Assembly: GCA_030750865.1 (NCBI GenBank)
Contig: JASMHE010000007.1
Coordinates: forward strand, 62,001-126,000
Reading direction: 5' to 3'
Source: Alphaproteobacteria bacterium
GTDB lineage: Bacteria > Pseudomonadota > Alphaproteobacteria > Micavibrionales > Micavibrionaceae
DNA: 64,000 nt
Shown here: positions 1 through 64,000 of the stretch, piece after piece
Numbering within the stretch: position 1 is the stretch's first letter
Layout: every line of letters starts with the position of its first letter
Made by a program: the position numbers and the translations under genes
Notes under the pieces: generated by a model
What the model saw: the letters and a program-made list of their open reading frames with translations, nothing else
The model's database searches: none
Told to the model about the DNA's origin: nothing

Positions 1-140
1 TGGATGTGATTGTCGAGGGCGTAAGCATGTCCGTTACACAACGCTCTGATTTTGCCTCTGTTATCCAGCGCAATGGCGGGGCGGTTGAAAGTCTTCTGGA
101 ACATCTGCGGGAAACAAACGAAAGCATTCAGGGAATCTGA
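1..140 (+). CDS. C-terminal end of an unidentified protein (partial)
   Basis: An open frame enters from the left edge and runs through 45 codons (first complete codon at 3) to a TGA at 138-140. The visible residues end LLEHLRETNESIQGI. The piece is too short to assign a family, and no motif, membrane segment or repeat can be recognised. The gene runs towards the DotA/TraY-like genes on the opposite strand, so it does not share a transcript with them. That the frame is coding is inferred from the absence of stops and from sensible residue composition; a chance open frame of this length remains possible. Confidence 0.55.
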   Translation, partial: DVIVEGVSMSVTQRSDFASVIQRNGGAVESLLEHLRETNESIQGI

Positions 141-197
141 TTGGCGCTTTCTTTACCGGAACGGCCTAACGGCACGTCTTCGCGTTGCAAAGAATCT

Positions 198-213
198 GCC
201 GGCCGTAGCCGGC
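198..213. terminator. short GC-rich hairpin between convergent genes
   Basis: GCCGGC at 198-203 and 208-213 with a CGTA loop can form a compact six-pair stem in the gap between two convergent coding regions. There is no T-tract after it on either strand, so a role as intrinsic terminator is only a guess. Confidence 0.2.
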
Positions 214-266
214 TGGCAGCATCCCACAATACCCCCTACGCATAATCAAAACGCTTCACTACGCAG

Positions 267-2978
267 TTAATTCCTGTGAATGATACCCGCAAGCGCCCCT
301 GTCGCACCACGGGCCTGCGCAATAAGGCGCTGCGCACCGATATAGCTCTGGCTGACGATCTGACCGGCATCTTCTTTGTTCAGATCACCGAATGTTGAGA
401 CACCCGCGCCCATCCAGCGCAGAATCTGGTTCGGAATGATATCAATCAGTTTAAAGGACGATGTTGCCAGCATATAGGCAATAATCGCATAAATAATCGT
501 ATAGAAAAGCTGGTCAATCTCACCACGGATGGAATCAATCAATGTCCCCATCGTTTCTTCGTCTATTTCCTCGGATGTGATTGCATCAACAGACTCCGTG
601 CTTGCCGTCGGCGCACCGGCCACATTAACCATGACCTGTTCCCAAATCTCATGCAGAATTTCCATTTGCGATGCGAAAATAATAATCGAGCCTAGCAGTC
701 CCGTCACCGCCAGAATCGGCCGTAAAAAGATTTCGAGAATCAGATAATATCCGTTCATCCCCTTCGGACCGGGCAAGCCGTCACCATCAACATGCATGTG
801 TGCCAATGCCCACAGCGGCAACCCGACCATCGCCTCGAAAATACTCTTTACCCATGTGCTCAACGCAAAGAAGAAATAGATAAATGGCAGGAACGGCAAC
901 AAGTAATACAGGATAAACCCGATCGACAAGCCGATAATCGCGACATTCGATAAAAAGCCGCTGGTCGCAAATAACGGTTTACTGACAACACTCGCGTCCA
1001 AGACGTTGGCGATACCGCCCCCGACAAAGCTGGCAAAAGACGCACCGAAGTTGTTCACGGCACTTTCAATCAATGACTTTCCGATACCGACAAGCTGCGC
1101 AAGCGGGTGAACCGTGCTGTTTTCCTGCATGTCCATCAGACCATCCAAACCGAACAATGCGGTAATACCGGACTGTAACATGCTCTGCTCTTTCACCTCA
1201 TAAGACTCAAACCAGAAAGACTGGGCATAATATAACGCCATCGCAATATATTGCTCCCGGTCTGTCTTGAAATCGACCACCTGCCCGTTTGGCAGAATCG
1301 GGTTAAAACGATCACGGCCACTGACCGGCGCGCCGGCCGCCTTGCGTTGATCCTCGACGGCTTCAAGCACCTCCGGATATTTTGTCCCTGTCGGCATTTT
1401 GAAAACGGATTCAATGACCGCGCCATTCATTTCGGCAATTGTATTATACCAAAGCGCCGCACCGGCCCAGCCATATTTATCAAACTCTTTTTCCCAGCGG
1501 CCATTATTGACTTGTTCGGATACCGCCTTATTGACCAGACTATTTTCAGGATCATACGGATTGTATAACACATCGTTGAAATATTGATATTCAAGCAACA
1601 CAGCATCCATATCCAGACTACGGCTCGGATACGGGTTTTTCTCTACAGCGGGAACAATCTGGCGTGACATACCACTGGTATAATCCCAGATGATTTCATC
1701 ACCCCACAGCTTCATAATCAGATCATAGTACGCCTCTTGCACAGCCACGGCGCCCGGTTCTTGTGTGCTTGGAAGTGGCATCGTCAGTTCACCGCAAATA
1801 GGGCGTATACTGCCCTGATATTGACTGTAGGTGTCTTTATATTCACCAAAAACAATGCGGACCTCATCCATACCCAGTTCGTTCACAAAATCGAGCACAT
1901 CAGAATACGGTGTCCGTTCATCGTACTTCAATCCCAAAGAAAGGCGCCCTGCCTTTGCGGCTCCGGATCCGTCTGCTTCTTCCGATAATTGCGGTCCCAC
2001 AGCGTAAGCCATTGCGAACAAATCCTTCATATCCCAATATGCGTAAACGCACGTATTGGCCGTGTATACGAATTCAATCAACGTGTTTACGGTCGGCGAA
2101 TTTGGCCGTGCCATCAGGGCCGCCGGATCACCCAGCGGTGTCATTGCGCTGCTATTTGCATCGGTGAACTGACGCCAGCCATTTGTGCCCAAGTTCGAGC
2201 CCCACTTGGCAATATGCAATGTCACATATTGCGCGCCATTCAAATTATAGGACGACCCAAACGGTGTCAGCAACGCGAGAACAATAATCAAACGGATTGG
2301 CGCCCAGAATTTGTTGAAACGCTGACCAAATGCCGCACCGGATTTTGCTGTTTCCGCAACAATCGTTGTAATCAAATAGATAAATCCGATCAGTGCAATC
2401 GCCAGCAAACCATAGTTGTAGAACAGGAATAATTCATGCAAGCCCTGATGGAACGGCGATGTGTCACCATCCATAAATTCATAGGAACAGCCCGTGCCCG
2501 AACCATCGCCACCCGCAATACATTCGAAAATCTTTTCATAGCCGAAAACACGGTTCAGCATTATATAAGCAATATCATTTTCCGTATCGGAATTGCCGAG
2601 AAAATATGCGACCGTATCACCGATACCCGCCGCCTGCGCCATCGGTATCAGCGCCAAAAATATCGCGGCAAAGAACTGGAACGCGAGTAGAATGAGCCCC
2701 AGAACCACACAGAAAAAGATAACAATCTGATCTGCATTTTCTCTTTTAAATGAAAGATGTTGCCACGCTTCGACAATCACATGGCGAATACCGAACCGTC
2801 CGGCATTTTCCGCCATCAGATAAGGATGTGTCGCTGGCAAAAGTCTGGCTGAACGGAAAAGATACGCAATATAGACCGCGATATGGCGTAAGCCGTCAAC
2901 GAAGAACAGTTTGATACGCGGGAGGATACCCGGCATCAATGTATATTTTGCAATTTTCTTCGGACTTATATGCATCAT
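267..2978 (-). CDS. DotA/TraY-family membrane protein, paralog 1 (last of three)
   Basis: Predicted inner-membrane protein of the DotA/TraY family, 903 residues, close to the usual 900-1,050. The N-terminal 80 residues carry basic and aromatic motifs shared by all three paralogs (MPGILPRIK, RSARLLPATHPYL, GRFGIRHV). A hydrophobic segment at about 84-112 ends in AQA-A, like a late signal-peptidase site. A membrane hairpin lies near 187-250, a long polar region predicted periplasmic from about 260 to 660, then several membrane segments. C-terminal hallmarks are PLWALAHMHVDGDGLPG, EIFLRPIL and IPNQILRWMG. In Dot/Icm and IncI systems DotA/TraY is an essential integral-membrane component of the type IVB machine. 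The gene lies 44 bp after paralog 2 and is probably cotranscribed. Family assignment rests on recognition of these motifs; the cellular role here is inferred. Confidence 0.85.
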   Translation of the reverse strand: MMHISPKKIAKYTLMPGILPRIKLFFVDGLRHIAVYIAYLFRSARLLPATHPYLMAENAGRFGIRHVIVEAWQHLSFKRENADQIVIFFCVVLGLILLAFQFFAAIFLALIPMAQAAGIGDTVAYFLGNSDTENDIAYIMLNRVFGYEKIFECIAGGDGSGTGCSYEFMDGDTSPFHQGLHELFLFYNYGLLAIALIGFIYLITTIVAETAKSGAAFGQRFNKFWAPIRLIIVLALLTPFGSSYNLNGAQYVTLHIAKWGSNLGTNGWRQFTDANSSAMTPLGDPAALMARPNSPTVNTLIEFVYTANTCVYAYWDMKDLFAMAYAVGPQLSEEADGSGAAKAGRLSLGLKYDERTPYSDVLDFVNELGMDEVRIVFGEYKDTYSQYQGSIRPICGELTMPLPSTQEPGAVAVQEAYYDLIMKLWGDEIIWDYTSGMSRQIVPAVEKNPYPSRSLDMDAVLLEYQYFNDVLYNPYDPENSLVNKAVSEQVNNGRWEKEFDKYGWAGAALWYNTIAEMNGAVIESVFKMPTGTKYPEVLEAVEDQRKAAGAPVSGRDRFNPILPNGQVVDFKTDREQYIAMALYYAQSFWFESYEVKEQSMLQSGITALFGLDGLMDMQENSTVHPLAQLVGIGKSLIESAVNNFGASFASFVGGGIANVLDASVVSKPLFATSGFLSNVAIIGLSIGFILYYLLPFLPFIYFFFALSTWVKSIFEAMVGLPLWALAHMHVDGDGLPGPKGMNGYYLILEIFLRPILAVTGLLGSIIIFASQMEILHEIWEQVMVNVAGAPTASTESVDAITSEEIDEETMGTLIDSIRGEIDQLFYTIIYAIIAYMLATSSFKLIDIIPNQILRWMGAGVSTFGDLNKEDAGQIVSQSYIGAQRLIAQARGATGALAGIIHRN

Positions 2979-3022
2979 ATTCCATTCTGTCTTACCATGA
3001 CGTGTCTATAAATTATTCTGGG

Positions 3023-5803
3023 TTAGCCATTACTATTATTCTTGAACAATCCCTGCGCGTATGCTTTCGCACCGGCACCAACACGCTTACCGCCATCCAG
3101 CGCACTGGACATCGGACCACTGACCATCTGACCACCATACATCGCGTTCTTGACCAGACCTTGTGCAGGATCGTCACGCTGCTCCTGGAATACAGAAATA
3201 CTGACGCCCATCCAGCGGAAGATCTGGTTCGGGATCATATCTACCAATTTGAATGATGCCATACCCAGCATATAAGTAATCACAGCAAAGATAACCGTAT
3301 AGAAGAACTGGTCGATCGTGCCTCTGATATAATTGAACAGACCTGACGTATCATCTTCCACACATGTCTCGCCATCAATACATTCGGGATCGTAACCGGC
3401 AACGTTTGCAATCACCACGTCCCAGATTTCATTCAGAATATATATCTGCGCCGAGAAGATCGTAATAGATGCAAGCATCCCGAAAATAATCAAAATCGGC
3501 CGCAAGAAAATCTCCATAATCATAAAGTAACCACTGACCGCCGCATCACCGGGCAAACCATTACCATCAATCCGGATATGCGCCAGCGCCCAAAGCGGCA
3601 CGCCAACCATCGCTTCAAAGATACATTTGATCCAGCCACTGACGGCAAAGAAGAAATAAATAAATGGCAGGAACGGAATAATGTAATACAACACGAAACC
3701 GATACTCAGCGCCATTGTCGTGATTTTTGTCAGGAAACCACTGAACATCCGCAGCGGCATACCGAACATACCGTCACCGGCCAATGTCCCGATCGCGCCC
3801 GAGAACAGCGATATCTTAAATGTCGATATCGCACTTTCCATCAATGATTTACCGATCGCCGTTAACGCGGCCAGTGGGTGCGTATTATTCTCGATATTTT
3901 GACGCATATCCAGCAGACCTTTTGTCCCGAAGATCAGGTTAATCACATCGATGAAGACATTCCCCGTCGGTTCAACGGCGCGCCCGACATCTTCGTACAT
4001 TTTTGTCACGTTATATAATGTCTGCGCCAATGGTTCATCTTCCGGATTGGCCAAACGCACGGTCGTATCACCCGACAATTTCGGGTTAAAACGGTCCATG
4101 CCATCTGTTTCCGCGTTGTTTGCCGTTTTCTGTTCTAAAACCTCGTTCATCACAGCCGGGAAGTCCTGAATTTGCGGCACGTTATACACAGACCCGATCA
4201 AGCTGCCGTTCAATTCGGCGATTTTGTTATACCAAATACCGGCACCGGCCCAGCCATATTTCTCGCCGACTTGATCCCATTCGCTACTCTTGGCTTGTTC
4301 TGCGACCGCATGACTGATTAGCGCACTGATTTTCGTATCCAGAATATTGACCAGCGCCTTGACGTCAGCCTCTGTCGGTGTCGGCACGCGCGGAATATTC
4401 TCCTCGCCGACAGGCATATAACCTTTGGCCGCGCAATAACCGATCTGACCAACGGCCGAGAAATCCGATCCGGTCGGATCAACATTATAGCCACTTTCAT
4501 CTTCCGGACATTCTGTATTGGCGTTATTCACCCCGTCCCATAGCTGCTGGACGATATCGTACCACCCTTTTTCAAGGGCATAGGCACCAGGCATATATTG
4601 TTCTGTTGCTTGCGTCACCGTAACATTCAGACGAATAGACCCGCACACAGGTTCATTCGGCGTATCATGTTCGGATTCACGTACAAAATGAATCGCAATG
4701 GTGCGCCCGTCTGACGCGGCCACAGCTTCATCATAATCAGATGGCAACGGCATCAATCCGTTTGTCGATCCGCTCATATCCGTCGGGTTGTATAAATAGG
4801 CATTCACCGGATCTTCCGGCGCGTAAATATTGTCTTCTTTTGCGTATTTACAGGCCGAAACCAGCGTAAAGAAACTAACAAGATCGTTTGCTTCCGGCGC
4901 ATTCGGTGTCGCAAGAAGTTCTGACACAGGGTTACCGGCCAATGTGCGTGTACTCCCGCTACCGCCAGTCATGTCGCCTGACTCGGCGCCGCCGAGTGCT
5001 GTATCAACAAATAATTCCCATCCGTTGGTCGCAAAACCAGACCCCCATTTGGCCGCATACATCAAGATCCACTGCGCCGAATTCAAATTCTGTGTCACTG
5101 GAACAAGCAAACCAATGGCCACCACCATCCGGATCGGTGCCCACACATGGTTAAAGCGTTTACCGAACGGCGTGCCGCTTTGTGCCGTTTCGGCCACAAC
5201 CGCGATCACGAAATAAATGAAAATGAGCGTCGCAACAATCAACAGCCCCATACTGTAGAACTGGAACATATTCTGCAACGCGATATGGAACGGATACGGA
5301 TATTCGCCATCTGCGATACCGCCTTCCGTACACGGAATCCCTTGCGCCACACACGATCCGAACATATCCCGTAAACCGAAAACACGGTCCATCAGGACAA
5401 AGGCAATATCATAGGTCGGATCATCCGTACCGAATAAATCGGAAAAATTACTGATCCCCGCCGCCTGCGCCGTTTGAACGAACAGCGAAATGGTCAACGT
5501 TATCATCTGCATCCCGATAATCGCGAGCCCGAACAAAATAATGAAATACACCAATATCTGGTCAATATTCTGTTTACGGAACGATAGGTTCGATGCGGCT
5601 TCGGATAAAACATGCCGAATGCCAAACCGTCCGACATTCTCATAATAAAGATACGGGTGTCCCGCTGGCAGCAGACGCGCCGCACGATAAATCTGCGCCA
5701 TAAATAATGCAACATGCGCAAAGCCCGACCCGACCAGCTCTTTTACACGTGGTACGACCTGGGGCAAAAACACATATTTCAAAATTTGTTTTGCAGCTAT
5801 CAT
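3023..5803 (-). CDS. DotA/TraY-family membrane protein, paralog 2 (middle)
   Basis: Second DotA/TraY-like protein, 926 residues, colinear with its neighbours. It starts MIAAKQILKYVFLPQVVPRV, has the RAARLLPAGHPYL and GRFGIRHVL motifs, a hydrophobic stretch at about 82-110 ending in AQA-A (112-115), then TPFGKRFNHVWAPIRMVVA, GWAGAGIWYNKIAELNGS, THPLAALTAIGKSLMESAI, VGVPLWALAHIRIDGNGLPG and IFLRPILIIFG. The central polar region differs most from the other copies and contains several cysteines that could pair in the periplasm. ATG at 5803 is preceded by AGGA about 11 bp upstream. It lies 60 bp from the stop-proximal end of paralog 3 and 44 bp before paralog 1, which suggests one operon. Assembly into a secretion channel is an inference from the family. 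Confidence 0.85.
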   Translation of the reverse strand: MIAAKQILKYVFLPQVVPRVKELVGSGFAHVALFMAQIYRAARLLPAGHPYLYYENVGRFGIRHVLSEAASNLSFRKQNIDQILVYFIILFGLAIIGMQMITLTISLFVQTAQAAGISNFSDLFGTDDPTYDIAFVLMDRVFGLRDMFGSCVAQGIPCTEGGIADGEYPYPFHIALQNMFQFYSMGLLIVATLIFIYFVIAVVAETAQSGTPFGKRFNHVWAPIRMVVAIGLLVPVTQNLNSAQWILMYAAKWGSGFATNGWELFVDTALGGAESGDMTGGSGSTRTLAGNPVSELLATPNAPEANDLVSFFTLVSACKYAKEDNIYAPEDPVNAYLYNPTDMSGSTNGLMPLPSDYDEAVAASDGRTIAIHFVRESEHDTPNEPVCGSIRLNVTVTQATEQYMPGAYALEKGWYDIVQQLWDGVNNANTECPEDESGYNVDPTGSDFSAVGQIGYCAAKGYMPVGEENIPRVPTPTEADVKALVNILDTKISALISHAVAEQAKSSEWDQVGEKYGWAGAGIWYNKIAELNGSLIGSVYNVPQIQDFPAVMNEVLEQKTANNAETDGMDRFNPKLSGDTTVRLANPEDEPLAQTLYNVTKMYEDVGRAVEPTGNVFIDVINLIFGTKGLLDMRQNIENNTHPLAALTAIGKSLMESAISTFKISLFSGAIGTLAGDGMFGMPLRMFSGFLTKITTMALSIGFVLYYIIPFLPFIYFFFAVSGWIKCIFEAMVGVPLWALAHIRIDGNGLPGDAAVSGYFMIMEIFLRPILIIFGMLASITIFSAQIYILNEIWDVVIANVAGYDPECIDGETCVEDDTSGLFNYIRGTIDQFFYTVIFAVITYMLGMASFKLVDMIPNQIFRWMGVSISVFQEQRDDPAQGLVKNAMYGGQMVSGPMSSALDGGKRVGAGAKAYAQGLFKNNSNG

Positions 5804-5863
5804 ATTATCTTTATTCCTGTTTCATTCCTTTTTTACGTCGTGTCTTATTCACTCAATACGTTC

Positions 5864-8800
5864 CTATCTTTCGCCACCAAGATTTGAATTCGCATTCCGG
5901 TTAAATAACCCGAACGGCGTACCCACCACATTACCTGCGGCACGCGCACCCTGGTTTGCGGCCTGTACAGCCTGACCACTAACGGTGTTACCACCAATCG
6001 CAGCATATTGCATAAGCCCTTCTTTCGCATCCGGTGCCTGATCGGCGAAGGATTGCGCACCGGAACCGATCCAGCGGATAATACCGTTCGGGATCAAATC
6101 AATCATTTTGAATGATGCCGTTGCAATCATGTAAACCAGAACCGTATAGATGATCGTAAAGAAGAATTCATCAATCTCGTTCCGTCTGTTTTTGGCCTGC
6201 AATGCCGCTGCATCACCGGTTTCACCACCCGTACACGCATCTGCCGTATCGGAGGCCAAACATTCAAAACCGGCCACGTTATCGGTTACCAATGTGAACA
6301 CATCGTTCAGCGTTCTCACTGTTGCCGAGAAAATCGCCATACCGGACAACAACCCGAAGACACATAAAATCGGCCGCAAGAAAATCTCGAAAATCAAATA
6401 ATAACCGTTCGCGGCTGTTTCACCAGGCAGGCCGTTACCGTCAATACGCAAGTGTGCCAACGCCCAAAGCGGCACAGCCACCATCGCTTCGAAAATTGTC
6501 TTGATCCACTGCCCCACGGCAAAGAAGAAATACAAGAACGGCAGGAACGGCAAAATATAATACAACATGAAGCCAATCGTCAGACCGATCGTTGTGAAAG
6601 CAGAAAACATCTGCGATACACCCTCACCAATACCCTGCAGGCCACCTTCTTTTGCTGTTTCCGCGATACCACCGCCAAACGAGAATGCAAGCGAGGTCAA
6701 CAAGTTTCGCACGGCGGCATCCATAATGCCCTTACCAAGTGCCGAGAGTTGCGCCAATGGGTGCGTTTGCACATCTTCGCGCATCGAATACAAACTGCTG
6801 ATCCCAAACAGGCTACCGATCATATCTTTGATGATATTACCGCTTTTTTGCTCGGTGGCGGATGAAACCTGCCCCGAGACAACCCAGTCCTGATATGTGG
6901 TCACCAGCGCCTGCGCAATTTCTTTCAGCACATTATTATTAAACTGGATTTCTTCACCGTTACTCAGTTCAAGACTATAAACACTATCCGGCGTCGAATT
7001 CTCGTTACTCGCCTGAACCTCTTCTTTCAAACGGTTCATCACCGCAGGCATACGCGTCACATTCGGGCCAGCCATCACAGCAGAGAACAATGTCCCATTC
7101 CATTCCGCAATTTTATTGTACCAGATACCGGCGCCGCCCCAGCCACGTGCTTTCAGTTCATCAGACACCTTAAATTCTTCGGATTCCTGCAAGATTTCTT
7201 TCATCTTGTTATATGCACTGCCGGAATCATTCAAAAGCGCAGCGGCCACTTCAGACTGTAATGATGTATAGCTGGAATTTTTCCAGACACTATTCGGCAG
7301 AATATTCGGTTCGCCTTCTTCTTTTTCCGCCTCATCCTTACAAGCACTGCCATTCAATACATCCGCGCCGCCAACTTCAGCCACCTGGACATGACACCCG
7401 GTGACCGGCTTTGCACTATCGCCGTCAACTTTATCGACACTCATCGACATGGCGACCACGCGCTTTGCGTAACTGCGATAGGTTTCATTTTGCCACAGCT
7501 CCATCACCAGATTGTAATAAGCTTCCTGAATAATGTCCGATACTTCGGATTCTGTTGCCACAGCCGGAATCTCGATCTCGCCGCAATATGGCTCGACAAA
7601 CCCTTTCACGTTTTGGTTGATCTCTTCATCCTTGTGACCGAAACGGATCAAAATGTTCTCACCGTTATAAAATTCTTTGGCTTCGGCGTAATCACCGGCC
7701 AACATCGATTCATGCAGACTCTCGCCCGCTGCCATCGCATCAGCCTGTTTCACAAAATATGGCTGAATAACGCCGGAACCGCCGGACCCATCAGACCCGC
7801 CGCCGGAAATCGTTTGATCGATCTCTTCCGGTGCACTACTGCCGCCTGATGATGCCGTATAACGGATCGCAGGCGGTGTTTCGCTTGATGTGTCATAAGA
7901 CCCTGATTCCGTCAAAACCAGATTATCCGGCCGTGCATATTCATAACCGTATGAACATGTCAGAACCAGATTCATAAATTGTACCGTCGGATAAATATCG
8001 GGCGCTTTCGGGCGGGCAATGATCGATTCATCCTGTATGCCCAGCGCATTACTGAGACTGTCATTATATAAAATCCATGCATTTGTCGCAAAGCCCGACC
8101 CCATCTTCGCCGCATAAAGCGTAATATATTGCGCCGTATTCAGACCGTAATTCATCGGGATCAACAGCCCGATCGCAACCACCAGACGCAGCGGCGCCCA
8201 CACATGGTTAAAACGACGCCCGAACGGCGTACCGCTTTGGGCTGATTCACCGACCAGCAAGACAATGTAATACAGAAAGATAATAACGCCGATCAGCAAA
8301 ATCGCCAGACTGTAGAACCGGAATAACTCCTGTAAGCCCTGATTAAAGGCCGGAATCGCCCCCGCTGCGGGCGAGAATTTTGATCCGTACAACCCCGGAA
8401 TTGCAAAAACCTTGTCCAGCAACATGAAAGCCACATCATTTTCGGGCTCCGGTGTTGCAAAATACCCCATAAAACTATACCCGCCGCCGGTATCAGCCAG
8501 CGCCGGAGCAATAATAAATCCGCCAACAAGAAAGACAATTTGCGCCAAAAGAATCAGAAAACCGACAATCAGCGCGAAAAAGATAATAATCTGGTCTGTA
8601 TTTTCCTTTTTCAGAACAAGTCGCTCTGCTGCTTCGGTTATCACATGCCGAATACCGAACTTGCCGATGTTGGTCGGGTTCAAATATGGATGACCGGCCG
8701 GAAGCAGGCGCGTAGAGTGATATATGAGCGCCATAAGATGTGCAAGATAGCCAAATCCTGAGGACGTAAAAGATCTTATCCGCGGGATAATTCCCGGGAG

Positions 8801-8869
8801 CAACGCGTATTTGGCAACCGCCTTTGCATTAACCTTTTGAATTTCCAAAACTTTTCCCCACAATCGCAC
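5864..8869 (-). CDS. DotA/TraY-family membrane protein, paralog 3 (first in operon)
   Basis: Longest of the three DotA/TraY-like proteins (about 994-1,001 residues) and promoter-proximal. The first possible start is GTG at 8869; a TTG at 8848 has GGGGA six bases upstream and gives an N-terminus matching the other paralogs in length, so the true start is uncertain. Shared motifs include YALLPGIIPRIRSF, STRLLPAGHPYL, KFGIRHVITEA, TPFGRRFNHVWAPLRLVVA, GWGGAGIWYNKIAEWNGT, THPLAQLSALGKGIMDAAV and VAVPLWALAHLRIDGNGLPG. The first hydrophobic segment ends ALA-D at about 123-126. A Gly/Ser-rich, low-complexity insert at roughly 335-370 is absent from the other two and looks like a flexible linker in the periplasmic domain. 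Function is inferred from the type IVB secretion family. Confidence 0.85.
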   Translation of the reverse strand: MRLWGKVLEIQKVNAKAVAKYALLPGIIPRIRSFTSSGFGYLAHLMALIYHSTRLLPAGHPYLNPTNIGKFGIRHVITEAAERLVLKKENTDQIIIFFALIVGFLILLAQIVFLVGGFIIAPALADTGGGYSFMGYFATPEPENDVAFMLLDKVFAIPGLYGSKFSPAAGAIPAFNQGLQELFRFYSLAILLIGVIIFLYYIVLLVGESAQSGTPFGRRFNHVWAPLRLVVAIGLLIPMNYGLNTAQYITLYAAKMGSGFATNAWILYNDSLSNALGIQDESIIARPKAPDIYPTVQFMNLVLTCSYGYEYARPDNLVLTESGSYDTSSETPPAIRYTASSGGSSAPEEIDQTISGGGSDGSGGSGVIQPYFVKQADAMAAGESLHESMLAGDYAEAKEFYNGENILIRFGHKDEEINQNVKGFVEPYCGEIEIPAVATESEVSDIIQEAYYNLVMELWQNETYRSYAKRVVAMSMSVDKVDGDSAKPVTGCHVQVAEVGGADVLNGSACKDEAEKEEGEPNILPNSVWKNSSYTSLQSEVAAALLNDSGSAYNKMKEILQESEEFKVSDELKARGWGGAGIWYNKIAEWNGTLFSAVMAGPNVTRMPAVMNRLKEEVQASNENSTPDSVYSLELSNGEEIQFNNNVLKEIAQALVTTYQDWVVSGQVSSATEQKSGNIIKDMIGSLFGISSLYSMREDVQTHPLAQLSALGKGIMDAAVRNLLTSLAFSFGGGIAETAKEGGLQGIGEGVSQMFSAFTTIGLTIGFMLYYILPFLPFLYFFFAVGQWIKTIFEAMVAVPLWALAHLRIDGNGLPGETAANGYYLIFEIFLRPILCVFGLLSGMAIFSATVRTLNDVFTLVTDNVAGFECLASDTADACTGGETGDAAALQAKNRRNEIDEFFFTIIYTVLVYMIATASFKMIDLIPNGIIRWIGSGAQSFADQAPDAKEGLMQYAAIGGNTVSGQAVQAANQGARAAGNVVGTPFGLFNRNANSNLGGER

Positions 8870-8988
8870 ATTTATTCCAGATTATCACTTCTAAGGATAC
8901 AGCGATTTTCGTAAAATTTGGTTAAAAAGAAGAAGAAATCCGGCATTGCACCGGACCTTATAACGTACGCACACTATTCTATACGTTT

Positions 8989-9023
8989 GGCATGTGAAAA
9001 ACCAGCCCGGTTTTTCACATGCC
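8989..9023. terminator. perfect 15-bp inverted repeat downstream of ettA
   Basis: Arms 8989-9003 (GGCATGTGAAAAACC) and 9009-9023 are exact reverse complements around a 5-base loop. It lies between the stop of ettA and the start of the DotA/TraY operon, both on the minus strand. The stem is strong but no clean T-tract follows on the minus strand, so it may be a terminator for ettA, an RNA-stability element, or a protein-binding palindrome upstream of the operon. Confidence 0.5.
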
Positions 9024-9067
9024 GTGTCTTATATTTTGACAATGATCGAAACAGCTATTGAGATAGA

Positions 9068-10747
9068 CTATCCGGCCTTGCGCAACGGCTTATATTTAAT
9101 GCGTGTCGGCTGATCCGCATCCGCACCCATACGGCGCTTATAGTCCTTTTCATAGTCTTCATAGTTTCCTTCGAACCATGTCACCTGAGAATCACCTTCA
9201 AAGGCCAGAATATGTGTCGCCAGACGATCCAGAAACGCACGATCGTGTGAAATCACCACTGCACAGCCCGGAAAACGTTCCAGCGCTTCTTCCAGTGCAG
9301 ACAATGTTTCCGTATCCAGATCGTTGGTCGGTTCGTCGAGCAGCAGCACATTCGACGGATCTTTCAGCATTTTCGCCAAATGCACACGGTTTCGTTCACC
9401 GCCCGATAAATCGCCGACTTTCTTTTGCTGGTTCGTGCCGGAGAAATTGAACGATGCGACGTACGCACGGCTTTGCATTTCAAATTTACCCAGCTTAATC
9501 ATATCAAGGCCGTCCGAGATTTCCTCCCAGACCGTTTTGTTCGAATCCAGCGAATCGCGGCTTTGGTCAACATAACCGAGTTCGACCGTATCACCGATAC
9601 GAATCGTCCCGCTATCCGGTTCTTCCTGTCCTGTAATCATCCGGAACAATGTTGTTTTACCGGCACCGTTCGGCCCGATCACACCGACAATACCGCCCGG
9701 CGGCAATTTAAAGGACAAATCCTCAATCAACAGGCGGTCCTCATAGCCTTTCGACAGGTTCGTTGCTTCGATAACCAAATCCCCCAAACGCGGCGGTGTC
9801 TGGATTGTAATTTGTGATTTGCGCTGATCGACCTTTTGAGATTCTGCCAGCAACTCTTCGTACGCCGAAATACGCGCTTTGGATTTTTTGCGCCGTCCTT
9901 CGGGGCTTTGACGAATCCAGTCGAGTTCGCGATCCAGCGTTTTCTGGCGTGACACTTCGGTACGGGCTTCTTGTTCCATACGCTTGCGTTTTGCATCCAG
10001 ATAAGCAGAATAATTGCCTTCGTAGGGAATACCGCTGCCACGGTCAATTTCCAAAATCCAGCCCGTTACGTTATCAAGGAAATAACGATCGTGCGTGACC
10101 ATCACAACCGTACCGCTGTAATCAGACAAGAAACGCTGCAACCATGCGACACTTTCCGCGTCAAGGTGGTTGGTCGGTTCGTCGAGTAGCAGCAAGTCGG
10201 GTTTTTCAAGCAGCAAACGGCATAGCGCAACGCGGCGGCGTTCACCACCGGATAATTTTGTAACATTCGCATCACCGGGCGGGCAGCGCAGCGCATTCAT
10301 CGCAATCGCGACCGTCCGGTCAATTTCCCAGCCATCAACCGCATCAATTTTTTCTTGCAACTCACCCATTTCAGCCATCAGTGCATCAAAATCGGCATCA
10401 GGTTCTGCCATTTCAACACTGACCTGATTATAGCGGTCAATCATACCTTTCACATCACTCAGCGCTTCCAGAATATTTTCTTCAACGGTTTTACCGGGAT
10501 CCAGTTCCGGTTCTTGTTCCAGATACCCGACGCGCGCGCCCTTTGCTGACCATGCCTCACCGACAAAATCAGTGTCGCGGCCCGCCATGATTTTCAGCAA
10601 AGTCGATTTACCCGCGCCGTTCGGCCCCAGAACACCGATTTTCGCACCGGGGAAGAAACTCAGCGTTACATCTTCCAGCACCTTTTTGCCACCGGGAAAT
10701 GTTTTACTCAGTCCGTTCATAACATAGACATATTCATAGGATGCCAT
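9068..10747 (-). CDS. ettA: energy-dependent translational throttle protein EttA (ABC-F ATPase)
   Basis: Soluble ABC-F protein of 559 residues (E. coli EttA has 555). It binds the ribosomal E site and gates entry into elongation according to ATP/ADP. Two ABC domains are visible: Walker [17 protein letters not shown] near residue 40, signature LSGGERRRV and Walker [13 protein letters not shown]; then Walker [26 protein letters not shown] and [12 protein letters not shown] charged helical linker ([20 protein letters not shown]) joins them, and an arm-like insertion precedes the first signature. The N-terminus [21 protein letters not shown] is EttA-like rather than Uup- or YheS-like. The start is ATG 10747, with AGAGG eight bases upstream; a TTG two codons earlier lacks such spacing. 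There are no membrane segments. Confidence 0.96.
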
Positions 10748-10853
10748 TACCAAAGCCTCTTAAACTGTTTGAATTCATACATATATATAATGTGATATCG
10801 TGTGGCAGAACGTACCAGAAAACGGGCCGTTTACAAAGCCCGAATATCAAAAT

Positions 10854-10888
10854 AAAACCCGCCTATCTGCAACAGACAAGCGGGTTTT
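10854..10888. terminator. bidirectional intrinsic terminator
   Basis: AAAACCCGC at 10854-10862 pairs with GCGGGTTTT at 10880-10888, with extra pairing possible inside the loop (TCTG...CAGA). Both strands have a T-rich exit. It lies 26 bp past the stop of the acidic outer-membrane protein gene (minus strand) and should end that transcript. Confidence 0.8.
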
Positions 10889-10913
10889 TATTTCTGAGGA
10901 GGTTATCAAACGT

Positions 10914-13376
10914 TTAGAAACGCCAGCCCATCTGAATACCGGCAGAGCTGATTGTCTCTGTTTTGTTTGATTGGAAATCATATTGCTGACCGACACCGAC
11001 ATTTGCATTCATAAAGAAATTATCGCCTGTGTCCTGACCTGTTGCTGACTCGACGAAGTCACGTGCAACATTGGTCAAATCAACGTTCACACCGGCCACA
11101 ACCGCGGCGCGTGTTCTGTGATCGTGAAAGTCCATATTTTGTCCGGCCTGTGTTTTATCCGCACCATACAGTGAAGCCATATTTTCCTGACTTCCCAGTA
11201 CAGAGTCATAAGACACACCGGCATCAACATAATATTCAAACATACCGGCCAAACTGTCATCCTGCGTTTCATAACCTGTCGGCTTCCAGCTCAGGCGGGC
11301 ATTTGCCGCCGCAACCGTACCATCCAGTTCTGACAGACCGAAACGATTGTCAATCTGGTGCAATTCACCTTGTGCGCGCCATTTGAATTCATCACCCAGA
11401 TGGCCATCTGCACCCAGATACAAGGACACCTGACGTTCTGTATCCGTATCAGCGTCACCATATTGTGGGACAGAACTGTAAACATCACGTGTTTCCGTGA
11501 TATCACGTGTTTCTGTTACATCGCGTGTTTCCGTAATATCGCGTGTTTCTGTAATATCGCGCATTTCCGTGACAGCCGGCACATCGACTGTGCGTGTACC
11601 ATACTGGGCCGGAATAGTGTCATAAACATTATTGTCATAGAAAAGCGGTTCACCGAATTGACCGAATTGCTGGTTACCGGCCGCATCAAGCATCGGGTCA
11701 CCCGCGCTATGCAAAAGCACTTCTTGTTCCGGTGAGATCAGATATTCTTCTTCGTAGCTGTACGCTTCTTCGATAACAACTTCTTCTTGCCCGACAACAA
11801 CGTCTTCCTGTCCGACGACAACTTCTTCTTGCCCGACAACAACATCTTCCTGTCCGACAACAACCGTTTCCTGACCTGTTACAACATCCTGATAGCCCTG
11901 AAATGCTGTCACAGAACCGCCGTAGCTGGCCTGACGGTATGTCGCACCGGCATAAACATTATCCAGCCAGTCATGGCCTTCATAGCTTTTGGTCCATGCC
12001 GCACCAACTTCAAAACCGTGATCGAACTCGACAGATCCCGGCAGGATATTACTGACCGTTTCACCAAGTCCTGTGCCATCAACCATGAAAGCACCATGCA
12101 CAGTGAAATCACCGTTATTTTCTGTTTCATGCGTATAAGAACCGCCCAGTTTCAGCACATCATAGAAACCTGTGTTAAAGTACACAGCTTCATCAGGCAT
12201 GATAAGAGCCGGACCGCTGCGGGCCGGATTAGCCATAGAAAGCGGCGCAAGATTTTCAACATCACGGCCAAAGACAATGTTAAAGGATTCGTCTTCGTCA
12301 ACGCGGTGATCAAGCTGCAACAGCAAATCGCCTGCGGCATATTGCGGATCATAGAAGAAATCCGTATCGCCGTCTTTGTTAAACTGGCGGATTTCAGCCA
12401 AAGCGCTCAATGTTGTATCGGGATCAATCTCGAACGTACCGCCGATTGCAACAACAGGCTTCTTGTTCACATAGATTTGTTCCGCATCAAGACTGCCACC
12501 ATTCACAGGATCATATTCTGTGACCGGCGGTGTGATTGTTTCAAATTCATAGCCGACTGTCACTGCAACAGAAACGCCATCATCTGTTTCTGCCTCTGTT
12601 TCCGCAACAACAGGCTCTTCAGCGGGTTCTTCTTCCGCAGGAGCAGGTACGAATTCAACTTGTTCTTCTTCTGCAGCCGGTTCTTCTTCGACCACTGTTT
12701 CTTCGACCTCTTCGACGACAGGTTGCTCTTCGGCAACAGGCTCATCTTCAACAGGCTGTTCTTCTTCTTCGACAACCGGTACAACAACAGGCTCTTGTTC
12801 AACTTGTTCTTCTTCTGCGACTGGTTCTTCTTCGACCGCAACCTGCTCATCACCGCTATCACCAACAACAGCCACAACAACATCATCGTCTTCGCATGGC
12901 TCGTCTTCAGCGGCAGCATCAGCGTCGCCTTCGCCATCATCGGATTCATCATCCTGAATTTCTGTTTGAACCTGCACTTCGTCTTCTTTGTTCATTGCCG
13001 TCATTGTTGCATCAGGATCGTCTTCGCCCGGTACGCTCGGATCGGCAGGGGCTTCCTGCTCTACCTCGGCAACCACTTCTTCTTCGGCATCTTGTTCTTC
13101 AGGCAAATATATGAAGTAATTCTGCGTATCCAGTCCGCCATTGTCGTAATAATCACACGGATCCAAGAACAATCCTGTGCCGATCAATGTCAGTCCTTCG
13201 GGCGCTGATGATGGCGGCGCATCGACAACCATACGGTTTTCCTGCGCGGCAACCAGTTCCGCATCTGTCTCACAATCACAGGACGAGAAATAACGTGATC
13301 CGGCAAGACCAAGCAAAAGCCCGACAGCCGTTGACGCTGCAATTGTTGTATAAAAACGTTTTTTTGAAATTTCCAT
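10914..13376 (-). CDS. large acidic, repeat-containing putative outer-membrane protein
   Basis: About 820 residues from ATG 13376, chosen because AGAGGA lies eight bases upstream. An N-terminal basic stretch and hydrophobic segment (about 6-26) look like a signal peptide or anchor. Residues about 90-265 are extremely acidic and Val/Pro-rich. From about 270 the sequence alternates short amphipathic strands and ends in GIQMGWRF, with the terminal Phe typical of outer-membrane beta-barrels. Two repeat tracts interrupt the barrel-like part: heptads of the VVVGQED/VVVGQEE type (about 497-535) and hexads of the RDITET type (about 606-631). No family name is recognised. The gene stands alone between two intergenic regions and has its own terminator. 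A surface-exposed barrel with extended repeats, or a periplasm-spanning acidic protein, are the best readings; function is unknown. Confidence 0.75.
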   Translation of the reverse strand: MEISKKRFYTTIAASTAVGLLLGLAGSRYFSSCDCETDAELVAAQENRMVVDAPPSSAPEGLTLIGTGLFLDPCDYYDNGGLDTQNYFIYLPEEQDAEEEVVAEVEQEAPADPSVPGEDDPDATMTAMNKEDEVQVQTEIQDDESDDGEGDADAAAEDEPCEDDDVVVAVVGDSGDEQVAVEEEPVAEEEQVEQEPVVVPVVEEEEQPVEDEPVAEEQPVVEEVEETVVEEEPAAEEEQVEFVPAPAEEEPAEEPVVAETEAETDDGVSVAVTVGYEFETITPPVTEYDPVNGGSLDAEQIYVNKKPVVAIGGTFEIDPDTTLSALAEIRQFNKDGDTDFFYDPQYAAGDLLLQLDHRVDEDESFNIVFGRDVENLAPLSMANPARSGPALIMPDEAVYFNTGFYDVLKLGGSYTHETENNGDFTVHGAFMVDGTGLGETVSNILPGSVEFDHGFEVGAAWTKSYEGHDWLDNVYAGATYRQASYGGSVTAFQGYQDVVTGQETVVVGQEDVVVGQEEVVVGQEDVVVGQEEVVIEEAYSYEEEYLISPEQEVLLHSAGDPMLDAAGNQQFGQFGEPLFYDNNVYDTIPAQYGTRTVDVPAVTEMRDITETRDITETRDVTETRDITETRDVYSSVPQYGDADTDTERQVSLYLGADGHLGDEFKWRAQGELHQIDNRFGLSELDGTVAAANARLSWKPTGYETQDDSLAGMFEYYVDAGVSYDSVLGSQENMASLYGADKTQAGQNMDFHDHRTRAAVVAGVNVDLTNVARDFVESATGQDTGDNFFMNANVGVGQQYDFQSNKTETISSAGIQMGWRF
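11484..11561 (-). repeat. 18-bp coding tandem repeat (RDITET units)
   Basis: Four to five consecutive copies of an 18-base unit encoding R-D-I/V-T-E-T inside the acidic outer-membrane protein gene. The copies differ by single I/V changes, so the array is recent or homogenised and could change copy number. Confidence 0.85.
11772..11888 (-). repeat. 21-bp coding tandem repeat (VVVGQE-E/D units)
   Basis: About five copies of a 21-base unit encoding V-V-V-G-Q-E-D/E, with D and E alternating so that the effective period is 42 bases. The array lies in the same gene as the RDITET repeat and about 200 bases from it. Confidence 0.85.
12585..12848 (-). repeat. degenerate acidic Glu/Val/Pro-rich coding region
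   Basis: Codes for loosely repeated PVAEEEQVE-like and PVVEEEEQ-like segments in the N-terminal half of the acidic outer-membrane protein. The repetition is imperfect at DNA level; it creates spuriously long open frames on the opposite strand. Confidence 0.7.
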
Positions 13377-13657
13377 TGAACACATCCTCTTCAATTTCTA
13401 TTCGCCGCACGACACAGCTACAATTTGTAACAGGGCTGCGTATCAGTTTTTCTTTAAGGAACTGTTTTGTAACACACACAGACCAATATTTCATATGTAA
13501 ATATTTATCAGGGCTGGAACTTATCACCAACAAGGCACTTATGTCAAACTTTTTGTCACGAAAAAAATCGGGTTTTCTACAACAGGAAAGCAGCGTATGC
13601 TCGGGGCTATATTCTTTGCGCAAGTCGTGCTAATCTGACCCTCAAAAAGGATAACAT

Positions 13658-14407
13658 ATGAGCCGTTCTTCAAATTCCACTGATTCTTTGGTCAACGCAA
13701 CCAAATCCCGCGCCAATTTCTCCGGTCATGGCAGTTCAAAGGGCGCGGCGGGTTTTCGCGTTGAAGGCGATAGCGGCAACGGCGAATTTCTGTCCACCGT
13801 CGGCGAGTCGGCCATCGTCAATCCGCACGCACATGGTTATGATAAAATCCATATCGGTCTGGCATGGGATCAGCTACAGGTCAGCGAAAAACAAAGCCTG
13901 TTTGACAAATTATTAGGACGAAAAAGAAACAGCGCCGCCAATGTCGACCTTGATCTTGGCTGTTTATACGAACTGAAAAACGGCATGCGCGGCTGCATAC
14001 AGGCCTTCGGCGATGATATGCTCGGCAGCTATGATGCGCCCCCCTTTATCAATCTATCGGGCGATGAGCGCACGGGCGCGGCCGAAGGTGATGACGAATA
14101 TATCACCATCAACGGCAAACGCTGGCCCGACATTAAACGTATTTTGTTCTATGCTTATATTTATGACGGCGCGCCGGACTGGGAAATTCTGAAACCGCAA
14201 ATTCACGTCCGCGTTCCGGGCGAAGAACCGATGATCGTGATTCCGAAAGTCGCACGCTCCGAGCTCGACTTGTGCGTGATCGCCGGTATGGAAAATGTGC
14301 GCAACGGTATCCGCATCACAAACTATACCGAATATTACCCCGGACACGCCGAAATGGACCGTGCCTACGGATTCGGCCTGCAATGGGCTGATGGCAAAAA
14401 AATATGA
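13658..14407 (+). CDS. TerD-family protein (first copy)
   Basis: A 249-residue cytoplasmic protein with a TerD fold, the calcium-binding domain of tellurite-resistance/stress operons. The conserved core is visible: YDKIHIGLAWDQ near 66, VDLDLGCLYEL near 97 (a DxD metal site), LSGDERTGAAEGDDEYITI near 132-150 (the second acidic cluster) and RILFYAYIYDGAPDW near 165. Both acidic clusters that coordinate Ca2+ in TerD structures are intact. The first 60 residues are Ser/Gly-rich and poorly conserved. AAAAGGATA precedes the ATG as ribosome site. It is followed 94 bp on by a Ca2+/Na+ exchanger gene and then by a second TerD gene. Known TerD clusters act in phage, tellurite and envelope stress; the actual role here is not shown. 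Confidence 0.88.
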   Translation: MSRSSNSTDSLVNATKSRANFSGHGSSKGAAGFRVEGDSGNGEFLSTVGESAIVNPHAHGYDKIHIGLAWDQLQVSEKQSLFDKLLGRKRNSAANVDLDLGCLYELKNGMRGCIQAFGDDMLGSYDAPPFINLSGDERTGAAEGDDEYITINGKRWPDIKRILFYAYIYDGAPDWEILKPQIHVRVPGEEPMIVIPKVARSELDLCVIAGMENVRNGIRITNYTEYYPGHAEMDRAYGFGLQWADGKKI

Positions 14408-14501
14408 AACACGCTATGATGGCGCACTGTAATTCGCACGAAGCACAGTGCATATCCAACCCAAAACTACACTCGAAATTACATACGAAGAGAACAAAAC
14501 C

Positions 14502-15482
14502 ATGATGGAATTCCTTGTCGTTGATGCATTTTTACTCGCTCTGGGCGCTCTGGGTCTGGGGATGGTACTCTTGATCAAGGGCGGCGCCTGGACCGTCGAT
14601 GCGGCCGTTTATATCGCCCGGCATTTTGGCGTTTCTCCGCTTCTGGTCGGGTTTACCATTGTCGCCTTCGGCACATCTTTGCCGGAATTGATCGTGTCTA
14701 TCAATGCCAGCTTCCATGATTTACCCGGCATTGCTGTGGGGAATGTGATCGGATCAAACATCGCCAACATTTTGCTTGTTGTCGGGGTCACGGCCTTGTT
14801 CGGCACATTATCTGTCACATCCAAAGCCATCAACCGCGACCTGATTGCCATGATGATCGCGACCATCTTTTTAATGGCCATGCTCTATCACGGCGTCATC
14901 AACCAGATTGTCGGGATCGGCATGCTCGGCATGTTGATTGCGTACACATTCTGGCAATATATCATGGCGAAAAAAGGCGAACTTCCGGTTGAAGACATCG
15001 ACGAACCGGAATTCAAATCCATGTTACTGGCGGTTCTGTTCCTGATTGCGGGTTTGATCGCCATCTCTGCCGGCGCTGAATTTCTGGTACGCGGGGCGCG
15101 CGTCTCGGCCACTATTATCGGTGTTCCCGAAGATGTGATCGCGCTGAGTATCATCGCGCTCGGCACATCCCTGCCCGAACTGTCAACATGCGTGATTGCC
15201 GCCCTGCGCAAACAAACAGATATCGTTCTGGGCAATATTATCGGCTCGAACGTCTTTAACGTGATGATGATTATCGGCGCCACCGCCGCAAGCCGCCCCA
15301 TTCTGTCGGAAAGCCTGGCACCGCAGATCATTTCTTTTGATATGTGGGTGACCTTCGGCGTTAGTGCTTTATTTACGGCTATCCTGTTAAGCTATGGTAA
15401 GATTAACAAGCTGATCGGCGGCATATTCACCATCGGATATGTTTCATATATGGGCGCTCTATATGTTCTCTATATCGGATAA
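14502..15482 (+). CDS. calcium/sodium antiporter, CaCA family
   Basis: Integral membrane exchanger of 326 residues, with about ten membrane segments in two inverted halves. Both alpha repeats are present: GTSLPELIVSIN with GNVIGSNIANILLVVG in the first half, and GTSLPELSTCV with GNIIGSNVFNVMMIIG in the second. This is the YrbG/K+-dependent Na+/Ca2+ exchanger type that exports Ca2+ in exchange for Na+. The start is ATG 14502, chosen because GAAGAG lies nine bases upstream and the first membrane segment follows directly; an earlier GTG at 14448 would add 18 polar residues. It sits between two TerD genes on the same strand, which suggests a shared calcium-related role. That link is inference. 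Confidence 0.93.
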   Translation: MMEFLVVDAFLLALGALGLGMVLLIKGGAWTVDAAVYIARHFGVSPLLVGFTIVAFGTSLPELIVSINASFHDLPGIAVGNVIGSNIANILLVVGVTALFGTLSVTSKAINRDLIAMMIATIFLMAMLYHGVINQIVGIGMLGMLIAYTFWQYIMAKKGELPVEDIDEPEFKSMLLAVLFLIAGLIAISAGAEFLVRGARVSATIIGVPEDVIALSIIALGTSLPELSTCVIAALRKQTDIVLGNIIGSNVFNVMMIIGATAASRPILSESLAPQIISFDMWVTFGVSALFTAILLSYGKINKLIGGIFTIGYVSYMGALYVLYIG

Positions 15483-15566
15483 CGCCTCACATTAAAATGA
15501 CGCCGGATAACGCCGGAAACGAAAGAATACAGACGCAAAAACAAAGACGAAGAACAAGGACTGAAC

Positions 15567-16526
15567 ATGACGGAAGATGGCAAAAACCACACTGATGATG
15601 ATTTCACACCATTGCCGGATGATGATGACATGAATGTCCGTCCGATTGACATGGATGAAGCACCGCGCGGACAATCACCCGATCCTTTTGCGCCTGCAAC
15701 ACCGGGAACCCCTGCTCCGCCGCCGGAATCAAGCGGGCAGCCACCCCACACACCGGACCAAATGCATGCCGCGCCGCCTGAAACAGGCGGACAACCACCG
15801 GAACAACAATCGCCACAAGAAGACCTGCCGCCAGAACAGGTACAACAAGAACAGGCACAGCAAGAGCCGCCGCAACCAACGGTCAACCCCGATCTGATTG
15901 CACAGGAAGCGGAAAGCAAAGGCAATCTTGTCGGCAAGGGCATAACCGAAGAATTAACCGCAAAATATCCGCGCCTGCAAAACATCACGATTGCCGCCGG
16001 ATGGGATCAGCGCGCCATTGAAGAGCAAATGATAGATATCGACCTCAGTGTCTTCTTGCTCGACCGCAATGACAAAACGCGCGAAGATACCGACTTTATT
16101 TTCTACAACACGACACAAGATAAAAACGGCGCGGTCAGACATCTGGAAGACAGCCGTACAGGTGCGGGCGAAGGCGATGACGAAGCCGTCGCACTGGACC
16201 TGAACGGTATTTCATTTGATGTGATGAAGATTATGGTGGTCTTATCCGTTTACGACCCCGCAATGGACGGCAAGCATTTCGGCATGGTGAAAAACATGTT
16301 CATCCGCATTATCAATGCCGAAGATGATTATGAAATGCTGCGCTTTATGATTGATAATGACGATCTGGAACAGAACAAGGGCACAGGCATGTATGGATTG
16401 TGCCTGTATCGCGAAGGACCAAAATGGCTGTGTGATACACTCGGCGAAATTCAGGAAGGCGGCCTTGCAAAGATCGCAACGGATTATGATATTATCGTGC
16501 GGGAAATGCAGTCCACCGGCGGATAA
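15567..16526 (+). CDS. TerD-family protein with proline/glutamine-rich N-terminal region (second copy)
   Basis: A 319-residue protein. Residues about 1-110 are disordered, very rich in Pro, Gln and Glu. The C-terminal half is a TerD domain: NITIAAGWDQR near 137, MIDIDLSVFLLDRND near 152 (metal-site DxD), DSRTGAGEGDDEAVALDLNG near 190-210, and MVVLSVYDPAMDGKHFGMV. The acidic calcium-site residues are conserved. It lies 84 bp after the exchanger gene on the same strand and may share its transcript. The disordered extension is unlike the first TerD copy and could serve as a tether or interaction arm. No membrane segment or signal peptide is seen, so the protein should be cytoplasmic. Confidence 0.85.
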   Translation: MTEDGKNHTDDDFTPLPDDDDMNVRPIDMDEAPRGQSPDPFAPATPGTPAPPPESSGQPPHTPDQMHAAPPETGGQPPEQQSPQEDLPPEQVQQEQAQQEPPQPTVNPDLIAQEAESKGNLVGKGITEELTAKYPRLQNITIAAGWDQRAIEEQMIDIDLSVFLLDRNDKTREDTDFIFYNTTQDKNGAVRHLEDSRTGAGEGDDEAVALDLNGISFDVMKIMVVLSVYDPAMDGKHFGMVKNMFIRIINAEDDYEMLRFMIDNDDLEQNKGTGMYGLCLYREGPKWLCDTLGEIQEGGLAKIATDYDIIVREMQSTGG

Positions 16527-16561
16527 AACACGCAAGCGTGCCAGCAAACCAACGAGACAAA

Positions 16562-16587
16562 CCGATAAAACGGGCCGATAAAACGGG
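16562..16587. repeat. perfect 13-bp tandem duplication
   Basis: CCGATAAAACGGG occurs twice head to tail, at 16562-16574 and 16575-16587, in the gap after the second TerD gene. Each copy is itself a small CCG...CGG inverted repeat. It may help end transcription between convergent genes, or be a replication-slip product. Confidence 0.6.
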
Positions 16588-16633
16588 CTAATAAGACAGC
16601 CGCAAACATAAACGGTCGCATCACGCAACGCGC

Positions 16634-17152
16634 CTAGAAGCCGCCGCCACCTTTTTTCATACCCATCAGACTTTCGCCGCGCACCTTCGGCTTTTTACCG
16701 CCACCACCGCCACGGTTATTGTCGCCGCCACCGCCACGGTCATGTAATTCACGCGCGATCAGGCGATCAAAATCGGGCATTTTATTCATTGAAATATCCT
16801 GCACAACGGCACGAAAGAAATTACAGGATTTGCCCTGCCAGTCATAAATTTCCTTGTCGTGCGGCTTGGCATTGAGCCAGAAATCATGAATATCCCATTC
16901 ATTATCGCCTTTTAAATGACCACGGATCAGACATATCTGTTCCATCATCAGACTTTCATCTGTCGGTGCATCGCGCACAATCTGGATTTCCGCCTCGATA
17001 TCATCATCTTCGGCGCCCATACGCACTTCGGCCGAACAGGTCGTCCCGCCATCCAGCTCTTCGTCATATGTTGACCACGGATAGGTTTCATACGCGCCGA
17101 TCAATTTGGGCACGCCAAGCTTGTCCATCAATTCTTTGAATGTAAAACTCAT
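16634..17152 (-). CDS. hypothetical protein with glycine-rich C-terminal tail
   Basis: About 172 residues from ATG 17152 (MSFTFKELMDKLG); an upstream in-frame ATG at 17197 would add a basic stretch that looks non-coding. The protein has a mixed alpha/beta body with an acidic patch EDDDIEAEIQIVRD and ends in a low-complexity tail of glycine runs with Lys and Arg. No signal peptide or membrane segment is seen. I do not recognise the family. It is convergent with the second TerD gene and diverges from nothing nearby, so membership in the TerD block is only positional. The tail resembles nucleic-acid- or membrane-contacting Gly/Lys tails but no function can be given. Confidence 0.65.
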   Translation of the reverse strand: MSFTFKELMDKLGVPKLIGAYETYPWSTYDEELDGGTTCSAEVRMGAEDDDIEAEIQIVRDAPTDESLMMEQICLIRGHLKGDNEWDIHDFWLNAKPHDKEIYDWQGKSCNFFRAVVQDISMNKMPDFDRLIARELHDRGGGGDNNRGGGGGKKPKVRGESLMGMKKGGGGF

Positions 17153-17263
17153 GATATCTTTTACCGTTATCCGTCTTCGCAGGCACATGCGCACCATAGC
17201 GCGGCTGCCGCGTAAACCCCTACTTATACCGTAATATAAAAGAGATGCAAAAATAAAGTATAT

Positions 17264-18739
17264 TTAAAACAACGACCCTTGATCGGCCTTTGTTGAACCG
17301 CTGTCTTGTTTCTTGGCCGGCGCGGCTTTCTTTTTCGGTTTTGCCTTCTGCGGCGATGGCTGTGGCGGCGCATCCTGTCCGGCCGCGTGCACATCAACAA
17401 GACCGTCATGAAACTCAAGCGACATCGCATTGTGTGCTGCGGCGGCCTTTGCGCTGCCAAGCGGTTTGCCCGCCTCATCCCGCACAACGGCATAGCCGCG
17501 TTTTAACACATTGGTATAGGCATACGCCTCCAGCAGACCTGCCACATTTTGCAGGCGCGTTTTGTGATCGCCGACAATGCGCGCCCCGATTTGCGGCAAG
17601 CGCGATACGCGGTCTTCCAAACGGCGCTGCGCGTCATTGACCAAATATTGCGGATGGCGAATTTGCGCGCTGTAACGGACCAGCCGTTCACGCGCGGCAC
17701 TCAGACGACGTTCGAATAACCCTGATAAGCGCTGTGTCACATTATCGAATTTCTGTGTTTTGTTTTCCAGCAAACGTTGCGGATCGCCCAAACGTTTTGA
17801 AAAATTCTCGGTGCGGTCTTTGCGCACCTCGATATGGCGGCTCATCGCCGTGAAAAGACGCTGACTTGTTTCCGACAGACGCGCAATCAGATCGGCGCGG
17901 CGCGGCACGGCAATTTCGGCCGCCCCCGTCGGGGTCGGCGCCCGCTGATCGGCGACAAAATCTATCAATGTCGTATCGGTTTCATGTCCCACGGCAGAAA
18001 TCAACGGAATCGAACATTCCGCCGCCGCGCGCACGACATTTTCTTCGTTAAAGGCCATCAGATCCTCAAGCGAGCCACCGCCACGGGCCACGATCAGAAC
18101 ATCGGGGCGCGGTAAATCATCTGTGCCTTTTATCATATCAAATTTGCGAATGGCATTTGCGATCTGGTCGGCTGCGCCCTGCCCTTGCACCAGCACAGGA
18201 TACAACAAAACATGACGCGGGAAACGATCATCCAGACGATGCATAATATCGCGAATCACAGCCCCCGTCGGCGATGTCACAACACCGATTGTCTGCGGTA
18301 AAAACGGCAGGTCTTTTTTGCGGGCAGGATCGAATAATCCTTCGGCCGCCAGTTTTCTCTTGCGCTCTTCCAGTAATTTCAACAGCGCGCCTTCACCGGC
18401 CAGCTCCATTTTTTCAATGATAAGCTGGTAATTTGACCGCGCCGGATAGGTTGAAATGCGGCCGGTGCAAATCACGTCCATGCCTTCTTCGGGCTGCAAA
18501 TCCATTTTGGATAACGTGCCTTTCCAGCAAATCACATTAATGACGGAATTTTCATCTTTCAGATCGGAATACATATGCCCCGATGCTGCCACCTTTACAC
18601 GTGACAATTCGCCGCGCACACGAATCCGGCCATAGGTCTCTTCCAATGTTCTTTTCAGGGAAAAGGACAATTCGGAAACCGACATTTCCGGTACATTTGA
18701 CCGCGCCGCAGCATCAGAAGGTATTTCAGTTGTCATCAT
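17264..18739 (-). CDS. xseA: exodeoxyribonuclease VII large subunit
   Basis: About 491 residues; catalytic subunit of exonuclease VII, which degrades single-stranded DNA from both ends with XseB. The N-terminal OB fold is seen in SELSFSLKRTLEETYGRIRV and HMYSDLKDENSVINVICWKG. The catalytic domain has VVTSPTGAVIRDIMHRL, RGGGSLEDLMAFNEE and ISAVGHETDTTLIDFVADQRAPTPTGAAE. A coiled-coil region follows, then a Lys/Ala-rich tail ending DQGSLF, as in many alphaproteobacterial XseA proteins. ATG codons at 18739 and 18736 are candidates; neither has a strong ribosome site. The gene diverges from putA with about 60 bp between starts. No xseB is visible in the window. Confidence 0.95.
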   Translation of the reverse strand: MMTTEIPSDAAARSNVPEMSVSELSFSLKRTLEETYGRIRVRGELSRVKVAASGHMYSDLKDENSVINVICWKGTLSKMDLQPEEGMDVICTGRISTYPARSNYQLIIEKMELAGEGALLKLLEERKRKLAAEGLFDPARKKDLPFLPQTIGVVTSPTGAVIRDIMHRLDDRFPRHVLLYPVLVQGQGAADQIANAIRKFDMIKGTDDLPRPDVLIVARGGGSLEDLMAFNEENVVRAAAECSIPLISAVGHETDTTLIDFVADQRAPTPTGAAEIAVPRRADLIARLSETSQRLFTAMSRHIEVRKDRTENFSKRLGDPQRLLENKTQKFDNVTQRLSGLFERRLSAARERLVRYSAQIRHPQYLVNDAQRRLEDRVSRLPQIGARIVGDHKTRLQNVAGLLEAYAYTNVLKRGYAVVRDEAGKPLGSAKAAAAHNAMSLEFHDGLVDVHAAGQDAPPQPSPQKAKPKKKAAPAKKQDSGSTKADQGSLF

Positions 18740-18799
18740 AATAGGATAATATAGGCACAAAGATTATTTGCAACATTCAGCGACAAAGAAATACAGGAA

Positions 18800-21700
18800 A
18801 TGCAATCAGGTTTAGCCCCATTTTTATACAGAGATGAAAAAGAAGCGGTCGAAGACCTGCTGATGATGTTATCGTGGGATCACAAACGGCAAGCCGCCGT
18901 GAATGACCGTGCGATTGATCTGGTGACAAAGGTCCGCACCACCAAACGCAATCTGGGGGAATTGGAATCATTCCTGCAGGAATACGGGCTGAATACCGAC
19001 GAAGGGCTTGCGCTGATGACATTGGCCGAAGCCCTGCTGCGCATTCCCGATGCGCGTACGGCAACCGCTCTTATTCATGATAAAATGGTCGCAACGGAAT
19101 GGCTCAGCAAACAGGGCGATACCAAAGACCTGCTTGTGCGTCTGGCCAGTTTTGGTCTGATGCTGACACAAAAGGCATTGAATTCGGCCATTTCCAAATT
19201 AAGCGAACCTGTCATCCGCAAGGCAATGGCACAGGCCATGCGCATTCTGGGCAAACAGTTCGTACTGGGCCGCACCATCGAAGAAGGTATGAAAAATGCC
19301 GCCGAATATGAAAAGCGCGGCTACCGTATTTCATACGACATGCTTGGCGAAGGGGCCCGCACCGACGAAGACGCGGACCGTTATTTCGACCATTACAATA
19401 TGGCGCTTGATAAAATCGCCGAAAGCGCGCGCAACACAGATGGCCGCGCCCCGGGTTTATCCGTCAAACTCTCGGCCCTGCATCCGCGCTATGAAGCCCG
19501 CAAGCAAGGCTATTGCGTGCCCGTCCTGACTGAGAAGCTGACACAGCTGGCGCAAAAAGCCGCCGCCCATAATATGGCCCTGACCGTTGATGCCGAAGAA
19601 GTCGATCGCCTTGAAATCTCGTTACAAGTCATCGAGTCCGTCATGCGCACAAGCGGCCTGAAAGGTTGGGACGGCTTTGGTCTTGCCTTACAGGCCTATC
19701 AAAAACGCGCCCCCGCTTTGATCGATCATTTACACACGCTGTGTCAGGACACAGGGCAGAAAATACAGGTACGGCTGGTCAAAGGGGCGTACTGGGATAC
19801 CGAAATCAAACGCGCACAGGTGCTTGGCCTTGATGATTATCCCGTTTTTACACGCAAAGCCAACACGGACCTGAGCTATCTGGCCTGCGCGGAAAAAATG
19901 CTGGCCGCGCGTGATTCCTTTTATCCGATGTTTGCCACACATAATGCGCACACCATTGCATCGGTACTGGAAATGGCCGGAAACGACACGGATGGTTTTG
20001 AATTACAGCGCCTGCATGGCATGGGCGAAACTCTGCATGATGTCGTGCTGAAAGAAAAAGATGTCGATATCAGCATTTATGCCCCCTGCGGTAGTCACGA
20101 AGAATTATTGCCCTATCTGGTCAGGCGCCTGCTTGAAAATGGCGCAAGCACATCTTTTGTCTATCAAATTCTGGATGATCGCGTGCCGCCCGAAGATGTC
20201 GTCGCCGATCCCGTACAAGATGCCACGGCCAGCGAAACAAAACGGCACAGCAAAATTCCGCTGCCTGTTGATATTTACCGCACACACGAAGACCGCGATA
20301 ACTCACGCGGGATGGATTTAACCGAACCTACCATTTACGGACCGCTCTTCGAGAACATCAAAAAGACCGTCTATGTCAAAGATTATGAAGCCGCGCCACT
20401 GATTAACGGGAAAACGGAAAAGCGGCATGCCGCACAACCCTTGATGAACCCGTCCAATCATAAATTCACCATCGGGCAGGTCTGGTACGCCGATGACGAT
20501 CATATCGAAGATGCCTTTGCGGCTTGCAAAAAAGGGTTCAAGACATGGAATGTCACACCCGCCGCTGACCGCGCCACTGTGCTGTACCGGTTTGCCGATC
20601 TGATGGAACAGCACTGCGAATTCCTGATGGGCGTTTTAATGCGCGAAGCCGGAAAAACCATTGATGATGCCCTTGCCGAAGTACGCGAAGCCGTTGATTT
20701 TTGCCGTTATTACGGCCTGCACGGCACGAATTTATTCGATGAAAACGGCACCGTTCTGCCCGGACCGACGGGCGAAAGCAATATTTACAAAATGTACGGC
20801 CGCGGCGTTTTTGTATGCATCAGCCCGTGGAACTTCCCGCTGGCGATCTTTGTCGGCCAGATTGTCGCCGCCCTGATGGCAGGCAATAGCGTCATTGCAA
20901 AACCGGCCGAACAAACATCCCTGATCGGGATGCACGCCATACGGCTTTTATTGCAAGCCGGTCTACCCGGCGATGCGATTGCCTTATTGCCCGGTGACGG
21001 GACGGTCGGCGCCAAACTGGTTGCGCACAAAGATGTGGCCGGCGTGACCTTTACAGGATCGGAAAATGCCGCCAAATCCATTAACCGCGCACTGGCGGAA
21101 AAAGACGGCGCGATTGTACCGCTGATTGCCGAAACAGGCGGCCAGAACGCCATGATGGTGGATTCGTCATCTTTGGCCGAACAGGTCATTGACGATGTTA
21201 TTATCAGCGCCTTCGGTTCTGCCGGACAGCGCTGTTCTGCCTTGCGCGTTCTGTATTTACAGGATGATGTCGCCGATAAAATTATTCATATGCTGAAAGG
21301 GGCAATGGACCGCCTGACCGTTTGCAACGGCATTCGCATTGAATCCGATATCGGGGCGGTGATTGACCGTGATGCGCTTGAAATGCTCCGGCAACATCGA
21401 AACTGGCTGTCGGACAATGCCAAATTTGTCGCCGAAGTGCATGTTGATGCCTCTGTCATTGATAGCGGGTATTTCTTTGGGCCTGTGGCCTATGAAATCG
21501 AGTCGATCGACATGCTGGAAAAAGAAGTCTTCGGCCCGATCCTGCATATTGTCCGCTACAACGCAAAAGACCGCGATGCGATTATCGAGAAAATCAACGC
21601 CAGCGGATACGGCCTGACATTCGGGCTGCACAGCCGCATTGAATCCACCATTCGCAAAACCGCTTACGCCATTGATGTCGGGAACGTCTATGTAAACCGC

Positions 21701-21877
21701 ACAATGATCGGGGCGATTGTCGGCGTTCAGCCCTTTGGCGGGCACGGCTTGTCCGGCACAGGACCAAAAGCAGGCGGACCACATTACTTGCCACGCTTTG
21801 CCGCCGAGAAAGTCACATCCATCGATACAACACGTCAGGGTGGCAACGCATCTTTGGTCTCACTTGCAGATGATTAA
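18800..21877 (+). CDS. putA: bifunctional proline dehydrogenase / L-glutamate gamma-semialdehyde dehydrogenase
   Basis: A 1,025-residue PutA oxidises proline to glutamate with FAD and NAD. The proline dehydrogenase barrel spans about 150-450, with RLVKGAYWDTEIKRAQ, FATHNAHTIASVLEMAG and FELQRLHGMGE. The aldehyde dehydrogenase domain spans about 535-1,000, with SPWNFPLAIFVGQ, FTGSENAAKSIN, the glutamate in AETGGQNAMMV near 777 and the catalytic cysteine in SAGQRCSALR near 811. The length and lack of an N-terminal ribbon-helix-helix make this a non-DNA-binding, short PutA, so it cannot repress its own gene. It lies alone, diverging from xseA. Together with the large glutamate dehydrogenase at 52273 it would carry proline to 2-oxoglutarate. 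Confidence 0.97.
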   Translation: MQSGLAPFLYRDEKEAVEDLLMMLSWDHKRQAAVNDRAIDLVTKVRTTKRNLGELESFLQEYGLNTDEGLALMTLAEALLRIPDARTATALIHDKMVATEWLSKQGDTKDLLVRLASFGLMLTQKALNSAISKLSEPVIRKAMAQAMRILGKQFVLGRTIEEGMKNAAEYEKRGYRISYDMLGEGARTDEDADRYFDHYNMALDKIAESARNTDGRAPGLSVKLSALHPRYEARKQGYCVPVLTEKLTQLAQKAAAHNMALTVDAEEVDRLEISLQVIESVMRTSGLKGWDGFGLALQAYQKRAPALIDHLHTLCQDTGQKIQVRLVKGAYWDTEIKRAQVLGLDDYPVFTRKANTDLSYLACAEKMLAARDSFYPMFATHNAHTIASVLEMAGNDTDGFELQRLHGMGETLHDVVLKEKDVDISIYAPCGSHEELLPYLVRRLLENGASTSFVYQILDDRVPPEDVVADPVQDATASETKRHSKIPLPVDIYRTHEDRDNSRGMDLTEPTIYGPLFENIKKTVYVKDYEAAPLINGKTEKRHAAQPLMNPSNHKFTIGQVWYADDDHIEDAFAACKKGFKTWNVTPAADRATVLYRFADLMEQHCEFLMGVLMREAGKTIDDALAEVREAVDFCRYYGLHGTNLFDENGTVLPGPTGESNIYKMYGRGVFVCISPWNFPLAIFVGQIVAALMAGNSVIAKPAEQTSLIGMHAIRLLLQAGLPGDAIALLPGDGTVGAKLVAHKDVAGVTFTGSENAAKSINRALAEKDGAIVPLIAETGGQNAMMVDSSSLAEQVIDDVIISAFGSAGQRCSALRVLYLQDDVADKIIHMLKGAMDRLTVCNGIRIESDIGAVIDRDALEMLRQHRNWLSDNAKFVAEVHVDASVIDSGYFFGPVAYEIESIDMLEKEVFGPILHIVRYNAKDRDAIIEKINASGYGLTFGLHSRIESTIRKTAYAIDVGNVYVNRTMIGAIVGVQPFGGHGLSGTGPKAGGPHYLPRFAAEKVTSIDTTRQGGNASLVSLADD

Positions 21878-21925
21878 GGAAATTTGCTATAAAAAAACCC
21901 TTATAGAAAAGAGGGGTTATAGATT

Positions 21926-22480
21926 ATGATTTATGTCACAGCAGCACGCGACGTTGCCACCACCATCGCCGCACAGCAAATTGACGCCGTGCTGTCCATT
22001 GAACATCCGGGCGCAACAGACGGCGCCGGACGCGCCCCGCGCCTTGACAACATCCCGCAAAAAATTCTGTCTTTCTGGGATATCGAAGATGAAACGGCAA
22101 CAAACGGCCCGTCTTCGGCGATGGTTCTGGACGGGTTTGAATTTCTGGATCATTACAAATACGACAATGTCATTGTACATTGTCATGCCGGACGATCACG
22201 CTCCGTGGCAATGACGCTTGGCTGGATGGCCCGCGATTACGGAATCACGCCCGCCATTGATGCCATCAAGGACCAATGCACCGCCCCTGCCCCGAACATG
22301 GCTGTCATTCGTCTGGTTGATGAAATGTATGATTTTGGCGGCACATTGATCGATGCCGTTGAAAACGACCCTGATTTCACGGCCAACCGCGCCAAAACCG
22401 AAGAACGCCGTCAGGAAATCGCCACGAATAATCCCGATCTGATCCGGCAAATATACCCTGAAAAATTTAATTTGGGTTGA
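21926..22480 (+). CDS. protein tyrosine/dual-specificity phosphatase-like protein
   Basis: A 184-residue cytoplasmic protein of the cysteine-phosphatase superfamily. The P-loop HCHAGRSRS, with catalytic cysteine at residue 86 and arginine at 92, matches the HCxxGxxR signature. It follows a strand and precedes a helix (VAMTLGWMARDYG) as in the fold. The N-terminus MIYVTAARDVATTI begins directly with a beta strand. An acidic DIEDE segment upstream could supply the general acid. It begins 48 bp after putA and 65 bp before purD and could be transcribed with either. The substrate is unknown; a phosphotyrosine, other phosphoester or phosphoinositide target cannot be told apart from sequence. Confidence 0.82.
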   Translation: MIYVTAARDVATTIAAQQIDAVLSIEHPGATDGAGRAPRLDNIPQKILSFWDIEDETATNGPSSAMVLDGFEFLDHYKYDNVIVHCHAGRSRSVAMTLGWMARDYGITPAIDAIKDQCTAPAPNMAVIRLVDEMYDFGGTLIDAVENDPDFTANRAKTEERRQEIATNNPDLIRQIYPEKFNLG

Positions 22481-22545
22481 TTGCCGCCCCTTTTTTCGTA
22501 TGATGCACACACATCACATGGCATCGTAACAAAAGGGCACAACAG

Positions 22546-23838
22546 ATGAATATCTTACTGGTCGGATCAGGCGGACGCGAACATGCACTGGCGTGGAAAA
22601 TCGCACAATCAGAACATTGTGATACGCTTTACTGCGCCCCCGGCAATGCCGGCATTGCGGCATGCGCCACATGTGTTGATATCAAGGATACAGACATTGA
22701 CGGCCTGATCGCTTTTGCCAAAGACAACGCCATTGATCTGGTCGTGGTCGGCCCCGAAGCGCCACTGGTTGCAGGCCTTGCCGATGCGCTGGCCCGCGAA
22801 AATATCCGGGTTTTCGGCCCGTCACAAAACGCCGCACAGCTTGAAGGGTCAAAAGCGTTCATGAAAGATTTGTGCGCAAAATATGCAATCCCGACGGCCG
22901 CATACGGCACATTTTCGGATGCGGACGATGCCATCGCCTTTATCAAGAAAAACGGCGCGCCGATCGTTGTCAAAGCAGACGGGCTGGCCGCAGGCAAAGG
23001 CGTGATCATCGCCGAAACCAAAGACGACGCCATCGCGGCTGTTCATGACATGCTCTCCGGCAATGCATTTGGCGAATCCGGTCACCGCGTCGTCATCGAA
23101 GAATTCATGGACGGCGAAGAGCTGAGCTTCTTTGCCCTGACCGACGGCAAAAGCATCCTGCCCCTGACATCGGCGCAAGATCACAAACGCGTTTTTGACG
23201 GCGACAAAGGACCGAACACAGGCGGCATGGGCGCTTATTCTCCTGCCCATATGATGACACCCAAATTGCACGATGCCATCATGGAAACAATTATCCGTCC
23301 GACAGTGGACGGCATGAAAGCCGAAGGCTGCCCGTTTAAAGGCGTGCTTTATGCCGGTATCATGCTGGTTGGCGGCACACCGAAATTGCTGGAATATAAT
23401 ATTCGCTTCGGCGACCCCGAATGCCAACCGATTATGATGCGTCTTGAAAGCGATCTGGTTGACATTCTGACTGCCGTGGCCGATGAAACGCTTGAAAATA
23501 TTATCCATCAGGTACGGTGGTCATCCCAAACGGCACTTTGTGTTGTCATGGCGGCCAAAGGCTATCCCGGATCATACCCGAAAAATACACCGATCGGGTC
23601 ACTGGAACAGGCCGATGCCGTGGACGGCACAAAAACATTTCACGCCGGTACGGCACAAGACACTGACGGGCAGCTTGTTTCCGTCGGTGGCCGCGTTCTG
23701 GGCGTGACCGCACTGGGGCAAACCACGGAAGACGCGCAGGCAAAGGCCTATACAGCGGTTGACACGATTGACTGGCCGGACGGGTTCTGCCGCCGTGATA
23801 TCGGCTGGCGCGCCATCAAGGCACAAAAAGCCGCCTAA
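22546..23838 (+). CDS. purD: phosphoribosylamine-glycine ligase (GAR synthetase)
   Basis: A 430-residue ATP-grasp enzyme performing the second step of de novo purine synthesis: phosphoribosylamine + glycine + ATP to GAR. Length matches the family (about 425-430). The N-terminal domain starts MNILLVGSGGREHALAWKI. ATP-grasp features are VKADGLAAGKGVIIA near 143-157, EEFMDGEELSFFALTDG near 183, the PurD signature RFGDPECQ near 286, and GPNTGGMGAYSPA. The C-terminal domain has VMAAKGYPGSY. The reading frame is intact. The other purine genes are not nearby, which is normal in alphaproteobacteria, where purD is often separate. AACAAAAGGG precedes the start as a probable ribosome site. Confidence 0.97.
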   Translation: MNILLVGSGGREHALAWKIAQSEHCDTLYCAPGNAGIAACATCVDIKDTDIDGLIAFAKDNAIDLVVVGPEAPLVAGLADALARENIRVFGPSQNAAQLEGSKAFMKDLCAKYAIPTAAYGTFSDADDAIAFIKKNGAPIVVKADGLAAGKGVIIAETKDDAIAAVHDMLSGNAFGESGHRVVIEEFMDGEELSFFALTDGKSILPLTSAQDHKRVFDGDKGPNTGGMGAYSPAHMMTPKLHDAIMETIIRPTVDGMKAEGCPFKGVLYAGIMLVGGTPKLLEYNIRFGDPECQPIMMRLESDLVDILTAVADETLENIIHQVRWSSQTALCVVMAAKGYPGSYPKNTPIGSLEQADAVDGTKTFHAGTAQDTDGQLVSVGGRVLGVTALGQTTEDAQAKAYTAVDTIDWPDGFCRRDIGWRAIKAQKAA

Positions 23839-24127
23839 AACACGCCAACCACCAAAAAACACAGGGGAAAGGCGCGCACACGCAGCGCGGCTTCATGCAC
23901 CTCAATCCCAAGTAACGTCCCCAAGTAATGCCCCCGTATTTCGCACCCCACGTAGCACTCTAGGCCGCCCCCACATATCGCATTGTCATATCAGGCCTGA
24001 TTCCGTCCACAAATCCGGCATAATACCAAAAATGCACTTTCTATTAACCATTATAAGGCATTATAATAGTTGGTAAATTTTCCACGGATTTTGGAAAAAA
24101 CTTGGGGCTTGGGGACTCTGGAAATTT
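23839..24127. other. intergenic region between purD and the EAL gene
   Basis: A 289-bp gap with no convincing gene. Its right half is AT-rich and carries two direct copies of ATTATAA near 24050-24066, followed by the start of the cNMP/EAL gene; this is the likely promoter region. The left half is C-rich with no clear terminator. Confidence 0.5.
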
Positions 24128-25450
24128 ATGTCATACGCATTTAATCCGAACGATTATCTGAACGACTCGCAAGATGCCTTGCTGGCGAATCACGCGGCGG
24201 GTCTGATCAAACATTATGTCTTTCCGGCAGGAATCGCGCTGTTCAAAAAGAACGAACCGCGCCAATGCGCCTTTTTGGTCAATAAGGGCAAAGTTGAAAT
24301 TTACGGCAATGACGAAGGCGGCGAAGACAAGCTGCTGTGCGTGCTGGGCGAAGGCGAGATTTTCGGCGAGATGGCTCTGATTGACGGGTCAAACCGCTCT
24401 GCCACAGCCATCACAGCCTCCGAAGCCCATATTTTTGTTATTCCGCGCGATGCGCTGCATGATCGTTTTCGCGGCCTTGATCCAATGGTGTCACTGTTGA
24501 TGAGCTTGCTGATCGAACGGTATCGGGTCAGCCGTGTCAATCTGCCCGAATCTGTTAAACAGGATGATAGCGGCCAGTTCGCGGACAAAATCCGCCGCTA
24601 TGATAAACGGCCGCAGGTTCTGGACCGTTTGCGCGATGCGGACCGCCAGCGCGATATCGCTTTGCAGGAAATGAAACTTGAACAGGATATCCGGCAAGGA
24701 CTGGAACACAAGCAATTCATTCCTGTTCTGCAGCCGATTTTGAATTTGCCTGATGAACGGATCGCGGGTTTCGAGGCACTCGTCCGCTGGCATCACCCCG
24801 ACAAGGGCATTGTCTCACCGTTTGATTTTATTCCGGCCGCCGAACGCAGCGGGCTTGTGCAGAATATTGACCGTTCCGTTCTGGAACAAGCCTGCATGAT
24901 GTTACCCGATATTCTCAAGGCCGCAGACGGCCGCATTGACAATCTGTTCGTCAGTGTGAACTTGTCCGGCATTAATTTTGGCGATTCATCTATCGTAGAG
25001 CGAATCAAAACCACCCTTGAAAACACACAGGCCGACCCCCGACATATCAAACTGGAAATCACGGAAAGCGCCCTGATCGGCGAGCCTGAACGCGCCGAAG
25101 ACGTTCTGCTTGAACTGCGCGATCTTGGGTTCCGCATTGCACTGGATGATTTCGGTACGGGTTATTCCTCGCTCGGCTATCTGCATAAATTCTCGATTGA
25201 TGATTTGAAAATCGACCGTTCTTTTGTGTCACAAATCCATGACAGCAAAAAAGGCATGGATATTGTGCGGGCCATCATCGCAATGGCACGCACATTCGAT
25301 TTGAACGTTGTCGCCGAAGGGATCGAAACAGAACGCGATGTCATCGCCATGAATGGTCTGGATTGCGATATGGCGCAGGGCTATCACTACGCCAAGCCGC
25401 TGGAATGTAGTGATGCAATCGACTATTTAAAAACAAATCTGGCACTGTAA
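24128..25450 (+). CDS. cyclic-nucleotide-binding domain / EAL c-di-GMP phosphodiesterase
   Basis: A 440-residue soluble protein. Residues about 28-140 form a cNMP-binding (CRP/Popeye-like) domain: GKVEIYGND, GEGEIFGEMALIDGSNRSATA and the closing helix. Residues about 190-435 form an EAL domain with its metal and catalytic residues intact: EALVRW, NLS, ITES, DDFGTGYSSLGYL, LKIDRSFV, VAEGIET and QGYHYAKPL. It should therefore hydrolyse c-di-GMP to pGpG, perhaps controlled by cAMP, cGMP or another nucleotide. There is no GGDEF domain and no membrane segment. The phosphate-cassette segment GEMALIDGSNRSATA keeps the Glu and Arg that bind cyclic nucleotides in this fold, so ligand binding is plausible but unproven. 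The gene stands alone with an AT-rich upstream region. Confidence 0.93.
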   Translation: MSYAFNPNDYLNDSQDALLANHAAGLIKHYVFPAGIALFKKNEPRQCAFLVNKGKVEIYGNDEGGEDKLLCVLGEGEIFGEMALIDGSNRSATAITASEAHIFVIPRDALHDRFRGLDPMVSLLMSLLIERYRVSRVNLPESVKQDDSGQFADKIRRYDKRPQVLDRLRDADRQRDIALQEMKLEQDIRQGLEHKQFIPVLQPILNLPDERIAGFEALVRWHHPDKGIVSPFDFIPAAERSGLVQNIDRSVLEQACMMLPDILKAADGRIDNLFVSVNLSGINFGDSSIVERIKTTLENTQADPRHIKLEITESALIGEPERAEDVLLELRDLGFRIALDDFGTGYSSLGYLHKFSIDDLKIDRSFVSQIHDSKKGMDIVRAIIAMARTFDLNVVAEGIETERDVIAMNGLDCDMAQGYHYAKPLECSDAIDYLKTNLAL

Positions 25451-25462
25451 AACCGGATGAAG

Positions 25463-25491
25463 GCCGTGATGCTATGTAACAACGCATCGGC
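25463..25491. terminator. imperfect hairpin between convergent genes
   Basis: GGCCGTGATGC (about 25463-25473) can pair with GCATCGGCC (about 25483-25491), leaving a two-base bulge. It lies between the EAL gene and tadA, which converge. No T-tract follows, so confidence is low. Confidence 0.3.
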
Positions 25492-25547
25492 CACATATCA
25501 CTCACCCCGTCACCTGCGCACTATGTAACGATGCGAGCTATACCTGT

Positions 25548-26012
25548 TTAGCCGCGTTTTTGTTTGAAAAACTCTTTCAAAATCTGTCCGCAATCATCGG
25601 CAAGAACATCATGCGCAACATCCGGTCTGTGATGACATGTCTTTTGGTCGTAAAAACGGCCGCCATGCAGAACGCCGCCGCCCTTTGCATCACCCGCCCC
25701 GATCACCAGCCTGCGAATACGGGCAAAAGAGATCGCGCCCGCGCACATCGCGCACGGTTCCAGCGTGACATATAAATCGAGGTCTGGAATACGCTGCGCG
25801 CCTTGTTTTTCGCACGCCGCGCGGATCGCCAGCACTTCGGCATGGGCGGTCGGATCATTATATTCGCGCGTCCGGTTTCCCGCCGCGGCCACAACATCAC
25901 CGCGCTGCGGATCGACAATGACGGCCCCGATTGGCACTTCGTCACGCGCAAAGGCTTTTTTCGCCTCTTCCAATGCAAGCTGCATATAGTTATAGTCATC
26001 ATCTGAAATCAT
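25548..26012 (-). CDS. tadA: tRNA-specific adenosine deaminase
   Basis: A 154-residue zinc deaminase converting wobble adenosine 34 of tRNA-Arg(ACG) to inosine. The zinc site is seen in THAEVLAIRAA (HAE, with the catalytic Glu) and LEPCAMCAGAISFARI (PCxxC). The length is normal. Related cytosine/guanine deaminases share the motif, but the EPCAMC sequence and overall size fit TadA. The ATG at 26012 is only 18 bp from the ATG of the divergent pseudouridine synthase and has no good ribosome site, so each promoter must lie inside the other gene or the messages are leaderless. Confidence 0.93.
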   Translation of the reverse strand: MISDDDYNYMQLALEEAKKAFARDEVPIGAVIVDPQRGDVVAAAGNRTREYNDPTAHAEVLAIRAACEKQGAQRIPDLDLYVTLEPCAMCAGAISFARIRRLVIGAGDAKGGGVLHGGRFYDQKTCHHRPDVAHDVLADDCGQILKEFFKQKRG

Positions 26013-26030
26013 GAAAGTTATGTACGCGAA

Positions 26031-27062
26031 ATGACCGATAAAAGCAAAGAGAATAGTAAAACAGACACCCCGATGAAGGGCGACCGCATCGCCAAAGTCA
26101 TCGCCCGCGCAGGGCTATGTTCACGCCGCGACGCCGAACGCTGGATTGTCGACGGGCGCGTTGCCGTCAATGGTGACATCCTGTCATCGCCTGCCTGCAC
26201 AGTCACCGATGCCGATCAGGTTGTCGTGGACGGCAGACCATTACAGGCTGCCGAACAGACACGGCTGTTTTTGTATCATAAAAAACCGGGCCTGATTACA
26301 TCCTCCAAAGATGAACGCGGCCGTGCCACCGTTTTTGACGATCTGCCGGACGGCCTGCCCCGTACCTTGTCAATCGGCCGTCTTGATATCAATACCGAAG
26401 GTCTGCTTTTGCTGACCAATGACGGCGAGCTCGCCCGCTATATGGAACTGCCCAGCACCGGCATCAAACGTGAATACCGCGTGCGTGTTCTGGGCAATGT
26501 CACAAACGATAAACTGGAAAAGCTGAAAAACGGCATGACCGTTGACGGCGTGCGCTATGGGTCGATCAAGGCCCGTATTGAAAAAGGCGGATCGGCAGGC
26601 GACACCAAAGGCAGCGCCAATACATGGCTTGTCGTGAATTTGAAAGAAGGCAAGAACCGTGAAATCCGCCGCGTCATGGAAGCACTTGATCTGAAGGTCA
26701 ATCGCCTGATCCGCACATCATACGGCACATTCCATCTTGGCACATTGCCAAAGGGCGGCGTCCTTGAAATTCCGCACGGCAAGATCAAAGAACATCTGCC
26801 GGGTTTCTTTAACCCTAATAAGCAAGGCGGACAAGAGAAGACCACGAAAAAGAGCAGCGGGAAACAAAAACAAGCACACAGCAAGCCTGACGGACAACAA
26901 GCCGATAAAAAGCATTCCGGCCAGAAACACGCTGGTAAAAAACACGCAGATAAAAAACACACTGGCAAACACCACACAGGTGGAAACCGCCCATCATCAA
27001 AACAGAACACCCAAAAACAAAAACCGTACAAACAAAAGCCGCACAAACAAAAGAAAAAATAA
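26031..27062 (+). CDS. RsuA/RluB-family pseudouridine synthase with basic tail
   Basis: A 343-residue (or 329 from ATG 26073) RNA pseudouridine synthase. An S4 RNA-binding domain (RIAKVIARAGLCSRRDAERW) is followed by the catalytic domain with GRLDINTEGLLLLTNDG, whose Asp near 119 is the nucleophile, and GKNREIRRVMEALDLKVNRL. This architecture fits RluB (23S U2605) best. The last 80 residues form a Lys/His/Gln-rich disordered tail of short repeats (KKHADKKHTGKHHTGG-like), probably for nonspecific RNA contact; such tails are common in alphaproteobacteria but this one is unusually histidine-rich. The stop overlaps the ATG of the next gene by one base. Confidence 0.92.
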   Translation: MTDKSKENSKTDTPMKGDRIAKVIARAGLCSRRDAERWIVDGRVAVNGDILSSPACTVTDADQVVVDGRPLQAAEQTRLFLYHKKPGLITSSKDERGRATVFDDLPDGLPRTLSIGRLDINTEGLLLLTNDGELARYMELPSTGIKREYRVRVLGNVTNDKLEKLKNGMTVDGVRYGSIKARIEKGGSAGDTKGSANTWLVVNLKEGKNREIRRVMEALDLKVNRLIRTSYGTFHLGTLPKGGVLEIPHGKIKEHLPGFFNPNKQGGQEKTTKKSSGKQKQAHSKPDGQQADKKHSGQKHAGKKHADKKHTGKHHTGGNRPSSKQNTQKQKPYKQKPHKQKKK

Positions 27063-27991
27063 TGCTGATCATTACAGCTATTCTGCCTGTCTTTTTCGTC
27101 ATCATGACGGGGTACCTTGTCAAAAAGACATTTGCTTTTGATGAAACATTCTGGAAGCAAATGGACCGGCTTATTTTCTATGTCCTGTTGCCGTTGATGA
27201 TTTTCAAAACACTGGTCGAAGCGCCGATCTCGCTCGATATGATGAAAGTCGGCCTTGTCGTTTTCATCGCCATTACGGTCAATGCGGCGCTTTGCTTTTT
27301 GGTGCGGGCGCTCAAAATCTGGGGCAAAATCGAACCCGTGCCGTGGCCTGCCTTTACATCCATTTTTCAAGGCACGGTACGCGTCAATTTTTATATCGCC
27401 CTGTCTATTGCCACCATCATGTTCGGTGATACGGGCATCCAGATTCTATCTTTCATCCTGCTATTCTTATTACCGAGCGGCGTTGTCTATAGCATTTGCG
27501 TCTTGCAAAAATATGGCGGGATTTCAGACGCGCAATGTCGGCGCGGTATTTTATCCGTGCTGTTTAAAAACCCCGTCATTATTTCGTTATTGCTCGGCGT
27601 TACCACCGGATTATTCATTGATGAACTGCCTGTATTGCTTGACGAAACACTCAGCATCTTCGGGCGCGCGACATTGCCGCTGGCTTTGCTGGGCGTGGGG
27701 GCATCCATCAGTTTCCGCAGTTTGAAATCACTGATCTGGCCGTCCCTGATCGCCGCAAGCCTGCGGCTGATTGTCGGGCCGCTGGTCGGTATTGCCGTGG
27801 CCGCAAACTTTCACCTCAGCCCGCAGGAAACAACCTGTATTGTGCTTGTGCTGGCAGGCCCCAGCGCGGCATCATCCATGACATTTGCCACACAGATGGG
27901 CGGTGATACGCAGCTGATGTCCGCCATTTTAACAACGCAAACCGTCCTCAGTCTCGGGACATTGTCCTTCTTTGTGTCCATTATGCAATAA
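27062..27991 (+). CDS. AEC-family (auxin efflux carrier-like) transporter
   Basis: A 309-residue inner-membrane protein with about ten membrane segments, beginning MLIITAILPVFFVIMTGYLVKK, a typical AEC N-terminus. The C-terminal half has LAGPSAASSMTFATQMGGD and a closing helix TQTVLSLGTLSFFV. The family exports or imports organic acids such as malate or malonate; the substrate cannot be predicted. Its ATG overlaps the stop of the preceding pseudouridine synthase gene (TAATG), so the two are translationally coupled, though no functional relation is evident. Confidence 0.9.
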   Translation: MLIITAILPVFFVIMTGYLVKKTFAFDETFWKQMDRLIFYVLLPLMIFKTLVEAPISLDMMKVGLVVFIAITVNAALCFLVRALKIWGKIEPVPWPAFTSIFQGTVRVNFYIALSIATIMFGDTGIQILSFILLFLLPSGVVYSICVLQKYGGISDAQCRRGILSVLFKNPVIISLLLGVTTGLFIDELPVLLDETLSIFGRATLPLALLGVGASISFRSLKSLIWPSLIAASLRLIVGPLVGIAVAANFHLSPQETTCIVLVLAGPSAASSMTFATQMGGDTQLMSAILTTQTVLSLGTLSFFVSIMQ

Positions 27992-28045
27992 ACGAAATAC
28001 GGCCAAAGGAATACGACACCACGAATACCGCAAGAGGAATACAAT

Positions 28046-28594
28046 ATGAGAATCACCGCAGGCACATATCGCAACCGCCGCTTGAAAACACCCAAAAGCA
28101 TGGATATCCGCCCCGCCACGGACAAGGTACGTCAGGCTGTTTTTAACATGTTGCTGGCCTATGATTTGCCGGTCGATGCCCATGTCATAGACGGATTTTG
28201 TGGTACAGGGTCATACGGGCTGGAAGCCCTGTCACGCGACGCGGCCACCTGCACCTTTATCGATCAGGGACGCGAAGCCATCGCCATTTGCCATGATAAT
28301 ATCCGCGCCTTATCCTGCGACGATCAAAGTACCGTGATCGCCAAAAACATCACGGCCCTGCGCGCAAAACCGGATAAAAACCCGTCCGCCGATCTGATTT
28401 TCCTTGACCCGCCCTATGGCAAAAATCTCCTCTCCCCCGCAATTGATGCACTGCTCTCCGGCAACTGGACATCGGAAAAGACGGTTTTTGTCATTGAACA
28501 TGGCAAAAAAGACACGTTTACGCACCCCGCCCTTACCCTTGAAAAAGAGCGGCTTTACGGCGATATCTGCATCAAGATAATGCAAAAAGCATAA
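28046..28594 (+). CDS. rsmD: 16S rRNA (guanine-966-N2)-methyltransferase RsmD
   Basis: A 182-residue SAM-dependent methyltransferase that modifies G966 of 16S rRNA. The N-terminus MRITAGTYRNRRLKTP and RPATDKVRQAVFNML are family marks, followed by the SAM motif VIDGFCGTGSYGLEALSRDA near 49 and the catalytic DPPYGKNL near 122. Length is typical (about 180-200). It begins 54 bp after the AEC transporter gene on the same strand and could belong to a pseudouridine synthase-AEC-rsmD transcript; RluB and RsmD both modify rRNA. Confidence 0.94.
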   Translation: MRITAGTYRNRRLKTPKSMDIRPATDKVRQAVFNMLLAYDLPVDAHVIDGFCGTGSYGLEALSRDAATCTFIDQGREAIAICHDNIRALSCDDQSTVIAKNITALRAKPDKNPSADLIFLDPPYGKNLLSPAIDALLSGNWTSEKTVFVIEHGKKDTFTHPALTLEKERLYGDICIKIMQKA

Positions 28595-28623
28595 TTTATT
28601 TGTTTTTTATGCATATTTTTCTT

Positions 28624-28652
28624 GCACCTCATCGCGTATTTATGTAAAGTAC
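28624..28652 (+). promoter_or_regulatory. possible sigma70-type promoter of the secreted hypothetical gene
   Basis: TTGCAC and TAAAGT are separated by 17 bases in the AT-rich leader before ATG 28721. The match to consensus is weak (three and four of six), so this is only a candidate. Confidence 0.25.
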
Positions 28653-28720
28653 TATGCAGGGTTAGTGAAGTGGACGCAAGACGATCCTCCGACAACTGTA
28701 AAGAAAGAAGGAGAACAACG

Positions 28721-29314
28721 ATGAGAAACAAACAAAAGCTTACTGATAAATGGTCTCTTTCCCGCGAACACCAGAATGCACTTCTGTTAGGTGTCGCTCT
28801 CACCTGCGTATTCGGAAGCGTGGTAACGGGCACGGCGGCAATGGTATACACACCTGATACGACACACAACTCCCTTGAAACGCAGATCCAAGCGGATTTC
28901 GTCCAGCAAATGGATTTTGCAGACGAACTGGATGAAGGTACTTATATTGTGCAAATCGATAATCAAGATATTAGTGACACACCTATCACCCTGATCACGA
29001 TCAAAGGAGAAACAGGCGGTGGAACATTTTTCGGGCACGACACTATCGACGATTCATATGTTCCGGACAGTCCTGCAGATACACAAGACGGCAATGTATC
29101 AATCTGGAAGATCATGGGCAAAGACGCAATCCTGGCAAGCAATAATGACGGGGTCAGCACAGTCACAATTCCAGCAAAAATGTTCGGTAGAGATCAGGAC
29201 ATGAAACTATTGCTGAATATGAATACGAGTAGTGAGAACAGCTATCTCAACGTAACGCATCTGCCGAACCAACAACAAGTCGTTGCACCGCAGGTACAGG
29301 CTCCGTCTCCTTAA
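28721..29314 (+). CDS. hypothetical secreted/anchored protein
   Basis: About 197 residues from ATG 28721, chosen because AAGGAGA lies upstream at the right distance. The N-terminus is basic, followed by a hydrophobic segment (about 24-45, NALLLGVALTCVFGSVVTG) that anchors or exports the protein. The rest is polar, beta-rich and ends in a Gln/Pro tail. The middle, from ETQIQADFVQQMDF to MKLLLNMN, has no recognisable motif and no cysteine. I do not recognise a family. Possible promoter elements TTGCAC and TAAAGT lie 17 bp apart near 28624-28652. It stands between rsmD and the convergent nadC. Confidence 0.65.
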   Translation: MRNKQKLTDKWSLSREHQNALLLGVALTCVFGSVVTGTAAMVYTPDTTHNSLETQIQADFVQQMDFADELDEGTYIVQIDNQDISDTPITLITIKGETGGGTFFGHDTIDDSYVPDSPADTQDGNVSIWKIMGKDAILASNNDGVSTVTIPAKMFGRDQDMKLLLNMNTSSENSYLNVTHLPNQQQVVAPQVQAPSP

Positions 29315-29324
29315 AGCGGGTCGC

Positions 29325-30164
29325 TTAATAATCAAGACCGATATCAAGCGCAGGGGCGCTTTGCGTTAAGCGCCCCATTGAAATCAGATCAACGCCTGCT
29401 TCGGCAACCGGCACAATCGTGTCTTCGGTAATATTGCCCGACGCCTCGATTAGAAAACGCCCATCAATCATAGAGACCGCGCGGCGCAAGGCTTCCCCGC
29501 GCATATTATCCAAAAGCACCACATCAAACGGCATATCCAAAATGGCTTCGAGCTGTTCCAGCGTATCGACCTCGACTTCAAGCTTTGTCATGTGATCTTT
29601 CGCATCAAGGGCACGCTGCACCGTTTTACGAATATCGCCTTTATTTGCCGCAATGTGGTTATCTTTGATCATCATGGCATCATACAGACCGAACCTGTGG
29701 TTCTGGCCGCCGCCGCACCGCACTGCATATTTTTCCAGCACACGCAAATGCGGTGTCGTTTTCCGCGTACAGCAAATTTTTGCCTTTGTATGGGCAATCA
29801 GATCGGCCATTTTGCGGGTTTCACTCGCAATACCCGATAAATGTCCGGCATAGTTCAGCGCCGTACGCTCGGCCGATAAAATGGCCCGCGCATTCCCCTT
29901 GATGCCCAGCAATTTTGTACCGGCAACAATACGCGCTCCGTCTTCGGCAAAATGTTTGATTGTGATATCAGGATCGCATTGTCTGAATGTCTCGACAGCC
30001 AGATTTAGTCCGGCCACAACCCCCGCATCACGGGCATTCATGGTTACGGCCAATGTATCATCCGCATCAATGGTTGCCTGCGCAGTCAGATCGCCGCGCG
30101 CGGATAAATCTTCGCGCAGGGCCGTTGCAACAACATCACGAATTATCTGTTCGGAAAGCATCAC
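29325..30164 (-). CDS. nadC: nicotinate-nucleotide diphosphorylase (quinolinate phosphoribosyltransferase)
   Basis: A 279-residue enzyme converting quinolinate + PRPP to nicotinate mononucleotide, CO2 and PPi. Length and motifs are typical: NYAGHLSGIASETRKMADL, TRKTTPHLRVLEKYAVRCGGG, HRFGLYDAMMIKDNH, and LEVEVDTLEQLEAIL with VVLLDNM. The C-terminal barrel ends VDLISMGRLTQSAPALDIGLDY. It lies 15 bp after nadA on the same strand, giving an operon nadA-nadC. With nadX on the other side it completes the route from aspartate to nicotinate mononucleotide. Confidence 0.96.
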   Translation of the reverse strand: MMLSEQIIRDVVATALREDLSARGDLTAQATIDADDTLAVTMNARDAGVVAGLNLAVETFRQCDPDITIKHFAEDGARIVAGTKLLGIKGNARAILSAERTALNYAGHLSGIASETRKMADLIAHTKAKICCTRKTTPHLRVLEKYAVRCGGGQNHRFGLYDAMMIKDNHIAANKGDIRKTVQRALDAKDHMTKLEVEVDTLEQLEAILDMPFDVVLLDNMRGEALRRAVSMIDGRFLIEASGNITEDTIVPVAEAGVDLISMGRLTQSAPALDIGLDY

Positions 30165-30179
30165 GTATTCACCTTTTTA

Positions 30180-31196
30180 TCAACTGAGACGTAACATATG
30201 GTCAACCGCTTCTTTTGCCTTTGCCGCGACAGCCGGATCAACCGTAATTTCTGTTTCCAATGTCTGCAGCGAATGCAAAATCTTCGGCAATGTAATGCGT
30301 TTCATATGCGGACATAAATGGCACGAACGCACAAATTCCACATTCGGGTTGGCTTTGGAAATATTATCTCCCATCGAACATTCGGTAATCAGCACCACCT
30401 TTGCAGGTTGTTCGTCGGTCACATAATCAATCATCTGCGCCGTTGACCCTGCATAATCGGCTTCTTCCAATACATCCTGCGGACATTCGGGATGCGCCAG
30501 AATGGTGACTTTCGGGTCCTGCGTACGAATCTTGCGCAGATCATCACCGGTGAAGCGTTCATGCACTTCGCATTGTCCTTTATAGGTATGCACTTTCAAA
30601 TCAGGGCACTGCGTTGCCACATAAGCCGCCAGATATTGATCGGGGATCATCAGCACTTCGGAAACGCCCCATTCTTTTGCAACGGCATTTGCAATTTTCA
30701 CCGCGTTGCCGGATGTACAACACACATCGCTGGCGGCTTTGACTTCGGCTGTTGTATTCACATAGGTGATAATCGGCACGCCCGGATATTGTTCCCGCAG
30801 CAACTGTACATCCGCCGCCGTAATCCCTTCGGCCAGCGAACAGCCCGCCTTGACATCGGGGATCAGGACTGTTTTTTCGGGACACAGAATTTTGGATGTT
30901 TCCGCCATGAAATGTACCCCTGCCTGCACGATAATATCGGCTTCGGTCTTGGCCGCTTCCTGCGCCAGCTTTAACGAGTCGCCCAGAATATCACCGACAC
31001 AATGAAAGATATCCGGCGTCATGTAATTATGCGCCAGAATGACCGCATTCTTTTCTTTTTTCAGCTTGTTGATCTCATACACATAGGGCGCAAGCGCCTT
31101 CCAGTGATCTTCTTTATACTGGTCCGATACTTTGTCATAGAGCGGCGCTGTTGCGGCCCCGATTTCGTCGGTATATTCCAGTCGTTTTGTGAACAT
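30180..31196 (-). CDS. nadA: quinolinate synthase
   Basis: A 338-residue iron-sulfur enzyme condensing iminoaspartate with dihydroxyacetone phosphate to quinolinate. The three cysteines that hold the [4Fe-4S] cluster are represented by KAGCSLAEGI, the Cys region DVCCTSGNAVKIAN, and SCHLCPHMKRI. Other family marks are VILAHNYMTPDI and LAHPECPQDVLEEAD. Length is normal. The ATG at 31196 has AGAGG about eight bases upstream. The gene leads the nadA-nadC operon and diverges from nadX. Confidence 0.96.
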   Translation of the reverse strand: MFTKRLEYTDEIGAATAPLYDKVSDQYKEDHWKALAPYVYEINKLKKEKNAVILAHNYMTPDIFHCVGDILGDSLKLAQEAAKTEADIIVQAGVHFMAETSKILCPEKTVLIPDVKAGCSLAEGITAADVQLLREQYPGVPIITYVNTTAEVKAASDVCCTSGNAVKIANAVAKEWGVSEVLMIPDQYLAAYVATQCPDLKVHTYKGQCEVHERFTGDDLRKIRTQDPKVTILAHPECPQDVLEEADYAGSTAQMIDYVTDEQPAKVVLITECSMGDNISKANPNVEFVRSCHLCPHMKRITLPKILHSLQTLETEITVDPAVAAKAKEAVDHMLRLS

Positions 31197-31207
31197 GTTT
31201 ATCCCTC

Positions 31208-31221
31208 TTTATTGTAATAAA
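31208..31221. promoter_or_regulatory. palindrome in the nadA/nadX divergent region
   Basis: TTTATT-GT-AATAAA is an exact inverted repeat 12 bp upstream of the nadA start and could be an operator or part of the promoter. Regulators of NAD synthesis genes in alphaproteobacteria bind such inverted repeats, but the match to a known operator was not checked. Confidence 0.25.
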
Positions 31222-31337
31222 ACACACGCTGTGCTTTATCCCCCTATAAAAGCCGAAAAACAGTAGATTTGTAAAGGAATATTGCTATTGTTGGACATTG
31301 AAATCATACAACACAGCAATGAACGCGGTCACAGAAA

Positions 31338-32129
31338 ATGGATCATAAAATGCAGAAAATCGGTGTTGCAGGCGTCGGCGCAATCGGCGGTGCCGTGTGC
31401 CGTGCTTTAACAGACAATAAAATCAGACAATGCACCCTGCATGCGATCAGCGATCTGCAGGATAAACCCGCGTTTGATGTCCCTAATCTGGATTTCGAAC
31501 AGCTCTGCACGCAGTGCGATATTATTGTCGAGGCGCTCGTCCCTGATGCCGCGCCCGATCTGGCCCGCACGGCCTTGACGCACGGCAAGACCATTATCAT
31601 GATTTCAAGCGCGGCGCTGCTGCGCTTTCCCGATTTGCTGGATTTGGCCGAACAAAGCGCAGGCCGCATTCTGGTGCCATCGGGCGCATTGTCGGGTATT
31701 GACGGTGTCAACGCCCTGCATTCAATGGGGATCACATCCGCAACTATCCGGTCCACGAAAAAACCGATGGCCTATGACGGCGCGCCGCATATCATCGACA
31801 ACGACATTGATCTGACCGCCATCACACGGCCGCAATGCCTGTTTGAAGGCAACGCCCTTGATGCGGCCAAAGCATTTCCCGCCAATGTCAATGTCGCCGC
31901 GACCCTCAGCCTTGCCGCACTCGGCCCTGAAAATACCTTTGTCGAAGTCTGGGCCGACCCCGCCGCACCGGGCAACAGCCATGAAATTGATGTGCAAGGC
32001 GCCTATAGCAGCACCAAAGGCCGCGTCGATAACCGCCCTGATCCGGATAACCCGAAAACAAGCATGCTGGCCGCGCACAGTATTATTGCAACGTTAAAAT
32101 CCATGACGGAAAAAGTTGTGATTCTCTGA
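31338..32129 (+). CDS. nadX: L-aspartate dehydrogenase
   Basis: A 263-residue NAD(P)-dependent enzyme that makes iminoaspartate from aspartate, replacing L-aspartate oxidase (NadB) in the first step of NAD synthesis. The Rossmann motif is GVAGVGAIGGAV near residue 9-20; PSGALSGIDGVNAL, FPANVNVAATLSLAALG and EVWADPAAPGNSHEIDVQG, with the catalytic His in the last, are hallmarks. ATG 31338 and 31350 are both possible starts; neither has a strong ribosome site. It diverges from nadA-nadC, so the whole pathway to nicotinate mononucleotide is here. The stop abuts that of uppP on the other strand. No nadB is visible in the window. Confidence 0.93.
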   Translation: MDHKMQKIGVAGVGAIGGAVCRALTDNKIRQCTLHAISDLQDKPAFDVPNLDFEQLCTQCDIIVEALVPDAAPDLARTALTHGKTIIMISSAALLRFPDLLDLAEQSAGRILVPSGALSGIDGVNALHSMGITSATIRSTKKPMAYDGAPHIIDNDIDLTAITRPQCLFEGNALDAAKAFPANVNVAATLSLAALGPENTFVEVWADPAAPGNSHEIDVQGAYSSTKGRVDNRPDPDNPKTSMLAAHSIIATLKSMTEKVVIL

Positions 32130-32918
32130 TCAGAACAGATCGCGGTACGCAAACGCCAAAATCACCAGTCCCAACAGAATGCGGTAAATGACAAACGGCA
32201 TAAAACTCGCCCGTGCCAGCCATTTCATCATCAGATGAATGGACACAAGCCCCGCGATAAAGGCAATGGCAGCGGCGATCAGCACATCAAGCGAAAAGGC
32301 CGCATCCTGCAACTGCAACACATCAATCCCGCCAATCACGCCCGCACCGCTGATGGCAACGATACCTAAAAACAAGGAAAAACGCGCACTGTCTGTCCGG
32401 CTCAGTCCCAGAAAACGGCCTGCCGTCATTGTAATACCCGAACGGCTTGTGCCGGGGATCAACGCCAGAACCTGCGCCAGACCGATAAAGACCGCTTCTT
32501 TCCAGCATAATTTATCAAGGCCGGATTTTTTAACCTCAACACGGTCGGCAACCCCCAGCAAGATGCCGAATAATAATGTCGTCCAGCCAATCAGCGCGAT
32601 AGAACGGCTCCAATCCATCGGGAACAGATGCATCACCGCACCGGCCACCACCACAGGAATTGATGCCGCCACGACATAAAACAGCACATGCGCTTCATCG
32701 CCGCGCCGCATCACCGCGCGTCTTATATCACCGGAAAAATACAACAAGACAGCCGCCAGCGTGCCGATATGCACGGCAATATCCACCAGCAAGGTCTGCG
32801 CTGTATTCTGACCGGATACCAAATGATGGGTTAAAGCCAGATGTCCGCTGGAACTAATCGGCAGGAACTCCGTCACGCCCTGTATCAAAGCCAGTAAGAT
32901 GAGATGTAAAAGCGGCAT
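32130..32918 (-). CDS. uppP: undecaprenyl-diphosphatase (UppP/BacA)
   Basis: A 262-residue inner-membrane enzyme that dephosphorylates undecaprenyl diphosphate to recycle the lipid carrier for peptidoglycan and O-antigen; overproduction gives bacitracin resistance. The two catalytic motifs are GVTEFLPISSSGHLAL near 14-29 and PGTSRSG with the following ITMTAGRFLGLSRTDSARF. About eight membrane segments are present. Length is typical. Its stop codon directly abuts the end of nadX, so the two transcripts converge with no spacer. Confidence 0.96.
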   Translation of the reverse strand: MPLLHLILLALIQGVTEFLPISSSGHLALTHHLVSGQNTAQTLLVDIAVHIGTLAAVLLYFSGDIRRAVMRRGDEAHVLFYVVAASIPVVVAGAVMHLFPMDWSRSIALIGWTTLLFGILLGVADRVEVKKSGLDKLCWKEAVFIGLAQVLALIPGTSRSGITMTAGRFLGLSRTDSARFSLFLGIVAISGAGVIGGIDVLQLQDAAFSLDVLIAAAIAFIAGLVSIHLMMKWLARASFMPFVIYRILLGLVILAFAYRDLF

Positions 32919-32986
32919 GGCACTCGAAAACTGTTTTCTTCGCGTTTGTTTTTTTGTAGCCTAATCAAAAAATGGGATACTGTCAC

Positions 32987-33190
32987 ATGATTTATCTGTT
33001 CTGTACATTGGGTTTTATCGGCGGGTTCATTCTGGGCCAGATGGTGCTGGCGGTCTTGCTGCACGGGAAGACACGGGACGAACTGCTCGAAAATAAAAGC
33101 CTGCGGTGGTATGGCTTGCTAAACTGGATTTTCGCCATTGGCGGCGCATCATCCAGTATGATTGTGTATCAGCAATTCTTCCTGTCCTGA
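32987..33190 (+). CDS. small two-segment membrane protein
   Basis: A 67-residue hydrophobic protein from ATG 32987. Two membrane segments are visible (about 2-24 and 43-62) with a charged loop, KTRDELLENKSLRW, between them. GGGA lies a few bases upstream of the start. The family is not recognised, but composition, length and position between uppP and yceI support a real gene. Function is unknown. Confidence 0.55.
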   Translation: MIYLFCTLGFIGGFILGQMVLAVLLHGKTRDELLENKSLRWYGLLNWIFAIGGASSSMIVYQQFFLS

Positions 33191-33191
33191 A

Positions 33192-33213
33192 ATACATATA
33201 GAAAAATATGTAT
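33192..33213. repeat. AT-rich inverted repeat upstream of yceI
   Basis: ATACATAT at 33192-33199 and ATATGTAT at 33206-33213 form an exact inverted repeat with a six-base spacer, just after the small membrane protein gene and 85 bp before yceI. It could be an operator or a weak terminator. Confidence 0.35.
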
Positions 33214-33297
33214 AGAAAATAAGAACCGGACAGACTTGCCAAAACAGCAAACCGCCCTAAATCATAAAAAGACTTTTTTCAACCAAAGGAGATATGT

Positions 33298-33957
33298 ATG
33301 AAGACCCCTCTTATCAAAGCTGCGCGCCATATGGCGTTTATCGCAATGGGTGTTGCTTTTTTATTGTCAGCGACAACGCCTGCCAAAGCCGAAGCGGCAA
33401 AATATAATTTCGACAAAGCCCACACACAAATTTTGTTCTTTGTGAACCATCTCGGCTTTTCAAATTCACAAGGCGAATTCCATGACTATGACGGGCACTT
33501 TACCTTTGACCCTGAAAATCCGGCCGCCTCTTCTGTCGATGTCGCCATTAAAACGGCCAGCATTGATATGGATGACGCGGCATGGGACAAACACTTGAAA
33601 AATGAAGATTTCTTCCATGTCGAAAAATTCCCGAACATGACTTTCAAAAGCACGGCAATCGAAGTCACAGGCGAAAATACTGCAAAAATCACAGGGGATC
33701 TGACATTGCTGGGTGTGACACATCCTGTCACGCTTGATGTCACGCACAACAAATCAGGCACGCACCCCTATAGCGGCAAATTTGTCTCCGGCTTTTCCGC
33801 TACAACGACAATCAAGCGCAGCGCGTTTGGCATGAAATACGGCCTGCCTGCCGTGTCCGACGATGTGGAAGTCCGTCTCGAAGTTGAAGGCATCCGCCAA
33901 GAAGCCGCACAAGAGGCTGAAACAGACGCAAAGGCAGACAGCACAGACGCTGAATAA
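33298..33957 (+). CDS. YceI-family periplasmic lipid-binding protein
   Basis: A 219-residue secreted protein. The signal peptide runs to about residue 32 (ATTPAKA-EA). The mature part is a YceI lipocalin-like barrel: FDKAHTQILFFVNHLGFSN, VDVAIKTASIDMD, FFHVEKFPNMTFKST, GDLTLLGVTHPVTLDVT and the closing FGMKYGLPAVSDDVEV. YceI proteins bind polyisoprenoid or amphipathic lipids in the periplasm. The C-terminus ends in an acidic Ala/Glu/Asp tail. A strong ribosome site (AAGGAGATATGT) precedes the ATG. It is followed two bases later by the cytochrome b561-YceI gene, so the pair is translationally coupled. Confidence 0.93.
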   Translation: MKTPLIKAARHMAFIAMGVAFLLSATTPAKAEAAKYNFDKAHTQILFFVNHLGFSNSQGEFHDYDGHFTFDPENPAASSVDVAIKTASIDMDDAAWDKHLKNEDFFHVEKFPNMTFKSTAIEVTGENTAKITGDLTLLGVTHPVTLDVTHNKSGTHPYSGKFVSGFSATTTIKRSAFGMKYGLPAVSDDVEVRLEVEGIRQEAAQEAETDAKADSTDAE

Positions 33958-33959
33958 AT

Positions 33960-35348
33960 ATGCCCGACACACAACCGGATAACACACACAAAACACATTA
34001 CAGTGCCGTGGCAAAAACCATCCATTTTGTCACGGCACTTTTGATTCTCGGCCTTCTGCCGCTTGGTTTTTTTATGGTGGACATGCCCTTCAGCCCGCTG
34101 AAGCTGGATATCTACACGCTGCATAAATCATTCGGAATGACCGTCTTTGGCCTCAGCATCATCCGTGTTATCTGGCGCGTGCGGCATGCACCGCCACCAC
34201 ATTTGCCAACACACCGTTTTTCGGAACGTGTTCTATCCAAAATCGCGCATCTTATTCTCTATGCCGGTATCTTCATTCTGCCTGTATCGGGATGGATCAT
34301 GTCTTCGGCGGGAAATTTCCCGAACAGTTATTTCGGCCTGTTCCTGTTTCCCGATCTGGTCGCTGAAAATAAAATACTGTTCGAACGGGCGCGGGACGTT
34401 CACGAAATCACCGCACTTGCCATGTTCGGCGTTTTGGTGTTGCACGCCATCGGCGCGCTCAAACACCATGTCATGGACCGTGATATCACCCTGCGCTGTA
34501 TGATGCCCGCACGGTTCTTTGCTCTTCTGAGCACAGGGCTTGTCATTCTTCTGATATTATCGGCCGCCACGACATCGGCGCTGCTTTTGCGCGGTGACGG
34601 CACGCACAGCTACACAACATCCGGTCCTGGTATGGCCGCCCAAACATCACCCGCAGAACAAGAGCGCAGCGCACAAATCGACACCGGCCATGATCACAGC
34701 GGCGCGCCCGCACCCACACAAAACACCGTGACATCATGGGATATTCTGCATGACCGCAGCACCCTGACCTTTACCGCCAGCGTCTATGGCAAGGATTTTC
34801 AGGGCAGCTTTGAAACATTTGACGGCACAATCCTGTTCGATGAAAACAATCCCGCAGACAGCATGGTTGATATCACCGTAAAAACCGCCTCTGCGGTCAG
34901 CACCAGCGCCGAACGGGATGGCTATCTTAAAATGCCGGCCTGGTTTGATGTTAAAACATTTCCCGAGGCCCGTTTTTACACCGATCATATCTCAAAAAAT
35001 GCGGATAACGGTTATATCGCGCACGGGACACTGACCCTCAAAGGCACGGAGAAACCACTGGACCTGCCCTTTACCCTGACCCCTATTGATGACCCGGTCG
35101 ATGATACGGTCAATGATGCGGGTGATGATGCGGCGGCAACGCATGCCCCGCATCATGGCGTAAAGATGAACGGCACAGCCACCATCGACCGCAGCTTGTT
35201 CGCCGTCGGGACCGACCAATGGCAAGACACCGACATGGTTGCAAATGATGTCACCATCACGATTATACTCTATGCCCGTCCGCATGATGCTCACCCGCAT
35301 GATCGCCCGCAGAATTCTGCGCCGCACACCCCGAAAACAACCGAATAA
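33960..35348 (+). CDS. cytochrome b561 / YceI fusion protein
   Basis: A 462-residue membrane protein with an N-terminal cytochrome b561 domain (about 10-190, four membrane segments) and a C-terminal YceI domain (about 255-440). Histidines that fit heme b ligation are in AKTIHFVTALL, DIYTLHKSFG, KIAHLILYAG and GVLVLHAIGALKHH. The linker, after a fifth hydrophobic segment, carries short His/Asp-rich stretches. The YceI part has DRSTLTFTASVYGKDFQG, VDITVKTASAVSTSAERDG, GTLTLKGTEKPLDLPF and DRSLFAVGTDQWQDT. Such fusions are known in proteobacteria; the protein is thought to couple membrane electron transfer to a periplasmic isoprenoid-binding domain. Cotranscription with the preceding yceI gene supports this. 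An unusual repeat of Asp-Asp-Pro/Val residues lies near 380. Confidence 0.9.
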   Translation: MPDTQPDNTHKTHYSAVAKTIHFVTALLILGLLPLGFFMVDMPFSPLKLDIYTLHKSFGMTVFGLSIIRVIWRVRHAPPPHLPTHRFSERVLSKIAHLILYAGIFILPVSGWIMSSAGNFPNSYFGLFLFPDLVAENKILFERARDVHEITALAMFGVLVLHAIGALKHHVMDRDITLRCMMPARFFALLSTGLVILLILSAATTSALLLRGDGTHSYTTSGPGMAAQTSPAEQERSAQIDTGHDHSGAPAPTQNTVTSWDILHDRSTLTFTASVYGKDFQGSFETFDGTILFDENNPADSMVDITVKTASAVSTSAERDGYLKMPAWFDVKTFPEARFYTDHISKNADNGYIAHGTLTLKGTEKPLDLPFTLTPIDDPVDDTVNDAGDDAAATHAPHHGVKMNGTATIDRSLFAVGTDQWQDTDMVANDVTITIILYARPHDAHPHDRPQNSAPHTPKTTE

Positions 35349-35453
35349 GACACGCAAGAATCTGTCGTTTGAGCACTGTTTTCTATGCAAAATTTCTAAT
35401 ATTCGTATTTTTTAGGGTACACTTCCCCGCTTATGTCATGTATTGTGTAAAGC

Positions 35454-36122
35454 ATGAGAACGTTATTTCATTTATGGTTGCACCCTTTTTCCCGGAAAGT
35501 CCGCATTGCGCTTTCCGAAAAGCAGCTGGAACATGAATTGAAAATCGAAAAAGTCTGGGAACGCCGTACGGAGTTTCTGGCCCTGAACCCCGCAGGTGAC
35601 GTGCCCGTTCTTGTCGAAGAAAACGGCACGACACTGGCCAATAGTCAGGTCATCTGCGAATATCTCGAAGAAGTTTATCCCGATATCAGCTTAATCGGCC
35701 ATGATGCCGTACAGCGCGCGGAAACACGCCGCCTGATCAGCTGGTTCGATGTCAAATTCAACCAGGAAGTCACCGATAATCTGGTTGGCGAAAAACTGAT
35801 GAAACGTTTTCTCAAACTTGGTGAACCGCATGGTCCGTCCATTCGCGCGGGGCATGCCAACATTCATTACCATCTCGATTATATCGGCTTTCTGATCGAA
35901 AAACGGAAATGGCTTGCAGGCGATCAATTCTCGCTTGCAGATATCGCGGCCGCTGCACACCTGTCTGCGATTGACTATATCGGTGATGTCCCGTGGGACG
36001 AACACCAGCCCGCCCGCGAATGGTATGCCCGTGTCAAATCACGGCCAAGTTTCCGTCCGCTACTGGAAGACCGGATTCCGGGTTTCAATCCTGCGGGCGC
36101 ATATGAAAATGTCGATTTTTAA
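35454..36122 (+). CDS. glutathione S-transferase family protein
   Basis: A 222-residue cytosolic GST. The N-terminal thioredoxin-like domain (1-75) has HLWLHPFSRKVRIALSEK, where Ser may contact glutathione, then NPAGDVPVLVEENGTTLANS with the cis-Pro, and SQVICEYLEE for the glutamyl end of glutathione. The C-terminal helical domain has FSLADIAAAAHLSAIDYIG, a typical GST helix-capping motif. Length is normal. The substrate is unknown. It stands upstream of the SDR epimerase gene with 22-37 bp between and may be cotranscribed. Confidence 0.9.
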   Translation: MRTLFHLWLHPFSRKVRIALSEKQLEHELKIEKVWERRTEFLALNPAGDVPVLVEENGTTLANSQVICEYLEEVYPDISLIGHDAVQRAETRRLISWFDVKFNQEVTDNLVGEKLMKRFLKLGEPHGPSIRAGHANIHYHLDYIGFLIEKRKWLAGDQFSLADIAAAAHLSAIDYIGDVPWDEHQPAREWYARVKSRPSFRPLLEDRIPGFNPAGAYENVDF

Positions 36123-36159
36123 TATCTAAGAAATAAAGGATAGGGTGGAGTCATTATCG

Positions 36160-37104
36160 ATGGGTGTGCGTAAACTTTTCTGCTTCGGTTACGGCTATTG
36201 TTGCGATTATCTCGGCTATGAGCTTTTATCACATCACCGCGATGCATGGGACATTGCCGGCACAACGCGTGATCTGGAAAAAGCCAAGACCATGCGCTAT
36301 TACGACATCAAGCCTTATTTATTCGATAACGAAAAACCGCTCGACGATCCCAAACTCTTCCTAAAAGACATTACACATCTTCTTATCTCGACCCCGCCGG
36401 ACGATAATGGCGACCCGACATTTCTGGCCCATGCCGATGATCTGGTTTCTTCCATGCCGAATCTGGAATGGGTCGGCTATCTCTCGTCAACGGCTGTGTA
36501 CGGTGACCGGGACGGCGAATGGGTGGACGAAGAATCCGAAACAATCCCCAGCAATAAACGCGGGTCACGCCGTTTGAAAGCCGAACAGCAATGGCTGTCT
36601 TTGTTCCGTGATTACGACCTGCCCGTGCATATTTTCCGCCTGTCCGGTATTTACGGCCCCGGCCGCAGCGCACTTGATTCCGTCCGTGCGGGTTATGCCC
36701 GCCGGATTGAAAAGCCCGGCCACGCCTTTAGCCGCATTCACGTGCGCGATATTGTCGAGGTCTTGCTGACCTCTATGAAAAACCCGACACCGGGCGAGAT
36801 TTTCAACCTTTGTGATGATCTGGCCGCCCCCAGCCACGAAGTCATTGCCTATGCGTGCGACTTGCTGGGCATTGATCCGCCGCCGCTTATTTCATATGAA
36901 GATGCCGATATGTCACCGATTGCGCGCAGTTTTTATAATGATAATAAACGCCTCCACAACGACAAAATCAAAGACAAGCTTCGCATCACGCTGCATTATC
37001 CGAATTACAAAATCGGCCTGCAAGCCTGTCTCGAATCAGAACGGGAACATGACGAATTGCGCGCGAAAAATGATCCGAACGCCTATGTTCCGATTTCAAG
37101 CTGA
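36160..37104 (+). CDS. NAD(P)-dependent epimerase/dehydratase-like SDR protein
   Basis: About 314 residues, an extended short-chain dehydrogenase similar to the YeeZ type. The nucleotide loop GYGYCCDYLGYELL is an atypical Rossmann motif near residue 10. LSSTAVYGDRDGEWVDE gives the Ser/Tyr region, SRRLKAEQQW a YxxxK-like position, and FRLSGIYGPGRSALD is a strong epimerase mark. It ends RITLHYPNYKIGLQACL. A GTG at 36145 is an alternative start; ATG 36160 was preferred because GGTGGAG lies about nine bases upstream. The substrate is unknown; relatives are often annotated only as SDR proteins. Confidence 0.85.
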   Translation: MGVRKLFCFGYGYCCDYLGYELLSHHRDAWDIAGTTRDLEKAKTMRYYDIKPYLFDNEKPLDDPKLFLKDITHLLISTPPDDNGDPTFLAHADDLVSSMPNLEWVGYLSSTAVYGDRDGEWVDEESETIPSNKRGSRRLKAEQQWLSLFRDYDLPVHIFRLSGIYGPGRSALDSVRAGYARRIEKPGHAFSRIHVRDIVEVLLTSMKNPTPGEIFNLCDDLAAPSHEVIAYACDLLGIDPPPLISYEDADMSPIARSFYNDNKRLHNDKIKDKLRITLHYPNYKIGLQACLESEREHDELRAKNDPNAYVPISS

Positions 37105-37197
37105 TACGCTTCAAAAATAAAAAGAAAAATAACGCAACCGAAAACGCAACAGCACACAGCCAGGCCCGCAGGACAATTCCGCCCTTCCGCCCGTTCT

Positions 37198-39267
37198 TTA
37201 AGCGGCCTTTTCTTTTCTGCGCTTGGTTTCGGCATGCGCATCATACGGCAAACGTACTGTGACTGTCGTGCCGACATCAACCGTTGACGCAATATGCATC
37301 GATCCGGCATGCATTTCGATCAGGTCTTTTGTGATCGCAAGGCCAAGACCCGTGCCTTCATGTTCACGCGTATAATGGCTTGCCGCCTGTTCGAACGGCC
37401 GCGTAATACATTGCAATTTATTGGCCGGAATACCAATGCCGGTATCTGTGACCTTGATTGATAAATATGTTTCGCGTTCGAAAAATTCGATTGTCACCGT
37501 ACCGCCGGCCTCGGTAAATTTCACCGCATTAGACAGCAGGTTCAAAAAGACCTGCATCACGGCGCGGCGGTCAGCCACGATCTGCATCTCTTCATTCGGA
37601 ATATTGATATTCACTTTCACATCCGCATCCAGCGCGCGCCCTTCGATCATATGCACGGCAAGCCGCATGATTTTGGCAACGTTGAATTCTTCCAGATCAA
37701 GTTCATATTTTCCGGCTTCAATTTTTGACATGTCCAGAATATCGCTGATCAAATCCAGCAAATGTTCGCCGCTTTCGCGGATGCCTGTAATATAATCGAG
37801 ATATTTTTCCGTGCCGATCGGTCCCAATAATTGCCGCTGCATCATCTCTGAAAAGCCGATAATCGCATTCAGTGGCGTGCGTAGCTCGTGGCTCATATTC
37901 GCGAGGAATTGCGATTTGGCTGAATAAGCGCGCTCGGCAGATTCTTTGGCTTCGCGCAGCTCATGTTCGTACAGGGTGGTTTCGGTGATATCCTGCATAA
38001 TTCCGAACAGCGCAATCACATCGCCGTCTTCATCAAGCTCGCACTTGCCTTCACAGCGGATATGACGATCCGATCCGTCCGGCATACAAATGCGGAAATC
38101 CATATCATAATTATTCTTTTCGATGATTGCCCGCTGGAAAGCCTGCATCAAACGGCCCAGATCACGACGATGTAACAGATTATTGACGCTGTCCAGCGAG
38201 GGCATGAAATTATCGCGGGCCACACCGAAAATACGGTAAATCTCGTCCGACCATTCAATCCGGTCTTCCCCGACCTGCCAGCGCCAATGCCCCATGCGGC
38301 CGATGGCCTGCGCTTCGCCGAGCATCATTTCTTTGCGGTTCAGTGTTTCTTCGTGCAGTTTGATCTCTGTAATATCTTTGCCGACGCAATAAATCAGATC
38401 GCCCTTGCGCTGCAAACGCCATTCCAGACACGCGACAACATCCGTGCCGTGTTTGATAAAACGGGCTTCGAAATCAATCGTGAAATCCTGACGCGCATCA
38501 TCATACATCAAATCCTGCAATGTCGTGCGGACCGGCGAACGGTCATCAGGGTGAACCAGATCAATAAAGGTACATCCTTCGGCCGTTTCATCATCCAGCC
38601 CCGTCACATCACGGAACGCCGCATTCATCCGCTGGAACGATCCGTCAAGCGTCATCACCGCCATCACATCGTGGCTCATCTCCAGCATGAACAGCAAATC
38701 CTGATCGGCATTATGAAACGTGCAATCGCCCGTATCATCCTGCGCGGCATTGCGCTGCGCGTTATCCTGTTTCGTATCTTGTGCCGCGCCGGTAAGATCG
38801 TCCTGCACAACCGTCTGTGCCGACGCTTCGCGCGTTAATGTCACTTTTTCCAATAAGGACAGCATTTCTGCTGTGGCTTTGCCTGTTTTCTCGGCTTCTT
38901 CACATTCAGCGGCCAGAATAAAACAGCGCCCGTCTTCCTTTTGCACTTTGCTGAGCTGCAAGCGTTTTTCAATTTCGTCATCGCCGCCGTAAAAGACAAC
39001 GTCATGCACACCTTCATTGATTGCATCGAAATAGGTGCTCTGCCCGCGCCCGAACAACACGCGCGGCGCCATTGCTTCCTCTTCGTCAATAAAGCTCATA
39101 AACGATGAGACGGGCTTTGAAATATAGGCATTCTCATTGGCGCACAACGTCCCGAACGCAGGACTGGCAAACAACAGACACCCGTGCTCGTCCAATACGA
39201 ACCGGACAAGTTTATCCGCCTTGTTGGCCGGATAATCCGAAATGACTTTGTGTTGTGTTGCTTCCAT
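37198..39267 (-). CDS. soluble multi-PAS sensor histidine kinase
   Basis: A 689-residue cytoplasmic sensor kinase without membrane segments. Domains in order: a divergent N-terminal PAS (about 20-120), an Ala/Gln/Asp-rich linker (about 150-180), a PAS (about 190-310, LEMSHDVMAVMTLDGSFQRM), a second PAS/PAC (about 320-440, MGHWRWQVGEDRIEWSDEIY), a HisKA dimerisation domain with the phosphate-accepting histidine in LANMSHELRTPLNAIIGF near 459, and an HATPase_c domain with NLLSNAVKFT, VTDTGIGIPA and GTGLGLAITKDLI. It is an orphan: no response regulator lies beside it. It should sense a cytoplasmic signal (redox, light or small ligand); which one cannot be told. Confidence 0.94.
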   Translation of the reverse strand: MEATQHKVISDYPANKADKLVRFVLDEHGCLLFASPAFGTLCANENAYISKPVSSFMSFIDEEEAMAPRVLFGRGQSTYFDAINEGVHDVVFYGGDDEIEKRLQLSKVQKEDGRCFILAAECEEAEKTGKATAEMLSLLEKVTLTREASAQTVVQDDLTGAAQDTKQDNAQRNAAQDDTGDCTFHNADQDLLFMLEMSHDVMAVMTLDGSFQRMNAAFRDVTGLDDETAEGCTFIDLVHPDDRSPVRTTLQDLMYDDARQDFTIDFEARFIKHGTDVVACLEWRLQRKGDLIYCVGKDITEIKLHEETLNRKEMMLGEAQAIGRMGHWRWQVGEDRIEWSDEIYRIFGVARDNFMPSLDSVNNLLHRRDLGRLMQAFQRAIIEKNNYDMDFRICMPDGSDRHIRCEGKCELDEDGDVIALFGIMQDITETTLYEHELREAKESAERAYSAKSQFLANMSHELRTPLNAIIGFSEMMQRQLLGPIGTEKYLDYITGIRESGEHLLDLISDILDMSKIEAGKYELDLEEFNVAKIMRLAVHMIEGRALDADVKVNINIPNEEMQIVADRRAVMQVFLNLLSNAVKFTEAGGTVTIEFFERETYLSIKVTDTGIGIPANKLQCITRPFEQAASHYTREHEGTGLGLAITKDLIEMHAGSMHIASTVDVGTTVTVRLPYDAHAETKRRKEKAA

Positions 39268-39362
39268 AAGGCGCTGTGTTATTCGAGGTCGTGTGACGTT
39301 TGATTTGTGAAGATTCTAAAGAATCATAGAATCAGGAACAATTATGTAATGATGTTATCAAC

Positions 39363-39390
39363 AAAAAAGCCCCGTGAACAGGGCTTTTTT
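39363..39390. terminator. bidirectional intrinsic terminator
   Basis: AAAAAAGCCC (39363-39372) and GGGCTTTTTT (39381-39390) form a perfect stem with an 8-base loop and T-runs on both strands. It lies downstream of the redoxin gene on the minus strand and upstream of the histidine kinase gene, so it should end the redoxin transcript. Confidence 0.85.
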
Positions 39391-39534
39391 ACATAGAAAT
39401 CTTATAGGCCATTTTATAGGACGATTTTTCAAGATAATTTTTCAGGCCACATGCACAAACCATATCAAAACGATCTGATTGTGCCGCCAGCGGGTGCGCA
39501 ACGCCGCGCGCGCCTGCAAGACCGGCCACACAGA

Positions 39535-40179
39535 TTAGTGCCCGTATTTCACGCCGCAGCCATACGGTTTCGTCGTGCCCTTTTCAATCGCCGTACCGTT
39601 TTTCAACGCGGCCAAAGCAGTCTCGACATAGTTTTCCGCCTTTTCAATATCTTGGATACGGGCTGTCGGGATTGAATCAATCGCGCCCTGATAAACGACA
39701 ATACCGTCTTTATCAATCACAAACATATGCGGCGTTGTTTTCGCATCATATAGACGGCCGACCTTACCTGTCGGATCGAACAGACGGGCTGTTTCATGTG
39801 ATCCGGCTTTTTCGATCAGCTTTAATGCTTCCTCAGGGGTCGTGTGCCCTTGATATCCGGGTGCGGATGATACAATCGTGAACCAGGCCACGCCGTCCTG
39901 CACAGCTTTTTCCTGCAAGGACTGCATATTGCCGGAGTTATAATGTTTTTGCACGTATGGACATCCGTGGTTTGTCCATTCCAGTACAACAGGTTGCTGT
40001 CCTTTATATTGTTCCAACGTATATGTATCGCCGTCAGCACCTGTCAGGGTAAAGTTCGGCGCGGGATCGCCCGTTTTCACGCCTTCGGCCTTCGCATGAC
40101 CGCCTGCAAAAAGCACAAGCGCCGCCGCCATCACGGCAATGGCGGGTAGCATTCTGATTATTTTTGTCTGGTTACGCAT
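39535..40179 (-). CDS. periplasmic redoxin-domain protein (AhpC/TlpA-like)
   Basis: A 214-residue exported protein. The signal peptide ends GGHAKA-EG near 32. The mature part is a thioredoxin fold: GDPAPNFTLTGADGDTYTL, VVLEWTNHGCPYVQKHY and FVIDKDGIVVYQGAID. The active site is NHGCPYVQKHY with a single cysteine where thioredoxins have CxxC, and the C-terminus has another cysteine in TKPYGCGVKYGH, which could resolve it. GAGGAGG lies upstream of the ATG. It precedes nothing on its strand but lies 51 bp downstream of the DsbD/ScsB gene, so the two are probably in one operon and the membrane protein could keep this redoxin reduced. A peroxidase or thiol-transfer role is inferred. Confidence 0.88.
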   Translation of the reverse strand: MRNQTKIIRMLPAIAVMAAALVLFAGGHAKAEGVKTGDPAPNFTLTGADGDTYTLEQYKGQQPVVLEWTNHGCPYVQKHYNSGNMQSLQEKAVQDGVAWFTIVSSAPGYQGHTTPEEALKLIEKAGSHETARLFDPTGKVGRLYDAKTTPHMFVIDKDGIVVYQGAIDSIPTARIQDIEKAENYVETALAALKNGTAIEKGTTKPYGCGVKYGH

Positions 40180-40230
40180 ATGGTGGTTCCTCCTCGTACA
40201 TATGGTTATGTTGACACAAAAAATGTCTTT

Positions 40231-42519
40231 CTATTCAAACAAAGCCTTCACTTTGCTTTGCGTTAAAAGCTGCGGCAAAATCACAGGATCGGGCCGGTCA
40301 CCCGTTTCACTATCTCTTTGCCCGTAAAAGATATAGAGCGGCACGCCGTTTCGTCCATAGCGTTCCAAAAAAGCCGTGATAGTTTCATCACGTTTTGTCC
40401 AGTCCCCTTTCAAATAGGCCACATCATGCGTGGAAAACAGCGCCTTCACATCATCACGGTTCAGCGCAACACGTTCATTGACTTTACACGTAATGCACCA
40501 GTCTGCCGTCATATTCACAAAGACAGGACGGTCTGTTTCCAGATAACCGGCCAGTGCCTCCGGCGTATAAGCCTCTGCCTCGGCATGCAACGGCGCGGCT
40601 GTTTGCGGTGTCTGCTCGCCACCTGTCAGGGATGCCGCTGACGGCATACTCAGGATCAACCCCGCCGTCACGAACGACAATAACAGCACCAGCAAACCGA
40701 TAAACCGCAACAGAATATGCGCGGCGCTTTGCCCCGTTGTACTGCGGAACAACCAGATCACAAACGCCGTCACAGCCATCACGATCAACGACCACAAAAC
40801 GCCGACCGATCCGACTTGCTGTGTCAGCACCCAGACCAGCCAGATCACCGATCCGTAAATCGGGAAGGCCAGAAATTCACGGAATGTAATCATCCAGTGT
40901 CCCGGCTTCGGCAGGATTTTCTGCAATGGTGGCACAAAGGAAATCAGCAAAAATGGAAAGGCCAGCCCCAACCCCAACATCAAAAAGACTGTGACGGCAA
41001 CCGATGGCGGTTGCAACAAGGCAAACCCGATCGCAGCCCCCATAAACGGCGCGGTACACGGCGTTGCGACAAGCACGGCCAGCAAGCCTGTAAAGAATGA
41101 TCCCGCAAGCCCTTCTTTCCGTGCCAGGCCGCCGCCGACATTTGAAAAGCTGCCCGGAATTTCAAACAAACCGGATAAATTCAAGCCAATGACAAATAAC
41201 AGCCACGCCAAACCGAACACCACCAGCGGGTTCTGTAAATGGAAGCCCCAGCCGATATCACCGCCCAGCGATTTCAATACGATCAGTATCGTTGCAAAGA
41301 CGAAAAAGCCCAGCAAGATGCCGCATGTATAAGACAGGCCATACGCCCGTGCATGTGCGTTTTCTTTTTCCGCCATTTTACACAGGCTCAGCGCCTTCAT
41401 TGATAAAATCGGAAATACGCACGGCATCAAATTCAAAATAATACCGCCCAGAAACGCAAAGCCCAATGCAAAGGCAAGCGACATATCCGTACCGTTTTCT
41501 GCAGCAGCGTTTTGCCCGCTTTGCGCGCCCGCCGCACGACCGGCATTCTCACCATGCTGCATGGCCGCCTTACCGCTTTCCGTCCCCTGCACCGATGCCA
41601 GCCACGCCGGATCGGGCTTTGCAATAATGGAGGCCGCCGACCGTCCTTGTTCTTCATTATCAATGGTCAGTACCACTTCGAATGCGCCCAGTTCATCCAG
41701 CGCACGATCGCCGCGCGCTTTGGTAATTTGCAAATCATTTTTGGTGCGATATTGCGTATAAATCTCCGCGCCGTTTTCAATGACGCCCCATTCGACAGGC
41801 AGGATATCCAGATGGACCGTTTGCCCGAACATGCCCAGAAATTTCGGATGCGTCACATCGATATCCAGCACGAACATGCCGTCAACTTCTTTATAGTGCG
41901 CATCCCAGTCAAACGAGACAGGCATCTTATTCAGCGCCTGTGTTACCACATCAAGCCCTGCGTCCTCTGCGGCGGCATCTGCGCCGCCTGCGTTGAATAT
42001 CACCTCTTTTTCAACAGATTCCGGAATACAGATTTCCTTACAAACCAGCCAGTCAACAGCCGCTGTTAAACGCACCGGCCCATCGGACAGAACGGGCGGC
42101 GCCGTGATCGTTTGCAGAAAATAAACCGTGCCTTCATAGCCGTAATTTGTCAGTGGCGGATAGGCAATCGGCTTCGGTGTCGGGAACATCAATGTGCCGG
42201 CCTCGAACCCATCAGGCAATATCCAGTTTACATGTGTCGGCTCGCCGGAATCGCCAGGATTTTTCCAGTATGTGTGCCAACCGGGATGAATCTGCTGCTT
42301 GATCGCGACATAGAGTGTTTCACCGGCTTTAATGTCTGTTTTCTCGGGGATAATATCGATCGTGGCATACATGTCCGGCGCGGCATCGGGCGCCTCGGTC
42401 TGCGCACTCTGACTATATTTCGTGCTGTACGATTCCGCCTGCACGGCAGGCATCGAAAACAAGACCGCTATCATCATAACGAGGAAACCAGCTAACGGAC
42501 GGAAAGAAAATCTGATCAT
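40231..42519 (-). CDS. thiol:disulfide interchange protein, DsbD/ScsB type
   Basis: About 762 residues from ATG 42519 (MIRFSFRPLAGFLVMMIAVLF follows); upstream open frame has no signal. A signal peptide ends PAVQA-ES. The periplasmic N-terminal domain has WHTYWKNPGDSGEPTHVNW and VDWLVCKEICIPES (a CxxxC pair). The central membrane domain, about eight segments, begins LGFAFLGGIILNLMPCVFPI and has VATPCTAPFMGAAIGFAL; its two cysteines carry electrons across the membrane. The C-terminal thioredoxin domain has NMTADWCITCKVNER. The protein takes electrons from cytoplasmic thioredoxin to periplasmic partners. The redoxin gene downstream is a likely partner. Length and the long N-terminal domain fit ScsB better than classic DsbD. 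Confidence 0.92.
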   Translation of the reverse strand: MIRFSFRPLAGFLVMMIAVLFSMPAVQAESYSTKYSQSAQTEAPDAAPDMYATIDIIPEKTDIKAGETLYVAIKQQIHPGWHTYWKNPGDSGEPTHVNWILPDGFEAGTLMFPTPKPIAYPPLTNYGYEGTVYFLQTITAPPVLSDGPVRLTAAVDWLVCKEICIPESVEKEVIFNAGGADAAAEDAGLDVVTQALNKMPVSFDWDAHYKEVDGMFVLDIDVTHPKFLGMFGQTVHLDILPVEWGVIENGAEIYTQYRTKNDLQITKARGDRALDELGAFEVVLTIDNEEQGRSAASIIAKPDPAWLASVQGTESGKAAMQHGENAGRAAGAQSGQNAAAENGTDMSLAFALGFAFLGGIILNLMPCVFPILSMKALSLCKMAEKENAHARAYGLSYTCGILLGFFVFATILIVLKSLGGDIGWGFHLQNPLVVFGLAWLLFVIGLNLSGLFEIPGSFSNVGGGLARKEGLAGSFFTGLLAVLVATPCTAPFMGAAIGFALLQPPSVAVTVFLMLGLGLAFPFLLISFVPPLQKILPKPGHWMITFREFLAFPIYGSVIWLVWVLTQQVGSVGVLWSLIVMAVTAFVIWLFRSTTGQSAAHILLRFIGLLVLLLSFVTAGLILSMPSAASLTGGEQTPQTAAPLHAEAEAYTPEALAGYLETDRPVFVNMTADWCITCKVNERVALNRDDVKALFSTHDVAYLKGDWTKRDETITAFLERYGRNGVPLYIFYGQRDSETGDRPDPVILPQLLTQSKVKALFE

Positions 42520-42745
42520 AATCACATACACATTTCGTTTTAATTCTGGACCTTTATTCGTATCATACCAGCAATTCGTTACAAAGAAAGAGCCGTGACG
42601 CCACAACCGGACACGGCCAAAGATATACCGCCCATCAGCCGCGGCTTTCCTTACTTTTCTGAGAAAAAACTTGCTCCGATATGGTAAATCATGCAGTATT
42701 GTGAAAAATATAAGTAAAAAAAACGGCACATCAGGGAGCAATAAA

Positions 42746-43147
42746 ATGATATTCGACAATGCATTTTCAGACATTAATTTAAACGCTGGCTCAGAAGCAG
42801 AAGAAGAAAAGACGGCAGAAAGCCATGACCGTCTCGAGGAACTGCGTGAGCGCATCCTGTCGCGGGAATTTAACAGCGCAGCCGATCGCAAGAAGATGGA
42901 ACAGCGCATCGCCCGAGGACGGCGCGTCATGGAAAAGCGCCCCGAAATCGAAGACCAGCTCAAAAGTTTACGCGTCGGTGACCGTCCGGCCGAAGATGAA
43001 AGCCGCGCGATTTACGCCTTTAATCTGGTTCAGGCGCTAGAAGGATCACCGCACCGTCTCATGGAAACACCGAAAGACGATGCCAGCAATGATTCCGGCA
43101 ATGATAATGACCCGCACAACAACGGTCCGGATACACCAAAGCCGTAA
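42746..43147 (+). CDS. hypothetical acidic/charged protein
   Basis: A 133-residue protein from ATG 42746, with AGGGAG upstream. It is highly charged: an acidic N-terminus, a helical middle rich in Arg, Lys and Glu (RLEELRERILSREFNSAADR), and an Asp/Asn/Pro-rich disordered tail. There are no membrane segments or cysteines. No family is recognised. It diverges from the DsbD/ScsB gene and is followed by the tail-like cassette on the other strand, from which a hairpin at 43196-43216 separates it. Confidence 0.6.
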   Translation: MIFDNAFSDINLNAGSEAEEEKTAESHDRLEELRERILSREFNSAADRKKMEQRIARGRRVMEKRPEIEDQLKSLRVGDRPAEDESRAIYAFNLVQALEGSPHRLMETPKDDASNDSGNDNDPHNNGPDTPKP

Positions 43148-43195
43148 CGCGGTTCATACCACACCACATCATACACATCATATATGAATGCGCCC

Positions 43196-43216
43196 GCCGC
43201 TGTATCAATCAGCGGC
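43196..43216. terminator. hairpin between convergent genes
   Basis: GCCGCTG (43196-43202) and CAGCGGC (43210-43216) pair around a 7-base loop. It lies between the hypothetical charged protein and the tail-like cassette, which converge. No T-tract is present. Confidence 0.4.
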
Positions 43217-43257
43217 AGGTCGCGTGACACAGAAATCATGTAACGCAGATATGTCTT

Positions 43258-43881
43258 TTAAAACGTCCACTCGAACCCGCGGCGCGCGCCGTTCATAAAG
43301 ACATACTCGTCTTCGGCAGACGGTCCGCTTGCCGGAGTCAGCACATTGCCCAGATCATCCCGAAACACGATTGTATAAAAAGTGGGCGACCCGTATCCCC
43401 CTGCCAGCACAATACCCACTTTGGATAATGTAAAGGCAGACGTGGCCTTGATGAAAATCTTCATCGGGTTATACGCAGACCCGCCCGATGTCTTACTATT
43501 CCAATGCGCGGAATTCGTCCCCGGGTCCATATCGGCATTCCCGTCCACGGGCCAGCCTTCAATCATTTTGTCCTCTTGCGTATTATAGACCGAATTGGTA
43601 CCGAACGCGCCGGAAGCAATATCATCAAAGCTGTTATCTTCACCGCTTTGCGGCGTTAGCGATGCGATAATATTCGTATCGCTATCATCCCAGACACCAA
43701 GCTCCACAACACCGATCCAGTTGTGATGGCTGGTAATGCTGATTTCAAGACCGGTAATCGGCCCGCTTGCCGCAGCGCCCGCCGCATCATACACCAGCGT
43801 TGTGCCAAGATAGGCTTTTGCCACCGGCGCACTGCCCGCATAGATTTTATCGATATTGGAAGATCCCAGTTTAATCGTCAT
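43258..43881 (-). CDS. phage-tail-like protein with repeated N-terminal attachment motif
   Basis: A 207-residue protein. Residues 1-32 have the sequence pattern KLGSSNIDKIYAGSAPVAKA followed by YLGTTLVY, a motif seen at the N-terminus of many phage and tailocin minor tail or fibre proteins. The rest is beta-rich, with a lectin-like or jelly-roll look (VVELGVWDDSDTNIIASL, FVFR-type strands) and ends ARRGFEWTF. It is the last gene of a five-gene minus-strand cassette, and its ATG overlaps the stop of the preceding gene (TAATG). No membrane segments. A receptor-binding role is inferred. Confidence 0.7.
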   Translation of the reverse strand: MTIKLGSSNIDKIYAGSAPVAKAYLGTTLVYDAAGAAASGPITGLEISITSHHNWIGVVELGVWDDSDTNIIASLTPQSGEDNSFDDIASGAFGTNSVYNTQEDKMIEGWPVDGNADMDPGTNSAHWNSKTSGGSAYNPMKIFIKATSAFTLSKVGIVLAGGYGSPTFYTIVFRDDLGNVLTPASGPSAEDEYVFMNGARRGFEWTF

Positions 43882-44228
43882 TATGATGCATCCGTAATGT
43901 AATAAAGTGTTGTTGAATCCGGCGCGCCGATCGCGTCATATTCCCCCTGCGTCAGGGACACAATATTGGTAATCGCATCGGCACCGGCCACGCCGCTATT
44001 ATCACTTTGCACGGCCTTTGACAGTTTTGTTTGTTCGGCCGTTGTCATGAACAAATTTGTGCTTCCCTGCGTAATCGCATCGCTGTCATCGTCACTCAGA
44101 TTAAACTGGCTGTCCGCCAGATCGGTCGTCACGGCCCGCAAATCTGCCTCGCTGATGTCACCGGCCATATTGTCGGCAAATAATGTTGAGATATCCGCGC
44201 TTAAGACGGTTCTTGTTTTGACTGTCAT
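43881..44228 (-). CDS. small phage-tail-like protein
   Basis: A 115-residue protein from ATG 44228, with AAGGAG seven bases upstream. The body is acidic and helical, and the C-terminus VSLTQGEYDAIGAPDST with TLYYITD is the pattern found near the end of phage tail-fibre and minor tail proteins (LTQAEYDALG-like). Its stop overlaps the start of the next gene, so translation is coupled. It probably joins the fibre or receptor-binding complex; no enzymatic motif is present. Confidence 0.7.
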   Translation of the reverse strand: MTVKTRTVLSADISTLFADNMAGDISEADLRAVTTDLADSQFNLSDDDSDAITQGSTNLFMTTAEQTKLSKAVQSDNSGVAGADAITNIVSLTQGEYDAIGAPDSTTLYYITDAS

Positions 44229-44229
44229 G

Positions 44230-45417
44230 TTATGCTCCTTTCGCAAATCCTGCACCAAAGCCGGATGAAAATGCGGCGTTTGTTGCAATATTAAATGTAA
44301 TGAAGGCAAGGCCGATTGCTTTGCTCGGTTCATCCTGATATCCGATCACGGCGGTCTGGTCATCAACCCGCGCCGGAATGGCATGTTGAATGTCTGTTGA
44401 TCCGGCCCGTTCACTTGTAATCGCCGTGTAATCACCCAGATAGATACCGTCATCATCAATCCCGATGATGATATATTTGGCTTCGTCCGCACCGCCCGAT
44501 GACACGGAATAAGACAGCACGGCTTTGTTTTCCCTGACTAGCGCCAGATGGTTATAAAAGCTGACACTCAGACTGTCTTCGGCCAGTGTAAACGGCGTCC
44601 CCGCACCGGCAGACATCGTGCCCGAATCTTGCACATAGCGTAATATGATAAAGCCGTCCGTCGCCTGATACACCAGCAGAAAACGGGTGTCATCAATCCG
44701 CGCCATAAACGATTCCTGCGCCGCATGATCCCCCAGCGCCGCATTATCATTCACCGTCAATGTCATGCCCGCAATCGACACATGATAAAGACGGTCGCCC
44801 GAACACACATAGGCCAGCGCCGATGTCAAAACCGTAACCGCACTGTTAGACACAAGGGACGATGTATTCAGTGTCACCGCCGTGCCGACCGACAATGTAT
44901 CGGCCGTCGCATCCACAATCACCGCCTGCCCGTCACCGCTGACATTATCGGTATAGGCGAACAGAGCGCTTGTTGTGCTGACAGCTTTTTGATCGAACCG
45001 TTTGGATGTGGCATCGACCTGCGTAATTGTGGTTTCATCCAGCAACAACGGGTTCGCGCCGCTGATATCCAGCAAATAGACATTAATCACATCATCATCC
45101 TGATTGCTGCCCGCGACCAATGCGCGGCTACTATTCAGGATCGCGATATGCGGCGCTTTATAAATCGGCAGACCGGTCAACATATCATCCAGCACCAACA
45201 CATCAGACATGGTCGGGTTTTCCGGATCACTTAAATTAATCAGCGCGGCCTTGCCGACACAGCTTGCACTGTTCCCCGGAATCTCGTCTTCCCGATAGGT
45301 GAACAGGATTTTGCCATCCGCAACATATTCGATGTCATGCCCGCGAATATTGGCTGACAACGGGGCGGCGGGTAAATTCTGCGCCCCTGCCACAGAAAGA
45401 ATGCCCGGAATAATCAT
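44230..45417 (-). CDS. phage-tail-like beta-propeller-type protein
   Basis: A 395-residue protein built of repeated strand blocks of about 50 residues (for example HDIEYVADGKILFTYR, HIAILNSSRALVAG, DDTRFLLVYQA, NHLALVRENKAVLSY), which suggests a beta-propeller. It ends in small Ala/Gly residues, FSSGFGAGFAKGA. The start overlaps the stop of the fibre gene upstream by four bases (45414-45417), so they are translationally coupled. No signal peptide. Likely a distal tail or receptor-contact component by position; the family is not recognised with certainty. Confidence 0.65.
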   Translation of the reverse strand: MIIPGILSVAGAQNLPAAPLSANIRGHDIEYVADGKILFTYREDEIPGNSASCVGKAALINLSDPENPTMSDVLVLDDMLTGLPIYKAPHIAILNSSRALVAGSNQDDDVINVYLLDISGANPLLLDETTITQVDATSKRFDQKAVSTTSALFAYTDNVSGDGQAVIVDATADTLSVGTAVTLNTSSLVSNSAVTVLTSALAYVCSGDRLYHVSIAGMTLTVNDNAALGDHAAQESFMARIDDTRFLLVYQATDGFIILRYVQDSGTMSAGAGTPFTLAEDSLSVSFYNHLALVRENKAVLSYSVSSGGADEAKYIIIGIDDDGIYLGDYTAITSERAGSTDIQHAIPARVDDQTAVIGYQDEPSKAIGLAFITFNIATNAAFSSGFGAGFAKGA

Positions 45418-46541
45418 GACAGCGCCTCCAGATCACCCACCAGATCCCATGTATTCGTACTGACCTTGATCAATGTCGCCGCTGCGCCCTGCCCGCTTAG
45501 TTTTAAGGTTTGCGGCGTGTTAATCGTGACCCCCGATCCTTCAATCAGGCTAACTTGCCCCGCACCCGCCTGCCGCACCGAGATCATCGTACCGACCGCA
45601 TAGGCAACGGCGCTGTTCGGCGGTACGGTCAGGGCAATCGGCGATGCATTATCAAACCGGACATACCCGCCCGCATCGCCTGCCACCAATGTGTATGACG
45701 TGCCGGATTGCGCATTAATGGCGATCAGCTTGTCCGCCTTGCTCGCGGCCAGTTCATCGACGGCGGTCTGCACATCACTCGCACTCATGCCCGTCGCCGT
45801 GTTGTCATAGCTTACCTGCCCTGCGTCATAATCGCCGCTGGCGGCCACCACATCACCTGTGCGGCCGAACACGCTATCCACCGGCACGGACGGAATTTCA
45901 GGACCGTCAATCGTCAACGTTCCCGCCCCGTCATCATAATTCAGCGTCATATTCGTACCCGCCGTCAGCAACGCCGCCACGCGGTCATCCACCCGTTCAT
46001 CGGTATGAAACAGATTGCTTGCCCCTTCGCTGATATCATCTGTGGTCTGGCTAGCAGGGGCAAAAAAATCACTATGCGCGGCCTGCAATTCATCAACAGC
46101 CGCCTGCACATCTGTCGCGCTCATGCCCGATGCCGTGTTGTCATAGCTTACCTGCCCTGCGTCATAATCACCGCTGGCGGCCACCACACCACCTGTGCGG
46201 CCAAACACGCTATCCACCGGCACAGACGGAATTTCTGGGCCGTCAATCGTCAACGTTCCCGCCCCGTCATCATAATTCAGCGTCATATTTGCACCTGCCG
46301 TCAGCAACGCCGCCACGCGGTCATCCACCCGTTCATCGGTGTAAAACAGATTGCTTGCCCCTTCGCTGATATCATCTGTGCTATCCGACGCTTTGACAAA
46401 CAGACCATCCTGCATAAAGGTTTTCATCACTGCGCCACTGACCTTGCGGTCTTCGGTTGTGGCATCCTGCCGTGTTAAAAATAAATCCGCACCATTCATG
46501 GCCGTGGCAGCCGTTAAATCCGGTAATTGTTTATCAGCCAT
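45414..46541 (-). CDS. phage tail fibre-like protein with internal duplication
   Basis: A 375-residue protein. The N-terminus ADKQLPDLTAATAMNGADLF resembles the baseplate-attachment end of tail fibres. Two 97-residue copies follow (about residues 56-152 and 168-264), each containing DISEGASNLF, DERVDDRVAALLTAG, NYDDGAGTLTIDGPEIP, VDSVFGRTG and GDYDAGQVSYDNT. The VFGRTG...DYxxxQV pattern is common in phage fibres. The C-terminal domain, from about 275, is beta-rich and hydrophobic. The copies are nearly identical in DNA, so the duplication is recent or kept by recombination. AGCGGAGGA lies upstream of ATG 46541. It follows the 52-residue gene on the same strand. Confidence 0.85.
   Translation of the reverse strand: MADKQLPDLTAATAMNGADLFLTRQDATTEDRKVSGAVMKTFMQDGLFVKASDSTDDISEGASNLFYTDERVDDRVAALLTAGANMTLNYDDGAGTLTIDGPEIPSVPVDSVFGRTGGVVAASGDYDAGQVSYDNTASGMSATDVQAAVDELQAAHSDFFAPASQTTDDISEGASNLFHTDERVDDRVAALLTAGTNMTLNYDDGAGTLTIDGPEIPSVPVDSVFGRTGDVVAASGDYDAGQVSYDNTATGMSASDVQTAVDELAASKADKLIAINAQSGTSYTLVAGDAGGYVRFDNASPIALTVPPNSAVAYAVGTMISVRQAGAGQVSLIEGSGVTINTPQTLKLSGQGAAATLIKVSTNTWDLVGDLEALS
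45750..46040 (-). repeat. second copy of the tail-fibre duplication
   Basis: Codes for residues about 168-264 of the fibre protein and is nearly identical to 46086-46376. Period is 336 bases (112 residues). Confidence 0.85.
46086..46376 (-). repeat. first copy of the tail-fibre duplication
   Basis: Codes for residues about 56-152 of the fibre protein. Compared with the second copy it differs at a handful of codons, for example Y/H in the NLF-T-DER segment. Confidence 0.85.
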
Positions 46542-46560
46542 CTAAAATCCTCCGCTTCCT

Positions 46561-46719
46561 TTAATTGTCATTCTTATGGCGTATGACCAAACGGTCGCCT
46601 GCGCCGTTAATCGACAGGCTGTCCGCTGATCCGTTTATTTTGAAAATCCCCGCAAGTGTCGCAGCCACAAAGCCTGCCGATCCGGTTTTTGAAAGAAAAC
46701 ATCCTATACGCAGCAGCAT
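46561..46719 (-). CDS. 52-residue protein heading the tail-like cassette
   Basis: A short gene from ATG 46719 with a strong ribosome site (AGAGGAGG, eight bases upstream). The product starts MLLRIGCFLSKTGSAGFVAA, has a weak hydrophobic middle and ends RLVIRHKNDN. A longer in-frame extension to 46908 lacks a good start. The gene lies 19 bases before the fibre gene on the same strand. I do not recognise it; in tail clusters such small proteins can be chaperones or connectors, but that is a guess. Confidence 0.6.
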   Translation of the reverse strand: MLLRIGCFLSKTGSAGFVAATLAGIFKINGSADSLSINGAGDRLVIRHKNDN

Positions 46720-46753
46720 GGCTCTTACCTCCTCTTTGCGTTCAACAAAACAG

Positions 46754-46782
46754 AACATATCAAGAACATTTATATTTGTAAA
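46754..46782 (-). promoter_or_regulatory. candidate promoter of the tail-like cassette
   Basis: On the minus strand TTTACA and TATGTT are 17 bases apart, ending about 35 bases before the start of the 52-residue gene. The -35 box matches five and the -10 box four of six consensus bases. An AGGAA...TTCCT inverted repeat lies just upstream. Confidence 0.35.
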
Positions 46783-46960
46783 GGAATTTTTTCCTATTTC
46801 AATATATCGGCCCGCCACCGCGCACACAATACGGCCCCGTAAACGGGCCTTTACTAACGCGTAAACTGGCACTAGACTTGTCAGACAGGTTTCGCAAGTG
46901 TGCGCCACGCCACCACGCCTGTCACAGACGCATTTTCTATCAACAGATCATAGGCCGCCC

Positions 46961-49390
46961 ATGACCGACCAAAGCGCAACACAGCAAAACGAACAGCATC
47001 AGGACGACGACCCGCAAGACACCGCCCCACAGCACGAAGTCACACTGGAAGATGCCTTGCGTCTGGCGCAAAACCACCACCAGTCCGGCAATCTGATTAT
47101 TGCAGACCGGACATACCGCGATATTCTGAATGCCGTACCGGATCACTTCCCGACCGTGATGTTTCTGGGCGTTTTACTGTACCAGCGCGGCAACCACAAA
47201 GAAGCGCTGAAATATCTGAAACAAGCCACAAAGATCGAACCGGAAAACCCGCAAACATGGACCAATTACGGTGTTGTCTGCGCCGCCAGCCACCGCGAAG
47301 ACGATGCGGTTGACTATTTTGACAAAGCCCTGGAATATGACGAAACGCATATCGAAGCCCTGACCAACAAATCCTATACATTGTGGCTGCTGGGTGATTA
47401 TGAAGGCGCGCGCGATACGGCTGAAAAAGCTGTCGCCCTGCAACCCAAAAACCTGAATGCACTGAATAATCTCGGCATTGCCTATGGCGAATTAAACCAG
47501 CTCGAAGATGCCGAACAAACATGGCAAAAGATTCTGGCTATTGACCCGAAATCAGTCAAAGCGCTGAGCAACTGGGCCAACACATTGCGCACAATGGGCC
47601 GCCCCGAACTAGCCGAAGAAAAAGCGCGCGAAGCACTGGATCTTGACGATGAAAACCCTGATGCGCTGAATAATCTGGCCAATGTTTTACGCGATCGCGG
47701 CCAATCCGACGAGGCGCTCGCTTTGTATAAAAAAGCCACCGACCTGCGCCCCGATTATTTTCAGGCACATTATAATGTGGCCGTCACATTATATGAACAA
47801 GAACGGTTTAACGAAGCCATCACCGCCGCGCGCTATGCCACATCGTTCAATCATGATTATGCACCCGCCTATGGCATTCTGGCGCAATGCCTGACACAGC
47901 TCGGCCATCTGGACGATGCGATGCAAGCCGCGCAGAAATCCGTTGCTCTCGCCCCGACGCGGGCGGAATCCTATCTGGCGTTGACTGAAACGCTAATCGC
48001 CGTGGACCGTCTGGACGAAGCCGAAGCGGCCATGCAAGAAGCGCTCAATCTCGGTATCCATACGGCCCGCGCCTATATACAACTGGCCGATGTGCGCGAT
48101 AAACAAAATGAACATGCCCGCGCCATCGAAGCACTGGACAAAGCGGCCGAGATATCGCCCGAATTGCCGTATATTTACATGAAGAAAATGCAGGTCTATC
48201 AATCGACCCCCTATATCGATAAAGCGTGGGAAGCCATCGAAAAAGCCGAAAGCCTTGCGCCCGACCATCCGATGCTGACCGCATTAAAGGCCGATTTGTA
48301 CCTGACCACCAACAACAAAGAACAGGCCAAAGACCTCATCACAAAGGCCATCGACCTGAACCCCGATATGCCTGCGCTCTATATGAATCTCGCCTCTTTC
48401 AGCAAAATCGAGATCGGCTCGCCCCATTTCGAAAAGATACAGGAATTTCTGGCCAATAAAGATATCGGTCCGCTCAAACATACAGGGTTACACTTTGCGC
48501 TTTCCTCGAGTTATGAAGCCGCCAAAGACTATGATAAGGCCTTTGAACATCTGAAAGCGGCCAATGATGCACGCAAGGCAGGTCTGCCTGCCGGCGCGCT
48601 GACATCGGGTCATGTACTGGATAATCTGAAACAGATTTACACGCCACAGCATTTCAAAGAACATGAGGGCAAAGGATACAGCTCTGACATCCCCGTCTTT
48701 ATCGTCGGCATGCCACGTTCAGGCACAACCCTGACCGAACAGATTATTTCCAGCCACCCCGATGTGTACGGCGCAGGGGAGCTGACCTACACCGGTAAAG
48801 TCATCCGCGAAACAGGCCCGCTGTCACCGGAAAGAGCCGCCGATATGGGCGCATTCTATGTCGATCTGGTCAAAGAACTGGACATGAGCGGTAACGCAAA
48901 ACGCATCACAGATAAACTGCCCGCAAATTATATGCGCATCGGCCTGATTAAAACCATTTTGCCGCACGCCAAAATTATTCACTGCCGCCGCAATCCGATG
49001 GATACATGCCTGTCATGCTATAAACAGAATTTCGCACGCGGCCAATACTGGTCGTATGATCTCGACGCAATGGGCCGTGAATATCAGGAATATCTGGATA
49101 TCATGGATTATTGGCGCGATGTTCTACCCGCAGACAGTTTCCTTGAAATTGATTACGAACAAACGGTCGGTGATTTTGAAAATCAGGCCCGCAAGCTGAT
49201 TGATTATGTCGGTCTGGACTGGCACGACGCCTGCCTTGAACCGCATAAACAAAAGCGCTCGGTTCTGACTGCCAGTAAGGCGCAAGTCATCAAGCCGGTT
49301 TATCAAAGTTCGGTCGAGAAGTGGAAACGCTATGAAACGCATCTCGCGCCGCTGGCCGAAATGCTTGTGCCGGATTACAAGGCGGGCTGA
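46961..49390 (+). CDS. tetratricopeptide-repeat sulfotransferase
   Basis: About 809 residues from ATG 46961. Residues about 20-540 are a run of TPR helices (for example NPQTWTNYGVVCAASHREDD, ALNNLGIAYGELNQLEDAEQ, PDALNNLANVLRDRGQSDEA). The C-terminal domain (about 575-800) is a PAPS-dependent sulfotransferase: the 5'-phosphosulfate loop FIVGMPRSGTTLTEQIISSH and the 3'-phosphate site HCRRNPMDTCLSCY. Such TPR-sulfotransferases are frequent in alphaproteobacteria and modify proteins, lipids or glycans; the substrate is unknown. An upstream GTG at 46898 could start a longer form. The gene diverges from the tail-like cassette with about 240 bp between. Confidence 0.9.
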   Translation: MTDQSATQQNEQHQDDDPQDTAPQHEVTLEDALRLAQNHHQSGNLIIADRTYRDILNAVPDHFPTVMFLGVLLYQRGNHKEALKYLKQATKIEPENPQTWTNYGVVCAASHREDDAVDYFDKALEYDETHIEALTNKSYTLWLLGDYEGARDTAEKAVALQPKNLNALNNLGIAYGELNQLEDAEQTWQKILAIDPKSVKALSNWANTLRTMGRPELAEEKAREALDLDDENPDALNNLANVLRDRGQSDEALALYKKATDLRPDYFQAHYNVAVTLYEQERFNEAITAARYATSFNHDYAPAYGILAQCLTQLGHLDDAMQAAQKSVALAPTRAESYLALTETLIAVDRLDEAEAAMQEALNLGIHTARAYIQLADVRDKQNEHARAIEALDKAAEISPELPYIYMKKMQVYQSTPYIDKAWEAIEKAESLAPDHPMLTALKADLYLTTNNKEQAKDLITKAIDLNPDMPALYMNLASFSKIEIGSPHFEKIQEFLANKDIGPLKHTGLHFALSSSYEAAKDYDKAFEHLKAANDARKAGLPAGALTSGHVLDNLKQIYTPQHFKEHEGKGYSSDIPVFIVGMPRSGTTLTEQIISSHPDVYGAGELTYTGKVIRETGPLSPERAADMGAFYVDLVKELDMSGNAKRITDKLPANYMRIGLIKTILPHAKIIHCRRNPMDTCLSCYKQNFARGQYWSYDLDAMGREYQEYLDIMDYWRDVLPADSFLEIDYEQTVGDFENQARKLIDYVGLDWHDACLEPHKQKRSVLTASKAQVIKPVYQSSVEKWKRYETHLAPLAEMLVPDYKAG

Positions 49391-49560
49391 CACGCATTAC
49401 CCCCAATATATGCGCACCCTACCTTTGCCAAAACCGCACAACATAGACACACAGCCGTACTTATCCCCATTATAGTCACAGCTTTATCCCGTGATTATTT
49501 GCAGGACTCCGCTGCCGCGCCTATCCTATTGTGAACTTATTTTCGCAAGAGCGATTCGCC

Positions 49561-50511
49561 ATGATCCGACCACACATATTGAAGATGACATCGCTGCTTT
49601 TTATCGGAACAATCATGTCCGGTTGTTCGCTCGCCTTCCTGACCAAAAGCTTTGATCGGGACGATCAAGCCGATACCCATTGGCAACAACCGGCCGCGAC
49701 AGACGATCTGTACCGCGACCATCAGATGACACCGATGCTGGATCACCCGCCCGTCGAAACACAGACGCCCGTTACACCGCAGCCACAAACAGCCGTACAC
49801 ACCGCGCCATCACGCGGCCTTAATCTGGAACAATATCTGCATAACGGATCACGCGATGTCGAAGACCGGATCACGCGTCTTGAAACCGCATTGATCGCCG
49901 TGCATAACGAACTGAAAGCCATGAACAGCGCCGCCGCAACATCCGGCAGAACAAGCGGCGGCAACGTCTATCCGCCACAGACTGTGCCATCCTACACACC
50001 TGAATTTGCCGATGTACTAAACGCGGCAACACAGCGCCCTGCGTCTGTTGCGTCATCATCTGCATATCAGACACATACACCGACCATGACAAAACCGGCC
50101 GCGCGCCCTGCGACAAAACCAAAAGCGGCACAGACACAAAAAACGGTCAACAAAAAAGCAGCGCCAATCCCGCGCGGCGACGGCATCCACAATGTCCGGT
50201 TCGGCGAACATAAGGGTGGCATCACACGTCTGGTGCTGGACAGCGAAAAAGCCCTGTCTTTTTCCTATGACCTCGACAACACTGAAAAACTGCTCGTCAT
50301 CACGCTGAACGGCGCGGCATGGACTGCCAAAGACGCGGACAGCATCCGCAAATCGAAAATGGTCACCTCGTATTCTGCGAACACGGCAGGTAACATGACG
50401 ACACTGGTTCTGCAGTTAAAACGCCCTGCGAAAATTACAAAAACACTGGCCTTAAAACCCAATGCCGATAGCAAATCGCATCGGGTCGTATTTGATATAT
50501 CACCGCAATAG
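49561..50511 (+). CDS. AMIN-domain lipoprotein
   Basis: About 316 residues from ATG 49561. The N-terminal signal has the lipobox IMSGC, so the mature protein is a lipoprotein in the envelope. A long low-complexity Thr/Pro/Ala-rich stretch (about 40-200) precedes a C-terminal AMIN-like domain (about 215-316): IHNVRFGEHKGGITRLVLD, FSYDLDNTEKLLVITLNG and KSHRVVFDISP. AMIN domains bind peptidoglycan or secretin assemblies and localise amidases and pilus proteins. No enzymatic domain is attached. The target in this organism is unknown. It is flanked by the TPR-sulfotransferase and bdh genes. Confidence 0.82.
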   Translation: MIRPHILKMTSLLFIGTIMSGCSLAFLTKSFDRDDQADTHWQQPAATDDLYRDHQMTPMLDHPPVETQTPVTPQPQTAVHTAPSRGLNLEQYLHNGSRDVEDRITRLETALIAVHNELKAMNSAAATSGRTSGGNVYPPQTVPSYTPEFADVLNAATQRPASVASSSAYQTHTPTMTKPAARPATKPKAAQTQKTVNKKAAPIPRGDGIHNVRFGEHKGGITRLVLDSEKALSFSYDLDNTEKLLVITLNGAAWTAKDADSIRKSKMVTSYSANTAGNMTTLVLQLKRPAKITKTLALKPNADSKSHRVVFDISPQ

Positions 50512-50556
50512 ACATGCGCCGGACACCAAACCGGCAATACAAAAAGGGGGAAAGAT

Positions 50557-51339
50557 ATGACACACCCGAAAACAGTTCTGATTACCGGATCAACCAGCGG
50601 CATCGGCCTCGGCATTGCCGAAAAATTTGCATCACAAGGGATGAATATTATCGTCAACGGCTTTGGTCCTGAAAAGGAAATCAAGAAAATCTGCGATGAC
50701 CTTAAAAAAGCGGGCAGCCCGCGCGTCATGTATAGCGATGCCGACATGACAAAACCATCCGACATCGACCATATGTGCGCAAAAGCCCTGCAGGAATTCG
50801 GCACGGTTGATATTCTGGTGAATAATGCGGGCATCCAGTTCGTATCACCGATCGAAGATTTCCCCGATCATAAATGGGACGACATCATTGCCATTAATCT
50901 GTCATCGGCCTTTCACACCACCAAGCACCTAATCAAAGCCATGAAAGCCAATGACTGGGGCCGCATCATCAATATCGCATCAGCGCACGGCCTTGTGGCA
51001 TCGCCTTACAAAAGCGCCTATATCGCCGCCAAGCACGGCCTGATCGGTATGACGAAAACAATCGCGCTCGAAGCGGCCGATCACGGCATCACAGCCAACT
51101 CTATTTGCCCCGGCTATGTGCTGACGCCGCTGGTTGAAAACCAGATCAGCGATCAAGCAAAGGCCCATAATATGAGCGAAGACGATGTCGTCGAAAAAGT
51201 CATTCTCGCCCCGCAAGCCGTGAAGAAATTTGCCAAGATCGAAGAAATCGCCGAACTCGCCGCGTTTCTGGCGGGCGATGCCGCACAAGGCATCACAGGA
51301 TCGGCTTATTCAATTGATGGCGGCTGGACAGCCCGCTAA
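50557..51339 (+). CDS. bdhA: 3-hydroxybutyrate dehydrogenase
   Basis: A 260-residue SDR that oxidises (R)-3-hydroxybutyrate to acetoacetate with NAD, used when polyhydroxybutyrate is broken down. Motifs: TGSTSGIGLGIAEKF, LVNNAGIQFVSPIEDFP (the NNAG and substrate loop), catalytic Ser in NIASAHGLVAS, YIAAKHGLIG (YxxxK) and NSICPGYVLTPLVENQISD. The closing GSAYSIDGGWTAR is typical. Length is exact for the family. AGGGGGAA precedes the ATG. No PHB synthase gene is in the window. Confidence 0.95.
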   Translation: MTHPKTVLITGSTSGIGLGIAEKFASQGMNIIVNGFGPEKEIKKICDDLKKAGSPRVMYSDADMTKPSDIDHMCAKALQEFGTVDILVNNAGIQFVSPIEDFPDHKWDDIIAINLSSAFHTTKHLIKAMKANDWGRIINIASAHGLVASPYKSAYIAAKHGLIGMTKTIALEAADHGITANSICPGYVLTPLVENQISDQAKAHNMSEDDVVEKVILAPQAVKKFAKIEEIAELAAFLAGDAAQGITGSAYSIDGGWTAR

Positions 51340-51412
51340 TCGGCTTTCCATACACGGACCGATACCCGCGCCCCATACACTAAGCCCCTGCGCGACGATC
51401 ACGCAACGCTCA

Positions 51413-52063
51413 TCACGCGGCAACCGCATCGACCAATTCTTTATAATCATTTTTCACCGCCCCGACCTGATTTGACACCGCGTGGAATGCCAAAGACGTA
51501 CCGCTTGCATCCGCCATCATCTGGTGGGCCTGCGCCGTATCCGCGCCGAACCATTTTTCAGACTGTGATGCGGGCACAATGACAGGCATACGGTGGTGCA
51601 GATCGGCAATCGGTCCGTCCGCCTGCTTTGTTAAAATGGTATAGGTCACAACATCATTACCCCATTTCGACCATAGGCCCACCAGCGCCAGCACATCATT
51701 ATCGCGGCCATGAATAAAATACGGCGTCTTTGTTTTGGCATTCGCGCTCTTCTTCCATTCATAAAACCCGCTGACAGGGATCAGACAACGGCGGCGTTTT
51801 TCCCAACTATCGCGGAAAGACGGTTTTTCATGCACGGTTTCCGATCGCGCATTCATCATTTTGACGGCAAGCGAGGCGTCATCGTTTTTGGCCCACGGCG
51901 GCAACAACCCCCAGCGCGCCATCCCCATTCTGGTTTTGATGATGATCGGCATATCTTGCATCGGGGCGGCATTATAACGCGGCGCGATATTCAGGATATT
52001 CTCCGTCCCGAACATGTCCTTTAATTTTGATGGTTCTGCAAAAATTGCGTAACGCCCGCACAT
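51413..52063 (-). CDS. SRAP-domain abasic-site protein (YedK/HMCES type)
   Basis: A 216-residue protein starting at ATG 52063 so that cysteine is residue 2, as the reaction needs. SRAP proteins crosslink this Cys to abasic sites in single-stranded DNA. Conserved features: MCGRYAIFAEP, PRYNAAP, MMNARSETVHEKPSF (with the Glu and Arg), RCLIPVSGFYEW and HHRMPVIVP, with the catalytic His. Length is usual. The open frame extends upstream to 52126, but those residues would shift the Cys and are not used. It converges with bdhA. Confidence 0.93.
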   Translation of the reverse strand: MCGRYAIFAEPSKLKDMFGTENILNIAPRYNAAPMQDMPIIIKTRMGMARWGLLPPWAKNDDASLAVKMMNARSETVHEKPSFRDSWEKRRRCLIPVSGFYEWKKSANAKTKTPYFIHGRDNDVLALVGLWSKWGNDVVTYTILTKQADGPIADLHHRMPVIVPASQSEKWFGADTAQAHQMMADASGTSLAFHAVSNQVGAVKNDYKELVDAVAA

Positions 52064-52272
52064 CACACGACATCCTTGTTTCTTGCCCCGATTACAATAC
52101 GATACAAGCACAGGGTTTTGCGGCAATGCAACAGATAAGATGGCGAAAAAAGCAATGTTTCATCTTGCTGTGCGCATCATTTCCCCGTACCTTGAGGTGA
52201 TCGCTCTCGCGGTCATACTTTGTGTAACTCTAAACTCACTTTGGTCATTAAGACTCAGCAATAGGTCCTATT

Positions 52273-55200
52273 ATGCCAGATCGTTCCGAAAAATATATCA
52301 AAAACGCGCTCAAACATCTGCCTGCAAACGCGACGGAAAGCCAAAAGGATTTCCATCAAATGTTTTACGGCAAAGTCTCGGGCGAAGACCGTCATAAAAT
52401 TGCCTCCGAAGACATCTATAACATTGTTCAGAAGCACTGGGATTTGATGAAAAGCCAGAAAAAAGGCGAATTCATCGTTGATATCGGAACGCACAACCCG
52501 GATGAAAGCGGCACGATCACAGCCCACAGCCGCACAACCATCGACATTATCAGCCCGGACATGGCTTTTCTGGTCGATTCCATCACAGCCAAACTGACAC
52601 AGGATTACAAACTGATTTATGTGCTGGTGCACCCGATCATTCACATCAAAACAGATAAGAAAAACCGTATTATCGGCGTCAGCAAACATGCCGACGATAC
52701 CACCGTATCGCACACGCACTTCCATATCGAACTGCACGGTTTGATCCCCGACGGCCAACATAAAACGCTGAAAGCCGATCTGTTACAGATTCTGGATGAT
52801 GTGAAATATGCCACGCAAGACTGGCAAGAAATGAAAAGCAAACTGCGTGATGCACAAAAATCACTCAGCCTTGCCCCGCCGGACAAATATAAAGATGACG
52901 AGATCGAGGAATATCTCTACTTCCTGGAATATATGTATCAGGATAACTTCACTCTGCTTGGCTACCGTGAATATAAACTGACAGAGAAAAACGGCAACAT
53001 CGACAGTCGCACCGTCAAAGGCAGCAGCCTCGGTCTGTTACATGATGGCGTACAGCCCGTTTACATGTCTGATAATGACAGCGGCCTAAGCAAAGAACTG
53101 CAAAAGGTCCGCTATGATCTGCCGCCGCTCAGCGTGTCCAAGATCAATAAAAAATCGACCGTTCACCGTCCCGTGCCGCTGGATGCCATTGCGGTTAAAC
53201 GCTTTGATAAGAAAGGCAATATTGTCGGGGAGTGTCTGTTTATCGGCCTATTCACATCGGTTACCTATTCACGTTCCATTCAGGATATTCCACTTCTGCG
53301 CCGCAAGGCGGACATGGCCATGCGTCAATCGGGCTCTCTGCCGCATACACATGATTACAAAGCGCTGAAACATATTCTCGAGAAATATCCGCGTGACGAG
53401 CTGTTCCAGATTGATATTGATCATCTGCTGGAGATCGCGGTCAGTATTCTGCGCCTGCAGGAACGCCAGCGCATCGCCCTTTATACACGGAACGATCCGT
53501 TCGGGCGCTACATCTCCTGTCTTGTTTATGTGCCGCGCGACCGTTACGACACGGACCTGCGCGTTGAAATGGAACAGATTCTGGAAGCCGAGCTTGGCGG
53601 CTATGTCGGCGGCATGAATGCCAACATGGATGACTCGCCCTTTGCCCGTCTTTTGTTCACTGTTTACACCGAGCAAGGCAAGACACCCAAATTCAATGCC
53701 CGCGCCATTGAAAAACAATTACAGGAAGCCGGACGTTTATGGTCCGAAAAGCTGACCGATGCGCTGTATCAGGAACTGGACAGCGATCAGGAAATCACAA
53801 ACATGCTGGCGCGGTACGGCAATGCCTTCCCGTCAAACTATGCCGATCACTACACACCGAAACAAGCATATTACGACATTCTGAATATCGAAGAATGTCT
53901 TGCAACAGACACGATCGCGCTTGATCTGTATCAATGTAAATATTGTGCCGATCACCAGCTGCGCCTGAAAATCTTTAACAAGAACAAGCCCGTACCGCTT
54001 ACCTCTATTCTGCCTGTGCTGGAAAATATGGGGCTGAAGGCCATCTCCGAAGTCCCTTACGAAGTCAAGCCGCACGGCGAAGATAATACAATCTGGATTC
54101 ACGATTTCGTCATGGACCGTGATGAATTCGCCCAAGACAAAGATATCGATGAAATCAAAGAGGTCTTCGAAGAAGCTCTGATTAAAATCTGGTACGACCG
54201 CATGGAAGATGACGGGCTGAACCTACTGGTTGTGGGTGCGGGCATGCCGTGGCGCGACATCGTCATTCTGCGGGCCTTTGTGCGCTATATGCGTCAGGGC
54301 AAAATGCAATACGGGCTGAGCTATATCGAAAAATCGCTCACCAACCATCCGAAAATTGCGGCCGAGCTTGTGGCCTTTTTCAAAACAAAATTCGATCCCG
54401 ACAATCAAAAAAATGTCAAAGAACGGTGTGCCGGTCACATTGTTGCGGTCGATCACGCCCTGGAAAATGTCAGCGTTCTGGATGAAGACCGCATTTTGCG
54501 GACCATCATGAATATGATTGACTCGGCCCTGCGCACAAACTTTTTCCAGACAGGGGAAGACGGTCAGCCAAAAGACCATCTGTCTATCAAGTTTGACAGC
54601 AGCCGCATCGAGAATATTCCGCTGCCAAAACCGTTCCGCGAAATTTTTGTCTATTCCCCGCGTGTCGAAGGGGTGCATCTGCGTGGCGCGTCTATTGCGC
54701 GCGGCGGCTTGCGGTGGTCAGACCGTCACGAAGATTTCCGCACCGAGATTCTGGACCTGATGAAAGCCCAGCAAGTCAAAAACAGTGTCATTGTGCCAAT
54801 GGGCGCAAAAGGCGGCTTTATTGTGAAAAACCCGCCATCTTTCAAAGACCGCAAAGCGTTTCAGGAAGAAGGCATTGCCTGTTATAAAATCTTTATCCAT
54901 GCCCTGCTTGATATTACCGACAACATGAAGGGCAACCGCATTATCGGACCGAAGAAAGTGGTCCGCCCCGACGGTAATGATCCGTATTTCGTTGTGGCTG
55001 CTGATAAAGGCACAGCGACATTCTCCGATATCGCCAACGAAATCTCGATGAAATATGATTTCTGGCTGGATGATGCCTTCGCATCCGGCGGGTCTGCCGG
55101 ATACGACCACAAAGCAATGGGCATCACCGCCCGTGGCGCGTGGGAATCTGTGAAACGGCATTTCCGTGAACTGAACCACGACACGCAAACCGCACCGTTC

Positions 55201-57126
55201 CGTGCCATCGGCGTTGGTGATATGGGCGGCGATGTGTTCGGGAACGGTATGCTGCTATCCGACCAAATCCGGTTGATCGGTGCGTTTAACCATCTGCACA
55301 TTTTCTGCGATCCTGATCCCGACCCTACCTCATCTTTCAAGGAAAGAAAGCGGCTGTTTGAAAAAGTCGCGGGCTGGGATCAATATAACACCAAGAAACT
55401 GTCCAAAGGCGGCCGTATCTTCAGCCGCAGCGAGAAGAGCCTCGACCTGACACCGGAAATTATGGAGGCCTTCGGCATTGAAAACAAAAAAGTCACGCCG
55501 ATGGAATTGATGCGTGCCATGTTGAAAGCCAATACAGACTTGCTCTGGTTCGGCGGGATCGGCACCTATATCAAAGCCTCGAACGAAACACATGCTCAGG
55601 TCGGTGACAAAGGCAATGATGCCCTGCGCGTGGATGCCAGCGAAGTCACAGCCCGCGTCATCGGCGAAGGGGCCAATCTGGGCGTGACACAAAAAGGCCG
55701 GATCGAATTTGCCAAACGCGGCGGCCGTCTCAATGCGGACTTTATCGATAATTCCGGCGGTGTTGACTGTTCTGACCACGAAGTGAACATCAAAATTCTG
55801 CTGACCGATATTGTCAAAAATGAACGCTATAAAATGACGCGCGTCAAACGCGACAATTTGCTTGAACGCATGACCGAAGAAGTCGCTGCACTTGTCCTGA
55901 ATGATAACTATCAACAGGCGCAAGGCATCAGCATGACAGAAATTCATGCGGCCGAACATTTCGGCATCCATATGCAATTTATTGAGAAGCTGGAAAAAGA
56001 GGACGTACTGGACCGCACATTGGCAAACCTGCCCGATGATGACGAGGTACTGGAACGCGCCAATAACGGCAAAGGTCTGACCCGTCCCGAAATCGGCATC
56101 TTGCATTCCTATGCGAAAATCAAACTGACCGAGCGTATTCTGTCATCCGATTTACCGGATAATGACAATATTTATGATGAATGGCTGGTGAAATATTTCC
56201 CGGCGCCGTTACAGAAGAAATATGTCACGGAGATCAAAAACCACCGCTTGTGCCGTGAAATCGTCAGCACAACATTGTCGAACAGTATCGTAAACCGCAT
56301 GGGTCCTGTCTATATCGACAACATCATGGAACGCACAGGCGCTACAGCCGAACAGGTGGCAAAAGCCTATCTGATCGTCCGCGAAGCCTTCCAGCTGAAA
56401 CATCTGTGGAGTGAAATCGAGGCGCTGGATAACAAAGCCCCGTCTATCGTACAGCTTGATGCCATGAACGAAACGCGCAAGCTGATCGAGCGCGGTACAA
56501 TCTGGTTCTTGACGCGCTATGCACAAGAGCTGGATGTAAAAGATGATGTCAAAACATTCAAAACCAGCATCGACCTGCTGCGTTCGCACATTGATAATAT
56601 CCTGACCGAAGACCTGCATGATGAAATCCAGCAAAAAACAGAAGCCGGTATGCGAAATCAGCTATCTGCCGATCTGGCATACCAGATTGCCTTGCTGCCG
56701 GTGCTCGGATCTGCATGCGATATTACACGCATCCACAAAAAGACAGGGTTCACCATTCCGGTGATCGCCCGCACTTTCCTTGAGGTCGGGGAACGCTTCC
56801 ACCTGAACTGGTTGCAAAAACAAGCCGCCTACCTCCAGACCGACAGCAACTGGTCCGAAGAAGCGCTTGAAGCTATTGTCGAGCAATTCTATGTCTGTCA
56901 GGCGATGCTGACCTCGCACATCCTGCATGACTGCAAAACCGCCATCACCAAGAAAAAACTTGGTCAGAAAGACCAGATGAGTGTTGTCGAGACATGGCTG
57001 GACAAGCAAGGCGACAAGCTTACGCAACTGGATAGCACCATTCACGATATGCGCCGTAGCGGCACGCTTGATATCCCGATGCTGATCATCGCAGAGCAGC
57101 GCCTGCGGACCTTGTATAGCGAATAA
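52273..57126 (+). CDS. gdh: NAD-specific glutamate dehydrogenase, large (180-kDa) type
   Basis: A 1,617-residue enzyme oxidising glutamate to 2-oxoglutarate + NH4+, in the class found in alphaproteobacteria, Pseudomonas and Streptomyces. The N-terminal half holds ACT-like regulatory domains (about 50-700); the catalytic domain follows, from about 790, with GVHLRGASIARGGLRWSDRH, where the Lys/Arg cluster begins, and VKNSVIVPMGAKGGFIVK containing the catalytic lysine. Dinucleotide-binding features lie in AIGVGDMGGDVFGNGM and VGDKGNDALRVDASEV. The C-terminal domain is helical. The frame is intact over its whole length. The enzyme is used for growth on glutamate and proline; with PutA it forms the proline-to-TCA route. 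An intrinsic terminator follows. Confidence 0.97.
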   Translation: MPDRSEKYIKNALKHLPANATESQKDFHQMFYGKVSGEDRHKIASEDIYNIVQKHWDLMKSQKKGEFIVDIGTHNPDESGTITAHSRTTIDIISPDMAFLVDSITAKLTQDYKLIYVLVHPIIHIKTDKKNRIIGVSKHADDTTVSHTHFHIELHGLIPDGQHKTLKADLLQILDDVKYATQDWQEMKSKLRDAQKSLSLAPPDKYKDDEIEEYLYFLEYMYQDNFTLLGYREYKLTEKNGNIDSRTVKGSSLGLLHDGVQPVYMSDNDSGLSKELQKVRYDLPPLSVSKINKKSTVHRPVPLDAIAVKRFDKKGNIVGECLFIGLFTSVTYSRSIQDIPLLRRKADMAMRQSGSLPHTHDYKALKHILEKYPRDELFQIDIDHLLEIAVSILRLQERQRIALYTRNDPFGRYISCLVYVPRDRYDTDLRVEMEQILEAELGGYVGGMNANMDDSPFARLLFTVYTEQGKTPKFNARAIEKQLQEAGRLWSEKLTDALYQELDSDQEITNMLARYGNAFPSNYADHYTPKQAYYDILNIEECLATDTIALDLYQCKYCADHQLRLKIFNKNKPVPLTSILPVLENMGLKAISEVPYEVKPHGEDNTIWIHDFVMDRDEFAQDKDIDEIKEVFEEALIKIWYDRMEDDGLNLLVVGAGMPWRDIVILRAFVRYMRQGKMQYGLSYIEKSLTNHPKIAAELVAFFKTKFDPDNQKNVKERCAGHIVAVDHALENVSVLDEDRILRTIMNMIDSALRTNFFQTGEDGQPKDHLSIKFDSSRIENIPLPKPFREIFVYSPRVEGVHLRGASIARGGLRWSDRHEDFRTEILDLMKAQQVKNSVIVPMGAKGGFIVKNPPSFKDRKAFQEEGIACYKIFIHALLDITDNMKGNRIIGPKKVVRPDGNDPYFVVAADKGTATFSDIANEISMKYDFWLDDAFASGGSAGYDHKAMGITARGAWESVKRHFRELNHDTQTAPFRAIGVGDMGGDVFGNGMLLSDQIRLIGAFNHLHIFCDPDPDPTSSFKERKRLFEKVAGWDQYNTKKLSKGGRIFSRSEKSLDLTPEIMEAFGIENKKVTPMELMRAMLKANTDLLWFGGIGTYIKASNETHAQVGDKGNDALRVDASEVTARVIGEGANLGVTQKGRIEFAKRGGRLNADFIDNSGGVDCSDHEVNIKILLTDIVKNERYKMTRVKRDNLLERMTEEVAALVLNDNYQQAQGISMTEIHAAEHFGIHMQFIEKLEKEDVLDRTLANLPDDDEVLERANNGKGLTRPEIGILHSYAKIKLTERILSSDLPDNDNIYDEWLVKYFPAPLQKKYVTEIKNHRLCREIVSTTLSNSIVNRMGPVYIDNIMERTGATAEQVAKAYLIVREAFQLKHLWSEIEALDNKAPSIVQLDAMNETRKLIERGTIWFLTRYAQELDVKDDVKTFKTSIDLLRSHIDNILTEDLHDEIQQKTEAGMRNQLSADLAYQIALLPVLGSACDITRIHKKTGFTIPVIARTFLEVGERFHLNWLQKQAAYLQTDSNWSEEALEAIVEQFYVCQAMLTSHILHDCKTAITKKKLGQKDQMSVVETWLDKQGDKLTQLDSTIHDMRRSGTLDIPMLIIAEQRLRTLYSE

Positions 57127-57157
57127 GCGGCAACACAACACCAGATCACGAAAAAAT

Positions 57158-57190
57158 TCGGGATGCAGGAATCATTTTCTTGCATCCCGA
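57158..57190 (+). terminator. intrinsic terminator of the glutamate dehydrogenase gene
   Basis: TCGGGATGCA (57158-57167) pairs with TGCATCCCGA (57181-57190) around a 13-base loop and is followed by ATGTTTTTTC. It lies 31 bp past the stop. Confidence 0.85.
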
Positions 57191-57254
57191 TATGTTTTTT
57201 CGTAATATTCGCCCATTAACATAATATAAGAAACGAAACAGGGCAGGTATAACC

Positions 57255-58571
57255 ATGACGACTGCGACACCACAGGGACGGAATATTGCACATTTTCTAG
57301 ATGAACGCGCACCGGTCGCAACATCGACACATCTGGAACTCATCACTGACAGCGATGCCGTCCAAAAAGAACTTGAATCCTTTATCCATCAGGAAAATGT
57401 CGAAATCATCGATTCCCTGCCTGTCCATGACGGCGGCTACGATGATGACGATTTCTTTTTCGATGACGAAAAACCGGACGGATCGGGCGAAACAGAACGC
57501 ATCAATGTCAATGATCTGCCGCAAACACCGCTGAAAGGCGAAGATGCCTCGCTTGTCAAAGCGTTGCTGGACAGCTCGAATAATGTCAGTAACGTCAACT
57601 TCCAGAAAACCAAACAAAGCAAATATGTGAACACGATGGGCAGCGTGAATCTGGAAGGCTATCTGGTCAAAAGCTCGATCTCGCAAATTCTGACGGCCGA
57701 CCGCGAGTCAAAAAGTATTTTTTACACCATCAGTCTTGCGCCGAATAACCGCCAAATCTGGGAAAATGAAGAAGACGGCTACCAACACGGCAGCACGAAA
57801 TATGAATTCAACAAAAATGCAGCCCGCGACGGATCGACGCTGTTCACAGGCCCGTATCCGACCTATCAGGATGCCGTTGGCTATATCAGCGAAATCGAAG
57901 ATATCATGACGATCATCCTGCAGAAAATCGGCGCCGAAGGAAAACAGCTCGATTCTGCCGCAAAATCACCATCCGGTGCGCCGTTCAGTCTGTTTAATGA
58001 AGACGATGCCTCCACACAAAGCTATACCGATGTTCTGCGCCATGCCAAAGGCTTGTTGCATCTGCGGACGCAACTGCGTGAAAACACATTCGACAGCGCC
58101 AATATCGCGAAACATATCGTGCCGGCGCTTGCGTCTAATCTCGGCTTCAGCTTCAAACGCATTGATACGGACCACGGCACACATGTCGTCATGAACAATG
58201 ATATCGGCGAAGTTTATGTCGATCATGACGGGGACGAAATGGTACTCTGGAACTATCCGGCCAAAGCAAGTATGCCGTCAAACGTGAAATATGAAGGCGC
58301 AGTTGATGCCGAAACATTCAAACATGTGATCGTCACACGCATGCTGGATTGCGCGCTGGAACACGGTAAGATCGACGAAACGATGCATGATCTTTACACG
58401 CAATTCATGGATGATGCCTTTGAATATACATTCACATTGCCCGAGCCATGCATTACAAAGCCGTTCCACAAGGAATCAAAGCTTTTCACAGCGCTCGAAC
58501 TGCTGGAAAAATATTCTACCGAAGGCAAATGGCCGCTTCAATTCCCGCAGCGCAATTATGAGCCAAGCTAA
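57255..58571 (+). CDS. hypothetical protein, 438 residues
   Basis: A soluble, acidic protein without signal peptide or membrane segment. The N-terminal 110 residues are disordered, with an Asp-rich stretch DDDDFFFDDEKPDG near 64-78. From about 130 the fold looks mixed alpha/beta: YVNTMGSVNLEGYLVKSS, SIFYTISLAPNNRQIW, FTGPYPTYQDAVGYISEIED, ANIAKHIVPALASNLGFSFK and TFKHVIVTRMLDCALEHGKI. No cysteine-metal, nucleotide or hydrolase motif is visible. A ribosome site (GGGCAGGT) precedes ATG 57255. It stands alone between gdh, with its terminator, and convergent ubiA. I do not recognise the family. It is long and evidently coding, as judged from uniform codon use with its neighbours. Confidence 0.75.
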   Translation: MTTATPQGRNIAHFLDERAPVATSTHLELITDSDAVQKELESFIHQENVEIIDSLPVHDGGYDDDDFFFDDEKPDGSGETERINVNDLPQTPLKGEDASLVKALLDSSNNVSNVNFQKTKQSKYVNTMGSVNLEGYLVKSSISQILTADRESKSIFYTISLAPNNRQIWENEEDGYQHGSTKYEFNKNAARDGSTLFTGPYPTYQDAVGYISEIEDIMTIILQKIGAEGKQLDSAAKSPSGAPFSLFNEDDASTQSYTDVLRHAKGLLHLRTQLRENTFDSANIAKHIVPALASNLGFSFKRIDTDHGTHVVMNNDIGEVYVDHDGDEMVLWNYPAKASMPSNVKYEGAVDAETFKHVIVTRMLDCALEHGKIDETMHDLYTQFMDDAFEYTFTLPEPCITKPFHKESKLFTALELLEKYSTEGKWPLQFPQRNYEPS

Positions 58572-58661
58572 TAAAAGGGCAGACCGCGATACATCGAACA
58601 TCCGCCCTATACCGATTGCATAATACCAGTTGTATACACCCTCCGTGCGGGGCGGATCATC

Positions 58662-59564
58662 CTAGAAACAGGCGCATAAGAAAATCAGTGCGCCTGTGAT
58701 CATATTGGCCTTAAAAAAGGCCAGTGAACTTTGCGGGCTTGTTTCATCCCACGTCCACAGCCACATAATCACGTGCGCCACCGGAGAAGCCAGCAGCAAG
58801 AAAGACAAAATCCCCTGCCCGCCCAGCAAAAATCCGCAGCCAATAAAGAAAAAAGCCGCGACATAGAAAACCGTGATCCATTTCTTGCTTTTATCACCCA
58901 ACTTCAAGGCCGCCGATTTGATCCCCATCAGCACGTCATCTTCTTTATCCTGATGGGCATAAATCGTGTCATAGGCCAGCGTCCAGAATATGCCGCCAAT
59001 ATATAGCAGCAGCGCAGGCAATTCGACAATGCCCGTAATCGACGCCCAGCCGATCAGCGCGCCACTGTTAAATGTAAAGCCTAGAAAAAGCTGCGGCCAC
59101 CATGTCCACCGTTTCATCAGCGGGTACAGGATAATCAGCGGAATGGTCAGAAAACCCAGCAAAATCGCCACGGTCGAAAGCTGCATCAACACCCAGAATC
59201 CGCACAATAACAAGCCGCCTAAAAATAACATCGCCTGTTTCGGTGTCACAAGGCCACTTGCCAGCGGGCGGCCTTTGGTGCGTTCAACGCCCTTATCCAG
59301 ATCACGATCCCATAAATCATTAATGACACAGCCCGCCGCGCGCATCACAATCGCCCCGCCTAAAAACAGGACAAGGATGTACAAATCACTGCTGTTCACA
59401 TTCATCACCCCGCCCGAAGCCAGCATGATCGACCACCAGGCAGGCAACAGTAACAGCGAGATACCGGCCGGACGATCCAGCCGCGCCAACAAGCCATACG
59501 ACTTTGCCTCATCGGGTAAATAACGTAATGTCCAATGTTCACTCTTGATATCTGTGTGTTTCAC
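58662..59564 (-). CDS. ubiA: 4-hydroxybenzoate polyprenyltransferase
   Basis: A 300-residue inner-membrane prenyltransferase attaching the isoprenoid tail to 4-hydroxybenzoate in ubiquinone synthesis. The two Mg-diphosphate motifs are NDLWDRDLDKGVERTKGRP and YDTIYAHQDKEDDVLMGIK; about eight membrane segments surround them. The start is GTG 59564, with AAGGAC ten bases upstream. It diverges from rsmE with 16 bases between starts, so promoters overlap. With the oxidase genes downstream it belongs to the aerobic respiratory chain. Confidence 0.95.
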   Translation of the reverse strand: MKHTDIKSEHWTLRYLPDEAKSYGLLARLDRPAGISLLLLPAWWSIMLASGGVMNVNSSDLYILVLFLGGAIVMRAAGCVINDLWDRDLDKGVERTKGRPLASGLVTPKQAMLFLGGLLLCGFWVLMQLSTVAILLGFLTIPLIILYPLMKRWTWWPQLFLGFTFNSGALIGWASITGIVELPALLLYIGGIFWTLAYDTIYAHQDKEDDVLMGIKSAALKLGDKSKKWITVFYVAAFFFIGCGFLLGGQGILSFLLLASPVAHVIMWLWTWDETSPQSSLAFFKANMITGALIFLCACF

Positions 59565-59580
59565 TGCGATATAAGTCCTT

Positions 59581-60315
59581 ATGATGATGACAACAGATGA
59601 TTATAAATATCCGCGCCTTTTTACAGAGAATGACCTGAGAGAAAACGGGCACATTGATCTGGCCCAGAATCATGTCCATTATCTGCGAAATGTCATGCGC
59701 CGTAAAGAGGGAGATTACATCCGTGTTTTCAACGGCCGCGACGGGGAATGGCGCGGCGAAATCATTGACCTCGGCAAAAAAAGCATCACACTGGCGTTGC
59801 AAGCGCAAATCCGCGCGCAAGATACCGCGCCCTATGCCGTGCATCTGGTTTTTGCACCGCTTAAAAAAGACCGCATGGATTTTCTGATCGAAAAGGCGGT
59901 CGAACTGGGTGTCACCGATTTTCATCCGATCCTGACAGACCGAACAGAAGTGCGCAAAATCAAAGAAGACCGCCTGATACAGCAAATCACCGAAGCCTGC
60001 GAACAATCCGAACGGCTGACCGTTCCGGCCCTGCATCCGCTGTGCCATCGTGATGCATTCATCGCGGACTGGGATCCGGATATCCCGCTGATTGCCTGTA
60101 TCGAACGCGGCACGCATCCTTTGCTGGGTAATCTGTTCAAAAACGGTAAACCCGATGCGGCCGCCTTTATCATCGGCCCAGTCGGCGGTTTTACCGACGA
60201 AGAAACAACATTATTTGAAAAAACACCGCATATACAGACAGCGTCACTCGGTGGAAATGTCCTGCGTAGCGAAACCGCCGCCATTGCGCCTCTTATTTAC
60301 ATGATGCTAAGCTAA
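59581..60315 (+). CDS. rsmE: 16S rRNA (uracil-1498-N3)-methyltransferase RsmE
   Basis: A 244-residue SPOUT methyltransferase. N-terminal PUA-like domain: PRLFTENDLRENGHIDL and HYLRNVMRRKEGDYIRVFNG. The knot motif is FIIGPVGGFTDEET followed by SLGGNVLRSETAAIAPL, the SAM site. Length is normal. The start has three consecutive ATGs (59581, 59584, 59587), none with a good ribosome site. The divergent ubiA start lies only 16 bases away, so the leader is very short or absent. Confidence 0.95.
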   Translation: MMMTTDDYKYPRLFTENDLRENGHIDLAQNHVHYLRNVMRRKEGDYIRVFNGRDGEWRGEIIDLGKKSITLALQAQIRAQDTAPYAVHLVFAPLKKDRMDFLIEKAVELGVTDFHPILTDRTEVRKIKEDRLIQQITEACEQSERLTVPALHPLCHRDAFIADWDPDIPLIACIERGTHPLLGNLFKNGKPDAAAFIIGPVGGFTDEETTLFEKTPHIQTASLGGNVLRSETAAIAPLIYMMLS

Positions 60316-60456
60316 CACTATGAGATTGAACAGGATTACAGGCACATAATTCTGCAATGAATACTTGCTGTTCTGAAACAATTCATATAAATCATATTAT
60401 GAGTCAGAAACGGCTGGCTCTACTTTATCTTGTAAAAACACTTTAAGGTGAAAAAC

Positions 60457-61275
60457 GTGTCCAGATTATTCTTATCATTTATTGCTTTTTGTATAAGCCT
60501 TATGCCTTTCTACGCACTGGCTTCCGAACCCATGCCAAAACAGCTCGGGCTGCAACCTGCGGCTACGCCGGTCATGGAACAGCTGACGGATTTTCACAAT
60601 TTCATTCTTGTGATTATCACGGCGATTACGCTGTTTGTTCTGGCGCTTCTGATTTTTATCGTGATCCGCTTCAATGCAAAAGCAAACCCGGAACCGCAAA
60701 AATTCTCGCATAACACACTGATCGAAGTGATATGGACCGTCATTCCGATCGTTATTCTGATTGTGATTGCGATCCCGTCTTTCAAATTACTGTATTATAT
60801 GGACCGTACAGCCGATCCTGAAATGACCCTGAACGTCACAGGCTACCAGTGGTACTGGGGTTACGAATATCCTGATCACCACGGCATTTCCTTTAATTCC
60901 TATATGATCCCGGACGATGAAATCGATGCCTCCAAAGGTCAAAAACGCCTGCTGTCCGTTGACAGCCCTGTTGTTCTGCCGGTTGATACAAATATCCAGA
61001 TTATCGTGACAGCCGCCGACGTCCTGCACAGCTATGCCGTGCCTGCCTTCGGTATTAAAACAGATGCCGTTCCCGGCCGTATTAACGAAACATGGGTAAA
61101 TATCGAAAAGCCGGGCCGCTATTTCGGCCAATGTTCCGAGTTATGCGGGAAAGGCCACGCCTTTATGCCGACAGAAGTCATCGCCGTACCGAAAGAGGAA
61201 TTCGCCGCATGGGTTGAAGCCTCGAAAGACGGCTACGTCACTTACGAAGACTTCAAAAACGCACAAACAAAATAA
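60457..61275 (+). CDS. coxB: cytochrome c oxidase subunit II
   Basis: About 272 residues. The start is GTG 60457, with AAGGTG six bases upstream. A signal peptide ends near YALASEPMP. Two membrane segments (about 50-75 and 90-115) anchor it. The periplasmic part has NVTGYQWYWGYEYPDH, the aromatic electron-entry motif, and the CuA site: the His in VLHSYAVPAFG and QCSELCGKGHAFM, which gives two Cys, a Glu carbonyl, His and Met. It accepts electrons from cytochrome c and passes them to subunit I. It opens the coxB-coxA operon. Confidence 0.96.
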   Translation: MSRLFLSFIAFCISLMPFYALASEPMPKQLGLQPAATPVMEQLTDFHNFILVIITAITLFVLALLIFIVIRFNAKANPEPQKFSHNTLIEVIWTVIPIVILIVIAIPSFKLLYYMDRTADPEMTLNVTGYQWYWGYEYPDHHGISFNSYMIPDDEIDASKGQKRLLSVDSPVVLPVDTNIQIIVTAADVLHSYAVPAFGIKTDAVPGRINETWVNIEKPGRYFGQCSELCGKGHAFMPTEVIAVPKEEFAAWVEASKDGYVTYEDFKNAQTK

Positions 61276-61294
61276 CCTTTAAAAAAGAGTATAA

Positions 61295-62941
<1,647 letters not shown>

Positions 62942-62980
62942 AACCATCGAACATCATTGATATTTTAATACATTCTTAAC

Positions 62981-63014
62981 AAAGAGCTGATTAATTGAAA
63001 TCAGCTCTTTTTTT
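62981..63014 (+). terminator. intrinsic terminator after coxA
   Basis: AAAGAGCTGATT (62981-62992) and AATCAGCTCTTT (62999-63010) pair perfectly with a 6-base loop, followed by a T-run to 63014. It ends the coxBA transcript and separates it from the next gene. Confidence 0.9.
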
Positions 63015-63030
63015 ATGGTAAAATAAAGCG

Positions 63031-63603
63031 ATGATTAATGTAACAGACCATTTTTATGCTGCGGCGGACCCGGATGGCCTTTTGGCCGACCAAAATGAAT
63101 CCGATAATGCCGTCGATGAACAGGACACGGATTTGTTTGAAAATGCGGGTCACTTGACGCTGGAAATGGAGCTGGACGAAAATAAAATCATGCTGAATAG
63201 AATCAATCGTCTGCTGGACAGCACACTTGATGAAGATTTGATCGAGGCCTATGACCTTGTCACAAGTGCGCTTGGCAGCGGCCGCTTTGATAATCTGGAA
63301 GCCATCAAGGCAAAGCTCGAAGGCGCATTCGACCATATCCACGAATTACTGGAAGACAAGCCGGATCTGCGCAGACAGCTTAATCTGGCACCGGACGATC
63401 CGGCACCATCCGCATCACCTGCTACACCGCAACCTGTTGCGGCCGGACCTGCGCCGTCATTTAATCAGGCGGTCCACACACCGGAACAAGAGCCTGCGCC
63501 AGCGGCAACACAGCCGCAAGGACCACAGATGCCGCAACCCAACATCATTGCGCCGCCTGCACCTGCGGCACCAAGTCCGTTTAGCGGCGGCCCCGGTTTT
63601 TAG
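63031..63603 (+). CDS. hypothetical acidic protein with proline-rich tail
   Basis: A 190-residue protein. The first 115 residues are acidic and helical (NRINRLLDSTLDEDLIEAYD, LEAIKAKLEGAFDHIHELLE), perhaps a coiled coil. From about 125 the sequence is Pro/Ala-rich and disordered, ending SPFSGGPGF. No membrane segment or cofactor motif is seen. No good ribosome site is apparent upstream. It lies between the coxA terminator and ctaB, where many alphaproteobacteria have no gene, so it may not be part of the oxidase assembly. The family is not recognised. Confidence 0.65.
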   Translation: MINVTDHFYAAADPDGLLADQNESDNAVDEQDTDLFENAGHLTLEMELDENKIMLNRINRLLDSTLDEDLIEAYDLVTSALGSGRFDNLEAIKAKLEGAFDHIHELLEDKPDLRRQLNLAPDDPAPSASPATPQPVAAGPAPSFNQAVHTPEQEPAPAATQPQGPQMPQPNIIAPPAPAAPSPFSGGPGF

Positions 63604-63743
63604 AGAACACGCCCGCCCGCACCTAGCTTTGCCCCGCGCGCAATATGGCCGCAATATGCCCTCAATATAGCGTCGGCACAATTTCTGCGCACAAATCGGA
63701 AATATTATCTTCTTTTTTGCGTTCCCTGTGCTACAACAGGCCT

Positions 63744-64000
63744 ATGAAAAACGCAGTCAATCCAGACAATGGCGCGCATGATGATCATGCCACGGCAGAA
63801 ACCCGCATTGCGGACTATTTTGCGCTCTTGAAACCAAAGGTCATGAGCCTTGTGGTTTTCACAGGCTTTTCCGGCATGTGGGTCGCACCGGGATTTACCG
63901 ATACGCATCCGTTTTTAATCCTGATTGCCATTTTGGCGCTTGCTGTCGGTGCAGGCGCATCCGGCGCGGTCAATATGTGGTATGACCGCGATATTGACGC
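63744..64000 (+). CDS. ctaB: protoheme IX farnesyltransferase (partial, 5' end)
   Basis: The first 85 codons of a heme O synthase, cut by the right edge. The N-terminus [19 protein letters not shown] is polar, then [19 protein letters not shown] starts the first membrane segment, and the second ends [15 protein letters not shown], the first diphosphate-binding motif. CtaB makes heme O from heme B for the aa3 oxidase, so its place after coxBA fits. Downstream genes (often ctaG, coxC) are beyond the window. Confidence 0.93.

Follow-up and report, generated by a model that had tools for sequence, protein, structure and literature searches.

Three neighboring genes in the genome of a bacterium of the Micavibrio family encode three different versions of DotA/TraY, the central channel protein of type IVB secretion systems. 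This tripled set recurs across Micavibrio-type bacteria, which include predators feeding on other bacteria, although the published genome paper on the cultured predator Micavibrio aeruginosavorus ARL-13 reported no type IV system. The genes lie in the window analyzed here, a stretch of 64,000 nucleotides (contig JASMHE010000007.1, positions 62,001 to 126,000, assembly GCA_030750865.1), and were first pointed out in an initial annotation based on the sequence alone, the observation of which is confirmed by our data, whereas its interpretation is only partly supported.

The DotA/TraY Paralogs

The three intact open reading frames are all located on the minus strand, which the initial annotation did not state. 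The first in transcription (8869-5864, GTG start as listed) encodes 1001 aa, the second (5803-3023) 926 aa, and the third (2978-267) 903 aa. They are separated by gaps of 60 nt (5804-5863) and 44 nt (2979-3022), inside which no terminator-like site was listed. The comparison with the TIGR04346 profile, the lack of a match to which had been named beforehand as grounds for dismissing the observation, gave 251.3, 259.4, and 204.2 bits, respectively, versus a cut-off of 100. The E-values in this genome of 2.19 Mb are 1.1e-72, 7.6e-77, and 1.0e-56. No other hits were found in the genome, and none of the 14 control genomes showed a match, which rules out chance. The pairwise identities amount to 42.1, 40.7, and 38.0%. 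On the other hand, the Legionella-type equivalog model NF033886 is missed by far (145.9, 169.4, and 173.1 bits, cut-off 500): these proteins are relatives of the Legionella DotA rather than equivalogs.

Hydropathy scans showed 5, 6, and 7 segments in copies 1, 2, and 3, respectively, with a long gap from about residue 210-250 to about residue 680-760, as expected of polytopic membrane proteins with a large hydrophilic central region. The structure was predicted for copy 2 only. The AlphaFold model (pLDDT 82.6, pTM 0.76) best matches the Legionella DotA 9ngy (Foldseek E 3.7e-14; Z 21.1 over 583 residues), followed by VirB6/TrwI (Z 9.8, 8.6, and 8.4). Pentameric assembly was not examined.

Some features described in the initial annotation had to be corrected. 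The TPFGxRFNxVWAP landmark, said to be shared by all three proteins, is exact in two copies only, since the copy at 267-2978 reads AAFGQRFNKFWAP. Because of the strand, what had been taken to be downstream (to the right) is in fact upstream, and the true downstream region lies to the left of position 267. The Gly/Ser-rich stretch of the first copy is real (58% G+S over 24 residues), but is not a conserved trait of first copies, as only 3 of 52 reach 60%, and these do so elsewhere in the protein. The claim that the copies diverge mainly in the large central region was found to hold: in 48 sequences, the mean identities per window are 0.19-0.32 for residues 328-596, as compared with 0.69-0.78 for residues 714-773, which include the PLWALAH/GLPG block.

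Genomic Context and Evolution of the Arrays

The upstream border of the locus is formed by an EttA-like ABC-F ATPase (9068-10753, minus strand; Pfam ABC_tran and ABC_tran_Xtn), which is a flanking gene and not part of the secretion system. A 16-pair hairpin detected at 8988-9024 by a consensus scan only, between EttA and copy 1, may separate the two transcription units. The initial annotation had suggested that the trio might be part of a larger locus extending to the left and proposed looking there for dot homologs. This was not borne out: the next 20 kb hold MlaC, MlaA, LptG, LptF, two aminopeptidases, prephenate dehydratase, and FtsK. Ten of the larger ORFs were scanned along with an eleventh (404 aa), which gave no match, and a further 20 kb were listed without being scanned. 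The searches for DotH, DotO, DotC, and the coupling protein hit other contigs only.

The trio occupies an old site (EttA - DotA - MlaC/MlaA/LptG) where sister families carry a single DotA, which points to tandem duplication in place. EttA is next to the array in 43 of 59 arrays and next to DotA in the outgroup loci L169, L170, L171, and L178. The two flank counts, 43 of 59 and 46 of 60, exclude the second entry of a genome present twice (loci L185 and L097; 44 of 60 and 47 of 61 with it). In genome G500 (locus L174), DotA is the last gene after DotI, DotH, a TrbI/DotG gene, and an acidic ORF, and is adjacent to MlaC and MlaA. In genome G048 (L137/L214), the trio, the TraW/IcmX-like array described below, DotI, and DotH lie within about 21 kb.

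Among the 52 complete arrays examined, 46 have three copies and 6 have four, none have fewer, and all are on one strand. These arrays are the best matches to the trio's own profile and not a random sample. The gap from the stop to the first start codon is under 100 nt in 100 of 110 cases (106 of 110 between open frames). A DotA match was found in 79 of 79 high-quality genomes of the family. Open frames of 1812-1876 aa in genomes G103, G049, G004, and G024 suggested that fused DotA-DotA proteins might exist. However, separate frames were obtained for G103 and G024, and separate ORFs are present in the same contigs of G103 and G004 (L082 and L117). G049 was not checked, and no fusions are claimed here.

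In the trees, all 202 DotAs of the family form one clade with a support of 100 (also 100 with 87 rows). Copy 1 belongs to a clade of mostly first-position copies, and copies 2 and 3 to a clade of second/third copies, copy 3 being derived at the TPFGxRFNxVWAP region. Copies 2 and 3 split separately in several lineages, which fits repeated duplication or gene conversion and weakens the idea of three fixed ancient subunits. Our data do not separate these two processes: the window identities were mostly flat, and only residues 193-252 differ clearly (0.65 between second copies, 0.48 between third copies, and 0.51 between copies 2 and 3 within a genome).

The possibility that the copies are redundant or decaying duplicates kept for dosage, decaying duplicates having been named in the initial annotation as a refuting outcome, is very unlikely. 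Third copies are a little less conserved between lineages and have partly lost one landmark motif. This view is nevertheless contradicted by the presence of at least three long intact copies in 52 of 52 complete arrays, although copies of one position from different lineages are only about 0.38-0.43 identical on average over the windows. No stop was found inside any of the DotA matches inspected, which did not include all matches.

Other Components of the Type IVB Secretion System

The other core genes of a dispersed type IVB system were identified on other contigs of the same genome. Contig C1 carries the outer-membrane core genes DotC (6.4e-78), DotD (1.1e-35), and DotH, as well as DotI (1.6e-66) and a T2SSE ATPase (1.7e-35) beside DotC, identified as DotB by its position. 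DotO (E 0) is located on contig C2. A 455-aa gene next to DotH (C1:35163-36530) is a candidate for DotG/IcmE (VirB10-type): its TrbI match (E 0.0013, 19 bits) is below the cut-off of 35, whereas the gene in the same place in L174 passes it (38.1 bits), so that the identity of the gene in the present genome was left undecided. A PF12696 match (6.1e-11) in a 921-aa frame at C9:64668-65021 suggests a coupling protein, but this model also matches 4 of the 14 control genomes, and the identity of the frame as DotL was not examined. The IcmS/IcmW adaptors, DotU/IcmF, and effectors were not searched for.

DotH is single in all 97 genomes with a match, of the 104 analyzed, and DotO in 9 of 9, two of them outside the family. 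The DotI model gave two matches in five and four matches in two of the seven family genomes tested, and the coupling-protein model one or two, which shows that DotA and the family described below are not the only multiplied parts. Genomes G055 and G098 (99 and 100% complete) have DotA but no DotC, DotH, or TraW/IcmX-like match, and G095 lacks the last two. The idea put forward in the initial annotation that the DotA proteins might be stand-alone or repurposed, for example as adhesins, without a secretion system, fits the finding that no partner was found within the window and that G055 and G098 lack detectable DotC and DotH. It is the least likely of the readings considered and is contradicted for the present genome, since core genes are present elsewhere in it, DotH occurs in 97 of 104 family genomes, and the parts lie together in G048. 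A stripped-down or repurposed system, which the initial annotation had also suggested, is not supported for this genome, since core genes are present elsewhere in it.

A TraW/IcmX-like Array

A second family of secreted proteins beside DotI also forms a tandem array, with five genes in the present genome (C1:39669-46673), divergent from DotI. Gene order and weak profile matches point to TraW/IcmX, the partner of DotA, but this assignment is less well supported. When the TraW profile was compared with 2854 ORFs, six hits were obtained under E 0.01: four belong to this family (two of them being one gene in two strains) and two are plasmid genes located two places before DotA. Direct hhalign of the TraW profile with the array family was unsuccessful (probability 0.2%), no PDB or NCBIfam hit was found for the family, and a PDB search with TraW yielded no relative. 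The sequence data thus do not settle the identity in either direction. The expected position between DotO/TraU and DotA/TraY is found in the outside relative G389 (DotO - 181 aa - relative - DotA, with DotA at G389:C117:5974-7716), as in plasmids, but not in the present genome, so that position leaves the matter undecided as well. The model of a member from L137 had a pLDDT of only 35.8 and says nothing either way about an IcmX/VirB5 fold. A gene beside DotO in locus L210, thought by eye to be an HNH nuclease like the one beside TraU in the plasmids, gave no Pfam match and was not used as evidence.

Neither a fixed number of five genes nor a one-to-one correspondence with DotA was found. Over the 104 family genomes, there were 0 matches in 3 genomes, 1 in 1, 2 in 3, 3 in 20, 4 in 28, 5 in 35, 6 in 13, and 7 in 1, although a match can be a fragment. 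G511 has one DotA and five TraW/IcmX-like matches, whereas M. aeruginosavorus has three DotAs and two such matches. The array tree is poorly resolved (15 of 55 inner branches starred).

Possible Function of the Tripled Channel Protein

The explanation we favor, with moderate confidence, is that the trio encodes three diverged subunits of the DotA/TraY (VirB6-type) inner-membrane/periplasmic channel protein of one chromosomal type IVB secretion system, the other genes of which are dispersed and, in the case of DotH, DotO, and DotC, single-copy where found. The analysis itself establishes the family membership, the fold of one copy as predicted, the intactness and uniqueness of the genes in the genome, the shared site, the presence of other core genes, and the retention of three or more copies in all the complete arrays examined. 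It is by inference only that the three DotAs are taken to be made together and to build one mixed-subunit protochannel, a hetero-oligomer in place of the Legionella DotA pentamer, capped by mixed IcmX/TraW-like subunits, and that this machine delivers macromolecules across contact with other cells and, in the predatory members, into prey. The heteromeric channel, which the initial annotation had also suggested, was not tested directly, and no assembly, expression, or secretion data were available. If the array is indeed TraW/IcmX, the two proteins forming the pentameric channel in Legionella would both be multiplied.

Alternatively, each DotA might form its own homopentamer, and the cell might swap channels depending on the life phase, prey, or substrate. 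This reading is possible but tentative. The TraW/IcmX-like partner is also multiplied and variable in number, and the central regions diverge while the membrane core is kept. However, the tight one-strand packing argues for joint expression, and the numbers of partners and DotAs do not match one to one. It also seems unlikely, but possible, that the system is a chromosomal conjugation machine rather than a protein injector. Its parts are related to plasmid TraU and, weakly, to TraW, the gene order DotO - small ORF - TraW-like - DotA in G389 resembles the plasmid order TraU - TraW - TraX - TraY, and a coupling-protein domain is present. On the other hand, the dispersal of the genes over the chromosome, the DotA matches in all 79 high-quality family genomes, and the recurrent site between housekeeping genes are unlike a mobile element. 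A relaxase was not searched for.

How Micavibrio feeds from outside on its prey is open. The 2,481,983-bp genome of M. aeruginosavorus ARL-13 carries three DotAs, DotC, DotH, DotI, DotO, and two members of the TraW/IcmX-like family, which makes a contact-dependent delivery machine directly testable in a cultured predator. A natural set of three co-encoded DotAs also provides a handle on the symmetry and gating of the DotA-IcmX channel. No papers dealing with both Micavibrio and DotA were found, and further literature searches, in which most subscription journals were not covered, showed no earlier report of this system (PMC3189940, PMC10482364, PMC8012365, PMC4451040). A more speculative and rather doubtful possibility, which is not excluded by the data, is that Micavibrio-type bacteria, predators among them, attack other cells with a type IVB machine whose central channel is a true hetero-oligomer, with three dedicated DotA subunits below a cap assembled from up to five different IcmX/TraW-like subunits. 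Each position of the pentamer could then be specialized for prey docking, gating, and passage, and this machine would be the overlooked feeding or killing device.

Comparison with Known Systems

In Legionella pneumophila, DotA (VirB6-type) forms with IcmX the pentameric protochannel of the Dot/Icm system (PDB 9ngy, 9nh0; PMC12857230, PMC12981334). The present proteins belong to the same family based on the profile and, in the case of copy 2, on the predicted fold, and DotC, DotD, DotH, DotI, DotO, and a DotB-like ATPase are present too. The Legionella DotA is encoded by one gene, whereas three paralogs occur here. In the IncI-type (MPF_I) plasmid conjugation systems, TraY, which is covered by TIGR04346, occurs with TraW and TraU. 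Relatives of TraU (DotO) and, weakly, of TraW are present in our case, but the system is chromosomal and dispersed, and TraY and probably TraW are multiplied.

Tandem DotA sets also occur outside the family, in the same order of bacteria, in genomes G507 (L179, three genes) and G494 (L178, at least two, the second being cut by the contig end). Their origins are separate, as the three copies of G507 group together (support 100), as do the two of G494 (98). The closest known parallel is provided by the VirB6 paralogs of the Rickettsiales type IVA systems, in which multiplied VirB6-type channel genes occur in one cluster, the T4SS genes being spread over three clusters in A. phagocytophilum (four virB6 genes there and five in Rickettsia; PMC7648143). 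Those systems are of the VirB/VirD4 type, and A. phagocytophilum lacks virB5, whereas the present system is of type IVB, with the putative VirB5-type partner multiplied as well. Two separate origins are inferred.

Identification of the three DotA/TraY proteins

The genome carrying the trio consists of 2,188,131 bp in 14 contigs and has an estimated completeness of 99.75%; the stretch analyzed corresponds to C7:62001-126000 (contig C7). Three intact ORFs were identified on the minus strand, at positions 8869-5864, 5803-3023 and 2978-267 of the window. The initial annotation had made its case depend on a significant match to the DotA/TraY profile: all three ORFs pass the cut-off of the TIGR04346 DotA_TraY model, and they are the only hits of that model in the genome. 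The observation of three DotA/TraY paralogs was confirmed, whereas the interpretation proposed with it was partly supported. The pairwise identities range between 38.0 and 42.1%, and no Pfam family matched these proteins at E 0.1. An AlphaFold model of copy 2, built on 69 sequences (pLDDT 82.6, pTM 0.76), matches the Legionella DotA chain of the Dot/Icm protochannel (Foldseek E 3.7e-14; Z 21.1 over 583 residues, rmsd 6.1) and next the VirB6/TrwI protein of R388 (Z 9.8, 8.6, and 8.4). In the latter case the first unrelated row has a Z of 6.1, and values under about 13 can be due to chance in the case of helical proteins.

Genomic context and location of the partner genes

The genes lying to the left of the trio, which had been named beforehand as the place to look for dot homologs, are truly downstream of it because of the strand. 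They encode MlaC, MlaA, LptG, LptF, two leucyl aminopeptidases, prephenate dehydratase, and FtsK; ten of the larger ORFs of these 20 kb were scanned, and an eleventh gave no match. A 908-aa protein carrying a C-terminal AAA ATPase domain is encoded at C7:42043-44769 (minus strand; positions 43-2769 of the fetched stretch L006), and its best NCBIfam match is the anti-phage ATPase IteA, far below the cut-off of that model. A 16-pair hairpin is present at window positions 8988-9024, between EttA and the first DotA gene. At window positions 10914-13394 (minus strand), an 826-aa ORF has an acidic Glu/Val-rich half and short repeats of 18-42 nt, and shows only a weak, sub-threshold Pfam match.

The partners which were found lie elsewhere in the genome. 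Contig C1 carries a T2SSE ATPase at the place of DotB, DotC, DotD, DotH, DotI, and a sub-threshold TrbI-type DotG candidate; DotO is located at C2:85241-88180, and a coupling-protein domain was found in a 921-aa frame on C9. DotI (C1:37800-39428, minus strand) carries an N-terminal extension of about 360 residues before the DotI domain, if the listed start is right, and the DotI model has a second, weaker match on C2. The trio therefore belongs to a genome with a dispersed type IVB system.

Distribution in the family, the order, and the class

The named relatives found with the trio profile are Micavibrio sp. and other, mostly Alphaproteobacteria, MAGs. The genome belongs to the Micavibrionaceae, and the genome of M. 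aeruginosavorus ARL-13 (G038; one contig of 2,481,983 bp; PMC3189940), from the same GTDB family, has three DotAs, although the paper describing it reports no type IV system. Contig C3 of genome G092 belongs to Micavibrio sp. DHS20C02, and genome G037 is strain EPB. Micavibrio is filed under Bdellovibrionota by NCBI, whereas most of the record titles say Alphaproteobacteria.

A DotA match was found in 101 of the 104 genomes of the family (79 of 79 at high quality), in 135 of 142 genomes of the order, and in 17 of 385 sampled genomes of the class, four of which are from the family. Among 70 loci with flanks, taken as the best matches to the trio profile, 52 hold complete arrays: 46 of these have three copies, 6 have four, and none have fewer, all on one strand, while the 18 loci cut by a locus end were not counted. 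From stop to first start codon, 100 of 110 gaps are under 100 nt. DotH, by contrast, is single in 97 of 97 genomes with a match, 7 of the 104 having none; DotO is single in 9 of 9 genomes, and DotC is single in 12 and absent in 2 of 14. Not everything else is single, however, since the DotI model gives two matches in five and four matches in two of seven family genomes, and the coupling-protein model one or two. In the nearly complete genomes G055, G095, and G098 of the family, DotA was found but no DotH or TraW/IcmX-like match, and G055 and G098 have no DotC match either; whether this reflects missing contigs or real loss was not settled by the present data. In G048 (contig C4, loci L137/L214), the DotA trio, the TraW/IcmX-like array, DotI, and DotH lie within about 21 kb.

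Origin of the array

In the two sister families f177 and f179, the six fetched stretches (L169, L170, L171, L173, L174, and L177) hold one DotA each; in the profile search of the order, one more f177 genome (G501) has two matches, and two have none. DotA sits beside EttA in L169, L170, and L171, and beside MlaC and MlaA with LptG near in L169 and L174, whereas L177 has EttA about 3 kb off and L173 has neither. L178 (G494:C57, end of contig), from a further family, has EttA and at least two tandem DotAs, the second of which is cut by the contig end; these group with each other (support 98) and are of separate origin. None of these flanks were observed in L172, L175, L176, and L179. In the family carrying the trio, EttA lies within 1.5 kb upstream in 43 of 59 arrays with enough sequence, and MlaC lies within 1.5 kb, in convergent orientation, in 46 of 60. 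In L174, DotA follows DotI, DotH, and a TrbI/DotG gene in one strand run.

In the phylogeny, which had been suggested as a check on the three copies, all 202 family DotAs in the tree form one clade (support 100), as was again the case with 87 rows using IQ-TREE (support 100), and hence tandem amplification in place. A clade of 58 rows (support 96; 93 in the IQ-TREE analysis) holds mostly first-position copies, that of the window among them, while a basal lineage has its own first and second copies. The second and third copies share a clade (127 rows, support 98; 97 in the IQ-TREE analysis) and split separately in several lineages, which may reflect either repeated duplication or gene conversion, two processes that the analyses did not tell apart. 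Outside the family, genome G507, from another family of the order, has its own tandem triplet of DotA (L179, G507:C6:296279-306863), one member of which is 1330 aa long.

A second tandem array adjacent to DotI

Five tandem ORFs of 445-502 aa, divergent from DotI, are located at C1:39669-46673 (positions 3669-10673 of the fetched stretch L011). They are paralogs, four of them showing 35-38% identity to the first, and searches of Pfam, NCBIfam, and PDB gave no match. A profile built from them hits 129 of 142 genomes of the order. In G502, a genome with a single DotA, there is one member, which is again divergent from DotI, whereas only two TraW/IcmX-like genes were detected with this profile in M. 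aeruginosavorus. In G389, another alphaproteobacterium, a relative lies between DotO and DotA together with one small ORF, as TraW does between TraU and TraY in conjugative plasmids. When a profile of seven plasmid TraW proteins was run against 2854 ORFs, the first eleven places were occupied by members of this family or by the plasmid genes located two places before DotA (best E 6.1e-5; L141 and L142 are from close strains, and L155 and L182 are the same gene). On the other hand, the direct profile-profile alignment failed, and so did the fold prediction. We call this family TraW/IcmX-like, an assignment which we judge to be likely rather than certain; TraW corresponds to IcmX.

Functional interpretation

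In Legionella, DotA and IcmX form a central pentameric protochannel that opens on host contact (PMC12857230; PMC12981334). In the present family, DotA and, probably, its IcmX-type partner are multiplied, while DotH, DotO, and DotC are not where tested. The simplest functional reading is that of a channel and cap built from several different subunits and used in contact with other cells; since the family includes predators, prey contact is the likely setting. Joint assembly of the subunits and their use on prey are inferences. The Rickettsiales show the same theme in type IVA form, with four or five VirB6 paralogs (PMC7648143).
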